Positions 1 through 51,829 of a stretch of 51,829 nt of DNA are shown in pieces. Location: contig JAISLQ010000026.1 of the NCBI GenBank assembly GCA_031290885.1, forward strand, positions 1 to 51,829. Direction: 5' to 3'. The position numbers and the translations under genes were made by a program. The stretch is from Acidaminococcales bacterium (lineage in GTDB: Bacteria; Bacillota; Negativicutes; Acidaminococcales; JAISLQ01). How positions within the stretch are numbered: position 1 is the stretch's first letter; every line of letters begins with the position of its first letter. Under the pieces are notes generated by a model. The model made no database searches and was not told the DNA's origin. It worked only from the letters and a program-made list of their open reading frames with translations.

Positions 1-282
1 TTCATGTCCAACACGGCGGCCTCGGCGCTTTTGTGCCCGATCGGCGTATTTATCGCCGGCAACGTCGGCGCCGACCCGAAAGCGGTGGTCATGGCCATAG
101 CGGTCGCCGCCTCCTGCGCTTTCGCCACCCCGGTCGGCACGCCGCCCAACACCTTGGTGCTCGGCCCCGGCAACTACAGATTCCTGGACTATGTCAAAGC
201 CGGCAGCGGCCTGGTGCTGGTGTCCTTCGTGGTCTGCCTGCTCATTATCCCGATTGTCTGGCCGTTCTTCCCGGGCAAATAA
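1..282 (+). CDS. DASS/SLC13-family anion transporter, C-terminal part (5' end outside window)
   Basis: The reading frame is open from base 1 and ends at a TAA at 280-282, so only the last 93 or so residues are present. The segment is very hydrophobic. It carries the pattern SCAFATPVGTPPN followed by GNYRFLDYVKAG, which is typical of the last helices of divalent-anion:Na+ symporters (SLC13/DASS, citrate-transporter superfamily), where the conserved proline/asparagine hairpin helps form the substrate and Na+ sites. A final hydrophobic helix ends in a short polar tail (PFFPGK). The protein would sit in the cytoplasmic membrane and probably carries di- or tricarboxylates or sulfate, but the substrate cannot be read from this fragment. 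The ATG at 4 is internal, not the true start. A strong hairpin terminator follows at once. Confidence 0.8.
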   Translation, partial: FMSNTAASALLCPIGVFIAGNVGADPKAVVMAIAVAASCAFATPVGTPPNTLVLGPGNYRFLDYVKAGSGLVLVSFVVCLLIIPIVWPFFPGK

Positions 283-293
283 ACCTCTTTGGG

Positions 294-334
294 CAAACAA
301 AGCGCGCGGGGACAATCCCCGCGCGCTTTGTTTG
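294..334 (+). terminator. Hairpin terminator after the anion transporter
   Basis: A perfect 18-bp inverted repeat (294-311 with 317-334) has a 5-base loop. The stem itself holds AAA and TTTGTTT tracts at its base, so it can work in either direction. It starts 12 bases after the stop codon of the transporter gene. Confidence 0.8.
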
Positions 335-343
335 CCGCCGCCC

Positions 344-373
344 TTGACGGGGCGGCGGCATTGAAGTTATAAT
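344..373 (+). promoter_or_regulatory. Sigma-A-type promoter of the Fic gene
   Basis: TTGACG (344-349), an 18-base spacer and TATAAT (368-373) make a near-consensus promoter. Transcription would start near 380. That places the upstream ATG at 374 outside the message and supports the start at 398 for the Fic gene. Confidence 0.7.
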
Positions 374-397
374 ATGCTTGCGCAAGAGGAGCAGGCA

Positions 398-1132
398 ATG
401 GATTTTACGAAAATAGACGAGTTGAAAAGCAAGCTAGCGGCCATGCGTACCTTCAACGAGACGGAACTGCAAAGGCTGCGGCAAGAATTTGTAATTGAGA
501 ACACTTACAATTCCAACGCTATCGAGGGAAATACGCTGACCTTGCAGGAAACCGCCCTTATTTTACAAAAAGGGATAACGGTAGCGGAAAAGCCAATAAA
601 AGAACATTTAGAAGCGATAGGGCATAAGGACGCTTTTGAGTATATATTGAGTATTGCAAAAGCAAACGCGCCGCTTACGGAGAAAATTATCAAAGACATC
701 CATTCCTTGGTTTTGTTAAGCGATGCGCCAAATAGAGGCGTATATCGCCGCCTTCCCGTAACTATTTCCGGGGCGGCGCATACGCCGCCGCAGCCTTACC
801 TTGTGCCGGTGCAAATGGAAAAGCTCATAAGGGACTATGAAAGCATGAAACAAGGGCGGCACATTATTGCCGCCGCGGCGGAGTTTCATTTGCGTTTTGA
901 GGGCGTCCATCCCTTCATTGACGGAAATGGGCGGACAGGCCGGCTCATACTTAACTTGGAGCTTATCGGGGCGGGGCTGCTGCCAGTCGATGTCAAATTC
1001 GCCGACCGTCGGAAATACTACGCCTGCTTTGATGATTATTTTAAAAGCGGACAGGCCTGTATGCTTACGGAACTGATAGCGGACTATGAGATGGAGCAAT
1101 TGCAAAAATATATTGACATCAAAGCGCTCTGA
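398..1132 (+). CDS. Fic-domain protein (probable AMP-transferase), class II
   Basis: This 244-residue protein carries the full Fic core HPFIDGNGRTGR at about residues 171-182, with the catalytic His and the phosphate-binding Gly/Asn/Arg loop intact. Fic enzymes usually move AMP from ATP to a Ser, Thr or Tyr of a target protein. An N-terminal segment SNAIEGN (about residues 39-45) fits the inhibitory helix motif [S/T]xxxE[G/N], which in class II Fic proteins lies in the same chain and blocks ATP binding with its Glu. I chose the ATG at 398 because it follows AAGAGGAG by 6-7 bases and lies downstream of the promoter at 344-373. An in-frame ATG at 374 is less likely. No DNA-binding domain or antitoxin partner is adjacent. 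The gene looks clearly richer in A+T than its neighbours, which hints at horizontal transfer. The target protein is unknown. Confidence 0.88.
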   Translation: MDFTKIDELKSKLAAMRTFNETELQRLRQEFVIENTYNSNAIEGNTLTLQETALILQKGITVAEKPIKEHLEAIGHKDAFEYILSIAKANAPLTEKIIKDIHSLVLLSDAPNRGVYRRLPVTISGAAHTPPQPYLVPVQMEKLIRDYESMKQGRHIIAAAAEFHLRFEGVHPFIDGNGRTGRLILNLELIGAGLLPVDVKFADRRKYYACFDDYFKSGQACMLTELIADYEMEQLQKYIDIKAL

Positions 1133-1229
1133 CGCTATCGGAAACGCTCAGGGAAAGGGCGTTGGCCGGCCAGCGGCGCGTCCCCCCGCAAGCGGCAAAT
1201 ATTAACCATTTCGCGCAAGGAGTGAGAAA

Positions 1230-1508
1230 ATGGAAGAACTTACGGCCGCCGACTTCATCTACGCCAAGAAAATCGGCGTAACCCTCGTGTTCGCTTTCTG
1301 CCTGTTCGCCCTTATCGCCGGGATAATCGGCGAAGAACGCAAGGCGCGCTGGTTCAAAAAAAGGACCACTTATTCTTTTTTTACGCGGCGCGGCGCGTTG
1401 GGGGACTTCATTAATTTCGGCTATCCCCGCACGCCGGAGGGGATAGCGATCTTTATCGCCGCCATTGGCAGCATCTTTTCTTTTGGCTATTGGTATATCT
1501 TCCTGTAG
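1230..1508 (+). CDS. Small membrane protein of unknown function, two predicted helices
   Basis: I do not recognise this 92-residue protein. It has a hydrophobic helix at about residues 14-34 and another at about 71-92, joined by a basic stretch (ERKARWFKKR) and an aromatic-rich segment (TYSFF, FGYPRTP). With the positive-inside rule the loop should face the cytoplasm and both ends should lie outside. An AAGGAG ribosome-binding site lies 6-7 bases before the ATG (caaggagtgagaaaatgg), so the start is well supported. It is alone between the Fic gene and the decarboxylase terminator, with no partner that suggests a role. Confidence 0.65.
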   Translation: MEELTAADFIYAKKIGVTLVFAFCLFALIAGIIGEERKARWFKKRTTYSFFTRRGALGDFINFGYPRTPEGIAIFIAAIGSIFSFGYWYIFL

Positions 1509-1720
1509 ATCCGCCTTCTGCCCCGGCATTTTGTTTTCAGGCCGCGCGCGGGGAGCGGGCAAGTTAAGGCCGCCGTGCGAGCAGAGCCTGTCAGCGCTAT
1601 CCGAAATGTTTAGATTTTGAGCGAATTTTTCGTCCTGCGTTTGGCCGCGCAAAGCGGCGAATTGTCTTTACAATCTTAGCCCGCGTTTTGAGCTTGGAAC
1701 AGACCAAGGCCGCCGGCAGG

Positions 1721-1758
1721 CGCGAAAAAACATCCCCCGCGGGGGATGTTTTTTCGCG
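1721..1758. terminator. Perfect palindromic hairpin terminator downstream of the decarboxylase beta gene
   Basis: The 38 bases form a perfect palindrome centred on CCCCGCGGGG, with A6 in the left arm and T6 in the right. It lies 18 bases past the stop of the minus-strand beta subunit gene. Because the A and T tracts are in the stem, it can end transcripts from both sides, including one from the small + strand gene at 1230-1508. Confidence 0.75.
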
Positions 1759-1776
1759 GCACACGCCGGTCATTGG

Positions 1777-2931
1777 TTATTTGTAAATGGTCAGGAACAC
1801 GCCGGCCGCTACGGCGGTGCCGATACACCCGGCCACGTTCGGGCCCATGGCGTGCATCAGGAGGAAGTTGAAGGGATCCACTTCCGCGCCGACCTTCTGG
1901 GAGACGCGGGCGGCCATCGGCACGGCGGACACGCCGGCGGAGCCGATGAGCGGGTTGATCTTGCCGCCGGAAAGGGCGCACATGATGTTGCCGAAAATCA
2001 TGCCGCCAAAAGTGGAGAAAGCGAAGGCGATCAGGCCGAGAGCCAGTATGCCGAGGGTCTGGCTGTTCAGGAAAGCCTCGGCGGAAGCGGTGGCGCCGAC
2101 GGTTACGCCGATGCAGATGACCGTGATGAACATCATGGCGTCGCCGGCCGTCCGGGCAAGGTTAGGGGTTACGCCGCATTCGCGGAAGAGGTTGCCCAGC
2201 ATCAACATGCCGATGAGGGCGGCCGCGCTCGGCACGAGCAGGGAGGCGACGATGGTGCTGACGATCGGGAAGACGATTTTCTCGCGCGCGGACACCGGGC
2301 GCAGCTGATCCATCACTATGGCGCGGTTCGCCCTGCTGCTGCACAGCCGCATGATCGGCGGCTGGATGATGGGGACCAGCGACATGTAGGAATAGGCCGA
2401 CACGGCGATCGCCCCGAGCAGGTGCGGCGCGAGCTTGGTCGAGAGGTAAATGGAGGTCGGGCCGTCGGCGCCGCCGATGATCCCGATGGAAGCCGCTTCC
2501 TGCGGGGTGAAGCCCAAGACGATGGCGCCGAGGAAGGCGACAAATACGCCGAGCTGGGCGGCCGCGCCGAGGAAGATGCTGATCGGGTTGGCGATGAGCG
2601 GCCCAAAGTCGGTCAGGGCGCCGACCCCGAGGAAGATGAGCGGCGGGAAGATGCCGAGCTCATCGCCCTGGTAGATGTACCACAGCAGGCCGCCGACCGC
2701 GTGCGTGCCGTCGGCGTTGACTGCGGGCGGAGCCATGAGGTAGGTCAGGGGCAGGTTGACCATCAGCATGCCGAAAGAGATGGGCACCAAAAGGAGCGGC
2801 TCATAGTCTTTGGCGATTGCCAGCCACATCAGTATGAGCGACACGGTAACCATGATGATCGTTCCCACGTTAATGCCGGGCAAACCGGAATCCTTAAAAA
2901 AATCTAAGATTGCGTTAATAAATAAATCCAT
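1777..2931 (-). CDS. Na+-translocating decarboxylase, beta subunit
   Basis: This 384-residue, highly hydrophobic protein belongs to the OadB/MmdB/GcdB family, the subunit that decarboxylates the carboxybiotin carrier and drives Na+ out of the cell. The family signature GGADGPTSIYLS is present in the middle of the chain (around residue 155). The C-terminal half contains a second conserved Asn/Gly-rich membrane segment. About ten or eleven membrane segments can be seen, and the length matches the family. It follows a 40-residue gamma-like subunit on the same strand with a 41-base gap and an AGGAGG-type site before the ATG (+ strand tcctcctaaa). The alpha (carboxyltransferase) and biotin-carrier subunits are not in the window. 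I therefore cannot tell whether it serves oxaloacetate, methylmalonyl-CoA, malonate or glutaconyl-CoA, and give no symbol. Confidence 0.93.
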   Translation of the reverse strand: MDLFINAILDFFKDSGLPGINVGTIIMVTVSLILMWLAIAKDYEPLLLVPISFGMLMVNLPLTYLMAPPAVNADGTHAVGGLLWYIYQGDELGIFPPLIFLGVGALTDFGPLIANPISIFLGAAAQLGVFVAFLGAIVLGFTPQEAASIGIIGGADGPTSIYLSTKLAPHLLGAIAVSAYSYMSLVPIIQPPIMRLCSSRANRAIVMDQLRPVSAREKIVFPIVSTIVASLLVPSAAALIGMLMLGNLFRECGVTPNLARTAGDAMMFITVICIGVTVGATASAEAFLNSQTLGILALGLIAFAFSTFGGMIFGNIMCALSGGKINPLIGSAGVSAVPMAARVSQKVGAEVDPFNFLLMHAMGPNVAGCIGTAVAAGVFLTIYK

Positions 2932-2972
2932 CTTTTATCCTCCTAAAAAATCTTGAAATGCTTATTGTCCCG

Positions 2973-3095
2973 TCATTCTTTCTTGTTGACCAAAGGGATG
3001 AGCAACAGCATGCCGTACAGGATGCCGAGCACAAGAAAAACCACCAGCATGCCCACTACCAGGGTAATCGAGCCGTTAAGCAGTTGTTCAGCCAT
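2973..3095 (-). CDS. OadG-like small gamma subunit of the Na+ decarboxylase (40 residues)
   Basis: On the minus strand an ATG at 3095 opens a 40-codon frame ending with TGA at 2973-2975. The product is a single membrane helix: a short N-terminus (MAEQLLNGS), a continuous hydrophobic stretch to about residue 35, and a basic end (NKKE). This is the layout of the N-terminal anchor of OadG/GcdD-type subunits, which hold the decarboxylase complex together. Known OadG and GcdD proteins are usually about twice this length or more, so this is a minimal version without the Zn-binding or periplasm-facing tail. An AGGTG ribosome-binding site lies about 7 bases before the start. The place directly upstream of the beta subunit gene is the main support for the call. 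Confidence 0.75.
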   Translation of the reverse strand: MAEQLLNGSITLVVGMLVVFLVLGILYGMLLLIPLVNKKE

Positions 3096-3227
3096 ATTTT
3101 CACCTCGCTTTCATACAAAAATGGCGGCAACCCGCCTGCTACTGGCGCGAAACGATCGGCCGACGGCGGGAAGAACCCCCGCCGCCCGCCGGCGCAACGG
3201 CGTCAATACATGATTGTCCCGCCTTTT

Positions 3228-3250
3228 TTCATATATACAGTATATATGAA
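3228..3250. promoter_or_regulatory. Palindromic operator over the promoter of the decarboxylase genes
   Basis: A perfect inverted repeat has 10-bp arms (TTCATATATA and TATATATGAA) around a CAG centre. It covers the -10 box of the minus-strand promoter at 3239-3267. A repressor dimer bound here would block transcription of the gamma and beta subunit genes. No regulator gene is adjacent. Confidence 0.55.
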
Positions 3251-3267
3251 TTCCCCAATATATACAA
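3239..3267 (-). promoter_or_regulatory. Promoter of the decarboxylase gamma-beta operon
   Basis: Read on the minus strand: TTGTAT (3267-3262), a 17-base spacer and TATACT (3244-3239). The predicted start near 3232 leaves a leader of about 135 bases before the gamma-like gene. Confidence 0.55.
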
Positions 3268-3352
3268 TACTTTTTGGAATTTTTCGGCGGCGGCGAAATC
3301 CGGCGCCGACCGGACGGCTTGGGCGGGGCTGTTTGTCTTTTGCAAAAAAATT

Positions 3353-3381
3353 TTGCGCTCCGCCGATAATTTAATTATAAT
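3353..3381 (+). promoter_or_regulatory. Promoter of the binding-protein ABC transporter operon
   Basis: TTGCGC (3353-3358), a 17-base spacer and TATAAT (3376-3381). The message would start near 3388, about 145 bases before the lipoprotein gene. The same -35 hexamer occurs in the promoter at 8395-8423. Confidence 0.5.
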
Positions 3382-3533
3382 AGACATGGAAAGACAACGA
3401 GAGATTGGCAAACGGCGGCCCTTGAAACGGAAGATTCCGCCAAAACGCGGCTTAGGAGGGATGCGGTTACCGGCGGCGGGCGCTTCCGCGAAGATAAAGG
3501 GATGGGAAAAAGACAAAAATTGAGGAGGTTGGT

Positions 3534-4577
3534 TTGAAGATGGTTTTTTCGGTCAAAAGGTTGGCCGCGGCGTGCGCGGCGGCCGCCCTGATCGCCGCCC
3601 TGGCGGGCTGCGGCGGCGGACAGAAGGAGGCGCCGGCGGCGGGCGGGGGTGCCTCCGGCAAGATAATGATCTATACGTCGATTTATCCCGATATAATCGA
3701 CATGGTAAAACCTATTATCAAAAAGGCCCTGCCCGGCTTGGAAGTGGACTGGTTCCAGGCCGGCACGGAAAAGGTCATAGCCAAAATGGCCGGCGAGATG
3801 GAAGCGAAAAAGATTGCCGCGGACGCTTTGATGGTCGCCGACCCTTCTTATTATTACACCTTGAAAGACCAGAAGATGCTGCTTAATTACGCTTCGCCCG
3901 CCGCCAAGGACGTCGCCATCGAAAAGGACAAGGACGGCGCCTGGACGCCCGTCAGGATCAGCAACATGATCATCGCCTACAACACGTCCAAGCTGAAAGC
4001 CGAGGACGCGCCCAAAACTTGGAAGGACCTGACCGACCCGAAATGGAAAGGCAAGATCGCCATGCCCAACCCGCTGATGTCGGGAACCGCGTTTGTCGCG
4101 GCGGCGGCTTTGTCGGAAAAATACGGCTGGGAGTATTTTGACAAGCTCAAAGCCAACGGCCTGCGGGTGGAGGAAGGCAATTCCGCCATCCAAAACAAGC
4201 TTTTGACCGGCGAGTACCTGGCTGTCATGATTTTGGAAGAGAACATCCTGAAAATGATTGAAACCAAAAAAGAACCGGTAAAAGTCGTCTATCCCGAGGA
4301 CGGCGTCGTCGTCGTACCCAGCCCGATCGGCATCATGGCCGCCAGCAAGAACCCCGCCGGCGCCAAGGCGGCGGTAGACTGGTGGCTGTCCAAGGCGGGG
4401 CAGGAGACGGTCGTTACCGGCTGGATGCACTCGGTGCGCGAGGACGTCAAGCCGCCGAACGGGGCGCCCGCGCTCAAAACCTTTTACGGCAAAGCCGTGA
4501 AAACCGATTGGATAAAATTCTCCAAAGAGAAGGAAAAATACAAAGAGGAATTTCGTACGCGGGTGATAGAAAAATAA
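3534..4577 (+). CDS. ABC transporter substrate-binding lipoprotein (Fe3+/polyamine/organophosphonate-type family 1)
   Basis: This 347-residue exported lipoprotein has a basic N-terminus, a hydrophobic segment and a lipobox LAGC (Cys at about residue 25), followed by a Gly/Ala-rich linker. The mature part begins with IMIYTSIYPD and has the two-lobed layout of family 1 binding proteins such as FbpA/FutA, PhnS and AfuA (TWKDLTDPKWKGKIAMPNP in the middle, then SPIGIMAASKNP). The paired tyrosines that bind iron in FbpA are not evident at the usual place in the C-terminal lobe, so iron is not assured. Sugar phosphates or phosphonates are alternatives. GAGGAGG (3522-3528) precedes a TTG at 3534 by 5 bases. 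An in-frame ATG at 3540 is the other possible start. It is the first gene of a three-gene operon. Confidence 0.9.
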   Translation: MKMVFSVKRLAAACAAAALIAALAGCGGGQKEAPAAGGGASGKIMIYTSIYPDIIDMVKPIIKKALPGLEVDWFQAGTEKVIAKMAGEMEAKKIAADALMVADPSYYYTLKDQKMLLNYASPAAKDVAIEKDKDGAWTPVRISNMIIAYNTSKLKAEDAPKTWKDLTDPKWKGKIAMPNPLMSGTAFVAAAALSEKYGWEYFDKLKANGLRVEEGNSAIQNKLLTGEYLAVMILEENILKMIETKKEPVKVVYPEDGVVVVPSPIGIMAASKNPAGAKAAVDWWLSKAGQETVVTGWMHSVREDVKPPNGAPALKTFYGKAVKTDWIKFSKEKEKYKEEFRTRVIEK

Positions 4578-4602
4578 GGCCGAAAATGTTATAATGGCGC
4601 GG

Positions 4603-4632
4603 GAGGGAGCAAACAAGGGGCTTTGTTCCCTC
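4603..4632 (+). promoter_or_regulatory. Hairpin between the binding-protein and permease genes
   Basis: An 11-bp stem (4603-4613 with 4622-4632, one G-U pair) with an 8-base loop lies 25 bases after the binding-protein stop and has no following T tract. Hairpins in this place in other binding-protein operons protect the upstream message and lower downstream expression. Just before it is TGTTATAAT (4587-4595), which resembles an extended -10 element, so an internal promoter is also possible. Confidence 0.4.
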
Positions 4633-4738
4633 TTGCCCAAAACGCCGGGCAAAGGCCGGCGCTTTGCGGCTGCCCGTTGCGCGGGGCTTGTTTCGCGCTT
4701 GATTAATTGGTTTCATTGCCGGTTGGGAGCGGTGAATT

Positions 4739-6427
4739 TTGCCAAAACGAAATTTTTCCCTGCCTTCGTTTGACAGCAAGACGACCGTCATTTTGCTGTG
4801 CGTCGCCTTGCTGCTGATTTTTACGGCGCTGCCGCTGCTTTATCTGGCGGCGTCCAGTTTTATGTCGGGCGGCAGCTTCGATTTCAGCAATTATAAGGAC
4901 GTTTACAGCCGCAGCGTGAACTGGCGCGCCTTGCTCAATACGCTGAAGCTGTCTTTTGCGACGATGGTCTCCAGCGTGCTTCTCACCTTTCCCTTGGCCT
5001 GGCTGATCGGCAGGACCAACCTGCCGGGACGGGGGGGCTTTCGCACCTGGCTTGTCGCGACTTACATGATCCCCCCCTATGTCGGGGCGATTGCCTGGGT
5101 ACAGCTTTTAAATCCCAGCGTGGGCTATTTGAATATGGTTTTAAAATGGGCGTTCGGCCTTGACGCGTCGCCTTTCGACATTTATACGATGGGCGGGCTT
5201 ACCTGGGTGCTGACGCTTTTTTATTCCCCTTTCGCTTTCATCGCCATATCCCGCGCCATGGAGAAGATGGACCCGGCGCTGGAGGAAGCGGCCCGGATCG
5301 CGGGCGCGTCCCCGCTCCGGACCCTGCGGGACGTTACCATGCCGCTCATGGCCCCGAGCATCCTGGCGGGCGGCCTTTTGGTGTTCATATCGGCGGCGTC
5401 CTGTTTCGGCATACCATCGATCGTGGGCATGCCCAGCAACATCGAGGTGATGACGACCCGGATCGTTACCTACGTTTATATGGGCGACAGCAAGGGCATC
5501 CGCGACGCCACCGCCCTGGCGACGATCCTCATGCTGCTCGCCAACGCCCTTTTGCTGGCCATGGGCCGGTTTGCCGGGCAAAAGGACTATACTACCATCG
5601 GCGGCAAAAGCACCCGCCCCAATATCGTGAACTTGGGCGCATGGCGCTGGCCGGCGCTGGCCGCGGTCGGCTTTTACACGGCCGTGGCGGTCGCGCTGCC
5701 GCTTGGCTCCATACTCCTGACTTCGCTTATCGGCACCATGTCCAAGCCCATCGGTCTGGACAACCTGACTTTTGAAAACTGGAAGCCGGTCATCGCCAGC
5801 GACCAGTATCTGGCGCCGATTTTCAACAGCCTCCAATACGGAGTGGCGGCGGCGACGGTCGGCACTCTGCTGGCGGTGTTCATATCGTACCTTTTGGTGA
5901 AAACGACGGCCAGGGGACGGCAGCTGCCGGATTTATTGGTTACGGCCGGCGGCGCGGCGCCCAGCATCGTGATAGCGCTGGCGCTTATCATCGCCTTTTC
6001 CGGCAAATTCGTCGTCAATTTGTATTCCACCGCCGGCATATTGGTAGCCGCTTATCTGGTCAAATATATGACCATGGCCGTCCGCACCATTTCCGCCTCG
6101 CTCGTGCAGGTACATTCTTCGCTGGAGGAAGCGGCGCTGAGTTCGGGCGCCGGCTGGCTGCGCGCCTGCCGGGACATCATCCTGCCGCTGATCGCCCCAT
6201 CGGTGGTGGCGGGCTGGTTTTTGATCTTCATGCCGTCTTTTTATGAACTTACCATGTCCATTTTGCTCTATGGTTCGGAAACCAAGACAATCGGCGTGCT
6301 TTTATATGAGCTGCAGACTTACGCGGACACCCAGAACGCTTCCGTGCTGTCGGTAATCATACTGGCGATCGTTTTGATCGGCAACATCATCCTCAATAAA
6401 GCCAGCAAAGGCAGCATCGGCATATAA
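4739..6427 (+). CDS. ABC transporter permease, two permease domains fused in one chain
   Basis: This 562-residue integral membrane protein has about twelve predicted helices in two similar halves. Each half ends with the cytoplasmic EAA loop that docks onto the ATPase: LEEAARIAGASPLRTLRDVTMP at about residues 180-202 and LEEAALSSGAGWLRACRDIILP at about 461-482. This fused layout is typical of FbpB/AfuB-type permeases for Fe3+, sugar phosphates or 2-aminoethylphosphonate. A TTG at 4739 is the start, with GGGAG 9 bases upstream; no ATG or GTG in that frame has a better site. It lies 161 bases after the binding-protein gene and 55 bases before the ATPase gene. Confidence 0.93.
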   Translation: MPKRNFSLPSFDSKTTVILLCVALLLIFTALPLLYLAASSFMSGGSFDFSNYKDVYSRSVNWRALLNTLKLSFATMVSSVLLTFPLAWLIGRTNLPGRGGFRTWLVATYMIPPYVGAIAWVQLLNPSVGYLNMVLKWAFGLDASPFDIYTMGGLTWVLTLFYSPFAFIAISRAMEKMDPALEEAARIAGASPLRTLRDVTMPLMAPSILAGGLLVFISAASCFGIPSIVGMPSNIEVMTTRIVTYVYMGDSKGIRDATALATILMLLANALLLAMGRFAGQKDYTTIGGKSTRPNIVNLGAWRWPALAAVGFYTAVAVALPLGSILLTSLIGTMSKPIGLDNLTFENWKPVIASDQYLAPIFNSLQYGVAAATVGTLLAVFISYLLVKTTARGRQLPDLLVTAGGAAPSIVIALALIIAFSGKFVVNLYSTAGILVAAYLVKYMTMAVRTISASLVQVHSSLEEAALSSGAGWLRACRDIILPLIAPSVVAGWFLIFMPSFYELTMSILLYGSETKTIGVLLYELQTYADTQNASVLSVIILAIVLIGNIILNKASKGSIGI

Positions 6428-6482
6428 TGGCAAAACGAGGCCGCGCTGCCGGGCGCGGCGTTTCGGAAGGCGGGGGACTAAT

Positions 6483-7535
6483 TTGGCGCAGGTAAAGATA
6501 GAACACGTAAGCAAGAAGTTCGGCGAAGTAACCGCCGTGAATGATTTTTCCGTAACCATAAGCGATGGGGAGTTTGTTTCCATACTGGGGCCTTCCGGCT
6601 GCGGCAAAACCACCGTGCTGCGGATGATCGCGGGGTTTGAGCGCGCGAGCGGCGGCGACATTTATCTCGGCGACAAGCTGGTGTCGTCCGCCGGCAGCCG
6701 GGTGTTCCTGCCGCCGGAAAAGCGCGGCATCGGCATGGTGTTCCAGTCCTACGCCGTCTGGCCGCACATGACGGTGTTCGACAACGTCGCCTATCCGCTG
6801 AAAATCCAAAAGAAAAGCAAGGAGGAAATCCGGCGGCGGACGGAAGAAGTCATAGAATTAGTGCATCTTGCGCCGTATATTTCCCGCTACCCGCACCAGC
6901 TCTCCGGCGGCCAGCAGCAAAGGGTGGCGCTTGGGCGCGCCCTGGCGGGCAAGCCCGCCCTGCTCCTTTTGGACGAGCCTTTGTCCAACTTGGACGCCAA
7001 GCTGCGCGAAAGCATGCGGTTTGAAATAAAGTCCCTGCAGGAAAAGACCGGCGTTACCGTCATCTATGTAACCCACGACCAAGCCGAGGCCATGGCCATG
7101 TCCGATCGGATAGTGGTCATGCACGGCGGCGTCATCCAGCAGATCGACCGCCCGATCATGGTTTATGAAAAACCGGCCAACAAAGTGGTCGCGGATTTTA
7201 TCGGGCTGGTGAACTTTATCGGCGCGACGGTGGAGGGCAACATGGCGCAGATTCACGGTCTGCGCTATGAAATCAGCAACGAGGCGGGCATAGCGGGCAA
7301 GGCCCTGGCGGCGGCGCGGCCGGAACACATCAAGATCGGCAAGGCCGCGCGCCCGGACGCCCTGGCCGGACGCCTCCTGCACAAGGTTTACCTGGGCGAT
7401 TCGGTGGATTACCGGGTGCAAATCGGCGGGGACGAAATACGCATTATCAACAAAGCCACGCATTTTGAGGAATTTGCCCTTGGCGACGAGGTCTATGTCA
7501 ATTTTAAAAAGCTGATGGTCTTTAAGGCAGAGTAA
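6483..7535 (+). CDS. ABC transporter ATP-binding protein of the binding-protein importer
   Basis: This 350-residue ATPase has all the motor motifs: Walker [10 protein letters not shown] (about 36-44), signature LSGGQQQR (about 139-146), Walker B LLLLDEP followed by the D-loop SNLD (about 159-170), and the switch His in VTHDQAEA. The last hundred or so residues form a TOBE-type regulatory domain ([12 protein letters not shown] and onward), as in FbpC/PotA/MalK-type subunits. The start is TTG at 6483, preceded by GGCGGGGGA. It completes the importer with the permease upstream and ends just before a long hairpin terminator. Confidence 0.94.
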
Positions 7536-7550
7536 AAGCCCGCGTTGACA

Positions 7551-7612
7551 GCCCCCCCATAGGCAAAAGCCGCGCCAACAAAGCAGGGCGCGGCTTTTGC
7601 CTATGGGGGGGC
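7551..7612. terminator. Very long hairpin (26-bp perfect stem) between convergent genes
   Basis: Bases 7551-7576 pair perfectly with 7587-7612 around a 10-base loop. AAAA and TTTT tracts lie inside the stem. It fills the gap between the ABC operon (+) and the methyltransferase gene (-), touching the stop of the latter, so it probably ends transcripts from both sides. Confidence 0.75.
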
Positions 7613-8344
7613 TTAACGGTCAAGCCGGTTGGAAAACTGGACGATGAGCGCGACGCTTAAATAAACCGCGCCGGAGAGGGAAAAAAGGGCGAGCCAGGAC
7701 GGTTCGATGTGCAAAGCCTGATGGTCCAGATAGTATTCGGCGATTTTCAGCGCCCAGATGGTTATGACCAGGGTGAAAACGCTTATACATTCGCGCCTTA
7801 CCGCCATTTTCCAGGAAAAGGGAAGATCCGGCCTTTTCCAGAGGGAGAGGTCGGGGAAGAATATCGGCGTCTTTTTGGCCCATTCCTCGTATTCGCGGCC
7901 GAATTTTTCGCGCAGGAAACTTTCTTCGGCGAAAATGATGCGTTCGTGGTAGAGGGCGAACACCGGCAGATACAAAATGAGCAGCCAGAAGTGCCGGACG
8001 AACAGCACTGGGGCGAGAAAGGTGAAAAAGTTGCCGAAATATACCGGGTTGCGCATGAGCGAATACATGCCGCTGGTATTGAGCCGCTCGGCGTAAGGGC
8101 GGCTGGTGCCGCGCCCGGAAGTCATGTAAGGGACGAAGGCCACGGTCAGGACCCGGATCAGTATCCCGGCAAGCCCGACCAAAAGGCAGACGGCGGCCCA
8201 GCGGGCGTCGTCAAAATGGCCGTTGCGCGCGGGATGGCTGAAGTATTGCGTGGCGAAGGTCGCGCCGAGGAAAAAAAGCGGCAGATAGCCCCGCCAGCGG
8301 AAGAGGAAAAGGCCGGACTGTTTGAATTTTTCGTCGATCAGCAT
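7613..8344 (-). CDS. Isoprenylcysteine carboxyl methyltransferase-like membrane protein
   Basis: This 243-residue membrane protein has several helices and the ICMT/PEMT-type core: RNPVYFGNFFTFLAP followed by a helix, then YHERIIFAEESFLREKFG and YEEWAKKTPIFFP. This is the usual signature of the SAM-binding C-terminal part of isoprenylcysteine methyltransferase-like proteins. Bacterial members have mostly unknown substrates, lipids or small molecules being likely. The ATG at 8344 follows AAGGTGGAG, so I prefer it to a GTG three codons upstream at 8353. An N-terminal pair of helices precedes the core, and another stretch of hydrophobic segments follows it. It is transcribed alone from a promoter at 8395-8423. 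Confidence 0.8.
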   Translation of the reverse strand: MLIDEKFKQSGLFLFRWRGYLPLFFLGATFATQYFSHPARNGHFDDARWAAVCLLVGLAGILIRVLTVAFVPYMTSGRGTSRPYAERLNTSGMYSLMRNPVYFGNFFTFLAPVLFVRHFWLLILYLPVFALYHERIIFAEESFLREKFGREYEEWAKKTPIFFPDLSLWKRPDLPFSWKMAVRRECISVFTLVITIWALKIAEYYLDHQALHIEPSWLALFSLSGAVYLSVALIVQFSNRLDR

Positions 8345-8394
8345 TGTCTCCACCTTTTTTCATAATTATTTTGCCGTAATGAAGCCATAAATAA

Positions 8395-8423
8395 ATTATA
8401 TGAAAAAAACATGGTTTGCGCAA
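8395..8423 (-). promoter_or_regulatory. Promoter of the methyltransferase gene
   Basis: On the minus strand: TTGCGC (8423-8418), a 17-base spacer and TATAAT (8400-8395). The predicted start is about 45 bases before the ATG. The remaining intergenic DNA (8424-8581) shows nothing else I can name. Confidence 0.55.
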
Positions 8424-8581
8424 CTGTGTTTGGCGCGGCGCCCGGACGCGCCGGAAACGCCCCCCGGCTTGTTTTATATAAGGCGCGGCGGTTCGGGATT
8501 TTTCGCAAAACGGGCGGCAAGCGTTAAGGCAGCCCCGAACAAGCGCCGGCGGCACCGCGCCGCAAGGTACGGGCGGCATCC

Positions 8582-10945
8582 TCAAAGGAAAAGGATGGTC
8601 GCGCCGCTGCCGCCCGCGTCGGGGGCGGCCAGCTCGTGCGCGCGCACCAAGGGGTGGCGGCCGAAATAGCCGTCAAGCCCGCGCCGCAGGGCGCCCGCGC
8701 CCTTTCCGTGTATGACGCGCACTTGGGAGGCGTTGGCCAGCGCCGCGTCGTCAATGTATTTGTCCAGTTCCAAAATCGCTTCTTCCACCGTCTTGCCGCG
8801 CACGTCTATTTCGCTTTTGAAAGCGGCCGCCTTGGCCAGCGCCTCCTCCCCGCCCTGCCGGAAGAAAGCCGCCGGCGGGGCGCCGCTTTGCCCTTGCTCG
8901 GCCTGTACGCATTTTTTGGCGGCGATGCTCATTCTTAAAATCCCGATCCGCAGGGTAACGTCTTCCCCCGCTGCGGAAAGGACGATGCCCTTTTGCCTTA
9001 GCGACGGCACGTATACCCATTGGCCGGGGCGGACATTGGCGGCGGTGAGCGGCCGGCCGGCCGGCGGTTCGTCTTCTTCCGGCAAGTTTATGTCGAAAAG
9101 CCGCCGGCGCGCCTTGTCAATCGCCGTCTGCCGGGCTTTGCCGTCGGTTTCCTGATAAAGGGCTTTGATGGCTTTTATGGCTTCTTCCGCCTCCAGCCTG
9201 GCCTGCCGCAGCGTTTCCGCCGCCTGTTCGCGGCATTTGTCGATTATGTCGCGCTTTTTGGCGGCAATTTCGCTTTCCCGGCGCGCGGCCCGTTCCCAAA
9301 GCGTCGCCGCGTCCCGGCGCAGCCCTTCCAGCTCAAGGTTGCGCCGCTCGTATTCTTTGCGCTCGTTTTCCAGGCCGGCCAGGAGATTTTGCAGCTCTTT
9401 GTGCGCGCTGCCGACGAAAGTCTCCGCCCGCGCTATGATTTTTGGCGCAAGCCCTATGCGGGCGGCGATGGACAAAGCGTTGCTGCTGCCCGGCGTGCCC
9501 ATCAAAAGGCGATAGGTCGGTTTAAGCGAAACCGGGTCAAATTCCACGCTGGCGTTTTCCATGCCGGCGTTATGAAAAGCAAACACTTTAAGTTCGCCGT
9601 AATGGGTGGTCAGGACGGTCGTCGCGCCTTTGTCCCGCAGGTTTTCCAGCACGGCCATCGCCAGGGCCGCCCCTTCCCTAGGGTCGGTGCCGGCGCATAT
9701 TTCGTCCAGCAGCACCAGCGAGCCGCCGTCCGCCTCCTCCAGTATGCCCGCGATGTTTTTTATCTGGCCGGAAAAAGTGCTGAGATCTTGCTCGATGCTC
9801 TGTTCGTCGCCGATATCGGCGTATATCGATGGAAAGACCGGCATCCGCGTACCCGCGCCGGCGGGCAGGAAAAGGCCGGACTGCGCCATGAGCGCGAACA
9901 GGCCGATGATTTTCAGCGTTACTGTCTTGCCGCCGGCGTTGGAGCCGGTAATGACCAGCGTCTTTGTCCCGCCGCCGGCCCTTGCGTCCACCGGCGTTAC
10001 CGCTTCGGGGCGGATAAGCGGGTGGCGCCCTTTGACGATGTCCACGCGCCCGTCTTTGCTAAGCTCGGGCGGGACGGCTTTAAGGAGAAGGGCCAGCCGC
10101 GCCTTGGCAAATACCAAGTCAAGCCGCGTCAGGGCGGCGAGGTTTTCGAGAAGCGGGCCGGCCGCGCCGCCGACCCGAAGCGAAAGCAGTTTGAGGATGC
10201 GCTCGGTTTCTTCTTGTTCCTCCGCCCGCAGTTTTTTGACTTCGTTGTTCAGTTCCACCGCCGCGAGCGGCTCAATGAACACCGTGGCCCCGCTGCCCGA
10301 ATGATCGTGGACTATTCCCGGCATGAGCCGCCGGTACTCCTGCTTGACCGGTATGACGTAGCGCCCGCCGCGCATGGTAACAAGCTGGTCTTGAAAATAG
10401 CGGCGGTTTTGCTCCGCGCGCAGCAGGTTTTCCAGTTCTTCGCGGACGCGTTCCTGGGTGGCGCGGATCTGCCGGCGCAGGCGGAAAAGTTCGGGCGAGG
10501 CCTGGTCGCTCAACTCCCCGTCCGGGGATATGGCCTTTTCCAGTTCTTCTTCCAATTGCCGCAAAACCACAATGCCGCCCGCCTCGGCGCAAAGAAGCGG
10601 CGCGGTTTCCTCGAGCGGCGCGAAAAATTCCTTCATCCGCCGCATGGCGCAAAGGGCGTTCCCGACCCGGGCCAGTTCCGCCGCAGGCAGCGCCGCCTCC
10701 AGCGCCGCCCGCTTAACCGCGCTTTCTATGTCGCTCAAGCCGCCGAAAGGCGGCGCGAGCGCGCCGCGAAGTATCGCCAAGGCTTCGCCGGTTCGCAAAA
10801 GGCGCGTTTGCGCCTGTTCAAAATCCGTCGCCGGCAAAAGGGCCAGGGCCTTTGCGCGCCCCCGCGAGGTCGCGGCGCAGTCGGCCAGCCTGTCCAATAT
10901 TTTATGAAATTCCAACGCTTTGAGCGTTGCCTCGCCAATCGGCAT
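8582..10945 (-). CDS. mutS2: MutS2 ATPase/endonuclease with C-terminal Smr domain
   Basis: This 787-residue protein starts with the MutS2-type helical core (ALEFHKILDRLADCAAT). It then has the ABC-type ATPase with Walker A TGSNAGGKT (about residue 333) and Walker B SLVLLDEICAGTDP, where the mixed Glu is present. A coiled-coil arm lies between about 510 and 620. An Smr nuclease domain closes the chain from about residue 712 with DVRGKTVEEA and HGKGAGALR. MutS2 suppresses recombination and, in Bacillus subtilis, also acts on collided ribosomes, where Smr is thought to cut or split. The ATG directly follows the stop of the U32 gene with no gap, and its ribosome-binding site GGGGAG lies in the end of that gene, so the two are co-translated. 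The Smr motif reads DVRG instead of the common DLRG. Confidence 0.96.
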   Translation of the reverse strand: MPIGEATLKALEFHKILDRLADCAATSRGRAKALALLPATDFEQAQTRLLRTGEALAILRGALAPPFGGLSDIESAVKRAALEAALPAAELARVGNALCAMRRMKEFFAPLEETAPLLCAEAGGIVVLRQLEEELEKAISPDGELSDQASPELFRLRRQIRATQERVREELENLLRAEQNRRYFQDQLVTMRGGRYVIPVKQEYRRLMPGIVHDHSGSGATVFIEPLAAVELNNEVKKLRAEEQEETERILKLLSLRVGGAAGPLLENLAALTRLDLVFAKARLALLLKAVPPELSKDGRVDIVKGRHPLIRPEAVTPVDARAGGGTKTLVITGSNAGGKTVTLKIIGLFALMAQSGLFLPAGAGTRMPVFPSIYADIGDEQSIEQDLSTFSGQIKNIAGILEEADGGSLVLLDEICAGTDPREGAALAMAVLENLRDKGATTVLTTHYGELKVFAFHNAGMENASVEFDPVSLKPTYRLLMGTPGSSNALSIAARIGLAPKIIARAETFVGSAHKELQNLLAGLENERKEYERRNLELEGLRRDAATLWERAARRESEIAAKKRDIIDKCREQAAETLRQARLEAEEAIKAIKALYQETDGKARQTAIDKARRRLFDINLPEEDEPPAGRPLTAANVRPGQWVYVPSLRQKGIVLSAAGEDVTLRIGILRMSIAAKKCVQAEQGQSGAPPAAFFRQGGEEALAKAAAFKSEIDVRGKTVEEAILELDKYIDDAALANASQVRVIHGKGAGALRRGLDGYFGRHPLVRAHELAAPDAGGSGATILFL

Positions 10946-13396
10946 TTACAATACTCCCCTGAAATAATGGCCGCGCGTCGTTCCCGCCCGCGCCGCGAAA
11001 TCGCCCTTGCCGTCTATCGCCCGCCGATAGTCCGCCACCCGCCGCCTGACCTCTTGCGCCGAAAGATAACGGGCGTCTATGCGCAGGCGCTCTACCGGCG
11101 CGGCGGACAGGCGCGCCACCTGCCCGATAAGGCAAAGCTCCTTAGAGTTGAGGATGCGCATGCGCCCCAGTTGGTCGGTAACTATCGGGAATTGTTCGCC
11201 GAAACGGTCTTTGAGAAAATATTGTTTGTCGGCGCAAGGGCGGGCGCAGGATTTCCCCCCGCCGTTTCCCAGCCAAACGCCGATGGCGCAATATTCGCTG
11301 ATCATCAGTTCCGCGCGGCCATCGGCCATGCACTCCAGGGGCAGTATCCCTTTGCCGGACAACTCTTCCGCCTGCGGCAGGGTAAGTTCCTGTGAAAGGG
11401 TTACGCCGGCCGCCCCCTCGTCGCGCCAAAATTCGAGCGCCGGGGCGTTGAAGGCGTTGAGCTGGCAGTTTACCCAGACCGGCAGGGCGCGCGCGCGCGC
11501 GGCGGCGTAAGCGGCAAGGGATGAGACGAGTACGCCGCCGCCGATTTCCCCGAAGATATCGACAAGGCCGCTCAGGGTAGCTCGGTCGCTTTCCAAAGTA
11601 AGGCGCGGCGCGGCGAACCAGATTTCCTTGCCGCTTGCCCGGGCGGCCCGCGCCGCCTGCCGGTATTCGTCCGCGCCGGCCGGCCGGCGGCTGTAGCCGT
11701 CGCCGTATATGAGTACGTCCGCGCCGCTTTCCAGGGCGGCGCAAAGCTGATCAAGGCTGCCGGCGTGGACGCTGAGAAGCGGTTTGCCGCAGGCTTGCCG
11801 ACGGTTTGCCGGCGCTTTTGCGCCGCCGGGCGGCGATATTTTCCCCCGGCGCAAAAAGGCGTCCAGCCGGTTTTGCCGCAGCGCCGCGATCGCCCGCCGC
11901 CGGGCGTCGTTTATTTCGCTGAGCGGAACCATTACGTCGCCGACCAGATCCAAATCCAGTTTTTCCAAGTAAAAGTCCGTGCCGCCCAACCGGCCGACCT
12001 GCTTTTTGACGCTTTCGGCGGTGAGGGGGCGCCCGCGCGCCGGCTCGCCGCGAAAAGAAGTGGCGGCCGCGCCGCTGTTGCCGTCCGCGTCAATGTAGGT
12101 AACGGCAAACGCTTCGCCCGGCGCGGCGCGCGCGACGGCCGTGACCGGCAGGGAAAAGGCGTCCGCCGCAGTAAAAAAACCGCGCGCGCGGCTCATGAGT
12201 TGCTGCTCGAAGGTACGGAACGCCCGGTCGTTCACCTTTACGGGGTGCGGGAAGGCTATGCGCGCCGTTTCGCCGCGCCGGGCGCAGGCGGCCGCCCGAT
12301 CGCCCACTTGCAGCCCTTTCACCGCGCCGGCCGCCCGGCCGCCCGCGCTTATCCAAATTTCGATTTCGTCGCCCTCGTTCAAGTCCTCTTCCAATTTTAA
12401 CTCAATATAAGGGTTTCCCCGCGCGGCGGCGCTTACCCTTCCTATCGGCACGCCCCGGTTGTTGGGGCGGCGGTCGCTCAAAAAAGCCTGCCCCGGCCTG
12501 CCGGCAAGATAGGCCGTAGTAAAGCCGCGGTTGAAAATCTGCCGCAAATCGCGCCGGTCTTTTTCCGGCACATGAAACGCGCCGGCATAATAGCTGTCGA
12601 TGGCGCGCCGGTAGATTTCGGTCGTTACGGCCACGTATTCCGGGCGTCTCATGCGCCCTTCAATCTTGAAAGCGGAAACGCCCGCGCCGATAAGGGCGGG
12701 GAGAAGGTCTATCGCGTTAAGGTCCTTGGGGCTTAAAAGATACTGGCCGGCGGCGCCTTCCGCAATGACCTTTCCCCCGTCCGCGCCCGTCATGGCGTAA
12801 GGCAGGCGGCAAGGCTGCGCGCATTGGCCGCGGTTGCCGCTGCGCCCGCCGATGAGGCTGCTCATCAGGCATTGCCCGGAATAGCTTACGCAAAGCGCGC
12901 CGTGGATGAACACTTCGATTTCGCAGACGGCGGCGGCGCAGATGGATCTTATGTCCTCAAGCGAACTCTCGCGCGCCAGCACTACCCGCGAAAAGCCGTG
13001 CCGGCGCGCGAACTGCGCGCCGCCGAGATCGGTTACGGTCATCTGCGTGCTGGCAAAGAGCGGCATGTCCGGCGCAACTGCGCGTGCGAGCGCCGCCGCC
13101 CCCAAGTCCTGCACGATAACGGCGTCCGCGCCCGCGTTGTAAAGAAAGGCCAGATATTCCGCCAAGTCCGGCATTTCGCCGTCCAAGGCCAAGATGTTGA
13201 CCGTTACGTAGATGCGCGCGCCGCGCAGGTGCGCGTATTCTACCGCTGTTTTCAATTCTTCCGGCGCGAAATTGTCCGCGAACCGGCGCGCCCCGAACCG
13301 GCGCCCGCCTATATAAACCGCGTCCGCGCCCGCGTTCACCGCCGCCCGCAGCGCGTCCATGCCGCCGGCGGGCGACATAAGCTCTACTTTTGCCAT
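10946..13396 (-). CDS. U32 peptidase-family protein (RlhA/collagenase-like, long form)
   Basis: This 816-residue protein begins with the U32 domain: ELMSPAGGMDALRAAVNAGA, AVYIGGRRFGARRFADNF, VFIHGALCVSYSGQC and LIGGRSGNRGQCAQPCRLPY, with the conserved cysteines. The middle and C-terminal parts match the long form with a collagenase-like extra domain (DUF3656). Several U32 proteins are now known to hydroxylate RNA: RlhA (YdcP) modifies 23S rRNA and TrhO/TrhP act on tRNA. An RNA-modifying role is thus more likely than proteolysis. Four Cys near residues 170-190 and later Cys (PLECMAD, SEYCAIG, KSCARPCADKQ) could bind an Fe-S cluster. It stands between zapA and mutS2, an order common in Firmicutes. 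The ATG at 13396 has AAAGG upstream. Confidence 0.88.
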   Translation of the reverse strand: MAKVELMSPAGGMDALRAAVNAGADAVYIGGRRFGARRFADNFAPEELKTAVEYAHLRGARIYVTVNILALDGEMPDLAEYLAFLYNAGADAVIVQDLGAAALARAVAPDMPLFASTQMTVTDLGGAQFARRHGFSRVVLARESSLEDIRSICAAAVCEIEVFIHGALCVSYSGQCLMSSLIGGRSGNRGQCAQPCRLPYAMTGADGGKVIAEGAAGQYLLSPKDLNAIDLLPALIGAGVSAFKIEGRMRRPEYVAVTTEIYRRAIDSYYAGAFHVPEKDRRDLRQIFNRGFTTAYLAGRPGQAFLSDRRPNNRGVPIGRVSAAARGNPYIELKLEEDLNEGDEIEIWISAGGRAAGAVKGLQVGDRAAACARRGETARIAFPHPVKVNDRAFRTFEQQLMSRARGFFTAADAFSLPVTAVARAAPGEAFAVTYIDADGNSGAAATSFRGEPARGRPLTAESVKKQVGRLGGTDFYLEKLDLDLVGDVMVPLSEINDARRRAIAALRQNRLDAFLRRGKISPPGGAKAPANRRQACGKPLLSVHAGSLDQLCAALESGADVLIYGDGYSRRPAGADEYRQAARAARASGKEIWFAAPRLTLESDRATLSGLVDIFGEIGGGVLVSSLAAYAAARARALPVWVNCQLNAFNAPALEFWRDEGAAGVTLSQELTLPQAEELSGKGILPLECMADGRAELMISEYCAIGVWLGNGGGKSCARPCADKQYFLKDRFGEQFPIVTDQLGRMRILNSKELCLIGQVARLSAAPVERLRIDARYLSAQEVRRRVADYRRAIDGKGDFAARAGTTRGHYFRGVL

Positions 13397-13490
13397 TGCC
13401 TTTCGTACCGTCCCGCAATCCCCCGCCGTCGGGCAGGGGGCGATATGTGCCTTTGTTTTGTCCCTTTTCGCGTAAGCGGCCAGTTCCTGC

Positions 13491-13754
13491 CTAAGGACGG
13501 GACATTTCCTCTTTGATGGCCGCCAGCAAACCCTCGTAGGCTTCTTTGCCGTTTATCGCCTCATCCGCCAATTCCAGCGCCGCCAGTACGGCGACCCGCA
13601 GGCCGGCGGAGGAAATCGCCGGCTGCATGCTGGCGATTCGCCGCATGCGGCTGTCTACGTATTCGGCCAATTCTTGCACCTTTTCCTCGGAAAGGTCGGC
13701 TTTCAGCGCATATTGCTCGTTGAAAATATTGACGATGATGCGTTGTTTGTCCAT
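13491..13754 (-). CDS. zapA: Cell division protein ZapA
   Basis: This 87-residue protein has the ZapA layout: an N-terminal strand RIIVNIFNEQYALKAD, then VQELAEYVDSRMRRI, and a long helix that forms the dimer coiled coil (VAVLAALELADEAI). ZapA binds FtsZ filaments in the cytoplasm and cross-links them in the Z ring. The length and motifs fit the Firmicutes form. It lies 94 bases upstream of the U32 gene and 33 bases downstream of an unknown gene on the same strand. GGGTGG precedes the ATG by 6-7 bases. Confidence 0.92.
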   Translation of the reverse strand: MDKQRIIVNIFNEQYALKADLSEEKVQELAEYVDSRMRRIASMQPAISSAGLRVAVLAALELADEAINGKEAYEGLLAAIKEEMSRP

Positions 13755-13787
13755 GCGTTGCCACCCCGTTTCATTGGAGTCCGCCCA

Positions 13788-14471
13788 CTATGCGCCGCCG
13801 GCGATTTGCTGCCGGAAGTCTTGCAAATAGTCGGCCAGGCACTCCTTTAGTTTCCGGTCAAGCTCCTTTACCGTGCGCGCGTCGAAAAAGGCGGTGGTTT
13901 CGATGTTGCCGGCGCGTTTTTTCTCGGCGAAAAATTCATCGCGCAGTTCATTGTAATAGACGGCGAATTGATGGCCGCCGGCAAAGTCGCTGTAATCGGC
14001 TACGATAAAAGAACCGTTGATGAAAGGCGCCGGCGCGTCCGGGCTGATATAAAGTTCAAATCCGCAGCAGGCGGCGGGCAGGGCCCCCTGATAAGCCCAG
14101 TCCGGTATGCCCTTGTCCTTTAGCAAAGGATAGTCCCTGGCGCGGCTGAACGCGGCCAGCTCCGCCGCCGCGTCCGCCAGCCCTTCCCGCAAAAGCGCGG
14201 CAAAAAGATTAAGATCCGGCGTTATATATTTACTGTCATTATATTCGTTGAGGCCGAAAATATAGCGCAGCATATAGTCGCGCGTCGCGCTGTTATAAAA
14301 ACAACGCAATTTTTTGCGCGCCGGGGCGTTTTCATAGCTGAAAATATCTATGTTGCCGTTATTTTCACGCGGCCCGGCCGACAAGGAAAAACCCGCCAGT
14401 TCGCGGGGCAGGCCCGCTAGGTACGGCCAGGCGCCCAAAGCCGCCAAGCGTTCTTTTTCTTTGTCGGTCAT
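13788..14471 (-). CDS. Unknown protein, 227 residues, translationally coupled to the aminotransferase
   Basis: I do not recognise this protein. It has no signal peptide or membrane helix and looks globular and cytoplasmic. It has many aromatic residues in the centre (FIVADYSDFAGGHQFAVYYNELRDE) and a charged C-terminal helix (VKELDRKLKECLADYLQDF). Two conserved-looking features are the acidic N-terminal segment and CRGFELYISPDAP-like text around residue 155 (here CCGFELYISPDAPAPFING). Its ATG overlaps the TGA of the aminotransferase gene (ATGA, 14468-14471), which strongly suggests co-translation and a related role. It is followed by zapA after 33 bases. Confidence 0.7.
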   Translation of the reverse strand: MTDKEKERLAALGAWPYLAGLPRELAGFSLSAGPRENNGNIDIFSYENAPARKKLRCFYNSATRDYMLRYIFGLNEYNDSKYITPDLNLFAALLREGLADAAAELAAFSRARDYPLLKDKGIPDWAYQGALPAACCGFELYISPDAPAPFINGSFIVADYSDFAGGHQFAVYYNELRDEFFAEKKRAGNIETTAFFDARTVKELDRKLKECLADYLQDFRQQIAGGA

Positions 14472-15664
14472 GATGTTTTCCCGGCAATCCCCTTCTTTGC
14501 CAGCGCCTCTTGCAAACGCGCGAAGGCGTCGCGCAGGACTGCCCGCGGGCAGGCTATGTTTACCCTCTGGAAGCCTTCCCCGCCCGCGCCGAACATCGTG
14601 CCCGCGTCCAGCCAGAGTTTTGCCCGGCCGACGATGATTTCATCCAATTCCCGCGCGCATAGGCCCAAAGCTTTAAAGTCCAGCCAAACCAGATACGTCC
14701 CTTCCGGTTCCACCAAGCTGACGCCGGGCAGATGGTTTTTCACAAATTCACGGACAAAAGCGAGGTTGCCGGCAAGATAGGACAAAAGGCCGTCCAGCCA
14801 GGCATCCCCTTCGCGATAGGCCGCTTTGCAGGCGACGAGACCCATAATGCCCGGCTCGCCGTAGCCCGTTGCCGCCAATTGCCTTTGGAACTTGTCCCTC
14901 AGCGGCTTGTTGGCGATAAAGATATTGGAAGACTTGAGGCCGGCCAAGTTAAAGGTCTTGCTCGGCGCGGTGCAAGTAATGGTGTTGTCGGCAAATTCCG
15001 GGTTTACATCCGCAAAAACCAAATGCCGGTTCCCCGCGTAGACAAAATCCTGATGCACCTCGTCCGAAATGACGATTGCCCCGCGCTTTAAACAAATCCG
15101 GCCGAGGGCTTCCAATTCATCCCGCCGCCAGACGCGCCCCACGGGGTTGTGCGGGTTGCAGGCGATAAAAAGCTTGACTCGGTTTTTGACGATCTTGTCC
15201 TCAAAATCCTCAAAATCAATGCTGTACCTGCCGTCTTTGTACGCCAGCCGGTTGACGGCCAGGGTTCGCCCGGTGTCATTTACCGCGTTGGCAAAAGGAT
15301 AATACACCGGCTGCTGGATGATCACGGCGTCCCCCGCCCGCGTAAGCGCCTGTATGAGGTTGTAGAGCGCGAATACGACGCCAGGGGCTTTGACCAGCCA
15401 GCCCTCTTTTATGTCCCAGCCGTGGCGGCGCTTAAACCATGCCCGCAAAACGCCCTGATAGTCCCCGCGGCTTTCCGAATAGCCGAATACGCCATGCCGC
15501 GCCCGCGCCTCAAGCGCGTCCAGCACGCAGGCGGGGGCGCGAAAATCCATGTCGGCGACCCACAAAGGCAAAACGTCGGCCGGTTTTCCCCGGCGCGCGG
15601 CGAAATCGTACTTTAAGCTGTCGGTGTCCCGGCGCTCTATTATTTCGTCAAAAATTTCCTCCAT
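14468..15664 (-). CDS. PLP-dependent aminotransferase, MalY/PatB type (cystathionine beta-lyase-like)
   Basis: This 398-residue fold-type I PLP enzyme carries the family motifs: the N-terminal PLWVADMDF, the Asn in CNPHNPVGR (about 169-177), the PLP-binding Asp/Glu in SDEVHQDFVY (about 200-209) and the Schiff-base Lys in TAPSKTFNLAGLKSSN (Lys 236). A C-terminal arginine expected to bind the substrate carboxylate lies in FQRVNIACPRAVL. PatB/MalY enzymes split cystathionine or cysteine into pyruvate (or homocysteine), ammonia and sulfide. Some act as true aminotransferases. I chose the ATG at 15664 because GGAAGGAAGG lies about 10 bases upstream and it matches the family N-terminus. Its stop overlaps the next gene by 4 bases. 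Confidence 0.9.
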   Translation of the reverse strand: MEEIFDEIIERRDTDSLKYDFAARRGKPADVLPLWVADMDFRAPACVLDALEARARHGVFGYSESRGDYQGVLRAWFKRRHGWDIKEGWLVKAPGVVFALYNLIQALTRAGDAVIIQQPVYYPFANAVNDTGRTLAVNRLAYKDGRYSIDFEDFEDKIVKNRVKLFIACNPHNPVGRVWRRDELEALGRICLKRGAIVISDEVHQDFVYAGNRHLVFADVNPEFADNTITCTAPSKTFNLAGLKSSNIFIANKPLRDKFQRQLAATGYGEPGIMGLVACKAAYREGDAWLDGLLSYLAGNLAFVREFVKNHLPGVSLVEPEGTYLVWLDFKALGLCARELDEIIVGRAKLWLDAGTMFGAGGEGFQRVNIACPRAVLRDAFARLQEALAKKGIAGKTS

Positions 15665-15760
15665 GCACAAAAGCCTTCCTTCCTTTTTTGCCCGGCCCCG
15701 CTCAGGCCATTGGCGCTTTGGGCGGCGCAACCGTCCCCGGTTGGCGTCAAGCGTGCCGGC

Positions 15761-16339
15761 CTAACGCGCAAAAAAGACATTTAAGAACACAACCGCGCCC
15801 CATATGCAAAAAAACGCGAAAATAAGTCCGCAAAACAGCCATTTTATGATCGGCAAAAAAGAATGGCCGCGGTTTGTTTCCGCCACGAAAGAGCCGCCTC
15901 GTTTTTCCCAAAGGCTGTCCTGCCCGTAGGCTAAGCGCGCCTCCTCCAAGGCTTTGCCGCATTTTGCGGCAACGACCGAGCGCCCGTCCGTCAAATTGGC
16001 GGCCGTGCCGAACATGCCGATGGCCCGTCCAAACTCCCCGGCCCACATATAAAGCTCGCCTAAGGAAAACATCGCTTCGGCGTGCATTTCGCTGGCCGTT
16101 ATGTATAAGGTGTAATTGTCGCCGGCGGCCGCTTTTATTTTAGACAACAGCGGCCACATGTCAATTCGGTAAAACACCTCCGTTTGTTCGGCCGTTTTGA
16201 CGCCGGAAGAGCCCTTGGCCGGCTTTTTCTTGATCTGTTCGCCGACCTGCGCCTTTAATTTGTCTAACAGCCGCTTTGTTTCTGAAAGGATAGCGGTCGC
16301 GCTTTCCGGCTGCTTGCTGTAATCTTCTTCTACCGGCAC
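15761..16339 (-). CDS. Tail-anchored protein of unknown function with a TPR-like region
   Basis: I do not recognise this 192-residue protein. The first two thirds are soluble and helical. The region AEAMFSLGELYMWAGEFGRAIGMFGTAA (about residues 88-115, shown here only as a helical hairpin) has the size and residue pattern of one or two TPR-type repeats. A single hydrophobic helix near the C-terminus (about 165-188) would anchor it in the membrane with the bulk in the cytoplasm. There is no signal peptide. The start is a GTG at 16339 with GGGGAGGG about 9 bases upstream. It lies between rpoC and the aminotransferase gene on the same strand and has its own promoter candidate. Confidence 0.62.
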   Translation of the reverse strand: MPVEEDYSKQPESATAILSETKRLLDKLKAQVGEQIKKKPAKGSSGVKTAEQTEVFYRIDMWPLLSKIKAAAGDNYTLYITASEMHAEAMFSLGELYMWAGEFGRAIGMFGTAANLTDGRSVVAAKCGKALEEARLAYGQDSLWEKRGGSFVAETNRGHSFLPIIKWLFCGLIFAFFCIWGAVVFLNVFFAR

Positions 16340-16389
16340 GCCTTTGCCCTCCCCCGATTTGGAAGATGCGCAATATATCGTTACATCAC

Positions 16390-16418
16390 ATTATATTATA
16401 TATTATGGCAAACATCAA
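16390..16418 (-). promoter_or_regulatory. Promoter candidate for the tail-anchored protein gene
   Basis: On the minus strand: TTGATG (16418-16413), a 17-base spacer and TATAAT (16395-16390), about 50 bases before the GTG start. A second TATAAT lies five bases upstream of the first, so the exact -10 is uncertain. Confidence 0.5.
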
Positions 16419-16466
16419 ATGCCAAAATCAGGGCGCGCGCGAAAGCCGGCCCGCCCGGCCGCTTGC

Positions 16467-16512
16467 GCCCAAAAAAGCGCGCCTGCCTGTGTCGGCGGGC
16501 GCGCTTTTGGGC
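16467..16512 (-). terminator. Terminator of the rpoBC unit
   Basis: The arms GCCCAAAA..GCGCGCC and GGCGCGC..TTTTTTGGGC pair with a two-base bulge and one mismatch. The T6 tract lies in the second arm when read on the minus strand. The hairpin starts about 40 bases past the stop of rpoC. Confidence 0.65.
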
Positions 16513-16553
16513 AATGCGGACGTTGGCGGCAAAATGTTTTCCCCGGGATGCCG

Positions 16554-20504
<3,951 letters not shown>

Positions 20505-20521
20505 AAATTACGCGCTCCTTT

Positions 20522-23500
20522 TTATTTTTTTTCGTCCGCGTCAAGGCCGGAAAGCTCAAAATCCTCTTTCTCTACCTGCCCGCGCCGCCCCTTGACCAAG
20601 CCGCCGTCCCCATCGCCGTCCGCCTCCAGTTCGGCCAGTTCTTCAAGCGCCACGGTCTCGCCGGCATCTTCTATGTACATGGCGTCGGACGGGGCTTCTA
20701 CCGGCAGGATGCCGCCTTCTTCGGCGACAAGGTCAAATTCGCGGGCCGTTTCCGCGACGTCTTCCTCGATGTCGCGTATAAGTATTTCCTCCGCGTCCTC
20801 GCTCAATACCTTTATGTCGAGAGCAATGCTCTGCAGTTCCTTGATCAGCACTTTGAAAGACTCCGGCACGCCGGGTTCCGGCACATTGTCGCCTTTGACG
20901 ATGGATTCGTAAGTCTTTACCCTGCCCACGATATCGTCGGATTTTACGGTCAGCAGCTCTTGCAGAGTATAGGCGGCTCCGTAGGCCTCCAAAGCCCATA
21001 CTTCCATTTCTCCGAAACGCTGTCCGCCAAACTGCGCCTTGCCGCCGAGCGGCTGCTGCGTAACCAGCGAATAAGGGCCGGTGGAACGGGCGTGTATCTT
21101 GTCGTCCACCAGATGGTGGAGTTTGAGCATGTATACATAGCCGACCGTAACTTTGTTGTCGAAAGGCTCGCCGGTACGTCCGTCGTAGAGCACCGACTTG
21201 CCGTCGGGATCTACGCCCGCCAGCTCGACCGTCCGAAAAATGTCCTCTTCGCTGGCGCCGTCGAAAACCGGCGTGGCAATTTGTAGGCCGGTTTTATCCG
21301 GCACGGGCATGCCCTGGGTTTTGACGTCATAGCCGATCGCGTCGAGCTTTTTGGCCAGTTCGCCCGGCTCGCCGTGTTCCAGCTCCACGCCGATCGCCGC
21401 CGCCGCCCAGCCGAGATGCGCCTCCAATATCTGCCCTATGTTCATGCGGCTGGGCACGCCGAGCGGATTGAGCACTATCTGCACCGGCCTTCCGTCCGGC
21501 AGAAACGGCATGTCCTCGCAAGGCATGATCCGCGACACCACGCCTTTGTTGCCGTGGCGCCCGGCCATTTTGTCGCCTTCGGATATTTTCCTCTTTTGCG
21601 CTATATATACGCGTACCTGCTCGTTGACGCCGGGGGAAAGCTCGTCCCCGTTTTCGCGGCTGAACACTTTGACGTTGACGATCTTGCCCGCCTCGCCGTG
21701 CGGCACCCGCAGGGAAGTGTCGCGCACCTCGCGCGCCTTTTCGCCAAAAATAGCGCGCAAAAGCCGCTCCTCGGCGGTAAGCTCGGTTTCGCCCTTGGGC
21801 GTAACCTTGCCGACCAGTATGTCGCCCGGCCGCACCTCCGCGCCTATCCTTATTATGCCGCGATCGTCAAGATCCTTGAGCGCGTCCTCCGATACGTTCG
21901 GAATGTCGCAGGTGATCTCCTCCGGGCCTAACTTGGTGTCGCGGGCGTCGCACTCATATTCCTCGATATGTATGGAGGTGAACACGTCTTCTTTTACCAA
22001 GTCCTCGTTAAGCAAAATGGCATCCTCGTAATTATAGCCTTCCCAGGGCATGTAAGCGACGATCACGTTGTAGCCGAGCGACAGCTCGCCGCCGCTGGTC
22101 GCCGGGCCGTCGGCCAGCACTTCGCCTTTTTCCACCTGGTCGCCTTTGCTGACGATCGGCCGCTGGTTTATGCAAGTGCCCTGGTTGGAACGCTTGAATT
22201 TCAAAAGTTTGTAAACGTCCTGCTCGCCCGTTTGCCGGCGCACCACGATCTCCTGGCCGGTTACCTTCTCCACCGTGCCGGCGTTTTTCGCCAGCACGCA
22301 GACGCCGGAATCAACCGCCGCCTTGTATTCTATCCCCGTGCCGACAAGCGGGGCTTGCGTGCGCAAAAGCGGCACGGCCTGCCTTTGCATGTTCGCCCCC
22401 ATCAAAGCCCGGTTGGCGTCGTCATTTTCCAGAAAAGGGATGAGCGCGGTCGCGATGGACACGACCTGTTTGGGGGAAACGTCCATATAGTCCACCTGGT
22501 CGGCCGGCTCCACCGGAAATTCATTGCGGTAGCGCACCGTTACGTTCTCTTCCTTGAACCAGCCGTCCTCCAGCTCCTCGTTGGCCTGGGCGCAGATGTA
22601 TTCGTCCTCCTCGTCCGCCGTCAGGTACACCACTTCGTCGGTTACCCGGCGGTTGGCCTTGTCTACCCGGCGGTAAGGCGTTTCCATGAACCCGTACTCG
22701 TTGACGATGGCAAAAGTGGACAAAGAGCCGATAAGCCCGATATTGGGCCCTTCCGGCGTCTCTATCGGGCACATGCGCCCGTAATGGGAATGATGCACGT
22801 CGCGCACCTCAAACCCCGCGCGCTCGCGGCTCAAGCCGCCCGGGCCCAGCGCCGACAGGCGCCGTTTGTGCGTAAGCTCGCCCAGCGGGTTGGTCTGGTC
22901 CATGAACTGCGAAAGCTGGCTGGAACCAAAAAACTCCTTGATCGCGGCCACCACCGGGCGGATATTGATCAGGGCCTGCGGCGTTATGACATTGGAATCC
23001 TGAATGGTCATGCGCTCTTTGACTACCCGTTCCATGCGGGCAAGGCCGATACGGAACTGATTCTGCATAAGCTCGCCCACCGAGCGCAGCCGCCGGTTGC
23101 CCAAGTGGTCGATGTCGTCGGCCTTGCCTACGCCGTCCATCAGGTTGAGCAAATAACTGAACGCCGCGAAAATGTCCGGCGCGGCGATGGTCCGGTGATT
23201 GTCCGGCAGGCTTTCGTTGCAGATGGCCTTTACCGTCTTGTCGCCGCAGCGGATGCGTATCCCCTTCAGCCCCGGGCCGTCAAAAACCCTGCTTTTGGCT
23301 ACTTTGCCCAACCATTCGGCGTTCATGAAAGTTCCGGCCGGCGCTATGGTCTTGCCGGTTTTCGGATCGACGATGTCCTCCGCCAGTGTCTGGTTGGCGA
23401 CGCGCCGCTGCCAGTTGAGCTTTTTGCCCAGTTTGTAGCGGCCGACCTTCGCCAGGTCATAGCGCTTGGGATCAAAAAAAGTTGACTCCAGAAGCTGCAC

Positions 23501-24247
23501 GGCGTTTTCCACCGTCGGCGGCTCGCCCGGGCGCAGCCTTTTGTAAAGCTCGATGAGCGTCTCGTCGCGAGTGCTGGTATTGTCGCGTTCCAAGGTGTTG
23601 TGTACCCTGATGTCATTGTCGAAAAGCCCCGCCATATCGGCGTTGGACACTAGTCCGAGCGCGCGCAGCAGCACCGTGGCCGGCAGTTTCCTGGTGCGGT
23701 CCACGCGGGCGTAGACGACATCGTTCACATCGGTTTCAAACTCTATCCAGGCGCCCCGGTTGGGAATGATGGTCGCGTTGTAGAGCAATTTGCCGCTGGA
23801 ATCCATCGCGACATTGTAATAAACGCCGGGGGAGCGCACAAGCTGGCTGACAATGACCCTTTCGGCTCCGTTGATGATAAAAGTGCCCGTATCCGTCATG
23901 AGCGGCAGATCGCCCATAAAAACCTTCGATTCTTTTATTTCGCCCGTTTCCTTGTAAAGGAGGCGCACGTTCACGTTGAGCGGGACCGCATAGCTGGCGT
24001 CGCGCTCCTTGCATTCTTCCACGTCATACTTGGGGTCGCCGAAAGTAAAGCCTTCAAAAGTAAGCTCAAGATTGCCGGTAAAATCCTGTATCGGCGAAAT
24101 ATCCTGAAAAGTTTCCGCAAGCCCTTCGCGCAAAAACCACTGGTAAGAATTTTTTTGAATGGCCAAAAGATTGGGCATTTCCAAAACTTCCTGTATCTTT
24201 GAATAACTGTAGCGGTTCTTTTTCCCTACCGAAATAGCTTTAAACAT
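20522..24247 (-). CDS. rpoB: RNA polymerase beta subunit
   Basis: This 1241-residue beta subunit has all the main landmarks. The rifampicin pocket reads [18 protein letters not shown] followed by [14 protein letters not shown]; the residues equal to Asp516, His526 and Ser531 of E. coli are the wild-type ones, so no resistance change is seen there. Other conserved stretches are [20 protein letters not shown] and [10 protein letters not shown], and the C-terminal clamp segment [20 protein letters not shown]. The tail after about residue 1170 is acidic and variable. The ATG at 24247 follows AGGGGTGA. It is the first gene of the unit and has a long leader with an attenuator-like hairpin. The upstream neighbour is sepF on the other strand, not rplL. 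Confidence 0.99.
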
Positions 24248-24331
24248 TCATTACTTCACCCCTTGAAAATTCTTTTGCAAAAACGCGCCGCCCGGCCGGC
24301 AAACGGCCCCTTGCGGCGCAAAAACAAAAAA

Positions 24332-24361
24332 CAGGCTGTCTTTTCGCCAACAAACAACCTG
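24332..24361 (-). promoter_or_regulatory. Attenuator-like terminator in the rpoBC leader
   Basis: On the minus strand an 8-bp stem (24361-24354 with 24339-24332, one G-U pair) with a 14-base loop is followed at once by TTTTTTGTTTT (24331-24321). This is an intrinsic terminator lying inside the leader, about 105 bases after the predicted start site and 85 bases before rpoB. A consensus ribosome-binding site AAGGAGGA (24391-24384) lies just upstream of it with no ATG, GTG or TTG at a normal distance. Confidence 0.6.
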
Positions 24362-24472
24362 CACTCAACGATAGCGATAAAAATCCTCCTTTATAACAAG
24401 TCACTGTCCTCATTATCAGAAGCGCCGCGCCTCTTATAAAGCAGTAGATATTTATTTTCATTGCAAAAATTA

Positions 24473-24500
24473 ATTATAGCACTAATATTTTTTTTGTCAA
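24473..24500 (-). promoter_or_regulatory. Promoter of rpoBC
   Basis: On the minus strand: a consensus TTGACA (24500-24495), a 16-base spacer and a consensus TATAAT (24478-24473). It predicts a leader of about 220 bases before rpoB. Confidence 0.75.
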
Positions 24501-24543
24501 TAGGGGATTTTTTTGCGCCGCCCGGGAAAATTTTCCTGAAGTA

Positions 24544-24572
24544 TTGGAATCCGGGGAAAAACCTGATATAAT
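24544..24572 (+). promoter_or_regulatory. Promoter of sepF
   Basis: TTGGAA (24544-24549), a 17-base spacer and TATAAT (24567-24572), about 50 bases before the sepF start. It diverges from the rpoBC promoter, with about 45 bases between the two -35 boxes. Confidence 0.6.
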
Positions 24573-24630
24573 TAAAAAGGGTTTATCCAGATTTTGCTGA
24601 CAGTATTGTCAAGAGGCGGTGAGTGCGGCC

Positions 24631-24996
24631 ATGGCAAGCGATATAATAAAAAAGATCGGCGGGGCCCTTGGGTTTGAGGACGAGGAAAACAAGCGCTTCG
24701 GCCCCTTGGCTCCGGTTAAAAGAACGCAGCTAAGGATAGTCGTGTACAGCCCCAAAGAATTTGGCGATGTCAGGTCTATGGCGGAATCCCTTTTGGAAAG
24801 GGCCGCCGTGCTCATTTGTTTTGAAAATGTCGACGACGATTTGTGCCGACGGATAATCGACTATATGAACGGGGTCGGTTACGCGCTGGATGCCAGGGTA
24901 GAGAAAATTTCCAACCGCCTTGTCATTTACGCGCCGGAAAACGCGGCGATAGAAAAAGAAATGCCGCCGCCGGCAAAATCTTTCAAATGGTTTTAA
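24631..24996 (+). CDS. sepF: Cell division protein SepF
   Basis: This 121-residue protein has the SepF/YlmF core: RIVVYSPKEFGDVRSMAESL, AAVLICFENVDD and the C-terminal YALDARVEKISNRLVIYAPEN. The N-terminal segment (residues 1-12, MASDIIKKIGGA) is the amphipathic helix that binds the membrane. SepF tethers FtsZ to the membrane, replacing or helping FtsA. I chose the ATG at 24631: GGTGAG lies 7 bases upstream, and it gives the expected helix at the very N-terminus. An in-frame GTG at 24619 has too short a spacing. It is a single gene between its own promoter and a terminator. Its usual ylmE/ylmG neighbours are absent. Confidence 0.93.
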   Translation: MASDIIKKIGGALGFEDEENKRFGPLAPVKRTQLRIVVYSPKEFGDVRSMAESLLERAAVLICFENVDDDLCRRIIDYMNGVGYALDARVEKISNRLVIYAPENAAIEKEMPPPAKSFKWF

Positions 24997-25003
24997 GCGT
25001 TAT

Positions 25004-25029
25004 AAAAAGGCCGCTTGACGGCCTTTTTT
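25004..25029 (+). terminator. Terminator of sepF
   Basis: A 10-bp stem (AAAAAGGCCG with CGGCCTTTTT) has a 5-base loop and ends in T6, starting 8 bases after the sepF stop. It is a classic intrinsic terminator. Confidence 0.85.
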
Positions 25030-25130
25030 GTCTTTCGGGCGCCGGCCGCGCTTTTCACCGGCGGGGTTGACGCCGCTTCGCCGCGTCCGCGCGGCCAAAC
25101 AAAAACTATTGGCAACAGCGGGGGGTTTTT

Positions 25131-28100
25131 ATGCCAGGTTTTGTTCATTTGCACGCGCATAGCCAATACAGCCTGCTGGACGGCGCCGCCCGCATCGACA
25201 AAATGATCGCGCGCGCCAAGGAACTGGACATGCCGGCCATCGCCATCACCGACCACGGCGTGATGCACGGCGTGATTGATTTTTATAAGGAAGCCGTCAA
25301 GCAGGGCGTCAAGCCCATCATCGGCTGCGAGATATATATGGCGGCGGGGGATCGCCGAAGCCGGACGCCGGCCGGCAATTACCACTTGATCCTCCTGGCC
25401 GAGGACAATACGGGCTATCACAATTTGATCAAGATTGTTTCGGCAGCCCAACTGGAAGGGTTTTACTACAAGCCGCGCGCGGACAAAGAACTCCTGCGCC
25501 GCCACAGCGAGGGGCTCATCTGCCTGTCCGCCTGCCTGGCCGGCGAAATACCGGCGAAAATACTGGCCGGCGACTATGGCGGCGCGCGCGCCGCCATAGA
25601 GGAATATATCGGCATTTACGGCAAAGACAATTTTTTTCTGGAAGCGCAGAACCATTTTTTGCCGGAAGACCGGAAGGTCAACGACGCCCTGCGGGGCTTC
25701 GCGCGCGAATACGGCCTCGGGCTTGTGGCCACCAACGATTCCCATTATATTGAGCGCGCCGACAGCGAGGCGCAGGACATACTTTTGTGCATACAGACCA
25801 ACAAGACCGTAATGGACGCCGACCGCATGAGGTTTGCCAACGACGAGTTTTACATTAAATCCGCCGCAGAAATGCGGGAGCTTTTTCCCGATTTGCCGGA
25901 TGCGCTGGAGAATACGCTTAAAATCGCGCAACGCTGCAACGTAAAGCTGGAGTTTGGCAGTCTGTCGCTGCCCGAATTCGCCGTGCCGGAGGGGGAGACG
26001 GCGGCGGGATTGCTGGCGCGGCTTTGCCGGGAAAGCCTGCCGCGAAAATATCCGGACGATGATGGCAAGATAGCCGGGGAGCGGCTGGCCTTTGAGCTTA
26101 AAACCATAAACAACATGGGCTATGACAGTTATTTTCTCATCGTTTGGGATTTTGTCAAATTTGCCCGCGAAAACGGCATAGCGGTCGGCCCGGGGCGCGG
26201 TTCGGCCGCCGGCAGCATCGTGGCGTATCTTCTGAACATAACCGGCATCGACCCGCTGAAATACGATCTTTTGTTTGAGCGTTTTTTAAACCCTGACCGC
26301 GTAAGCATGCCTGACATAGACATTGATTTTTGCTATGAGCGGCGGGGCGAAGTATTTGCGTACATAGTGGAAAAATACGGCAGCGACCGGGTGGCGCAAA
26401 TCGTTACTTTCGGGACGATGGCCGCCCGGGCGGCCATCCGCGATGTCGGGCGCGCCCTGAACATGCCTTACGGCGACGTCGATAAAATCGCCAGGCAAAT
26501 CCCCTACGAATTGGGCATATCGCTGGAAAAGGCGTTGGCCGCCAACAATGAGCTGCGCGATCTCACGCGCGATTTCCCCGAAATAGGCAAGCTCGTAAAC
26601 CTCGCCCGCGCCTTGGAAGGCACGCCGCGCCACCATTCCGTGCACGCCGCCGGGGTGGTCATCACGCCCCGGCCGCTCACCGATTTCGTGCCGCTCCTAT
26701 ATTCCGCCGATAACTTTGTCACTACCCAGTACGACAAGAACCGGCTGGAAGACATCGGCCTTTTGAAAATGGACCTTCTGGGGCTGAGGACCCTTACCAT
26801 CGTCGCCGACGCCCTGTCCATGATCGGGCAAAGCGGAAAAACAGCCATAACCACCGACGACATACCGCTCAAGGACAAGGCGGCGGCCGACATGCTCAAG
26901 CGCGGGGAAACCGCCGGCGTGTTCCAGATGGAATCGGACGGCATGACGCAATTGGTGAAAAATTTCGGGCCGGAAGAGTTCGGCGACATGATCCCCCTGG
27001 TTGCGCTTTACCGCCCCGGACCTTTGGGCGCGGGCATGTTGTCGGACTTTACCGACAGGCGGCACGGCCGGGCAAAGATTAGTTACCCGCACCCTTTGCT
27101 TGAGCCGATACTTAAAGACACTTTCGGCGTCATCCTCTACCAGGAGCAAGTCATGCGGATCGCGTCGGTACTGGCGGGCTTTACCCTCGCGCAGGCGGAT
27201 ATCCTGCGCAAGGCGATGGGCAAGAAGGATGCGCGGGCCCTGGCCAAACAGAAAGCGGCCTTTGTCGCGGGCGCGGCGAAAAATGCCGTGGGCGCGGCAA
27301 AGGCCGAGGAAATATTTTCCTTGCTGGAATATTTCGCCGGTTACGGCTTCAACAAGTCGCACAGCGCGGCTTACGGCCTGCTGGCCTGGCAGACCGCCTG
27401 GCTCAAGGCGCATTACCCGCGCGAGTTCATGGCGGCTACGCTTTCCAACACCAATGACAAAGTCGGCAAATATATAGAAGCGTGCCGGCACATGGGCATC
27501 AAAATACTGCCGCCGGACGTCAACGCCAGCGCCAGCACCTTTGCCGTGGACGGGGGCGGCATCCGTTTCGGGCTGGCCGCCGTGCAGCATGTCGGCGAAA
27601 CCGCCGTGGCGGCAATACTGAAAGCGCGCAAACAGGGCGGCGACTTTAGTTCCATAGTGGACTTTTGCCGACGGGTGGATTTGCGGACGGTCAACAAGCG
27701 CGTGCTGGAGAGCCTCATAAAATGCGGCGCTTTTGACCGCATGGGCAAGCGCTCGCAGCTTCTGGCCGTGCTGGAGGATGCCGTGGCGCTGGCCGGCCGG
27801 CAGCAGCGCGACAAAGCGAGCGGGCAACTCGGGCTTTTTGACAGCGACGCGACGGAGAGCGGCGCGGATCTGCCTCTGCCTGACCTTGAGGAAATGGCCG
27901 TGGAAATGATGCTGGCGGAGGAGAAAAACCTCATAGGCTTTTATTTGACGGCCCATCCGCTCGATCGCTACCGCGAGCAGTGGGAGACCCTCCGGCCAAT
28001 CGCGTCCCTTGGCGGCGGCGGGCACGAGGAAGGCGGAGCTTTAACGGAAACGAACGCAACGTGCGGCAACGGGCGCGCGCAAGACGGCGCCAAGGTGGAA

Positions 28101-28571
28101 GTGGGCGGAATCATAACCCAATGCAAAAGGATGAATACCAAAAAAGGCGATACCATGGCAACGCTGACGCTGGAAGATTTTACCGGGGATATCGAGGTGC
28201 TGCTTTTCCCGCAGACATTTAAGAAAGCGGCGAACTGCGCCGCTATCGATCAGGCGGTAAAAATATGGGGAAGCGTGCAAAGCGACGTGCGCGACGACGG
28301 CGCGCGGCTAAAGATCGTCGCCGACGCCGTGCTGCCCCTGGCCGGCCTGGCGCCGCCCCTCAAATTGCGGCTGCCCAACGGATTGGACAATCGCGCTTCC
28401 TATCTTAAAATTAAAGGCATACTCGCAAAATACGCGGGCGGATCGCCGGTGAGCATCGAATTGCCTTCAGGCCATACCATCCTGGCCGAACAGCGCTGCC
28501 GGGTGGACGCGGGCAGCCCCGGACTGCGCGGCGAGCTTTCCGCGCTCATCGGGGCGGAGAACATAGTATAA
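25131..28571 (+). CDS. dnaE: DNA polymerase III alpha subunit (DnaE)
   Basis: This 1146-residue replicative polymerase starts with a PHP domain (HLHAHSQYSLLDG, AITDHGVMHG, NDSHYIERAD, residues 5 to about 210). The palm follows, with the catalytic pair in SMPDIDIDF (Asp at about 394-398) and the third Asp in LLKMDLLGL (about 547). Later come FGVILYQEQVMRIA, the GYGFNKSHSAAYG segment, and an OB-fold near residue 1000 (GGIITQCKRMNTKKGDTMAT). The length fits the DnaE1 form. The PHP histidines look intact, so proofreading or metal binding in that domain is possible. The ribosome-binding site is poor (GGGGGG before TTTTTATG). No PolC gene is in the window, although Firmicutes often have one as well. 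Confidence 0.97.
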   Translation: MPGFVHLHAHSQYSLLDGAARIDKMIARAKELDMPAIAITDHGVMHGVIDFYKEAVKQGVKPIIGCEIYMAAGDRRSRTPAGNYHLILLAEDNTGYHNLIKIVSAAQLEGFYYKPRADKELLRRHSEGLICLSACLAGEIPAKILAGDYGGARAAIEEYIGIYGKDNFFLEAQNHFLPEDRKVNDALRGFAREYGLGLVATNDSHYIERADSEAQDILLCIQTNKTVMDADRMRFANDEFYIKSAAEMRELFPDLPDALENTLKIAQRCNVKLEFGSLSLPEFAVPEGETAAGLLARLCRESLPRKYPDDDGKIAGERLAFELKTINNMGYDSYFLIVWDFVKFARENGIAVGPGRGSAAGSIVAYLLNITGIDPLKYDLLFERFLNPDRVSMPDIDIDFCYERRGEVFAYIVEKYGSDRVAQIVTFGTMAARAAIRDVGRALNMPYGDVDKIARQIPYELGISLEKALAANNELRDLTRDFPEIGKLVNLARALEGTPRHHSVHAAGVVITPRPLTDFVPLLYSADNFVTTQYDKNRLEDIGLLKMDLLGLRTLTIVADALSMIGQSGKTAITTDDIPLKDKAAADMLKRGETAGVFQMESDGMTQLVKNFGPEEFGDMIPLVALYRPGPLGAGMLSDFTDRRHGRAKISYPHPLLEPILKDTFGVILYQEQVMRIASVLAGFTLAQADILRKAMGKKDARALAKQKAAFVAGAAKNAVGAAKAEEIFSLLEYFAGYGFNKSHSAAYGLLAWQTAWLKAHYPREFMAATLSNTNDKVGKYIEACRHMGIKILPPDVNASASTFAVDGGGIRFGLAAVQHVGETAVAAILKARKQGGDFSSIVDFCRRVDLRTVNKRVLESLIKCGAFDRMGKRSQLLAVLEDAVALAGRQQRDKASGQLGLFDSDATESGADLPLPDLEEMAVEMMLAEEKNLIGFYLTAHPLDRYREQWETLRPIASLGGGGHEEGGALTETNATCGNGRAQDGAKVEVGGIITQCKRMNTKKGDTMATLTLEDFTGDIEVLLFPQTFKKAANCAAIDQAVKIWGSVQSDVRDDGARLKIVADAVLPLAGLAPPLKLRLPNGLDNRASYLKIKGILAKYAGGSPVSIELPSGHTILAEQRCRVDAGSPGLRGELSALIGAENIV

Positions 28572-28609
28572 ACTTTTATCGCCGGGCCAACCCGCCCCCA
28601 AGCCTTCCC

Positions 28610-28646
28610 CTCAAAGCGGCGCGGCCATGTCCCGCGCCGCTTTGAG
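28610..28646. terminator. Hairpin between dnaE and the convergent P1-peptidase gene
   Basis: A perfect 15-bp stem (28610-28624 with 28632-28646) has a 7-base loop. It overlaps the last dozen codons and the stop of the minus-strand gene at 28611, and lies 38 bases past the dnaE stop. No long T tract follows, so the role as terminator for dnaE is probable, not certain. Confidence 0.5.
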
Positions 28647-29579
28647 TCCGTAAGCGGAACCGGCGTTTTGGACGGCGTTCAAAATCGCCCGCTCGACTAC
28701 CCGCGCGGCGATCGTTCCCGCAATGTTGATGTCGGCGGCAACGCCGCCGACCGACAGGGCGTAAACGCTGTCGCCGTCGGCCATGGTATGCACGGGCGAT
28801 ATCGCCCGCGCCAGGCCGTCCTGCGCCATAGCGGCTATTTTCGCAAGCTGCGGCTTGTTAAAGGCGGCGTTGGTAACAACTGCGGCCAGGGTGGTGTTTT
28901 CGGCCAGAGCGCCGCGCGCGCCGAAACAGTCCCGGCACATCATTTCGTCCGTGCAGGCAAATCCCGCGCCGCCGTCGGCGAGCATGCCGGCGACGATCTT
29001 TCCGCCATCGTAGACGTCGCCAAACGCGTTCACCACGGCCAAGGCGCCGATTTTCAGATCGCCGGACTCTGCGGCGTAAAGGCCGAGGCCGGATTTCATC
29101 ATCAGCCGCCGGTCTTTTTTGTATTTGCCGACAGTCGCGCCGACGCCGGCGCCGACATTGCCCTGGCGCAAGAGATTGTTTTGCGCGTCTTCGCAGGCGG
29201 CGTAAGCCATGTCCTGATCAGGAAAGGCCGCAGGCGAGCCGACGGAGAGATCATAGATGCAGGAAGCGCAGACTAAAGGGACAACGGCGCTGCTCGTTTG
29301 ATAACCTATGCCGCGTTCCGCCAGATAGCGCATGACGCCGCCCGCCGCGTCCAATCCGAACGCGCTGCCGCCCGCGAAAAGCACGGCGTGAATTTTTTCC
29401 GGGCCGGCCAGCGGGTTGAGCAGTTCGGTTTCGCGGGAAGCCGGCCCGCCGCCGCGCACATCGACGCCGGCCGGGGCGCCTTCGGCAAAAATGAGCACGG
29501 TGCAGCCGGTTCCCAGCCGATCATTTTGCGCGTGGCCTATTTTTACATTGCCGATCTGCGTTATCGCTATTTCCCGCAC
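28611..29579 (-). CDS. P1-family peptidase (DmpA/L-aminopeptidase-D-esterase type)
   Basis: This 322-residue protein has the P1 (DmpA) fold signatures: VDVRGGGPASRETELL near residue 40, AVLFAGGSAFGLDAAGGV at 65-82, GVGATVGKY at 145-152, and ENTTLAAVVTNA at 227-238. In that family the chain cuts itself just before a Ser or Thr of the last motif (here Thr 229 or 230), which becomes the N-terminal nucleophile. Family members cleave N-terminal amino acids or D-amino-acid esters and amides. The start is GTG at 29579 with AAAAAGGAGGG 6 bases upstream; the site overlaps the stop of the LarA gene, so the two are coupled. No signal peptide is seen. Confidence 0.9.
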   Translation of the reverse strand: MREIAITQIGNVKIGHAQNDRLGTGCTVLIFAEGAPAGVDVRGGGPASRETELLNPLAGPEKIHAVLFAGGSAFGLDAAGGVMRYLAERGIGYQTSSAVVPLVCASCIYDLSVGSPAAFPDQDMAYAACEDAQNNLLRQGNVGAGVGATVGKYKKDRRLMMKSGLGLYAAESGDLKIGALAVVNAFGDVYDGGKIVAGMLADGGAGFACTDEMMCRDCFGARGALAENTTLAAVVTNAAFNKPQLAKIAAMAQDGLARAISPVHTMADGDSVYALSVGGVAADINIAGTIAARVVERAILNAVQNAGSAYGLKAARDMAAPL

Positions 29580-29594
29580 GGGGCGCCCTCCTTT

Positions 29595-30866
29595 TTACTG
29601 CCTGACGCGCGGGACGGTCAGGCTGCCCTGCGGCATGAGGTAGATGGAAGGCCGTTCGCCGACAATGGTTTTTGCTATGTCCATAGCCTGCGCAAAAGAC
29701 GCGGCGGGGGTAAAAAGCAGTTTGCGGGCAAGTTCCGGCGCAAGGCTGGAAACAAGTATAAAGGTCGCCTTCTTCATCAGCCTGGTCACGGAAAAAGCTT
29801 TGTGCGCGCCGATTTGAAAATCGCGCCGGATCTCTTCTTCCACCGCTTCCGGCGTGACGCAACGTGCCATCAGCTTTTCGTAGGTTTCCGATCCCGACCC
29901 CTCGGAACATTCGCCGAAAAGGATCGCCGCCCCGCCTTCGCGTACCGCGCAATGGGCGTTGTCCATGGTTTTTTGCAGTTGGTACACATTGATGTCCTTG
30001 GGGTAGCCCCCGCAAGTCGCGACCACCAAATCGGCCGGCGCGGGTATTTCCACGCCGTAAGCCTGATCGACCATTTGGCAAGCCTTGAGGTGGGCGGTTA
30101 TGTAATTGCCGGCGAACACGCCGAGAAATTCCTTGTTTTCGTTCAGGACGACGTTTAAAAGAAAAGCGGGCGGGCATTTTTTCACCGCTTCCATTTGATC
30201 CTCGTACACCGGGTTGCCTTCCAGCCGGCCGATGGCCGCGCCCGGGCGAAGCATCAGCGCGTGGTTTTTCCGGATGCTTTCATAATAGGCCGCCCCGGGG
30301 AAAATCGCCTTGCGCCCGCCGCCGAAACCGGCGAAAAAATGATGCACAATGCTGCCGGTGCAAATGATATAGTCGCTTTCCACCATTTTTTTATAGAGAC
30401 AAACGGGCGTGCCGTAAGAAGTATCGCCAAGGTAAACGTACTGGCTGCGGTCTTTGCAGTCGGGATTGTATTTTTTCAGTCGCCTGGCCGCGTCCCGGCC
30501 TACTTCCCGCTCCATTTCCTCTTCGCTCATGGCGCGGTGCGTCCCGAGCGCGAAGATAAGGGATATATTCTCGTCCGCAATGCCGGCGGCGTTGATAACA
30601 TCAAGCAGAACCGGCATAAAGACATGCGTGTTGGCGACGCGGGTGGTGTCGTTCACGAGCAGGGACACTGTTTTCCCCGGTTTGAGGATCGCGCGCAAAG
30701 GCGGCGAGTCAATGGGGTTTTCCAACGCGCGGCGAATGGCGCCGGCCGGATCGGGCAAGACCGGCAAAGCCGCCATTTTAAGCTCGCCGAGCAGCCCGTC
30801 CTCCGGTACGGAGAAATCCATATGCGAATGTCCGTATTTAAAACGGAAATTTTTTGTTTTTGCCAT
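29595..30866 (-). CDS. LarA-family nickel-pincer racemase/epimerase
   Basis: This 423-residue protein carries the LarA active-site residues: the catalytic His pair in ALGTHRAM (His 110) and SIVHHFFAGFGGGRK (His 175/176), the Lys that binds the pincer cofactor (Lys 186), and the NDTTR loop (Asp 73, Arg 76). LarA interconverts D- and L-lactate with a nickel-pincer nucleotide made by LarB, LarC and LarE. Homologues act on other 2-hydroxyacids, so the substrate is open. None of the cofactor genes is in the window. AAGGAGG lies 6-7 bases before the ATG. It forms a tight pair with the P1-peptidase gene and follows a DUF2939 gene by 59 bases. Confidence 0.88.
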   Translation of the reverse strand: MAKTKNFRFKYGHSHMDFSVPEDGLLGELKMAALPVLPDPAGAIRRALENPIDSPPLRAILKPGKTVSLLVNDTTRVANTHVFMPVLLDVINAAGIADENISLIFALGTHRAMSEEEMEREVGRDAARRLKKYNPDCKDRSQYVYLGDTSYGTPVCLYKKMVESDYIICTGSIVHHFFAGFGGGRKAIFPGAAYYESIRKNHALMLRPGAAIGRLEGNPVYEDQMEAVKKCPPAFLLNVVLNENKEFLGVFAGNYITAHLKACQMVDQAYGVEIPAPADLVVATCGGYPKDINVYQLQKTMDNAHCAVREGGAAILFGECSEGSGSETYEKLMARCVTPEAVEEEIRRDFQIGAHKAFSVTRLMKKATFILVSSLAPELARKLLFTPAASFAQAMDIAKTIVGERPSIYLMPQGSLTVPRVRQ

Positions 30867-30925
30867 TGCCGTCCTCCTTACGGTTGTTGTTGCCGCAGAA
30901 ACTTAGATGCCAAACTCAAACAGAC

Positions 30926-31573
30926 CTAAGGCTTGCCGCCGCCCGGCGACTTTCTGGCTTCGCTCAACGCCAGAAAATAAGGAACAATGCCCCGGATTTG
31001 GCTCAGCCGCCAGATGCCGCTTTCCGCTTTGTCCAGCAAGGCGTTAAAAGTGAATTCCCTGTTAAGTTCGTGATCGAAAATTATTACCTCCACGCTGGCT
31101 TTGCCGCCGTCCGAGCGCGCGGCGCCCGTTCCCCGGTAATCTATTTTGCCGGGCTTGAAACGGCCGGCGATGTTTTTGGCGATGGATTTGGGGCCGGGAA
31201 TCTTAAAAGCCCCCTCCCTTTCCCTGCTTTGTCCGCTTGCGGCGCCCGGCCGCGCAGACAACAATTCTTCCCGTATCTCTTCCTTTGCGGCGGCGACAAA
31301 AGGCTGTTTGAACAAACCGGCCAGCCCTGACGCTAGGCGTTTCTCCTCTATCGGCATGCCCTCGGCCGCCGCGGCCGCTATATCGTCAAAAACATGCCCG
31401 AGCACGCCGTCCAAATCTACGCGCCGCTCAAAATCCGCCAGGTCGTGGCGGCCGGCCGCCCGCCAAATTAAAAAAAGCGAGTATGAGGGCGTGCTTTGAT
31501 AATAAAAATAACAGGCCGCGCCGACAACGAGCAAAACAAGGGCGGCGGGGAACGCGAAGCGTAATTTTCTCAT
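30926..31573 (-). CDS. DUF2939-type membrane-anchored protein
   Basis: This 215-residue protein has a basic N-terminus and one membrane helix (about 7-25), then SYSLFLIWRAAGRHDLADFERRVDLDGVL, whose pattern fits DUF2939. In that family a repeated 'residue-counting' helix pair is found outside the membrane, with unknown function. The C-terminal part is a strand-rich domain (KASVEVIIFDHELNREFTF, ESGIWRLSQIRGIVP), reminiscent of lumazine-binding or NTF2-like folds. The bulk should lie on the outside of the cytoplasmic membrane. An AGAGG site precedes the ATG. It sits upstream of the LarA gene on the same strand. Confidence 0.65.
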   Translation of the reverse strand: MRKLRFAFPAALVLLVVGAACYFYYQSTPSYSLFLIWRAAGRHDLADFERRVDLDGVLGHVFDDIAAAAAEGMPIEEKRLASGLAGLFKQPFVAAAKEEIREELLSARPGAASGQSREREGAFKIPGPKSIAKNIAGRFKPGKIDYRGTGAARSDGGKASVEVIIFDHELNREFTFNALLDKAESGIWRLSQIRGIVPYFLALSEARKSPGGGKP

Positions 31574-31651
31574 CGGGAAACCTCTGATGACCGTCGCGCC
31601 GCAAAGCCGTCCTTGGGCGCGTTTTATTTTTGCCGCCGGACGCGGCTGTTC

Positions 31652-32257
31652 TTAAAAGTCAATCTTGCTGAAATCAATCTTTTCCAAAATTTTAACGAGC
31701 GCTTTGTTGAAGGCCCGATCATAAGCCGTTCCCTGCGCGCTTCCGGTTTCGGAAAATACTTCGTCGATCAAATAATTTTTCGCTTCTTTGTCCGCCAGCA
31801 CCATTTCAAAAAGAATGGTGCGCTTGGAACGGATGCCTGTCCAGACGTTCCATTTTACTTGGTCGCTTGACACCCTCGCGTTAAGGAAAAGGACATAGTC
31901 CGCTTGCGCGTCCCCGGCCAGGGCGATCAGGTCCTTTTGCTTTACGATAAAGCCGGAATCCGCTTCCCGCGCCGTATCGGCGGAGGTGTTCTCCCGGACG
32001 TAGCGGCGCAATATTTTGTTGGTTGAGTCAAAGGGAAGGACGCTGGCCTTTTTCCCCTTTTCGATTTCCGCCTTGAGCTCCTGATGAATCTTGGCCGCGG
32101 ACGCGGTAGGGTCGGAAATGCCTTTGGGGTCAAGAAACACATATAAAGCTATTTTGGGCAGCCCTTCCTCCGGGAGCAGCGTGATTTGCGCATCAACTTT
32201 CGGAACGCCGGCGCCGAACGCGAGAACAAACGACAGCAGGACAAGGATTTTTTTCAT
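31652..32257 (-). CDS. Secreted protein of unknown function
   Basis: I do not recognise this 201-residue protein. A clear signal peptide is present: MKK, a hydrophobic core, and a likely cut after VDA at about residue 23. The mature part alternates strands and charged helices. KIALYVFLDPKGISDP near the N-terminus and ADYVLFLNARVSSDQVKW (about 120-137) resemble the strands of a Rossmann-like secreted domain, as found in some lipoprotein or curli-assembly-type proteins, but this is only a resemblance. The C-terminus ends in a helix (AYDRAFNKALVKILEKI). AAGGAGG lies 9 bases before the ATG. It is the first of four same-strand genes ending with the P1-peptidase gene. Confidence 0.62.
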   Translation of the reverse strand: MKKILVLLSFVLAFGAGVPKVDAQITLLPEEGLPKIALYVFLDPKGISDPTASAAKIHQELKAEIEKGKKASVLPFDSTNKILRRYVRENTSADTAREADSGFIVKQKDLIALAGDAQADYVLFLNARVSSDQVKWNVWTGIRSKRTILFEMVLADKEAKNYLIDEVFSETGSAQGTAYDRAFNKALVKILEKIDFSKIDF

Positions 32258-32995
32258 TGAACAAAACCTCCTTGAAAAATTTTGCGTTTCTATGCAAATA
32301 CCTTGCGAGAACTTCCGGCAATAGCTTGACGCCTCATACTGTCCGCAGCTTAAAACACGCTTTAAGATTTGCGAGACAATTCTCGTCCCGCAGGCGCAAA
32401 ACGCAGGCAGATCCTGAGGCGCGGCGAAACTTTAGGGAAAGCGGGGCGGCAAATTGGCCGCAAACAAAGACTGCATGATTTCAATCTGATCCCGGCATTA
32501 TATCAATGCTTGCGCGCAATCCGCAAAATCCAATCATGGCAGGCCGCGCCCGGTAAACTTTTGGGGCAAATAGGGCATGTTTAAAAAATCGCTTTCGGTA
32601 TATTTCCAAGACAATTTTTCGTTATGCAAGGAAGCGCCGGCGACTTATTGCCCGAGGAAGCCTGCTATGAGACGCTGCCGCGGCAGGGCGGCCAAGAAGC
32701 CGCAATGGATTTTTCCGGCACGCCCCAAAGCCGGCCGTTCGCGCTCTCCCGCATGGCGGACATTTGCGCCGATCGCCCGTAAACGCGGCTACTCCGGCCT
32801 TTTGGGAAAACGCGCAAAATCAAGCGGCGACAGGCCGGCCTTTCTATTTTCCCGGCGCAAGACAAGGCACTTAACCGGCCCTTATGTCCATGTTGGCGCT
32901 TCGCGTTTTTCCCGGCGCGGGGAAAGGGGCAATCGGCGGACACGCGCCGCCTAACGGCAGGGCGCCCTGCCATTTTTTTCGCCTGCAAGACTTTG
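32258..32995. other. 738-base region without a convincing gene
   Basis: No open frame here has a good start site, family match or convincing length. Short stretches in different frames read like decayed coding sequence. The best is 32624-32782 (+), which would give 52 residues but has no ribosome-binding site. Near the right end a palindrome followed by seven T residues (32956-32979) looks like a + strand terminator with no gene in front of it. The region may hold a gene remnant or an unrecognised RNA gene. Confidence 0.5.
32956..32979 (+). terminator. Orphan + strand terminator-like hairpin
   Basis: A 16-base perfect palindrome (GGCAGGGCGCCCTGCC) is followed by A and seven T residues. It points to a transcript coming from the left on the + strand, but no + strand gene is recognisable there. 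For the minus-strand gene at 32996 the T tract is on the wrong side. Confidence 0.45.
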
Positions 32996-33775
32996 TCAGA
33001 AAACGGAAAGGTCTTCGTCGAATTTGTCGCAGATAAACATGTAGCCAGGCGCATGGGTAATCATTATCGGCGGCTTGCTGGCCATGGCGACCGACTGGGG
33101 GGTTACGCCGCAAGCCCAGAACACGGGTATTTCGCCTTCCCTGATAACCGGCGGGTCGCCGAAGTCCGGTTTGTTTATGTCCTTTACTCCGATGGCGGCC
33201 GGGTCGCCCAGGTGGACGGGGCTGCCGTGCACGGACGGGAAACGCGCCGTAACCTTGACGGCCCTGATCGCGTCCGCCGGCGACAGCGGCCGCATGCTGC
33301 AAACCATGTCGCCGTGAAAGGTTCCCGCCGGCACGCAGGGCATATTAGTTATGTACATAGGCACGTTGCGTTTTTCCTCAATATGCCTGATCGGCAGCCC
33401 GGCGTTCAGCATGGCGGTTTCAAAAGAAAAACTGCAGCCGATGAGAAAGGCCACAAAGTCGTCCCGCCAGACGTTTTCCAGGTTCTTCAGCTCGCTTGTT
33501 TTGACGCCGTTTTCATAAACGAAATAACGCGGCACGTCATAGCGGATATCGGCGCCGGGCGCCATGAGGCGCGGCACGGGCGATCCCGTGTCGGTAACGT
33601 CGAGGATGGGGCAGGGTTTGGGGTTGCGCTGGGCGAACAGCAAAAAGTCATAGGCCAGGTCTTTGGTCACAATGGCCAAGTTTGCCTGTACGTGGCCGGG
33701 CGCGAGGCCGGACGTCGGGGCGTCGATAATGCCTTCCCTTATTTTTTGCCTTGTTTGGGCCGCTGTTTTATTCAT
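32996..33775 (-). CDS. DUF1445 / D-glutamate cyclase-type hydro-lyase (YcsI family)
   Basis: This 259-residue cytoplasmic protein belongs to the DUF1445 family (YcsI of Bacillus subtilis; PF07286), which is also the N-terminal half of the vertebrate enzyme DGLUCY, a D-glutamate cyclase. Typical text includes GLAPGHVQANLAIV, SFSFETAMLNAGLP, NVPMYITNMPC, PAGTFHGDMVCSMRP and FWACGVTPQ. The proposed reaction is ring closure of (D-)glutamate to 5-oxoproline with loss of water, or its reverse. The adjacent upstream gene encodes the other half of DGLUCY, and the 5-oxoprolinase genes precede it. In Bacillus subtilis ycsI also lies among the 5-oxoprolinase genes. The ATG at 33775 has AGGGAGA about 11 bases upstream. 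Confidence 0.85.
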   Translation of the reverse strand: MNKTAAQTRQKIREGIIDAPTSGLAPGHVQANLAIVTKDLAYDFLLFAQRNPKPCPILDVTDTGSPVPRLMAPGADIRYDVPRYFVYENGVKTSELKNLENVWRDDFVAFLIGCSFSFETAMLNAGLPIRHIEEKRNVPMYITNMPCVPAGTFHGDMVCSMRPLSPADAIRAVKVTARFPSVHGSPVHLGDPAAIGVKDINKPDFGDPPVIREGEIPVFWACGVTPQSVAMASKPPIMITHAPGYMFICDKFDEDLSVF

Positions 33776-33858
33776 GGCCGATAAATCTCCCTTTCATTTT
33801 TTATCTGTAAACTCCCGCCCCAAGCACTTTTACAGGCGTTTGGGGGAACGCGCCGCGT

Positions 33859-34878
33859 TTACCGCCCGCCCTGCCGCACGGCGGCGCGCATAAGCTCAAC
33901 CATCGCCGTATGCACTGGCAGGGCGCACCCGTCGACGCTGTATTCCACCCCGCCGCTCATGGCATCGTGAAAGCCGCTGTCGGCGGCGTTTTTCAATATG
34001 CGCTCCTCCAGCTCCGGCGTGTGCGCCAGTTCAGGGCGTCCGCACAGCGCGGCCAACATGCCGGCCACCGCGTAACAGCCCCAGTTGGAAACGGCCGCAG
34101 CCAAAAGATAGTCAACCGGGGTCGCGGGCGCGATGCCCTTTCCGCAAGGGCATAAACATTCGCGTCCGTATTTTATGTTTTCCCGGACGCAATCTTTGAT
34201 ATTGGCCATGCCTATTTCATTGCCGCCGTCGCCGATGCCGACGGTTTTGATTTTCCGCCGCCGCGCCTCCCGGAATATGTAGTCGATCTTTGCCTGCGCC
34301 GCCGATGTGTCAAAGCCGGTCATGGAGTGTATGCGGCCTTCCTCGTTCATGCCGCCGCGCTCAATGGCGACGCAGACGGCAGGATTGATTTCCTCAAGCA
34401 ATTTGGCCGCCGCCGCCTCGGCCTGCGCCGCCTCGGCCGGGAAAGGCAAAATGGAAAGCGTCATGAGCTTTTCGCGTTCTATGGATTGGTCGAGCGCGTC
34501 CGGCTCGACGCAATGAAAGCCGGCCGCCTGGGCGACTTTTTTCATGCCGCCGACAAGCCCGGCGTCGGTTACGATCACGCAGGCCGCTTTGCAAAGCCGG
34601 CGCAAGGCCCTGGCCAAAACAACCGTGCCGCCGGGCCCGTCCGTTTCGCCAAAGCCGGGCGCCGCTTCCGGTTGGTCTATCCAGCCGGTGGCCAGGACAA
34701 CCCGGCTTTTGGCGTTTATGGAATTTTTCAATATTTTCGCCGCCCCCAGCGCCAAAGGCTCCGGGCTCAATTTTCTCGCCGCCTCGTACAGGCGGGCGAT
34801 GCTTCCCCGCGCGGCTATGTCGACGCGCATGAGGCCGTCCAATGTTTCGCCGATCCGGCAAAGCGCTTCTTTGTCCAT
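33859..34878 (-). CDS. DUF4392 / D-glutamate cyclase C-terminal-type protein
   Basis: This 339-residue protein matches the DUF4392 family, the C-terminal half of DGLUCY. Visible features are TGWIDQPEAAPGFGETDGPG, VIVTDAGLVGGMKK, AIERGGMNEEGRIHSMTGFD and TVGIGDGGNEIGMANI, rich in the Asp/Glu/Gly loops expected of a metal- or phosphate-binding active site. The region VDYLLAAAVSNWGCYAVAGML follows. It probably works with the DUF1445 protein encoded 83 bases downstream as a split cyclase that acts on D-glutamate; this is inferred from the fused vertebrate protein. The gene is 49 bases after pxpA. GGAGGAG lies about 12 bases upstream of the ATG, a rather long spacing. Confidence 0.83.
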   Translation of the reverse strand: MDKEALCRIGETLDGLMRVDIAARGSIARLYEAARKLSPEPLALGAAKILKNSINAKSRVVLATGWIDQPEAAPGFGETDGPGGTVVLARALRRLCKAACVIVTDAGLVGGMKKVAQAAGFHCVEPDALDQSIEREKLMTLSILPFPAEAAQAEAAAAKLLEEINPAVCVAIERGGMNEEGRIHSMTGFDTSAAQAKIDYIFREARRRKIKTVGIGDGGNEIGMANIKDCVRENIKYGRECLCPCGKGIAPATPVDYLLAAAVSNWGCYAVAGMLAALCGRPELAHTPELEERILKNAADSGFHDAMSGGVEYSVDGCALPVHTAMVELMRAAVRQGGR

Positions 34879-34927
34879 TATCCGCCATGCTCCTCCAATT
34901 TAAAAGTCGCCGCCATCGGCACTGCCT

Positions 34928-35692
34928 CTACAGCCATTGTCCGAAAGCTTCCAGCTGCAAGCCGGCGCTTTGCAAATCATCGCGTATTTTGCGGATAAGC
35001 TCCACCGCGCCCGGAGTGTCGCCGTGCACGCAAATGGTCTGCGCGTCGATGGCGACATCCGTACCGTCGATGCTTTTTACTTTTTTTTCTTTGATCACTC
35101 GCAAAACACGGCCGGAGACCGCGGCGGCATCATGGATGACCGATCCTTCCACTTTGCGGGAAACAAGGTTGCCCTCCGCCGTATAGGCGCGGTCGGCAAA
35201 AAACTCTTCCACCCAGCGCACCCCGGCGGCTTTGGCGCCTTTTACCATCTCCGATTTGGCCATGCAGACCATTATCAAGTTTGCGTCCACCGCTTTTATC
35301 GCCCTGGCAATGGTTTCCGCCACGGCGGCGTCTTTTTCCGCCACGTTATAAAGCGCGCCGTGCGCCTTCACATGCTGCATGGGCACGCCTTCCGCCGCGC
35401 AAAAGCCTTTCAGCGCGCTTACCTGATAGATTACGTCGGCGATTATCTCCTCCGGCGCAAGGTTCATCACCCGGCGGCCGAAACCCACCAAGTCGGGGAA
35501 AGACGGATGCGCGCCGACGGCCGCGCCGTACTGTTTTGCCAGCCGCACCGCCCGCCGCATGTTCAGCGGGTCGGAGGCGTGAAAGCCGCAGGCGATGTTT
35601 ACCGAAGTTACCAGCGGCATCACTTGCGTATCTTCGCCTAAGCGGTACATGCTGAAATTTTCGCCGGTATCGCAGTTTAAGTCTATTTTCAC
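34928..35692 (-). CDS. pxpA: 5-oxoprolinase subunit A (LamB/YcsF family)
   Basis: This 254-residue protein has the PxpA hallmarks: the N-terminal DLNCDTGENF, VNIACGFHASDP, GAHPSFPDLVGFGRR, HVKAHGALYN and the late DAQTICVHGDTPGAV. PxpA, PxpB and PxpC together hydrolyse 5-oxo-L-proline to L-glutamate with ATP; PxpA has a polysaccharide-deacetylase-like barrel with conserved Asp and His. The start is a GTG at 35692 that overlaps the pxpC stop by 4 bases (GTGA), with GAGGAGG 9 bases upstream. It is the third gene of the five-gene unit. Confidence 0.95.
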   Translation of the reverse strand: MKIDLNCDTGENFSMYRLGEDTQVMPLVTSVNIACGFHASDPLNMRRAVRLAKQYGAAVGAHPSFPDLVGFGRRVMNLAPEEIIADVIYQVSALKGFCAAEGVPMQHVKAHGALYNVAEKDAAVAETIARAIKAVDANLIMVCMAKSEMVKGAKAAGVRWVEEFFADRAYTAEGNLVSRKVEGSVIHDAAAVSGRVLRVIKEKKVKSIDGTDVAIDAQTICVHGDTPGAVELIRKIRDDLQSAGLQLEAFGQWL

Positions 35693-36696
35693 TTAAAAAC
35701 CTCCTCAATTTTCACATCGTACTGTTCCTTGTTGACGGCCAGCCGCCAAAGACACGCCGGCGCCTTTTCTTTCGCGAATTCACGGAGCTTGGCCAGCCGC
35801 CCTTCGTATTCCGCCAAAGCCCAAAGCGATTCTTCCTCGGTTACCGCCCGGAATTTTATCCAGTCGCCGGGACGGCATTGCGCCAATAGCGGAAGATCGG
35901 GGCTTATGACGAAACAAAGCTTAGTATAGCCGCCGGTAGTCTGGCAGTCGTTGAGCATTATGATCGGCTGCCCGCTGCCCGGTACCTGGACGCCGCCGCT
36001 TATAAGCGCGTCGGAGATAATGTCGGCGCCGGCTTTGTGCTGGAGCCGCGGCCCGCGCAGACGGTAGCCCATGCGGTCGGAATCGGCTTCGATCAAGTAT
36101 TGCGCGCTTTCCAGGACGGCAAACGCGCCGTCCTCAAAAGCGTCTTCCTGCGGGCCCGGCAGCACCCTGAGCAAAACAGGGCCCAGCGTCGGCTTTAACC
36201 CGGCGGGCAGGATTCTTCCCTGTCCACCCGCGCTTTCTTTTATCGGCAGCAGATCGCCTTTTTTCAGCGCCCGCCCCTCCATCCCCCCAATGCCGGAACG
36301 GGTGTGGGTACTGGTGCTATCCATCGTCTTTGCTATTTTAAAACCGCCGGCGACCGCCAGATAAGCGCGGCAGCCGCTGACGGCGAAAGACAGGGCCAGT
36401 TTCTGGCCTTTTTTTACCCGGCGCGACAACCAGTTGCCAAACGCAGCGCCATCAAGTTCCGCCGACATGTCGGCGCCGGCGAGCGCGACCAGCGTATCGG
36501 CGCAAAATTCATATTCGCCGCCGAACATGGTCAATTCCAGCAGCGGGGCGTTTTCATCGTTGCCGGCAAGCAGGTTGGCCGCGCGGCAGGCGTAATCGTC
36601 CAGCGCGCCGGCTTGCGGCACGCCAAAGGCCAGAAACCCCGTCCGGCCAAGATCCTGGACGGTAGAGAAAAGCCCCGGATTCAACACTTTCAGCAT
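35689..36696 (-). CDS. pxpC: 5-oxoprolinase subunit C (biotin-dependent carboxylase-like, KipA type)
   Basis: This 335-residue protein is the KipA/PxpC subunit. Typical segments are LNPGLFSTVQDLGRTGF at the N-terminus, FGVPQAGALDDYACRAANLL, GGEYEFCADTLVALAGAD and, later, ISGGVQVPGSGQPIIMLNDCQTTGGYTKL (the last split here as 'PGSGQPIIMLNDCQTTGGYT'). It is related to the urea-amidolyase/allophanate-type carboxylase domain but acts as a partner of PxpB in the 5-oxoprolinase. It overlaps pxpB by 7 bases and pxpA by 4 bases, so all three genes are translationally coupled. The ATG lies inside the pxpB gene. Confidence 0.94.
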   Translation of the reverse strand: MLKVLNPGLFSTVQDLGRTGFLAFGVPQAGALDDYACRAANLLAGNDENAPLLELTMFGGEYEFCADTLVALAGADMSAELDGAAFGNWLSRRVKKGQKLALSFAVSGCRAYLAVAGGFKIAKTMDSTSTHTRSGIGGMEGRALKKGDLLPIKESAGGQGRILPAGLKPTLGPVLLRVLPGPQEDAFEDGAFAVLESAQYLIEADSDRMGYRLRGPRLQHKAGADIISDALISGGVQVPGSGQPIIMLNDCQTTGGYTKLCFVISPDLPLLAQCRPGDWIKFRAVTEEESLWALAEYEGRLAKLREFAKEKAPACLWRLAVNKEQYDVKIEEVFK

Positions 36697-37412
36697 TTTC
36701 CCACCGCCGCTTCCGCCAGCAAACGGCTATATTCTTCTTCCCCCACCGGCGCAAATTCTATCAGGTCGCCGGGCTGCACTATGAAAGGCTTGTCGCTGTT
36801 TTTGTCGAATATCCTGCGGGGCGTCCGGCCGATAAGCCGCCAGCCGCCGGGGCTGTCCACCGGATACATGCCCGTCTGGCTCCCGGCTATGCCGACCGAG
36901 CCGGCCGGCACATTAGTTCTGGGCGTTTTGAGCCGGGGACAGGCGATTCTTTCGTCCAACCCGCCCAAATATGGGAATCCCGGCAAAAACCCAAGCATAT
37001 ATACTTTATATTTGACCGACGAGTGGATGTTGACGACTGCTTCCGCAGACAAGCCGCTGTGGCGCGCCACCGCCGCAAGGTCGGGCCCAAATTCCCCGCC
37101 GTAGCGCACCGGTATTTTTACGGTACGGGATGAGCGCGCGAAAGACGCTTGCGCGAACATGTCCCGGTTTTCGGCGATATAAGTTTCAATCAAGCCGCGC
37201 AGTTCTTTTTTGCTGACGGCAAACGGATCAAAAACGATAGAAAGCGAACGGTAAGTCGGCACTATGTCAACAATGCCCGGGTAAGGGCGCCCCCCGGCGA
37301 AAAAGCGCGCGAGCAAATGCACCCTGGCGTTTATTTTTTCATCAATGGCGCAGCCAAATTCAACGGCAATGGCCCGGTCGCCGGTTGTTAAAATTTTAAA
37401 AGCAAAAGGCAC
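36690..37412 (-). CDS. pxpB: 5-oxoprolinase subunit B (KipI type)
   Basis: This 240-residue protein starts FKILTTGDRAIAVEFG, the usual N-terminus of KipI/PxpB, and has the central YMLGFLPGFPYLGGLDE, RLKTPRTNVPAGSVGIAG, GMYPVDSPGGWRLIGRTP and the late PGDLIEFAPVGEEEY. In Bacillus subtilis the KipI part also inhibits the sporulation kinase KinA; here the role as 5-oxoprolinase subunit is more likely because all three subunits are together. I set the start at a GTG at 37412: AAAGGAGG (37425-37418) lies 5 bases upstream. An in-frame ATG at 37445 would put that site inside the gene and add an unusual N-terminus. First gene of the unit. Confidence 0.93.
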   Translation of the reverse strand: MPFAFKILTTGDRAIAVEFGCAIDEKINARVHLLARFFAGGRPYPGIVDIVPTYRSLSIVFDPFAVSKKELRGLIETYIAENRDMFAQASFARSSRTVKIPVRYGGEFGPDLAAVARHSGLSAEAVVNIHSSVKYKVYMLGFLPGFPYLGGLDERIACPRLKTPRTNVPAGSVGIAGSQTGMYPVDSPGGWRLIGRTPRRIFDKNSDKPFIVQPGDLIEFAPVGEEEYSRLLAEAAVGKC

Positions 37413-37610
37413 GGCGGCCTCCTTTGTTATGGGGCGTATTTTCATTGCGCTTCGGCGCCTTGGGCAAAACTAATGGCATTACGGTTTTATTCTGCCCCAA
37501 ACGGGAAAACCCTTTTTTCGCAATTTTCACGCTTTTCGGGTTCAATGCCGGGCAGCCCTGCGCTTTGGCCGCAACGCGGCGAGCAAGCCTCTTGCCGATG
37601 CGGGCGTTTG

Positions 37611-40559
37611 TCAGGAAACGGCGTTCACGATTGCCGCGAAAACATCTTTGGCGGCCATAATTTTTTCTTCCCCGCCCAAAACGCACAGGTAATTGTCCGC
37701 CAAAAGCGCGCGCACCGGTTCCGCCAACGCCCTGATCTCGGCGGCGGCGCAGCCTAGGATCTCATCGCGCTCTTTTTGCCGCATTTTCAAATCCAAGCCG
37801 CGCAGGTAATATTCCACCGCCCGCTCCAACCGCAGGGAAACGGACAGCGGCTTGTCTAGGTTGCTGATCGCGCCGATCACGTATTTTCGCATCTCGCGCT
37901 CATCCGGGGAAAATTTTTCAATGTAAAGAGGCATTTCTTTAAATACCGCGAGAGTGTCCGCAAGATTGGGGTCGCGGTAGGAATTGAACACCGCGCTGCC
38001 GTTATAGTCAAACCTGGCGTTGGCGCCGTAGGCGCCGCCCTTTACCCGTATTTTGTTCCAAAGATAGTCATAGCGCATGATGTTTTCCAAAACGCGCATC
38101 GCGCCGCCGTAACGGTAGCCGTGCCGGGCAAAGTTGCCGCCGGCGGCCACGTACTGCACTTGGGCGGAGACGATTATGCCTTCGTTTTTCGTCTTTTGCG
38201 CAAAACTATATTTTTGCTTTTCATATATCTGCGCTTTCAAAGGGGAAAAGGCCAAGGACGTTTGCGCAAATACGGCGGCGCGGTCGCTCTCGCCGCAGCA
38301 ATACGCGACGAGCAGGCCGTTGCGGGCAAAGAGGATGCCGGCGGTTGCTTGCAATTTTTCCTGTATTTTTTTTATATCTTCTTGTAACAATAAATTTAAA
38401 AACCGATAATAACTCAAAAAACCCTGTTCGCTATATTTGCCGGCAAGCGAAAAATAAGAAACAAGCCTTTCGGTTACTATGGACTGCCCGCGGGCAAAAA
38501 ACTCCGCGTCCCAGACGGCCTTGCACTCCCCGATAAGTTCCCAAAGGCGCTTTTCGTCGGAAAACACGCTGTTAAGCAATATTTCGGCCATGATGCCGCA
38601 CAATTTATCTATGTCGCGGACAAAAGCCTTGCCGGAGACGACAAATTTCGGGCTGTACTCGTCCGCGCCGCCGGCGGCGGGAAAGGTCCTGACATTAAAC
38701 GCTAAGCCGCCCGTATGGGCATTGATCGTTTTGGCAAGTTCAGCGTAGCCGTATTTTTCGGTTGCGATCCTGCCCAGGAGAGTTTTCAGCAGATGCGCGA
38801 AGGGCACCAGTTCCTCCGGCAAGCCCCGCGCGTCAAAATACAGGTTGACATACGCTATTTTATCGGTGAAGGCCGGCAGGTAGAGAAAATCCACTTCATC
38901 CTTGTTTTCCAAGCTGTATTTGATTTCTTCCGCCGCGCGGTTTATGTCGCCGCGCTCAAGCAGCGGTATTTTGTCCAACATTTCCCGGCTGTCCGCTTTG
39001 CTTTGAACCTCCAGCAGTTTTTTGGTGTTGTCGAGGCAATCGCCCAGTTCTTTGGCGGTGAAGTTCTTTTTTACCGCCGCCAGCTCTTGCGCGATCTTTA
39101 GGTTGCTTCCCTCTTGCAGACCGTAACGCGGCGCTAGCGACAATACCGCCCTGTGCGTGTTGTCCAAAAGGCAGTTTTCGATAAGCGATTCATAATAACG
39201 GGTGGACAGCTTGTCCCGCAGCCCGCCAAGCAACCGGTCGTAAGCCAGGTAAAGCAGGGGGCTGGCGCCGTACAGCCAACTGTCCATGCAGTTTATCGCG
39301 TAGATAAGCCCTTTGGGGTAAACGCCAAAATCCGCTTCGCGCAAGTTAAATTCCATTATGTTCAAAGAAGCGGCAAGCAGTTCTTTGTCTATGCCTTCGA
39401 TGCTGATGTTTTGCAGCGTCCGATAAATAGTGCCGACAAACTTGTTTTGATCCTCCGTCCGCGCGCCGGCCGCCTTTACGGAAAACACCGGCTGGAGGAT
39501 ACTGCGGGAAAAAGACCCGGACACTTCTTTGCCCACCCCGGCGTCAATTAAGGCTTTTTTCAGGGGCGAGGCCGCAGTTTCCAAAAGGTAGTGTTCCAAA
39601 AGTTGCAGGGCCAAATTTTGTTCGGCGTTCAGGGCATCGCCCACAACTGCGTACCAAGCCAAAAAAGTTTTGTTTTTTGCGCTTTCGTCTTTAGCTAAAG
39701 GATAAAAGCCCTCCATTTTTGCCGTGCGCGCCGGCATCGCCTGTTTCGCGGGCGGCGGGGCGGCCGGTATCCGACCGAAAGCCGACAGGTATTCCCGGTC
39801 AAGGAAATCCAACGTTTCTTCAATCGCCAAATCGCCGTAAAGGAAAATATAGCTGTTGGACGGATGATAGAAAGTCCGATGAAAACGCGTGAATTCTTCC
39901 CAACCAAGTTGCGGTATGCTGTCGGGGCTCCCGCCGGACTCAAATCCGTAGGGCGAGGCGGGAAACAGGGCTTTCATCGCCTGCTGTTCCAAAATCGCCT
40001 CCGGCGACGAAAACACGCCTTTCATCTCGTTATACACCACCCCCTTGTATTCGAGCGGCAAATCGGGCGACAACAGCTCGTAATGCCAGCCTTCCTGCTG
40101 GAAAATATACTTGTTGCGATATATGTCGGGATAAAACACGGCATCAAGGTAAACGTCCATGAGGTTGCGAAAATCCTTGCCGTTGCGGCTGGCCACCGGG
40201 TACATGGTCTTGTCCGGGAAGGTCATGGCGTTGACGAAGGTATTCAGCGAACCTTTTACCAATTCGACAAACGGCTCTTTCAGCGGGTATTTGCGCGACC
40301 CGCACAGCACGGAATGTTCCAGTATGTGCGGCAGGCCGGTGTCGTCGGACGGCGGCGTATAGAAACTGATCGAAAAAACTTTATTGTCGTCTTTGCTGGC
40401 CAGATAAAGCAGCCTGGCGCCGCTTTTCTGATGCCGCATTACATAAGCGTCTGCGTCAATTTCCGCCACACGGGTTTTGCCCTCCAGCAAAAAACCCGCA
40501 TAATTGCCGTTAATATTCATAAGACTTTTCGCAATGCCCCCCCTGCCTTTATCGGACAT
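37611..40559 (-). CDS. M16C metallopeptidase (PreP/insulinase family)
   Basis: This 982-residue protein is a single-chain M16C peptidase of the presequence-protease type, with two halves that close around peptides. The inverted zinc motif HILEH (His 78, Glu 81, His 82) is intact in GLPHILEHSVLCGSRKYPLKEPF-type text, and the next conserved Glu lies in NEMKGVFSSPEAI. The C-terminal half has the M16C-associated and inactive M16 domains. In bacteria such enzymes break down oligopeptides in the cytoplasm. There is no signal peptide. The ATG at 40559 has AAGGAGGG about 15 bases upstream, rather far; an ATG 13 codons later is an alternative. The gene stands alone. Confidence 0.92.
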   Translation of the reverse strand: MSDKGRGGIAKSLMNINGNYAGFLLEGKTRVAEIDADAYVMRHQKSGARLLYLASKDDNKVFSISFYTPPSDDTGLPHILEHSVLCGSRKYPLKEPFVELVKGSLNTFVNAMTFPDKTMYPVASRNGKDFRNLMDVYLDAVFYPDIYRNKYIFQQEGWHYELLSPDLPLEYKGVVYNEMKGVFSSPEAILEQQAMKALFPASPYGFESGGSPDSIPQLGWEEFTRFHRTFYHPSNSYIFLYGDLAIEETLDFLDREYLSAFGRIPAAPPPAKQAMPARTAKMEGFYPLAKDESAKNKTFLAWYAVVGDALNAEQNLALQLLEHYLLETAASPLKKALIDAGVGKEVSGSFSRSILQPVFSVKAAGARTEDQNKFVGTIYRTLQNISIEGIDKELLAASLNIMEFNLREADFGVYPKGLIYAINCMDSWLYGASPLLYLAYDRLLGGLRDKLSTRYYESLIENCLLDNTHRAVLSLAPRYGLQEGSNLKIAQELAAVKKNFTAKELGDCLDNTKKLLEVQSKADSREMLDKIPLLERGDINRAAEEIKYSLENKDEVDFLYLPAFTDKIAYVNLYFDARGLPEELVPFAHLLKTLLGRIATEKYGYAELAKTINAHTGGLAFNVRTFPAAGGADEYSPKFVVSGKAFVRDIDKLCGIMAEILLNSVFSDEKRLWELIGECKAVWDAEFFARGQSIVTERLVSYFSLAGKYSEQGFLSYYRFLNLLLQEDIKKIQEKLQATAGILFARNGLLVAYCCGESDRAAVFAQTSLAFSPLKAQIYEKQKYSFAQKTKNEGIIVSAQVQYVAAGGNFARHGYRYGGAMRVLENIMRYDYLWNKIRVKGGAYGANARFDYNGSAVFNSYRDPNLADTLAVFKEMPLYIEKFSPDEREMRKYVIGAISNLDKPLSVSLRLERAVEYYLRGLDLKMRQKERDEILGCAAAEIRALAEPVRALLADNYLCVLGGEEKIMAAKDVFAAIVNAVS

Positions 40560-40730
40560 GGGGAAAAATCGCGCCCTCCTTTGTCGTAAAAATTTTCAAT
40601 GTGCCGCCGCTGAAATCAATGGCCGCATTGAAACCGTGAATTTTAAGAAAACGTGCCCGAAACGCAATTGACAAAAAACAGTTCCCGGGCGGCCGGCCGC
40701 TTTTGGCGGCAATTGCGCGGCGAAAAACCT

Positions 40731-42257
40731 TTATGCCTTAAAATTCGTGCGCAGTTGCACCGCTTCCGCCAGGTGCTTGCTTTCTATGGTGGACGCATGG
40801 TCAAGGTCGGCGATGGTTTGCGCGACTTTTATTATGCGGTCATGGCTGCGCGCGGAAAGGCCAAGGCTGTCAAAGGCTTTTTCCAACAATTGCTCCGCGG
40901 CGCGCGAAAGAGCGCAATGCTTTTTTATTTCTTTATGCCCCATGTGCCCGTTGCAATATAGCCCCTGCCCGTCAAAACGCGCCAGCTGGCGCTCCCTCGC
41001 TTCCTGCACGCGCGCGCGTATTGCCCGGGAAAGTTCCGGCGGCTGTTCGCCGCCTTTTATCTCTTTATATTCCATCCGCGGGACGCGCACTTGCAAATCA
41101 ATGCGGTCAAGCAAAGGGCCGGACAATCTCTTGCGGTAACGCTCAATATCCGCCGCGCCGCAAGAACACGCGTGCGTTGGATCGCCCTGATAGCCGCAGG
41201 GGCAGGGGTTCATGGCCGCGACCAGGATAAATCTGGCCGGATACCGCAACGAAGCCTGTACCCTGGCGATCGACACTTCGCCGTCTTCCAGCGGCTGGCG
41301 CAGGGCTTCCAGGGCCAAACGGGAAAACTCGGGAAATTCGTCCAAAAACAGCACGCCGTTGTGGCTTAAAGTAACTTCACCCGGTTTGGGTATGCGCCCG
41401 CCGCCGATTAAACCGCCGTAGGATATGGTATGGTGCGGGCTGCGAAAGGGCCGCGTAAGCACCGGGCCGTCCTTTTTGCTTAAAAGCCCGGCGACGCTGT
41501 ATATTTTAGTTACCTCCAGCGATTCCTGCTCGGTCATAGCCGGCAGTATGCCGGGCATCCTCCTTGCCAGCATGGTCTTGCCGGAACCGGGACTGCCGAC
41601 CAGCATGATATTGTGCCCGCCGGCCGCCGCTATTTCCATGGCGCGTTTGGCCATGCGCTGCCCTTGCACGTCGGAAAAGTCGTCGGCCGTTTCGGCGTTT
41701 TGGCAAAATTGCTTAAAATCCGTCGGCGCCGCCGGATCTAAAGTCTTTTCGGCGTTAAGGTGCCCCACTATGTCAAGGACGCTGTCCGCGCCGTAAATGG
41801 TCAGGCCGCCCGCAAGCGCCGCCTCCGCCACGTTGCCGCCGGCCAGAAAGAGCGTTTTCTTGCCCTGGCTGCGGGCGTGCGCCGCCATGGGAAGGACGCC
41901 CGACACATCGCGTATAAACCCTTCCAGGGAAAGTTCGCCGATAAATACGGCTTCTATGCAGTCCAATTGGCAGATCTGGCCGCTGGCCGCCAATATGCCG
42001 ACGGCGATAGGCAGATCAAGCCCCGACCCGTCTTTTTTGACGTCGGCGGGCGCCAGGTTGACTGTTATGCGCGTGGCGGGAAAGGAAAAGCCGCTGTTTT
42101 TAATCGCCGCCCGCACTCTTTCCCTGGCCTCCTTCACCGCTACGTCGGGAAGTCCCACAATATCAAAAGCCGGCAGGCCATTGGCTATGTCCACTTCAAC
42201 CGTTACCAGCACCCCGTCAAGGCCATAAGTCGCTTCCCCAAAAGTACGAGCAAACAA
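40731..42257 (-). CDS. comM: ComM/YifB-type AAA+ ATPase (Mg-chelatase-like)
   Basis: This 508-residue protein has the ComM layout. An N-terminal domain has FGEATYGLDG and PAFDIVGLPDVAVKEARERV. The AAA+ core has Walker A VGSPGSGKT, Walker B VLFLDEFPEF and the arginine region FRSPHHTISYGGLIGGG. Then comes a zinc-like Cys cluster, CPCGYQGDPTHACSCG, and a C-terminal helical lid. In Vibrio cholerae ComM is a helicase that helps branch migration of transforming DNA. It is conserved in many species that are not known to be competent. I set the start at a TTG (42257), 7 bases after AAAAGGGG, which matches the family N-terminus (FARTFGEATYG). A TTG at 42278 lacks such a site. Confidence 0.92.
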   Translation of the reverse strand: MFARTFGEATYGLDGVLVTVEVDIANGLPAFDIVGLPDVAVKEARERVRAAIKNSGFSFPATRITVNLAPADVKKDGSGLDLPIAVGILAASGQICQLDCIEAVFIGELSLEGFIRDVSGVLPMAAHARSQGKKTLFLAGGNVAEAALAGGLTIYGADSVLDIVGHLNAEKTLDPAAPTDFKQFCQNAETADDFSDVQGQRMAKRAMEIAAAGGHNIMLVGSPGSGKTMLARRMPGILPAMTEQESLEVTKIYSVAGLLSKKDGPVLTRPFRSPHHTISYGGLIGGGRIPKPGEVTLSHNGVLFLDEFPEFSRLALEALRQPLEDGEVSIARVQASLRYPARFILVAAMNPCPCGYQGDPTHACSCGAADIERYRKRLSGPLLDRIDLQVRVPRMEYKEIKGGEQPPELSRAIRARVQEARERQLARFDGQGLYCNGHMGHKEIKKHCALSRAAEQLLEKAFDSLGLSARSHDRIIKVAQTIADLDHASTIESKHLAEAVQLRTNFKA

Positions 42258-42281
42258 GCCGGTTCCCCTTTTCAGCAAAAA

Positions 42282-42641
42282 TCAATCATAAGTAAAAGCG
42301 GCGACAATATGGTTGATGCCCTCGCCCCCGGGCATGAAATATACTTCTATGACGTCAAAACGGTAGGACGTGAAGGGCGGGCGTTCTTCTTTTATATAAG
42401 AAAGCGCGGCCGACATCACGCGCCGGCGTTTTGTCCTGGTAACGGCTTCCGCCGCCGCGCCGAACTTTTCGTTCGTCCGCGCCTTGACCTCGACGAACAC
42501 CAGTTCGCCGCCTTTGCGCGCGACTATGTCCAATTCCCCCTGCCTGGTGGAATAATTGGCCGCCAATATTTCATATTTGTGTTTCAGCAAAAAAGCGCGG
42601 GCAATTTGCTCGCCTTTTTGCCCAACGGCATTTTTCGGCAT
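42282..42641 (-). CDS. YraN-family (UPF0102) nuclease-like protein
   Basis: This 119-residue protein has the UPF0102 core with the restriction-enzyme-like fold. GQKGEQIARAFL comes first, then the catalytic-type residues in QGELDIVARKGGELVFVEVKAR (Glu, Asp, Glu and Lys in the D..ExK pattern), and RRRVMSAALSYI. The family is thought to be related to DNA repair or uptake and is often beside comM, as here, where it ends 24 bases before the comM start. It has no signal peptide. Activity is not proven for most members. Confidence 0.9.
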   Translation of the reverse strand: MPKNAVGQKGEQIARAFLLKHKYEILAANYSTRQGELDIVARKGGELVFVEVKARTNEKFGAAAEAVTRTKRRRVMSAALSYIKEERPPFTSYRFDVIEVYFMPGGEGINHIVAAFTYD

Positions 42642-42784
42642 ACAAGGCGTCCTTTATGTTCCATGCGACTGCATCCAACTATAATAATAACATAAAAATT
42701 TTATTTGTTCCTCTATTTTATAATTTGCCGCCAAAGCCGCCGCGGCGGCAAACGCAAAGCGCGGGCGGCGGGGCAAAATAACGC

Positions 42785-42842
42785 CGGGAACATCCGGCAA
42801 TCTCCCGCCGCGCCGGCCGCAGGCGATTGTCGGATGTTCCCG
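42785..42842. terminator. Long hairpin terminator of the glycine betaine operon
   Basis: An 18-bp stem (42785-42802 with 42825-42842, one G-U pair) encloses a 22-base loop. It starts 27 bases past the proV stop. As with others in this window, T residues are few after the stem. Upstream of it, 42654-42784, I see AT-rich DNA without other recognisable features. Confidence 0.6.
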
Positions 42843-42869
42843 CAAACAATTTTTCAGGGCGCGCCCGTA

Positions 42870-44063
42870 TCAGAAAAAAGAAAGCACCGACGCTTTCGTG
42901 ATTATGCCGCGAAACAAATCGCTTTCGTCAAGCACTACCAAAGGATATTTCGCCTCCGCCGCCAAGGGGATGATGTCGGCCACCGGGGCGTTTATGTCCC
43001 TTACTATCTGCAAGTCGCGAACGATCGCCTCGGAAAAAGTTTTCTTCCCGTCCCGCACCAAGAGGGCGTTCTCAAGCGTCATGAGGCCGATGAAATTTAA
43101 ATGGTCGCCCACGATGTAGGCGCTGGAAACGCCGCTGTTGCGCATAAAAGCCAGCGCCATGTGGATGCCGTCGCCCATCTTGATCATGCAGGTGGGAGTC
43201 GATATGACATTGCGGACGGACAGAACTTGCCGGACATCGACGCTGTTGGTGAATTTTCTGACATAGTCGTCGGCCGGACTGGACAGCATGTCCTCGGGAG
43301 TGCCTTCCTGCACCATCCGGCCGTCGCGCAAGATGCCGACGCGCGTGCCGATGCGGAAGGCTTCGTTGATGTCATGGGTAATAAAAATGATAGTTTTTTT
43401 CATTTTGTTTTGTATGCGCATAAGCTCAAACTGCAAGTCGTTCTTTACCAAAGGGTCAAGCGCCGAAAAGGCCTCGTCCATTAACAGAATATCCGGATCG
43501 TTGGCCAGGGCGCGGGCAATGCCGACTCTTTGCTTCATGCCGCCGGACAGCTTGTTTATCGGCGTCCCTTCGCAGCCTTCAAGCCCAACCATCGCGAGCA
43601 TTTCCATGCCCTTGGCTTCGCGCGCTTTTTTATCGACTCCGCGCACCTCAAGGCCGTAGCAGACGTTTGACAGGACGTTCCTGTGCGTCATCAGCCCGAA
43701 ATGCTGGAACACCATGGCTATTTTCGTCCGCCTAAGTTCCAGCAGCCGGCGCTCGCCATAGGCCGTAACATCCTCGCCTTCGATGAACACCTTGCCAAAG
43801 GTGGGCGGGTTAAGCATGTTGATGCAGCGCAGAATGGTTGATTTGCCCGAGCCGGAAAGCCCGATAAGCACAAAAATCTCCCCGCGCCCGGCCTCAAAGG
43901 AAATATCCACCGCCGCCGCCGTAACGCCGGTTTTTTCCAATACGGCCTCATTCGTCGCGTTTTTTTGCAGCATCCGCAAAGCGGCGTGCTTATCGACGGC
44001 AAACTCGCGCGCGCGGTAAAACTTATAAAGGTTTTTAACTTCCACAATCGCCGGAACGCTCAC
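42870..44063 (-). CDS. proV: Glycine betaine/proline ABC transporter ATPase with CBS pair (ProV/OpuAA type)
   Basis: This 397-residue protein has an N-terminal ATPase domain with Walker A GLSGSGKST (about 68-76), signature LSGGMKQR (about 176) and Walker B ILLMDEAFSALD. The family-specific insert between the first strands and Walker A is present (about 30-50). A pair of CBS domains occupies the C-terminal part from about residue 280; in OpuA these sense ionic strength or nucleotides and switch the transporter on. The ATG overlaps the proW stop by 4 bases (44060-44063), giving tight coupling. Substrate specificity within the glycine betaine/choline/proline betaine group cannot be read from this subunit. 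Confidence 0.94.
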   Translation of the reverse strand: MSVPAIVEVKNLYKFYRAREFAVDKHAALRMLQKNATNEAVLEKTGVTAAAVDISFEAGRGEIFVLIGLSGSGKSTILRCINMLNPPTFGKVFIEGEDVTAYGERRLLELRRTKIAMVFQHFGLMTHRNVLSNVCYGLEVRGVDKKAREAKGMEMLAMVGLEGCEGTPINKLSGGMKQRVGIARALANDPDILLMDEAFSALDPLVKNDLQFELMRIQNKMKKTIIFITHDINEAFRIGTRVGILRDGRMVQEGTPEDMLSSPADDYVRKFTNSVDVRQVLSVRNVISTPTCMIKMGDGIHMALAFMRNSGVSSAYIVGDHLNFIGLMTLENALLVRDGKKTFSEAIVRDLQIVRDINAPVADIIPLAAEAKYPLVVLDESDLFRGIITKASVLSFF

Positions 44064-44923
44064 CCTGCCCGCCTCTCTTTGCTCATGGCCTGCGTAAGGC
44101 GGTCAATGATTATGGCGATGATGACGATGGACGCGCCGGCAATTATGCCGCGCCCGGATTCAGTGCGGTTGATGGCGATAAGCACTTCCATGCCGAGGCC
44201 GTTCGCGCCGATCATCGCGCAGGTTACCACCATGCCGACGGTCATCATCATCGTTTGGTTGACGCCGGCCATGATCGTAGGCTTGGCCTGCGGTATCTGT
44301 ACCTTCAAAAGCGTCTGCCAGCGCGAAGATCCAAACGCTTTCGCCGCCTCCGTAACTTCCGGGTCCACCTGCCTTATGCCGTGGCTGGTCAGCCGTATGA
44401 CCGGCACTACCGAATAAACAAAGGTGGCCAGGACCGCCGGCGCTTTGCCCGGCCCCATAAGCATGACCGCAGGGATCATGTAGACAAAAACCGGCATGGT
44501 CTGCATAGCGTCCAGCACAGGCCGCAGCCAGGCTTCCGCCCGCCGTGCGGTAGATACGAACACCCCGACCGGAAAGCCGAAAAGCAGGGAAAAAAACACC
44601 GCCGTGATCACTACGGAAAGAGTTTCGTTCATCATCTCCCAATAACCGAAAATCCCGACCGCCATAAGCATCGCGCCGTACAAGGCGGCGCTTTTCGCCC
44701 GGCCGGTCAGCCGCCTGGCGGCGGCCATCACCATGATGATGAACAGCCACCAAGGGATATGCGCGATCACTTGATAGACAAGCCCGATGAAAGTATTTAG
44801 AAAGCCCTTGAATATAGCGAAAAAATCACTATAATGTATATTGAGGTAACGCATAAAAGCGTCAATATCGTCAGTAAAATCCAGATGCAGCCACTGCGGG
44901 AAATTTATCAGCCATTCGCGCAT
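44060..44923 (-). CDS. proW: Glycine betaine/proline ABC transporter permease (ProW type)
   Basis: This 287-residue permease has about six or seven helices and the EAA loop (EVTEAAKAFGSSRWQTLLKV). The family text includes WEMMNETLSVVITAV, FPVGVFVSTARRAEAW, PVLDAMQTMPVFVYMIP and GRGIIAGASIVIIAII. It forms the membrane channel with the ProV ATPase. I chose the ATG at 44923 because GGGGAGG lies 5 bases upstream. An ATG at 44992 would make the chain overlap proX and lacks a site. It begins 17 bases after the proX stop. Confidence 0.94.
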   Translation of the reverse strand: MREWLINFPQWLHLDFTDDIDAFMRYLNIHYSDFFAIFKGFLNTFIGLVYQVIAHIPWWLFIIMVMAAARRLTGRAKSAALYGAMLMAVGIFGYWEMMNETLSVVITAVFFSLLFGFPVGVFVSTARRAEAWLRPVLDAMQTMPVFVYMIPAVMLMGPGKAPAVLATFVYSVVPVIRLTSHGIRQVDPEVTEAAKAFGSSRWQTLLKVQIPQAKPTIMAGVNQTMMMTVGMVVTCAMIGANGLGMEVLIAINRTESGRGIIAGASIVIIAIIIDRLTQAMSKERRAG

Positions 44924-44940
44924 AAATACCTCCCCATATA

Positions 44941-45936
44941 CTATTTTGCGACATATTCGCGCACCGTCCGCGCCTTGTCCGCAGGCAGCCATTTATCCAG
45001 CATGTCGGGATATTTTTTTAACATGTATTTGGCGGCGCCGGCATAGTCGGCCTTGTTGTTTTGCATATAAGCGAGGGCTTCCGCCGTATAGGCGCTTGAA
45101 GTGCGGTATTTTTTCAGGAAATCGGCAAACTCCGGCTCGCGGGCGACAAATTTTTTGTTGGCGACCACCGCCACCGGCACGGACGGAAAAGCGGTCCGGC
45201 CGGCCAGAAAATCATCCTCGGTACTGTAAGGCGCGTCCTTTAACAGCACAAAGTCGTATTTTCCCGTTATCCAAGTCGGCTCCCAAAGATAGCCCGCAAT
45301 CGGCTGCCCTTTTTCGTAAGCCGACACGAAAGCGGCGTACAAGGTCGCTTCCGATCCCGGGCGGAAATATATGAAGTTTTCGTTGAGCCGGTAATAGTTG
45401 AATTTTTTGAAATTTATATTGTCAACCACCCAGCCGGGGATCGCGCCGTAAAGCCGCCCTTTGCCGGGGTTTTCCTCGTCCCGGAAAACATGCGGGTAGC
45501 GCTTCAAATCCGCCACCGAAGAAAGATCGGGCGCGGCGGCCTTGATGCCGCGCCGGGCGTCGCCTTCGATGACATAGCGCGGCACGTATATGCCCTGCCG
45601 GTTGTCGTCAAAATTAATGCCCAGCTCGACAATGGAACCGGTTTTCAAATCGTCTTTGTAAGTCGCTATGTTGCTTGTCCACATTTCAAGATTGACATCA
45701 ATGTCGCCGCGCAAAAGCGCGGTATGCGTAACCGGCGTGGAGCCGGTTATTACCTCTGTTTTCATATTGTAAGCTTTTTCAGCGATTATCTTTACAATTT
45801 CGTTGTGTATCCGAATGCTGTCCCAGCCGGCATCCGTCAGCGCCACCTTTTTGTCGCCCTCCGCGCCGGGGCCGCCGCAGGCCGCGCCCAGAAAAACCGC
45901 CGCCGCGACTGTCAGGATCCATAAAAATTTTTTCAT
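44941..45936 (-). CDS. proX: Glycine betaine/proline substrate-binding protein (ProX/OpuAC type)
   Basis: This 331-residue exported binding protein has a signal region (KKFLWILTVAAAVFLGAAC) that ends in a Cys, so it may be a lipoprotein, although the lipobox (GAAC) is not ideal. The mature part has the OpuAC features: LTDAGWDSIRIHNEI, ITGSTPVTHTALLRGDIDVN, EMWTSN, and GYLWEPTWITGKYDFV, with several Trp and Tyr expected to form the aromatic cage for the quaternary ammonium group. The ATG at 45936 follows AAGGAGG by 7 bases. An ATG six codons earlier is inferior. It is the first gene of the operon proX-proW-proV. Confidence 0.93.
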   Translation of the reverse strand: MKKFLWILTVAAAVFLGAACGGPGAEGDKKVALTDAGWDSIRIHNEIVKIIAEKAYNMKTEVITGSTPVTHTALLRGDIDVNLEMWTSNIATYKDDLKTGSIVELGINFDDNRQGIYVPRYVIEGDARRGIKAAAPDLSSVADLKRYPHVFRDEENPGKGRLYGAIPGWVVDNINFKKFNYYRLNENFIYFRPGSEATLYAAFVSAYEKGQPIAGYLWEPTWITGKYDFVLLKDAPYSTEDDFLAGRTAFPSVPVAVVANKKFVAREPEFADFLKKYRTSSAYTAEALAYMQNNKADYAGAAKYMLKKYPDMLDKWLPADKARTVREYVAK

Positions 45937-46007
45937 GCCATACCTCCTTCGCAAACCTTCTGCGGGAACATTACATTTGCTCCCTTGTGATAATTTTGTA
46001 TAACTAT

Positions 46008-46035
46008 TTTATAATATTTATAATATTTTTGTCAA
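46008..46035 (-). promoter_or_regulatory. Promoter of the proXWV operon
   Basis: On the minus strand: consensus TTGACA (46035-46030), a 16-base spacer and TATAAA (46013-46008), in a very AT-rich stretch. Transcription would start about 65 bases before the proX ATG. Confidence 0.65.
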
Positions 46036-46080
46036 CTTACGGAATTTATTAAAATTTATTTACAGCTAATAACCAATTAA

Positions 46081-46109
46081 TTACCGTTTTTTTCAAAAAA
46101 CGATATGAT
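46081..46109 (+). promoter_or_regulatory. Possible promoter of rqcH
   Basis: TTACCG (46081-46086), a 17-base spacer and TATGAT (46104-46109). The -35 box is poor. If used it gives a leader of about 195 bases before the rqcH start at 46313, in which I see no other feature. Confidence 0.35.
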
Positions 46110-46312
46110 GAGCAAAAAGACAAGCGGACATAAAAGATGAAGCGGCCGACTGCCGCCCCGCGCCCGATAAAAACGCGGCCCGGCAATGCGCGAGGCCAAT
46201 GTTTGGCGCGGCGGCAATCGAGGCGCCGCCCCCCGCGAAAACCAGGAACCCGCGTACGCGTTTTGCCCATAAAACGGCGCTTGGTCAGCGCAAAACGGAG
46301 GCCGAAGCCAAA

Positions 46313-48067
46313 ATGAACCTTGAAGGCATTACTTTAGCTTTATTGCGGGAATTTATCAGCGAGGCGCTCCTTAACGGGCGTATCGACAAAGTTACGCAGC
46401 CAAGCCGGTTTTCGCTTCTTTTGCGCATAAGGAACCGGCAGAAGGATTTTCACCTTTACATAAACTGCCAAGGCGACGCCCCGCACATGCGGCTGCTGGC
46501 CGGACGGCCGACCGGCGCGGACGCGCCGGCGGCCTTTTGCATGTTGCTGCGCAAGCACATAGAAAACGGCCGGATAACCGCCATAAAACAAGAAAACCTG
46601 GAGCGGGCGATAATTTTTGACATAGACGCGCTGGGCGTCGGCCGCAACATCATCACGAAGAATTTGATAGTTGAGCTGACCGGCAAAAGCAGCAACATAA
46701 TTTTAGCGGAGGACGGGGCCATAATCGGCTGCGCCAAGCATATCGGCGAAAATCTGAACAGATTCCGGCAAATGCTGCCCGGGCGCCCCTATCTTCCCCC
46801 GCCGCCGCAAAACGGCGGCAATGTTCTGACGGAAGGCGCCGGGGCGATAGCGGAAAACATCGCCCGGTCGCGGCTCGACCTTTCGGCGGCCGTGCTGGAA
46901 GCGACGGTGGGAATAGGGCCGTTTTCCGCCCGGGAAATTATCTGGCGCGCCGGCCTGACGCCCTCCCTGCCGGCGGCGGCGCTGGACGCGCACGACATAG
47001 CCGCCTTGTCGGAGGCCATTGAAAGCATCGCCGTCCCCATAAAAGAAAAAACCGCGCCCATCACCGTCGCCGTAAAGGACGGAAATCTCGTGGCCGGCAT
47101 AGCGCCTTATAAACCGGGGCATCTGGGGGAAATTGCTATCGAAAGCTTCCCCGGCGTAAACGAGGCCGTAACCTTCGCGGCCGGATTGAAAAAAGTCCCG
47201 GCCGCGGAAAACGCCCGTCTGCTGAAATTCGTCAAAGGCGAAGAGGCGCGCGCGGAGAAAAAACTCGCGCTCTTGGCGCAAGAACACGAAACTGCGGCCA
47301 ACGCCGACGAGTTCAAAAACATCGCCGACAACCTCATGCAGCGGCTGTATCTTTTGGAAAAGGGCATGGAGCGGTACGCTTTTTCCGACACCCTCACCGG
47401 CCGGTGGGTCGAGGCGCCCCTTAAAGCCGGCCTCAGCCCGGCCGAAAACGCGCAGCGTTATTACAAACTGTACGCCAAGGCCAAGCGCGCGGCCGGCAAT
47501 TTACAAAAACAATTGGCACAAGGGAAAAGCCTCCTGAATTATTTGGCCGGCGTGAAATTTTCCATCGAAACCGCGCAAACGGCGGCGGAACTGGCGGAGA
47601 TAAAAGACGAACTTGCCCGCGGCGGCCTTTGGAAAGAAAAATCCGCCAAAGCCGCCAAGCTCCCGCCGTCCGCCCCATTAAAAATAAAAATGCCTTCCGG
47701 CGCTTTTGTCTTTGTCGGAAAAAACAACAGGCAAAACGACCTTCTGACCTTTAAGATCGCGCGCGCCGGCGACATTTGGCTGCACGCCAAAAACATCCCC
47801 GGCTCGCACGTCATATTGCAAAACGGCGGCAAGGCCGCGGGCGGCGACGACCTAGCCGCCGCCGCCCATCTGGCGGCGTGGTTCAGCAAGGCCCGCGGCT
47901 CTTCCGGCGTCCCCGTAGACTACGCCGCGCGCCGCCATGTGCGAAAACCGGCCGGCGCCCAACCCGGCTTCGTGCTGTATGAAAACCAAAAGACGCTGCA
48001 AGTTACGGCGGACGAAGCTTTTATCAACCAATTGCTCAAACAAGCGGTGCCCGCGGCTTTGGGCTAA
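46313..48067 (+). CDS. rqcH: Rqc2/RqcH-type ribosome quality-control protein (NFACT family)
   Basis: This 584-residue protein has the NFACT layout: an N-terminal NFACT-N domain (MNLEGITLALLREF), a coiled coil in the middle (about 320-480) and the NFACT-R domain near the C-terminus (FVGKNNRQNDLLTFKIARAG, then DIWLHAKNIPGSHVIL). RqcH binds the 50S subunit with a stalled nascent chain and adds an alanine tail that marks it for degradation. At positions 97-98 the sequence reads Glu-Arg, where Bacillus subtilis RqcH has the functional Asp97-Arg98 pair. The ATG at 46313 is preceded by CGGAGG (12 bases), and the longer frame from 46199 has no site. The stop overlaps that of the convergent gene. Confidence 0.94.
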   Translation: MNLEGITLALLREFISEALLNGRIDKVTQPSRFSLLLRIRNRQKDFHLYINCQGDAPHMRLLAGRPTGADAPAAFCMLLRKHIENGRITAIKQENLERAIIFDIDALGVGRNIITKNLIVELTGKSSNIILAEDGAIIGCAKHIGENLNRFRQMLPGRPYLPPPPQNGGNVLTEGAGAIAENIARSRLDLSAAVLEATVGIGPFSAREIIWRAGLTPSLPAAALDAHDIAALSEAIESIAVPIKEKTAPITVAVKDGNLVAGIAPYKPGHLGEIAIESFPGVNEAVTFAAGLKKVPAAENARLLKFVKGEEARAEKKLALLAQEHETAANADEFKNIADNLMQRLYLLEKGMERYAFSDTLTGRWVEAPLKAGLSPAENAQRYYKLYAKAKRAAGNLQKQLAQGKSLLNYLAGVKFSIETAQTAAELAEIKDELARGGLWKEKSAKAAKLPPSAPLKIKMPSGAFVFVGKNNRQNDLLTFKIARAGDIWLHAKNIPGSHVILQNGGKAAGGDDLAAAAHLAAWFSKARGSSGVPVDYAARRHVRKPAGAQPGFVLYENQKTLQVTADEAFINQLLKQAVPAALG

Positions 48068-49008
48068 GCCAGCTTAATTTTCCCCGCCTCCGCCAGCGTC
48101 CGTTCGGCTTCGGCGACGATGTCCTCAATGGCCTGTTTGCAGGTTTTTATGCTGTCCAAGGGATACAGGCTCTGCCCGACTTGTACCGCCCCGCTATTTA
48201 CGTCGCCCTCGACCGAGGCCAAGCGGTTGGTGCCGGCAGCCAGCCGGTTGAGCTCTTCCTGCGGCGCGCCGCTGACCTCTTTGGCCAAAAAATTGGCGGT
48301 AAAATCGTTTTTCAGGCAGCGCACGCCGCTGCCCCGTGAATAGCCCGTTACCACCGAGTCCGTATCGGCCGCCTCGATTATCCTTTTTTTGAAGGCGGGA
48401 TGCGCCGGACATTCTTGCGTAAGCAAGAACCTTGACCCCATTTGGACGCCGGAAGCGCCCATCAGCATGGCCGCGGCCATGCCCTTGCCGTTGACTATGC
48501 CGCCGGCGGCGATGATCGGTATGCTCACTTTCGGCGGCACATTGCTCAAAAGGGCCATTGTCGTCAGTACGCCTATATGCCCGCCGCCTTCCATGCCTTC
48601 CATGACAAAAGCGTCGGCGCCTTTTTCTTCCACTCTTTGCGCCAGTTTTACATTGGGAATTACCGGGATGATTTTGATGCCGGCCTTTTCCAATTTCTTA
48701 AAGTGCGGCACAGGGTTTCCCGCCCCCAATGTTACGAAAGCCACCTTCTCCGCGCATACCGCGTCGATGATTTCGTCCGCGTTGGGCGAAAGCAAGGTAA
48801 TGTTGGCGCCGAAAGGCTTGTCCGTCAGGCTCTTGGCCTTGCGGATTTGCTCAATCGCCCATGCCGCCGTCCGGCCGCCCATGCCGACAATGCCCGCGCC
48901 GCCTGCGTTGGAAACGGCCGCCGCCAGTACGGCGTCTGACGCCCAGGCCATTCCGCCTTGGATTATGGGATATTTGATCCCCAAAAGTTTGGTAAGCCTG
49001 TTTCCCAT
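48064..49008 (-). CDS. FMN-dependent FabK/nitronate monooxygenase-like protein
   Basis: This 314-residue TIM-barrel flavoprotein starts with LTKLLGIKYPIIQGGMAWAS. It has SNAGGAGIVGMG, GANITLLSPNADEI, GMEGGGHIG, IPIIAAGGI and GASGVQMGSRFLLTQEC, all shared by nitronate monooxygenases and the FabK enoyl-ACP reductases. The sequence motif GMEGGGHIG and the length fit FabK slightly better. In Firmicutes FabK reduces enoyl-ACP in fatty acid synthesis, usually inside a fab gene cluster, which is not seen here. I therefore keep the call broad. I chose the ATG at 49008, with GAGGGGTG about 9 bases upstream; the longer frame adds an unrelated tail. Confidence 0.87.
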   Translation of the reverse strand: MGNRLTKLLGIKYPIIQGGMAWASDAVLAAAVSNAGGAGIVGMGGRTAAWAIEQIRKAKSLTDKPFGANITLLSPNADEIIDAVCAEKVAFVTLGAGNPVPHFKKLEKAGIKIIPVIPNVKLAQRVEEKGADAFVMEGMEGGGHIGVLTTMALLSNVPPKVSIPIIAAGGIVNGKGMAAAMLMGASGVQMGSRFLLTQECPAHPAFKKRIIEAADTDSVVTGYSRGSGVRCLKNDFTANFLAKEVSGAPQEELNRLAAGTNRLASVEGDVNSGAVQVGQSLYPLDSIKTCKQAIEDIVAEAERTLAEAGKIKLA

Positions 49009-49026
49009 CTTAAAAACACCCCTCTT

Positions 49027-49067
49027 CAAAAAATACAAACGCCCGCGGACAAAACCGCCCGCAGGCG
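49027..49067 (-). terminator. Terminator of the acyl-CoA dehydrogenase gene
   Basis: On the minus strand, 9 bp pair (49067-49059 with 49048-49040, one G-U pair) around a 10-base loop. GTTTGTATTTTTT follows. It starts about 60 bases past the acyl-CoA dehydrogenase stop and lies just before the FabK-like gene. Confidence 0.65.
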
Positions 49068-49129
49068 CAAAAAGCATCCCGCCTGTGTTTATGGTAGCCT
49101 CTTGTCATTATACCGCAAAAAGCCCCTTT

Positions 49130-50263
49130 TTAATAGATAAGCTTGTTCGCGATGACCAATCGCTGGATTTGGTTGGTGCCCTCGTATATTTGCATTATTT
49201 TCGCGTCGCGCATATATTTTTCGGCGGGATATTCCTTGGAATAGCCGTACCCACCCATGATTTGCAGCGCGTTGGTGGTAACCTCCATCGCCGTATCCGA
49301 CGCGTAGCATTTGGCGATGGCGGCTTCTTTGGAAAACTCCAGGCCGTGATCGCGCAGCCAGCAGGCTTTTAAAACCAGCAGCCTTGCTGCTTCCACGCGC
49401 ATGGCCATGTCGGCGAGCATGGCTTGCACCAGTTGGAAAGAGGCGATCGGCTGGCCGAACTGCCGCCGTTCTTTAGAATATTTTACCGCCGCGTCAAGCG
49501 CGGCCTGCGCCAGCCCGACCGACACGGCGCCGACAAACGGCCTTGCCGCGTCGAGAGTGTTCATGGCGATCCGGAAGCCTTCGCCTTCGCGGCCCAAGCG
49601 TCTGCTTTCCGGCAAGCGCACGTTATCCAGTATGAGCTCGCAAGTGGTGGAAGCGCGTATTCCCATTTTGTCCTCTTTTTTGCCGAAAGAAAACCCCGGC
49701 GTGCCTTTGGGCACTATGAAGGCGGTAAGCCCCCTGATGCCGGCCGATTTCCTGGTATTGGCAAAAACGAGATATACATCGGCAATGCCGCCGTTGGTAA
49801 TAAAAGTTTTCGTGCCGTTCAAAACATAATGACTGCCGTCTTTTACGGCGCCGGTAGCGACCGAACCGGCATCCGAGCCGGCGTTGGGCTCGGTAAGCGC
49901 GAAAGCGGCAAATTTGCCCTCGTTCAAAAGGTCAAAATGATACTTTTTCTGTTCTTCCGTGCCGCGCAGCAATACGGGATAAGTGGCGAGCGAATTGGCC
50001 GCCACGGAAGTCGCGACGCCGGCGCAGCCTTTGCCAAGCTCCTCATAGATGACGCTGATGGTTACGCCGTCAAGGCCGGCCCCGCCAAACTCTTCCGGCA
50101 CGATCAGGTTCAAAAGCCCTGTGTCGCCGAGCTTTTTTATAAGTTCGGGGCGCATGGCGCCTTCCCTGTCCATTTCGGCGGCGTACGGTTTAATTTCTTT
50201 TTCGACCAGTTCAGCGACAAGTTTGCGAAACTCCAATTGTTCCGGCGAAAGACTAAAATCCAT
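49130..50263 (-). CDS. Acyl-CoA dehydrogenase
   Basis: This 377-residue flavoprotein has the complete family text: ELIKKLGDTGLLNLIVPEEFGG near the N-terminus, CFALTEP-type AFALTEPNAGSDAGS (FAD/substrate loop), KTFITNGGIADVYLVFA, RRQFGQPIASFQ and QIMGGYGYSKEYPAEKYMRD. The C-terminal QIYEGTNQIQR contains the catalytic base Glu 361. This position fits short/medium-chain enzymes such as butyryl-CoA dehydrogenase. It needs an electron-transfer flavoprotein, which is not in the window. The ATG at 50263 follows AAGGAGG by 6-7 bases; the longer frame to 50314 is not supported. Confidence 0.95.
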   Translation of the reverse strand: MDFSLSPEQLEFRKLVAELVEKEIKPYAAEMDREGAMRPELIKKLGDTGLLNLIVPEEFGGAGLDGVTISVIYEELGKGCAGVATSVAANSLATYPVLLRGTEEQKKYHFDLLNEGKFAAFALTEPNAGSDAGSVATGAVKDGSHYVLNGTKTFITNGGIADVYLVFANTRKSAGIRGLTAFIVPKGTPGFSFGKKEDKMGIRASTTCELILDNVRLPESRRLGREGEGFRIAMNTLDAARPFVGAVSVGLAQAALDAAVKYSKERRQFGQPIASFQLVQAMLADMAMRVEAARLLVLKACWLRDHGLEFSKEAAIAKCYASDTAMEVTTNALQIMGGYGYSKEYPAEKYMRDAKIMQIYEGTNQIQRLVIANKLIY

Positions 50264-50366
50264 GCTAATCCTCCTTGCTTCATTGCAATGTAGACGGCAA
50301 GGCAGCCGATGCAAAGCTAACCGCCTGGGCGGCGCGAGAGCGCGCGCGCAGGCTTTCCTTGCCCAT

Positions 50367-50388
50367 AAAACCGCTTTTGGCGGTTTTT
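50367..50388. terminator. Hairpin terminator after the hotdog thioesterase gene
   Basis: AAAACCGC (50367-50374) pairs with GCGGTTTT (50380-50387) around a 5-base loop. It starts 8 bases past the thioesterase stop, and T tracts at the stem base on both strands allow two-way action. Confidence 0.6.
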
Positions 50389-50395
50389 CCCCGGG

Positions 50396-50854
50396 TCAGG
50401 TGATTTTGTCAATTATTTCCTCAAATACCCCTATTACATAATAAGTTGAGCGCAAGGAACTGATTACGCGCCTGCCGCCGTCAAAAACCTTGGCGCCCAT
50501 TACGATGGTATGGCGCCCGCTGTGCAAAACGCCGGCCTCGCAGGTGATCAGGGAAGGGGCGTATACATTCGCGATGAAATTAATATGCGTATCGAGCGTA
50601 ACCACTCTCTTGCCCAAAGAAGCGCAAGCCACCCCCATGCAGGAGTCGCCTATGCTCATGATCGCGCCTCCGTGCAGGTTGGCGTAAAGGTTGGTATGTT
50701 TGCCGGCCTCCACCATCATGCTTTGTATGGCGCGCCCTTTGTAGGCTTGCTCTATGTGCAGGCCCAAAAGGTTGTAAAAGTGGTTGCGCTCCGAATATTG
50801 CCGGCGCAGATATTCTAGGACAAAAATCTCATTTTCGCTCATTTCCCGTGGCAT
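50396..50854 (-). CDS. PaaI-type hotdog-fold thioesterase
   Basis: This 152-residue protein has the hotdog core of PaaI/YbgC-like thioesterases: HGGAIMSIGDSCMGVACAS, where the HGG and Asp belong to the active-site helix, then LDTHINFIANVYAPSL and AKVFDGGRRVISSL. Such enzymes free CoA from acyl- or aryl-CoA esters in the cytoplasm. The neighbour downstream is an acyl-CoA dehydrogenase 132 bases away, a fitting context. I kept the ATG at 50854, with GGGAG about 12 bases before it; an ATG four codons later is possible. Confidence 0.88.
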   Translation of the reverse strand: MPREMSENEIFVLEYLRRQYSERNHFYNLLGLHIEQAYKGRAIQSMMVEAGKHTNLYANLHGGAIMSIGDSCMGVACASLGKRVVTLDTHINFIANVYAPSLITCEAGVLHSGRHTIVMGAKVFDGGRRVISSLRSTYYVIGVFEEIIDKIT

Positions 50855-50874
50855 AACCGCGTCTTTCTCCCACC

Positions 50875-51462
50875 TTAATCTAAAATATATACCGTAACCA
50901 TTCTGCGGCCAAACTTTAAGGCGTCAGGCCTTGATTCGTACGCAAGATCTATCCGGCTGCCTTTGATGGCGCCGCCGGTGTCGTCGGCTACGGCGTAACC
51001 GTAGCCTGCCACAAAAAGCCGCGTGCCGAGCGGTATGAAGCGCGGATCCACCGCGACCAGCCCCCGGCGCAGGCGGTTGCCGCCGGCGGTGTAAAGGCCG
51101 CAGCCGGGATCGTCGCTGGTGTAGGCGGTCGCCTCCATAGTCAGCACGCGCTTGTAGCGCGAGGGCGGCGTATTCATGATGCGCTTGGCGCGTTTCACAA
51201 TCTGGCCCATGACCGACTTTGTGATCACGCCGTCTTCGGGCAGCCCTGCCAATTTTTGAAAAGACATGACCGCCTGCCGCGTTTCCGGGCCAAACTTGCT
51301 GTCCAAGGGGCCTTTGTACACTCCTAAGTGCGAAAGCAGCAATTGGATATGCGATATATTGTCGCCGCGCATGCCTTCGCGGGCCACCAAATCAAAAGGC
51401 CCGGCGTGACAAGGAGCCAAAAAGCAGAAAGCGGCAAGCAGAACCGGGACAATCCGTTTCAT
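50875..51462 (-). CDS. Secreted peptidoglycan-binding 3D-domain protein
   Basis: This 195-residue protein has a signal peptide (cut probably after CHA at residue 20). A PG_binding_1-type repeat follows at about 28-90 (GDNISHIQLLLSHLGVYKG, DSKFGPETRQAVMSFQK). The C-terminal 3D domain reads MEATAYTSDDPGCG, RRGLVAVDPRFIPLGTRLFV, YAVADDTGGAIKGSRIDLAY; the three conserved Asp are present. 3D domains occur in MltA-like lytic transglycosylases, and in Firmicutes in Rpf/stationary-phase survival proteins such as YocH, which help wall turnover. It is probably a cell wall enzyme. The ATG at 51462 starts a stand-alone gene. Confidence 0.9.
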   Translation of the reverse strand: MKRIVPVLLAAFCFLAPCHAGPFDLVAREGMRGDNISHIQLLLSHLGVYKGPLDSKFGPETRQAVMSFQKLAGLPEDGVITKSVMGQIVKRAKRIMNTPPSRYKRVLTMEATAYTSDDPGCGLYTAGGNRLRRGLVAVDPRFIPLGTRLFVAGYGYAVADDTGGAIKGSRIDLAYESRPDALKFGRRMVTVYILD

Positions 51463-51685
51463 GCGATCAATCCTTTGGGCATAATATTTGCTTGCGCAAA
51501 CAATGTAATATTTTTTGTATTATTAATTCAGTATACTTTAACAAGCCTGCAATGTCAAAAACAAATTGCCCTCCGCGCCGCCTGCCAAAGATCGCGATGT
51601 TGCGCCGATCCGTCCGCCGCGGGCGGCGGCCTTTTGCCCGTTGCGGGCTCGGGGGCAATTCGCGCTCGCCCAAAAAGCCAAAGCA

Positions 51686-51716
51686 AAAGGCCCCCCGCCC
51701 GTAACAGGGGGCCTTT
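51686..51716 (-). terminator. Hairpin that may end a minus-strand transcript from beyond the window
   Basis: A 10-bp stem (AAAGGCCCCC with GGGGGCCTTT) has an 11-base loop. On the minus strand it is followed by TGCTTTGGCTTTTT, so it could end a transcript coming from the right. A second GC-rich hairpin (51720-51739) sits beside it without a T tract. Confidence 0.4.
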
Positions 51717-51775
51717 GCCGCGCGGGGCAAGCCCCGCGCAGGGCAATATAACACAAATCAGAGGAGTACGCTAAA

Positions 51776-51829
51776 TTGTTGCCGCCCCGCGAGCCTTTTC
51801 AAAACGGGCGGGCTTTGCTAGGGGGCGCG
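51776..51829 (+). CDS. Start of a + strand gene that runs out of the window
   Basis: GAGGAG (51761-51766) lies 9 bases before a TTG at 51776 (a second TTG follows at 51779), and the frame stays open to the last base. The visible part reads LLPPREPFQNGRALLGGA. TTG starts with this kind of site are common in the window. I do not recognise the product from 18 residues. Confidence 0.4.
   Translation, partial: MLPPREPFQNGRALLGGA

Follow-up and report, generated by a model that had tools for sequence, protein, structure and literature searches.

The setting of RNA polymerase amount is still incompletely understood, even in Escherichia coli (PMC4670729). In that bacterium, an attenuator between rplL and rpoB in the rplKAJL-rpoBC operon, acting as a partial terminator just before rpoB, is described as decoupling the expression of ribosomal proteins from that of the polymerase (PMC4670729). 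A structured cis element upstream of rpoB, the Lacto-rpoB RNA (RF01709), has been described in Lactobacillales (PMC2864571), and the rimP-leader places a terminator with a sequence-conserved stem and no visible antiterminator before rimP-nusA-infB, for which its authors favour the action of a protein, e.g. NusA (PMC2965389). The rplJL genes have a leader of their own, the L10 leader (RF00557), described as an attenuation leader in Bacillus subtilis (PMC10931766). Motifs from Veillonella and Negativicutes have also been described, in a paper whose main text does not mention rpoB (PMC8632094).

Here we analyse the rpoBC locus in a window of 51,829 nucleotides (the whole stretch of DNA studied), contig JAISLQ010000026.1 of an Acidaminococcales bacterium. 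Its near relatives overlap Phascolarctobacterium and Succiniclasticum, and we take them to belong to the order Acidaminococcales, class Negativicutes. The leader ahead of rpoB is most likely a diverged copy of a class-wide, previously undescribed rpoB attenuator RNA. As in the E. coli rplL-rpoB attenuator (PMC4670729), a terminator stands just before rpoB, where it would separate polymerase from ribosomal protein expression, its partial action being a prediction in our case; unlike the E. coli element, which lies inside one operon transcript, it follows a strong promoter of rpoB itself, sits in a leader of its own and has a stem sequence conserved in the class, a comparison of arrangement rather than one made with E. 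coli at the sequence level. With the Lacto-rpoB RNA (PMC2864571) it shares the position of a structured cis element upstream of rpoB; the RF01709 model (58 nt) was found in two Streptococcus loci (L101 and L103) and gave no match in any searched Negativicutes leader, window included. The rimP-leader (PMC2965389) is similar in being a terminator ahead of an operon of transcription genes, with a sequence-conserved stem and no antiterminator, but its stem is GGGc..gCCC and its gene a different one, whereas in one order the rpoB leader has, in addition, an upstream hairpin that covaries. RF00557 had no match above its gathering score in the rpoB leader and matched before rplJ only, in the window's genome at L132:4785-4928. 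A T-box, riboswitch or other known leader was discarded as well, since no Rfam 15 family reached its gathering score in the leader and lax thresholds returned chance-level matches only; the leader is a candidate RNA family. As a concept, attenuation ahead of rpoB is already known (E. coli; compare Lacto-rpoB), and this particular RNA is probably a new form of it: titles and abstract openings of the open-licence literature, a set without the 2017 survey of 224 RNAs, held no description of an rpoB leader RNA in Negativicutes or in general, and an earlier description is possible.

Genomic setting of rpoBC

The genes around the leader are the following.

16554..20504, minus strand: rpoC (RNA polymerase beta'), TIGR02386 (NCBIfam), 1856.8 bits
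20522..24247, minus strand: rpoB (RNA polymerase beta), TIGR02013 (NCBIfam), 1782.9 bits, start codon ATG at 24247-24245
24619-24996, divergent from rpoB on its upstream side: sepF, Pfam SepF match
25131-28571, divergent from rpoB, beyond sepF: dnaE

The original prediction had added that rpoBC in many bacteria follows rplJL instead. That part stood for this genome, where a different contig (C38) carries rplA, the L10 leader, rplJ, rplL and rsfS as a group, so that rpoBC is detached from rplJL; as a general contrast it proved incomplete, because 27 of the 48 order relatives with rpoB have rplL directly upstream of it and most of these nonetheless possess a separate rpoB promoter and leader. 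The leader is therefore no consequence of the separation of rplL from rpoB. One relative (L010) has rplL about 1.3 kb upstream of rpoB, and 20 of the 48 have no rplL in the sequence stretch covered, which in two cases is shorter than 300 nt. The window's genus is represented by one further genome (G001), in which no rpoB was found, making comparison with a close relative impossible.

Several minor features of these regions may be recorded. In the window's genome (L132:4785-6569), the gene that comes after the L10 leader, rplJ and rplL is not rpoB but rsfS, which encodes the ribosome silencing factor. A promoter TTGGAA-17-TATAAT with TG at 24544-24572 (plus strand) faces sepF, back to back with that of rpoB, so that two strong promoters adjoin. 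The open frame 15761-16339 (minus) has no NCBIfam or Pfam match; the same is true of 24993-25931 (minus), which overlaps dnaE on the opposite strand and is unlikely to be a gene.

Promoter, leader and hairpins in the window

The leader region contains these elements, all on the minus strand and listed in the direction of transcription.

24500-24473, minus strand: promoter TTGACA-16-TATAAT (TTGACA 24500-24495, TATAAT 24478-24473, spacer 16), TG extension before the -10, 12/12 consensus matches
24248..24466, minus strand: rpoB leader RNA, about 219 nt, predicted to start near 24466
24373..24450, minus strand: window-specific upstream stem-loop, -21.2 kcal/mol, 5/200 shuffles as good
24385..24389, minus strand: GGAGG, common to other Negativicutes leaders (UAUAAUGGAGGAUGAA) according to alignment A4 and the alignment of model R2 to the window
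24362-24331, minus strand: attenuator hairpin (intrinsic terminator), GCAGGUUGUUU / AAGACAGCCUGU, 11 bp, -13.8 kcal/mol
24330-24321, minus strand: U-tract of the attenuator, UUUUUGUUUU, read from the sequence
24286..24318, minus strand: GC-rich hairpin then UUUUU, -21.6 kcal/mol, possible second terminator just before the rpoB ribosome-binding site

The claim that rpoBC is read from its own promoter through a leader with a terminator was borne out by the 12/12 promoter, the leader of about 219 nt and the hairpin with its U-tract (24362-24321). Both the rpoB promoter and the leader hairpin are confirmed as real, with the firmer evidence for the promoter. When the 373-nt gap between sepF and rpoB was dinucleotide-shuffled 2,000 times, no shuffle contained a 12/12 promoter and 6 contained one with at least 11/12 matches. 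The whole leader folded more stably than its shuffles (z -3.2, 0/200 equal). A terminator at least as good arose in 7 of 200 shuffled whole leaders, so that the one in the window exceeds chance moderately; with the GC-rich hairpin 3' of the terminator removed, the figure was 1 of 200. Terminator-like sites overall were not above shuffles in a consensus scan (26 vs 25.3), which missed the window terminator because it allowed loops of 3-8 nt and the loop here has 10 nt.

The stem-loop at 24373..24450, with AGGAGGAU on its 3' side, occupies the place of the AGUGGUU and GAUGAA/UUCAUC hairpins of the relatives. The GC-rich hairpin (24318-24286) has the stability expected from its composition, with 26 of 200 shuffles equalling it, and was not seen in the relatives' leaders; it was also rejected as a genomic repeat, since beyond itself its own genome gave 16 short or weak matches (best E 0.037).

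Conservation within Acidaminococcales

One proposed check was to look for the same structure in relatives, where promoter, leader length and terminator do recur; a hairpin without such conservation had been named as refuting the idea, and this outcome did not arise. Promoters with at least 10/12 consensus matches were found at similar distance from rpoB in 39 of the 49 order loci, and the TG extension in 42 of 49, the window being included in both counts; leaders measure about 175-230 nt in most order relatives. Of 43 order leaders, 42 had a terminator at least as stable as -8 kcal/mol, compared with 17 of 129 shuffles, a count that kept 43 of 49 leaders after exclusion of L044 and L049, whose leader is truncated or deleted, and of exact duplicates of the last 120 nt. 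The best hairpin that was counted in L035 differs from the conserved one, and L010 has the hairpin with a weak U-tract. In L044 (2507-2677) the terminator part of the leader is absent and the promoter and ribosome-binding site are retained, either a real loss or an assembly error.

Upstream of the terminator, a hairpin with an AGYGG[UG]U loop was present in 48 of 48 order relatives. Covariation on alignment A2, whose 11 rows were not fitted to any structure, the structure itself being drawn from one row, scored 0.277 against 0.165 in shuffles (0/500 reached it); on the fitted alignment A5 the score was 0.453 against 0.177 (0/500). These scores refer to the whole structure, and the changes on both sides of a pair fall mostly within the AGYGG-loop hairpin. 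In one count 43 of the 48 order loci were matched, the unmatched ones being L030, L031, L033, L036 and L044.

A two-state antiterminator was searched for in the window and 10 relatives and rejected: early pairings of the terminator 5' arm differ in place among them and none is conserved. This lack, together with the decoupling role described for the E. coli rplL-rpoB attenuator (PMC4670729), would suit a constitutive attenuator, which removes a fixed fraction of transcripts and sets the ratio of polymerase to other products with no sensing involved. We consider such a device unlikely, as rpoBC has its own promoter, whose strength could already fix that ratio, and as a plain terminator needs neither a covarying upstream hairpin nor a loop kept in 48 of 48 relatives.

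Several relatives fold the terminator within a longer stem that uses 3' sequence, which brings in a second possibility, that the leader works post-transcriptionally (through RNase III processing, stability or rpoB translation) and the U-tract is incidental; processing of the rplJL-rpoBC RNA in E. coli is indicated by the title of Barry 1980. However, L028, L033 and L036 lack the sequence that would make the 3' half of this long outer stem, which could not be recognised in the window either, and nearly all leaders have the hairpin followed by a U-tract, so we regard this explanation as very doubtful and retain transcription attenuation as the preferred function.

Conservation across Negativicutes

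Outside the order, 50 of 53 class loci have CAAGG..CCTTG no farther than 420 nt upstream of rpoB (shuffles 9/1060); of the 53, 13 (L153-L165) had been picked via R1 matches and 40 came from rpoB matches, one or a few per family. Within the order the motif stood upstream of rpoB in 28 of 48 loci (shuffles 10/960). Many class leaders also have UAGUAAUAUAAUGGAGGAUGAA before the terminator. As a neighbour control, 58 loci with rplL adjacent were compared: the leader terminator had CAAGG in 40 and CAGGG in 10 of the 58, and the rplL terminator arm at the same loci had no common sequence, its commonest 5-mer occurring in 11 of 56. Covariation in the class-level alignment A4 was no greater than in shuffles, because both helices are nearly invariant in sequence, and the argument at class level is accordingly one of sequence conservation and position, not of covariation.

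Two covariance models were used to examine how specific the element is. Of 200 class genomes, 41 had a match to R1, built from the rpoB leaders of the order, at E of at most 0.001, and 79 a match to R2 at E of at most 0.01. Every one of the 41 R1 matches, and every one of the 51 R2 matches that reached 44 bits, lay 23-352 nt upstream of rpoB on the same strand; R2 matches below 44 bits include other sites and opposite strands. The occurrence of the same RNA beyond the class was rejected, as R2 gave 11 matches on 299 phylum genomes, none above 42 bits, which were taken as background; two of the 11 matched genomes are themselves Negativicutes. Plain terminators before rpoB are somewhat enriched outside the class (27 of 73 loci vs 34 of 219 shuffles) and their sequences differ; this count kept 73 of 77 loci, L110 (same class) and three with less than 180 nt upstream being excluded. 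Judged by sequence, what is conserved ahead of rpoB is the putative promoter, leader, hairpin and U-tract across the order, and the terminator across the class. A class-conserved, rpoB-specific leader with a stem held in sequence, next to an rplL terminator that drifts, offers a compact and testable object for the control of polymerase levels.

A leader peptide seems unlikely: some class loci have a start-like AUG-GAG-GAU-GAA, but by eye neither starts nor frames are kept across relatives. A tRNA-like element was discarded, ARAGORN reporting no tRNA in 21 loci. Some class members (L155, L158) have a second hairpin, GGACUUGG..CCAAGUCUU-like, between attenuator and rpoB.

The window copy as a probable family member

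The window leader gave the following match to the model of the order.

24321..24436, minus strand: full-length R1 match, diverged copy, 17.4 bits, E 0.045

This match is weak, and it is the best R1 match in the window over both strands (2 x 51.8 kb), on the correct strand, with the next at 12.6 bits. R2 scored 15.2 bits on the window leader (E 0.37, second rank in the window), which is not significant alone, and the window's genome was absent among the R1 (E at most 0.001) and R2 (E at most 0.01) matches in the scans of 200 class genomes. The window has an intrinsic terminator a few tens of nucleotides before rpoB. Retained in it are the promoter, the leader length, UAUAAAGGAGGAU and the terminator, as well as GGAGGAU before the terminator (24389-24383). 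Changed are the AGUGGUU loop, the pattern AGYGG[UG]U being absent from the window leader, and the exact CAAGG...CCTTG, in place of which the stem reads GCAGG...CCUGU and is one base shorter; the GC-rich hairpin (24318-24286) is an addition.

A hairpin with a U-run could occur in any AT-rich leader, so that the window copy might not be homologous at all; the failure of R2 to single it out and the 7 of 200 shuffles that attain its terminator are in line with this. We nevertheless judge non-homology rather improbable, given that the best R1 match in 2 x 51.8 kb fell on the rpoB leader, at full length and on the right strand, that UAUAAAGGAGGAU and the start of the GCAGG stem stand at matching places, and that promoter and leader length are as in the relatives. 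Membership of the window leader, as a diverged member, in the family of rpoB attenuator leaders is thus probable rather than proven.

Proposed mechanism

The reading we favour, with fair though far from complete confidence, is that the leader acts on rpoBC by transcription attenuation, with read-through probably tuned by a factor acting on conserved leader parts. RNA polymerase would start at the strong rpoB promoter and transcribe the structured leader; a fraction of the polymerases would stop at the hairpin and U-tract (24362-24321), and the remainder would continue into rpoBC. Since the cell needs rpoBC expression, termination would have to be incomplete; a partial stop at the U-tract is what the predicted structure most simply suggests. 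Our best inference is the one originally suggested, namely that premature termination sets the level of RNA polymerase.

The fraction that reads through would be adjusted by something binding the conserved parts of the leader. Given a stem conserved in sequence and the lack of a conserved antiterminator pairing, the regulator is more likely a protein than a classical two-state riboswitch; candidates that would act on the nascent RNA or the polymerase are NusA and RNA polymerase itself, through feedback on its synthesis. A bolder version, which we put forward as quite unlikely, makes the leader a dedicated RNA sensor that meters RNA polymerase throughout the class: polymerase, with or without NusA, would recognise the GCAAGG hairpin and the upstream leader and, when in excess, terminate its own genes, and the AGYGG-loop hairpin of Acidaminococcales would supply a second input, its UGGU pairing with the ACCA end of tRNA or the hairpin acting as a tRNA D-arm mimic.

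In two order relatives, L030 and L031, the AGUGGUU hairpin uses for its 3' side the same stretch that forms the 5' arm of the terminator, and the terminator is far stronger (-21 to -24 kcal/mol). This overlap hints that in these two loci the AGUGGUU hairpin and the terminator are mutually exclusive folds.
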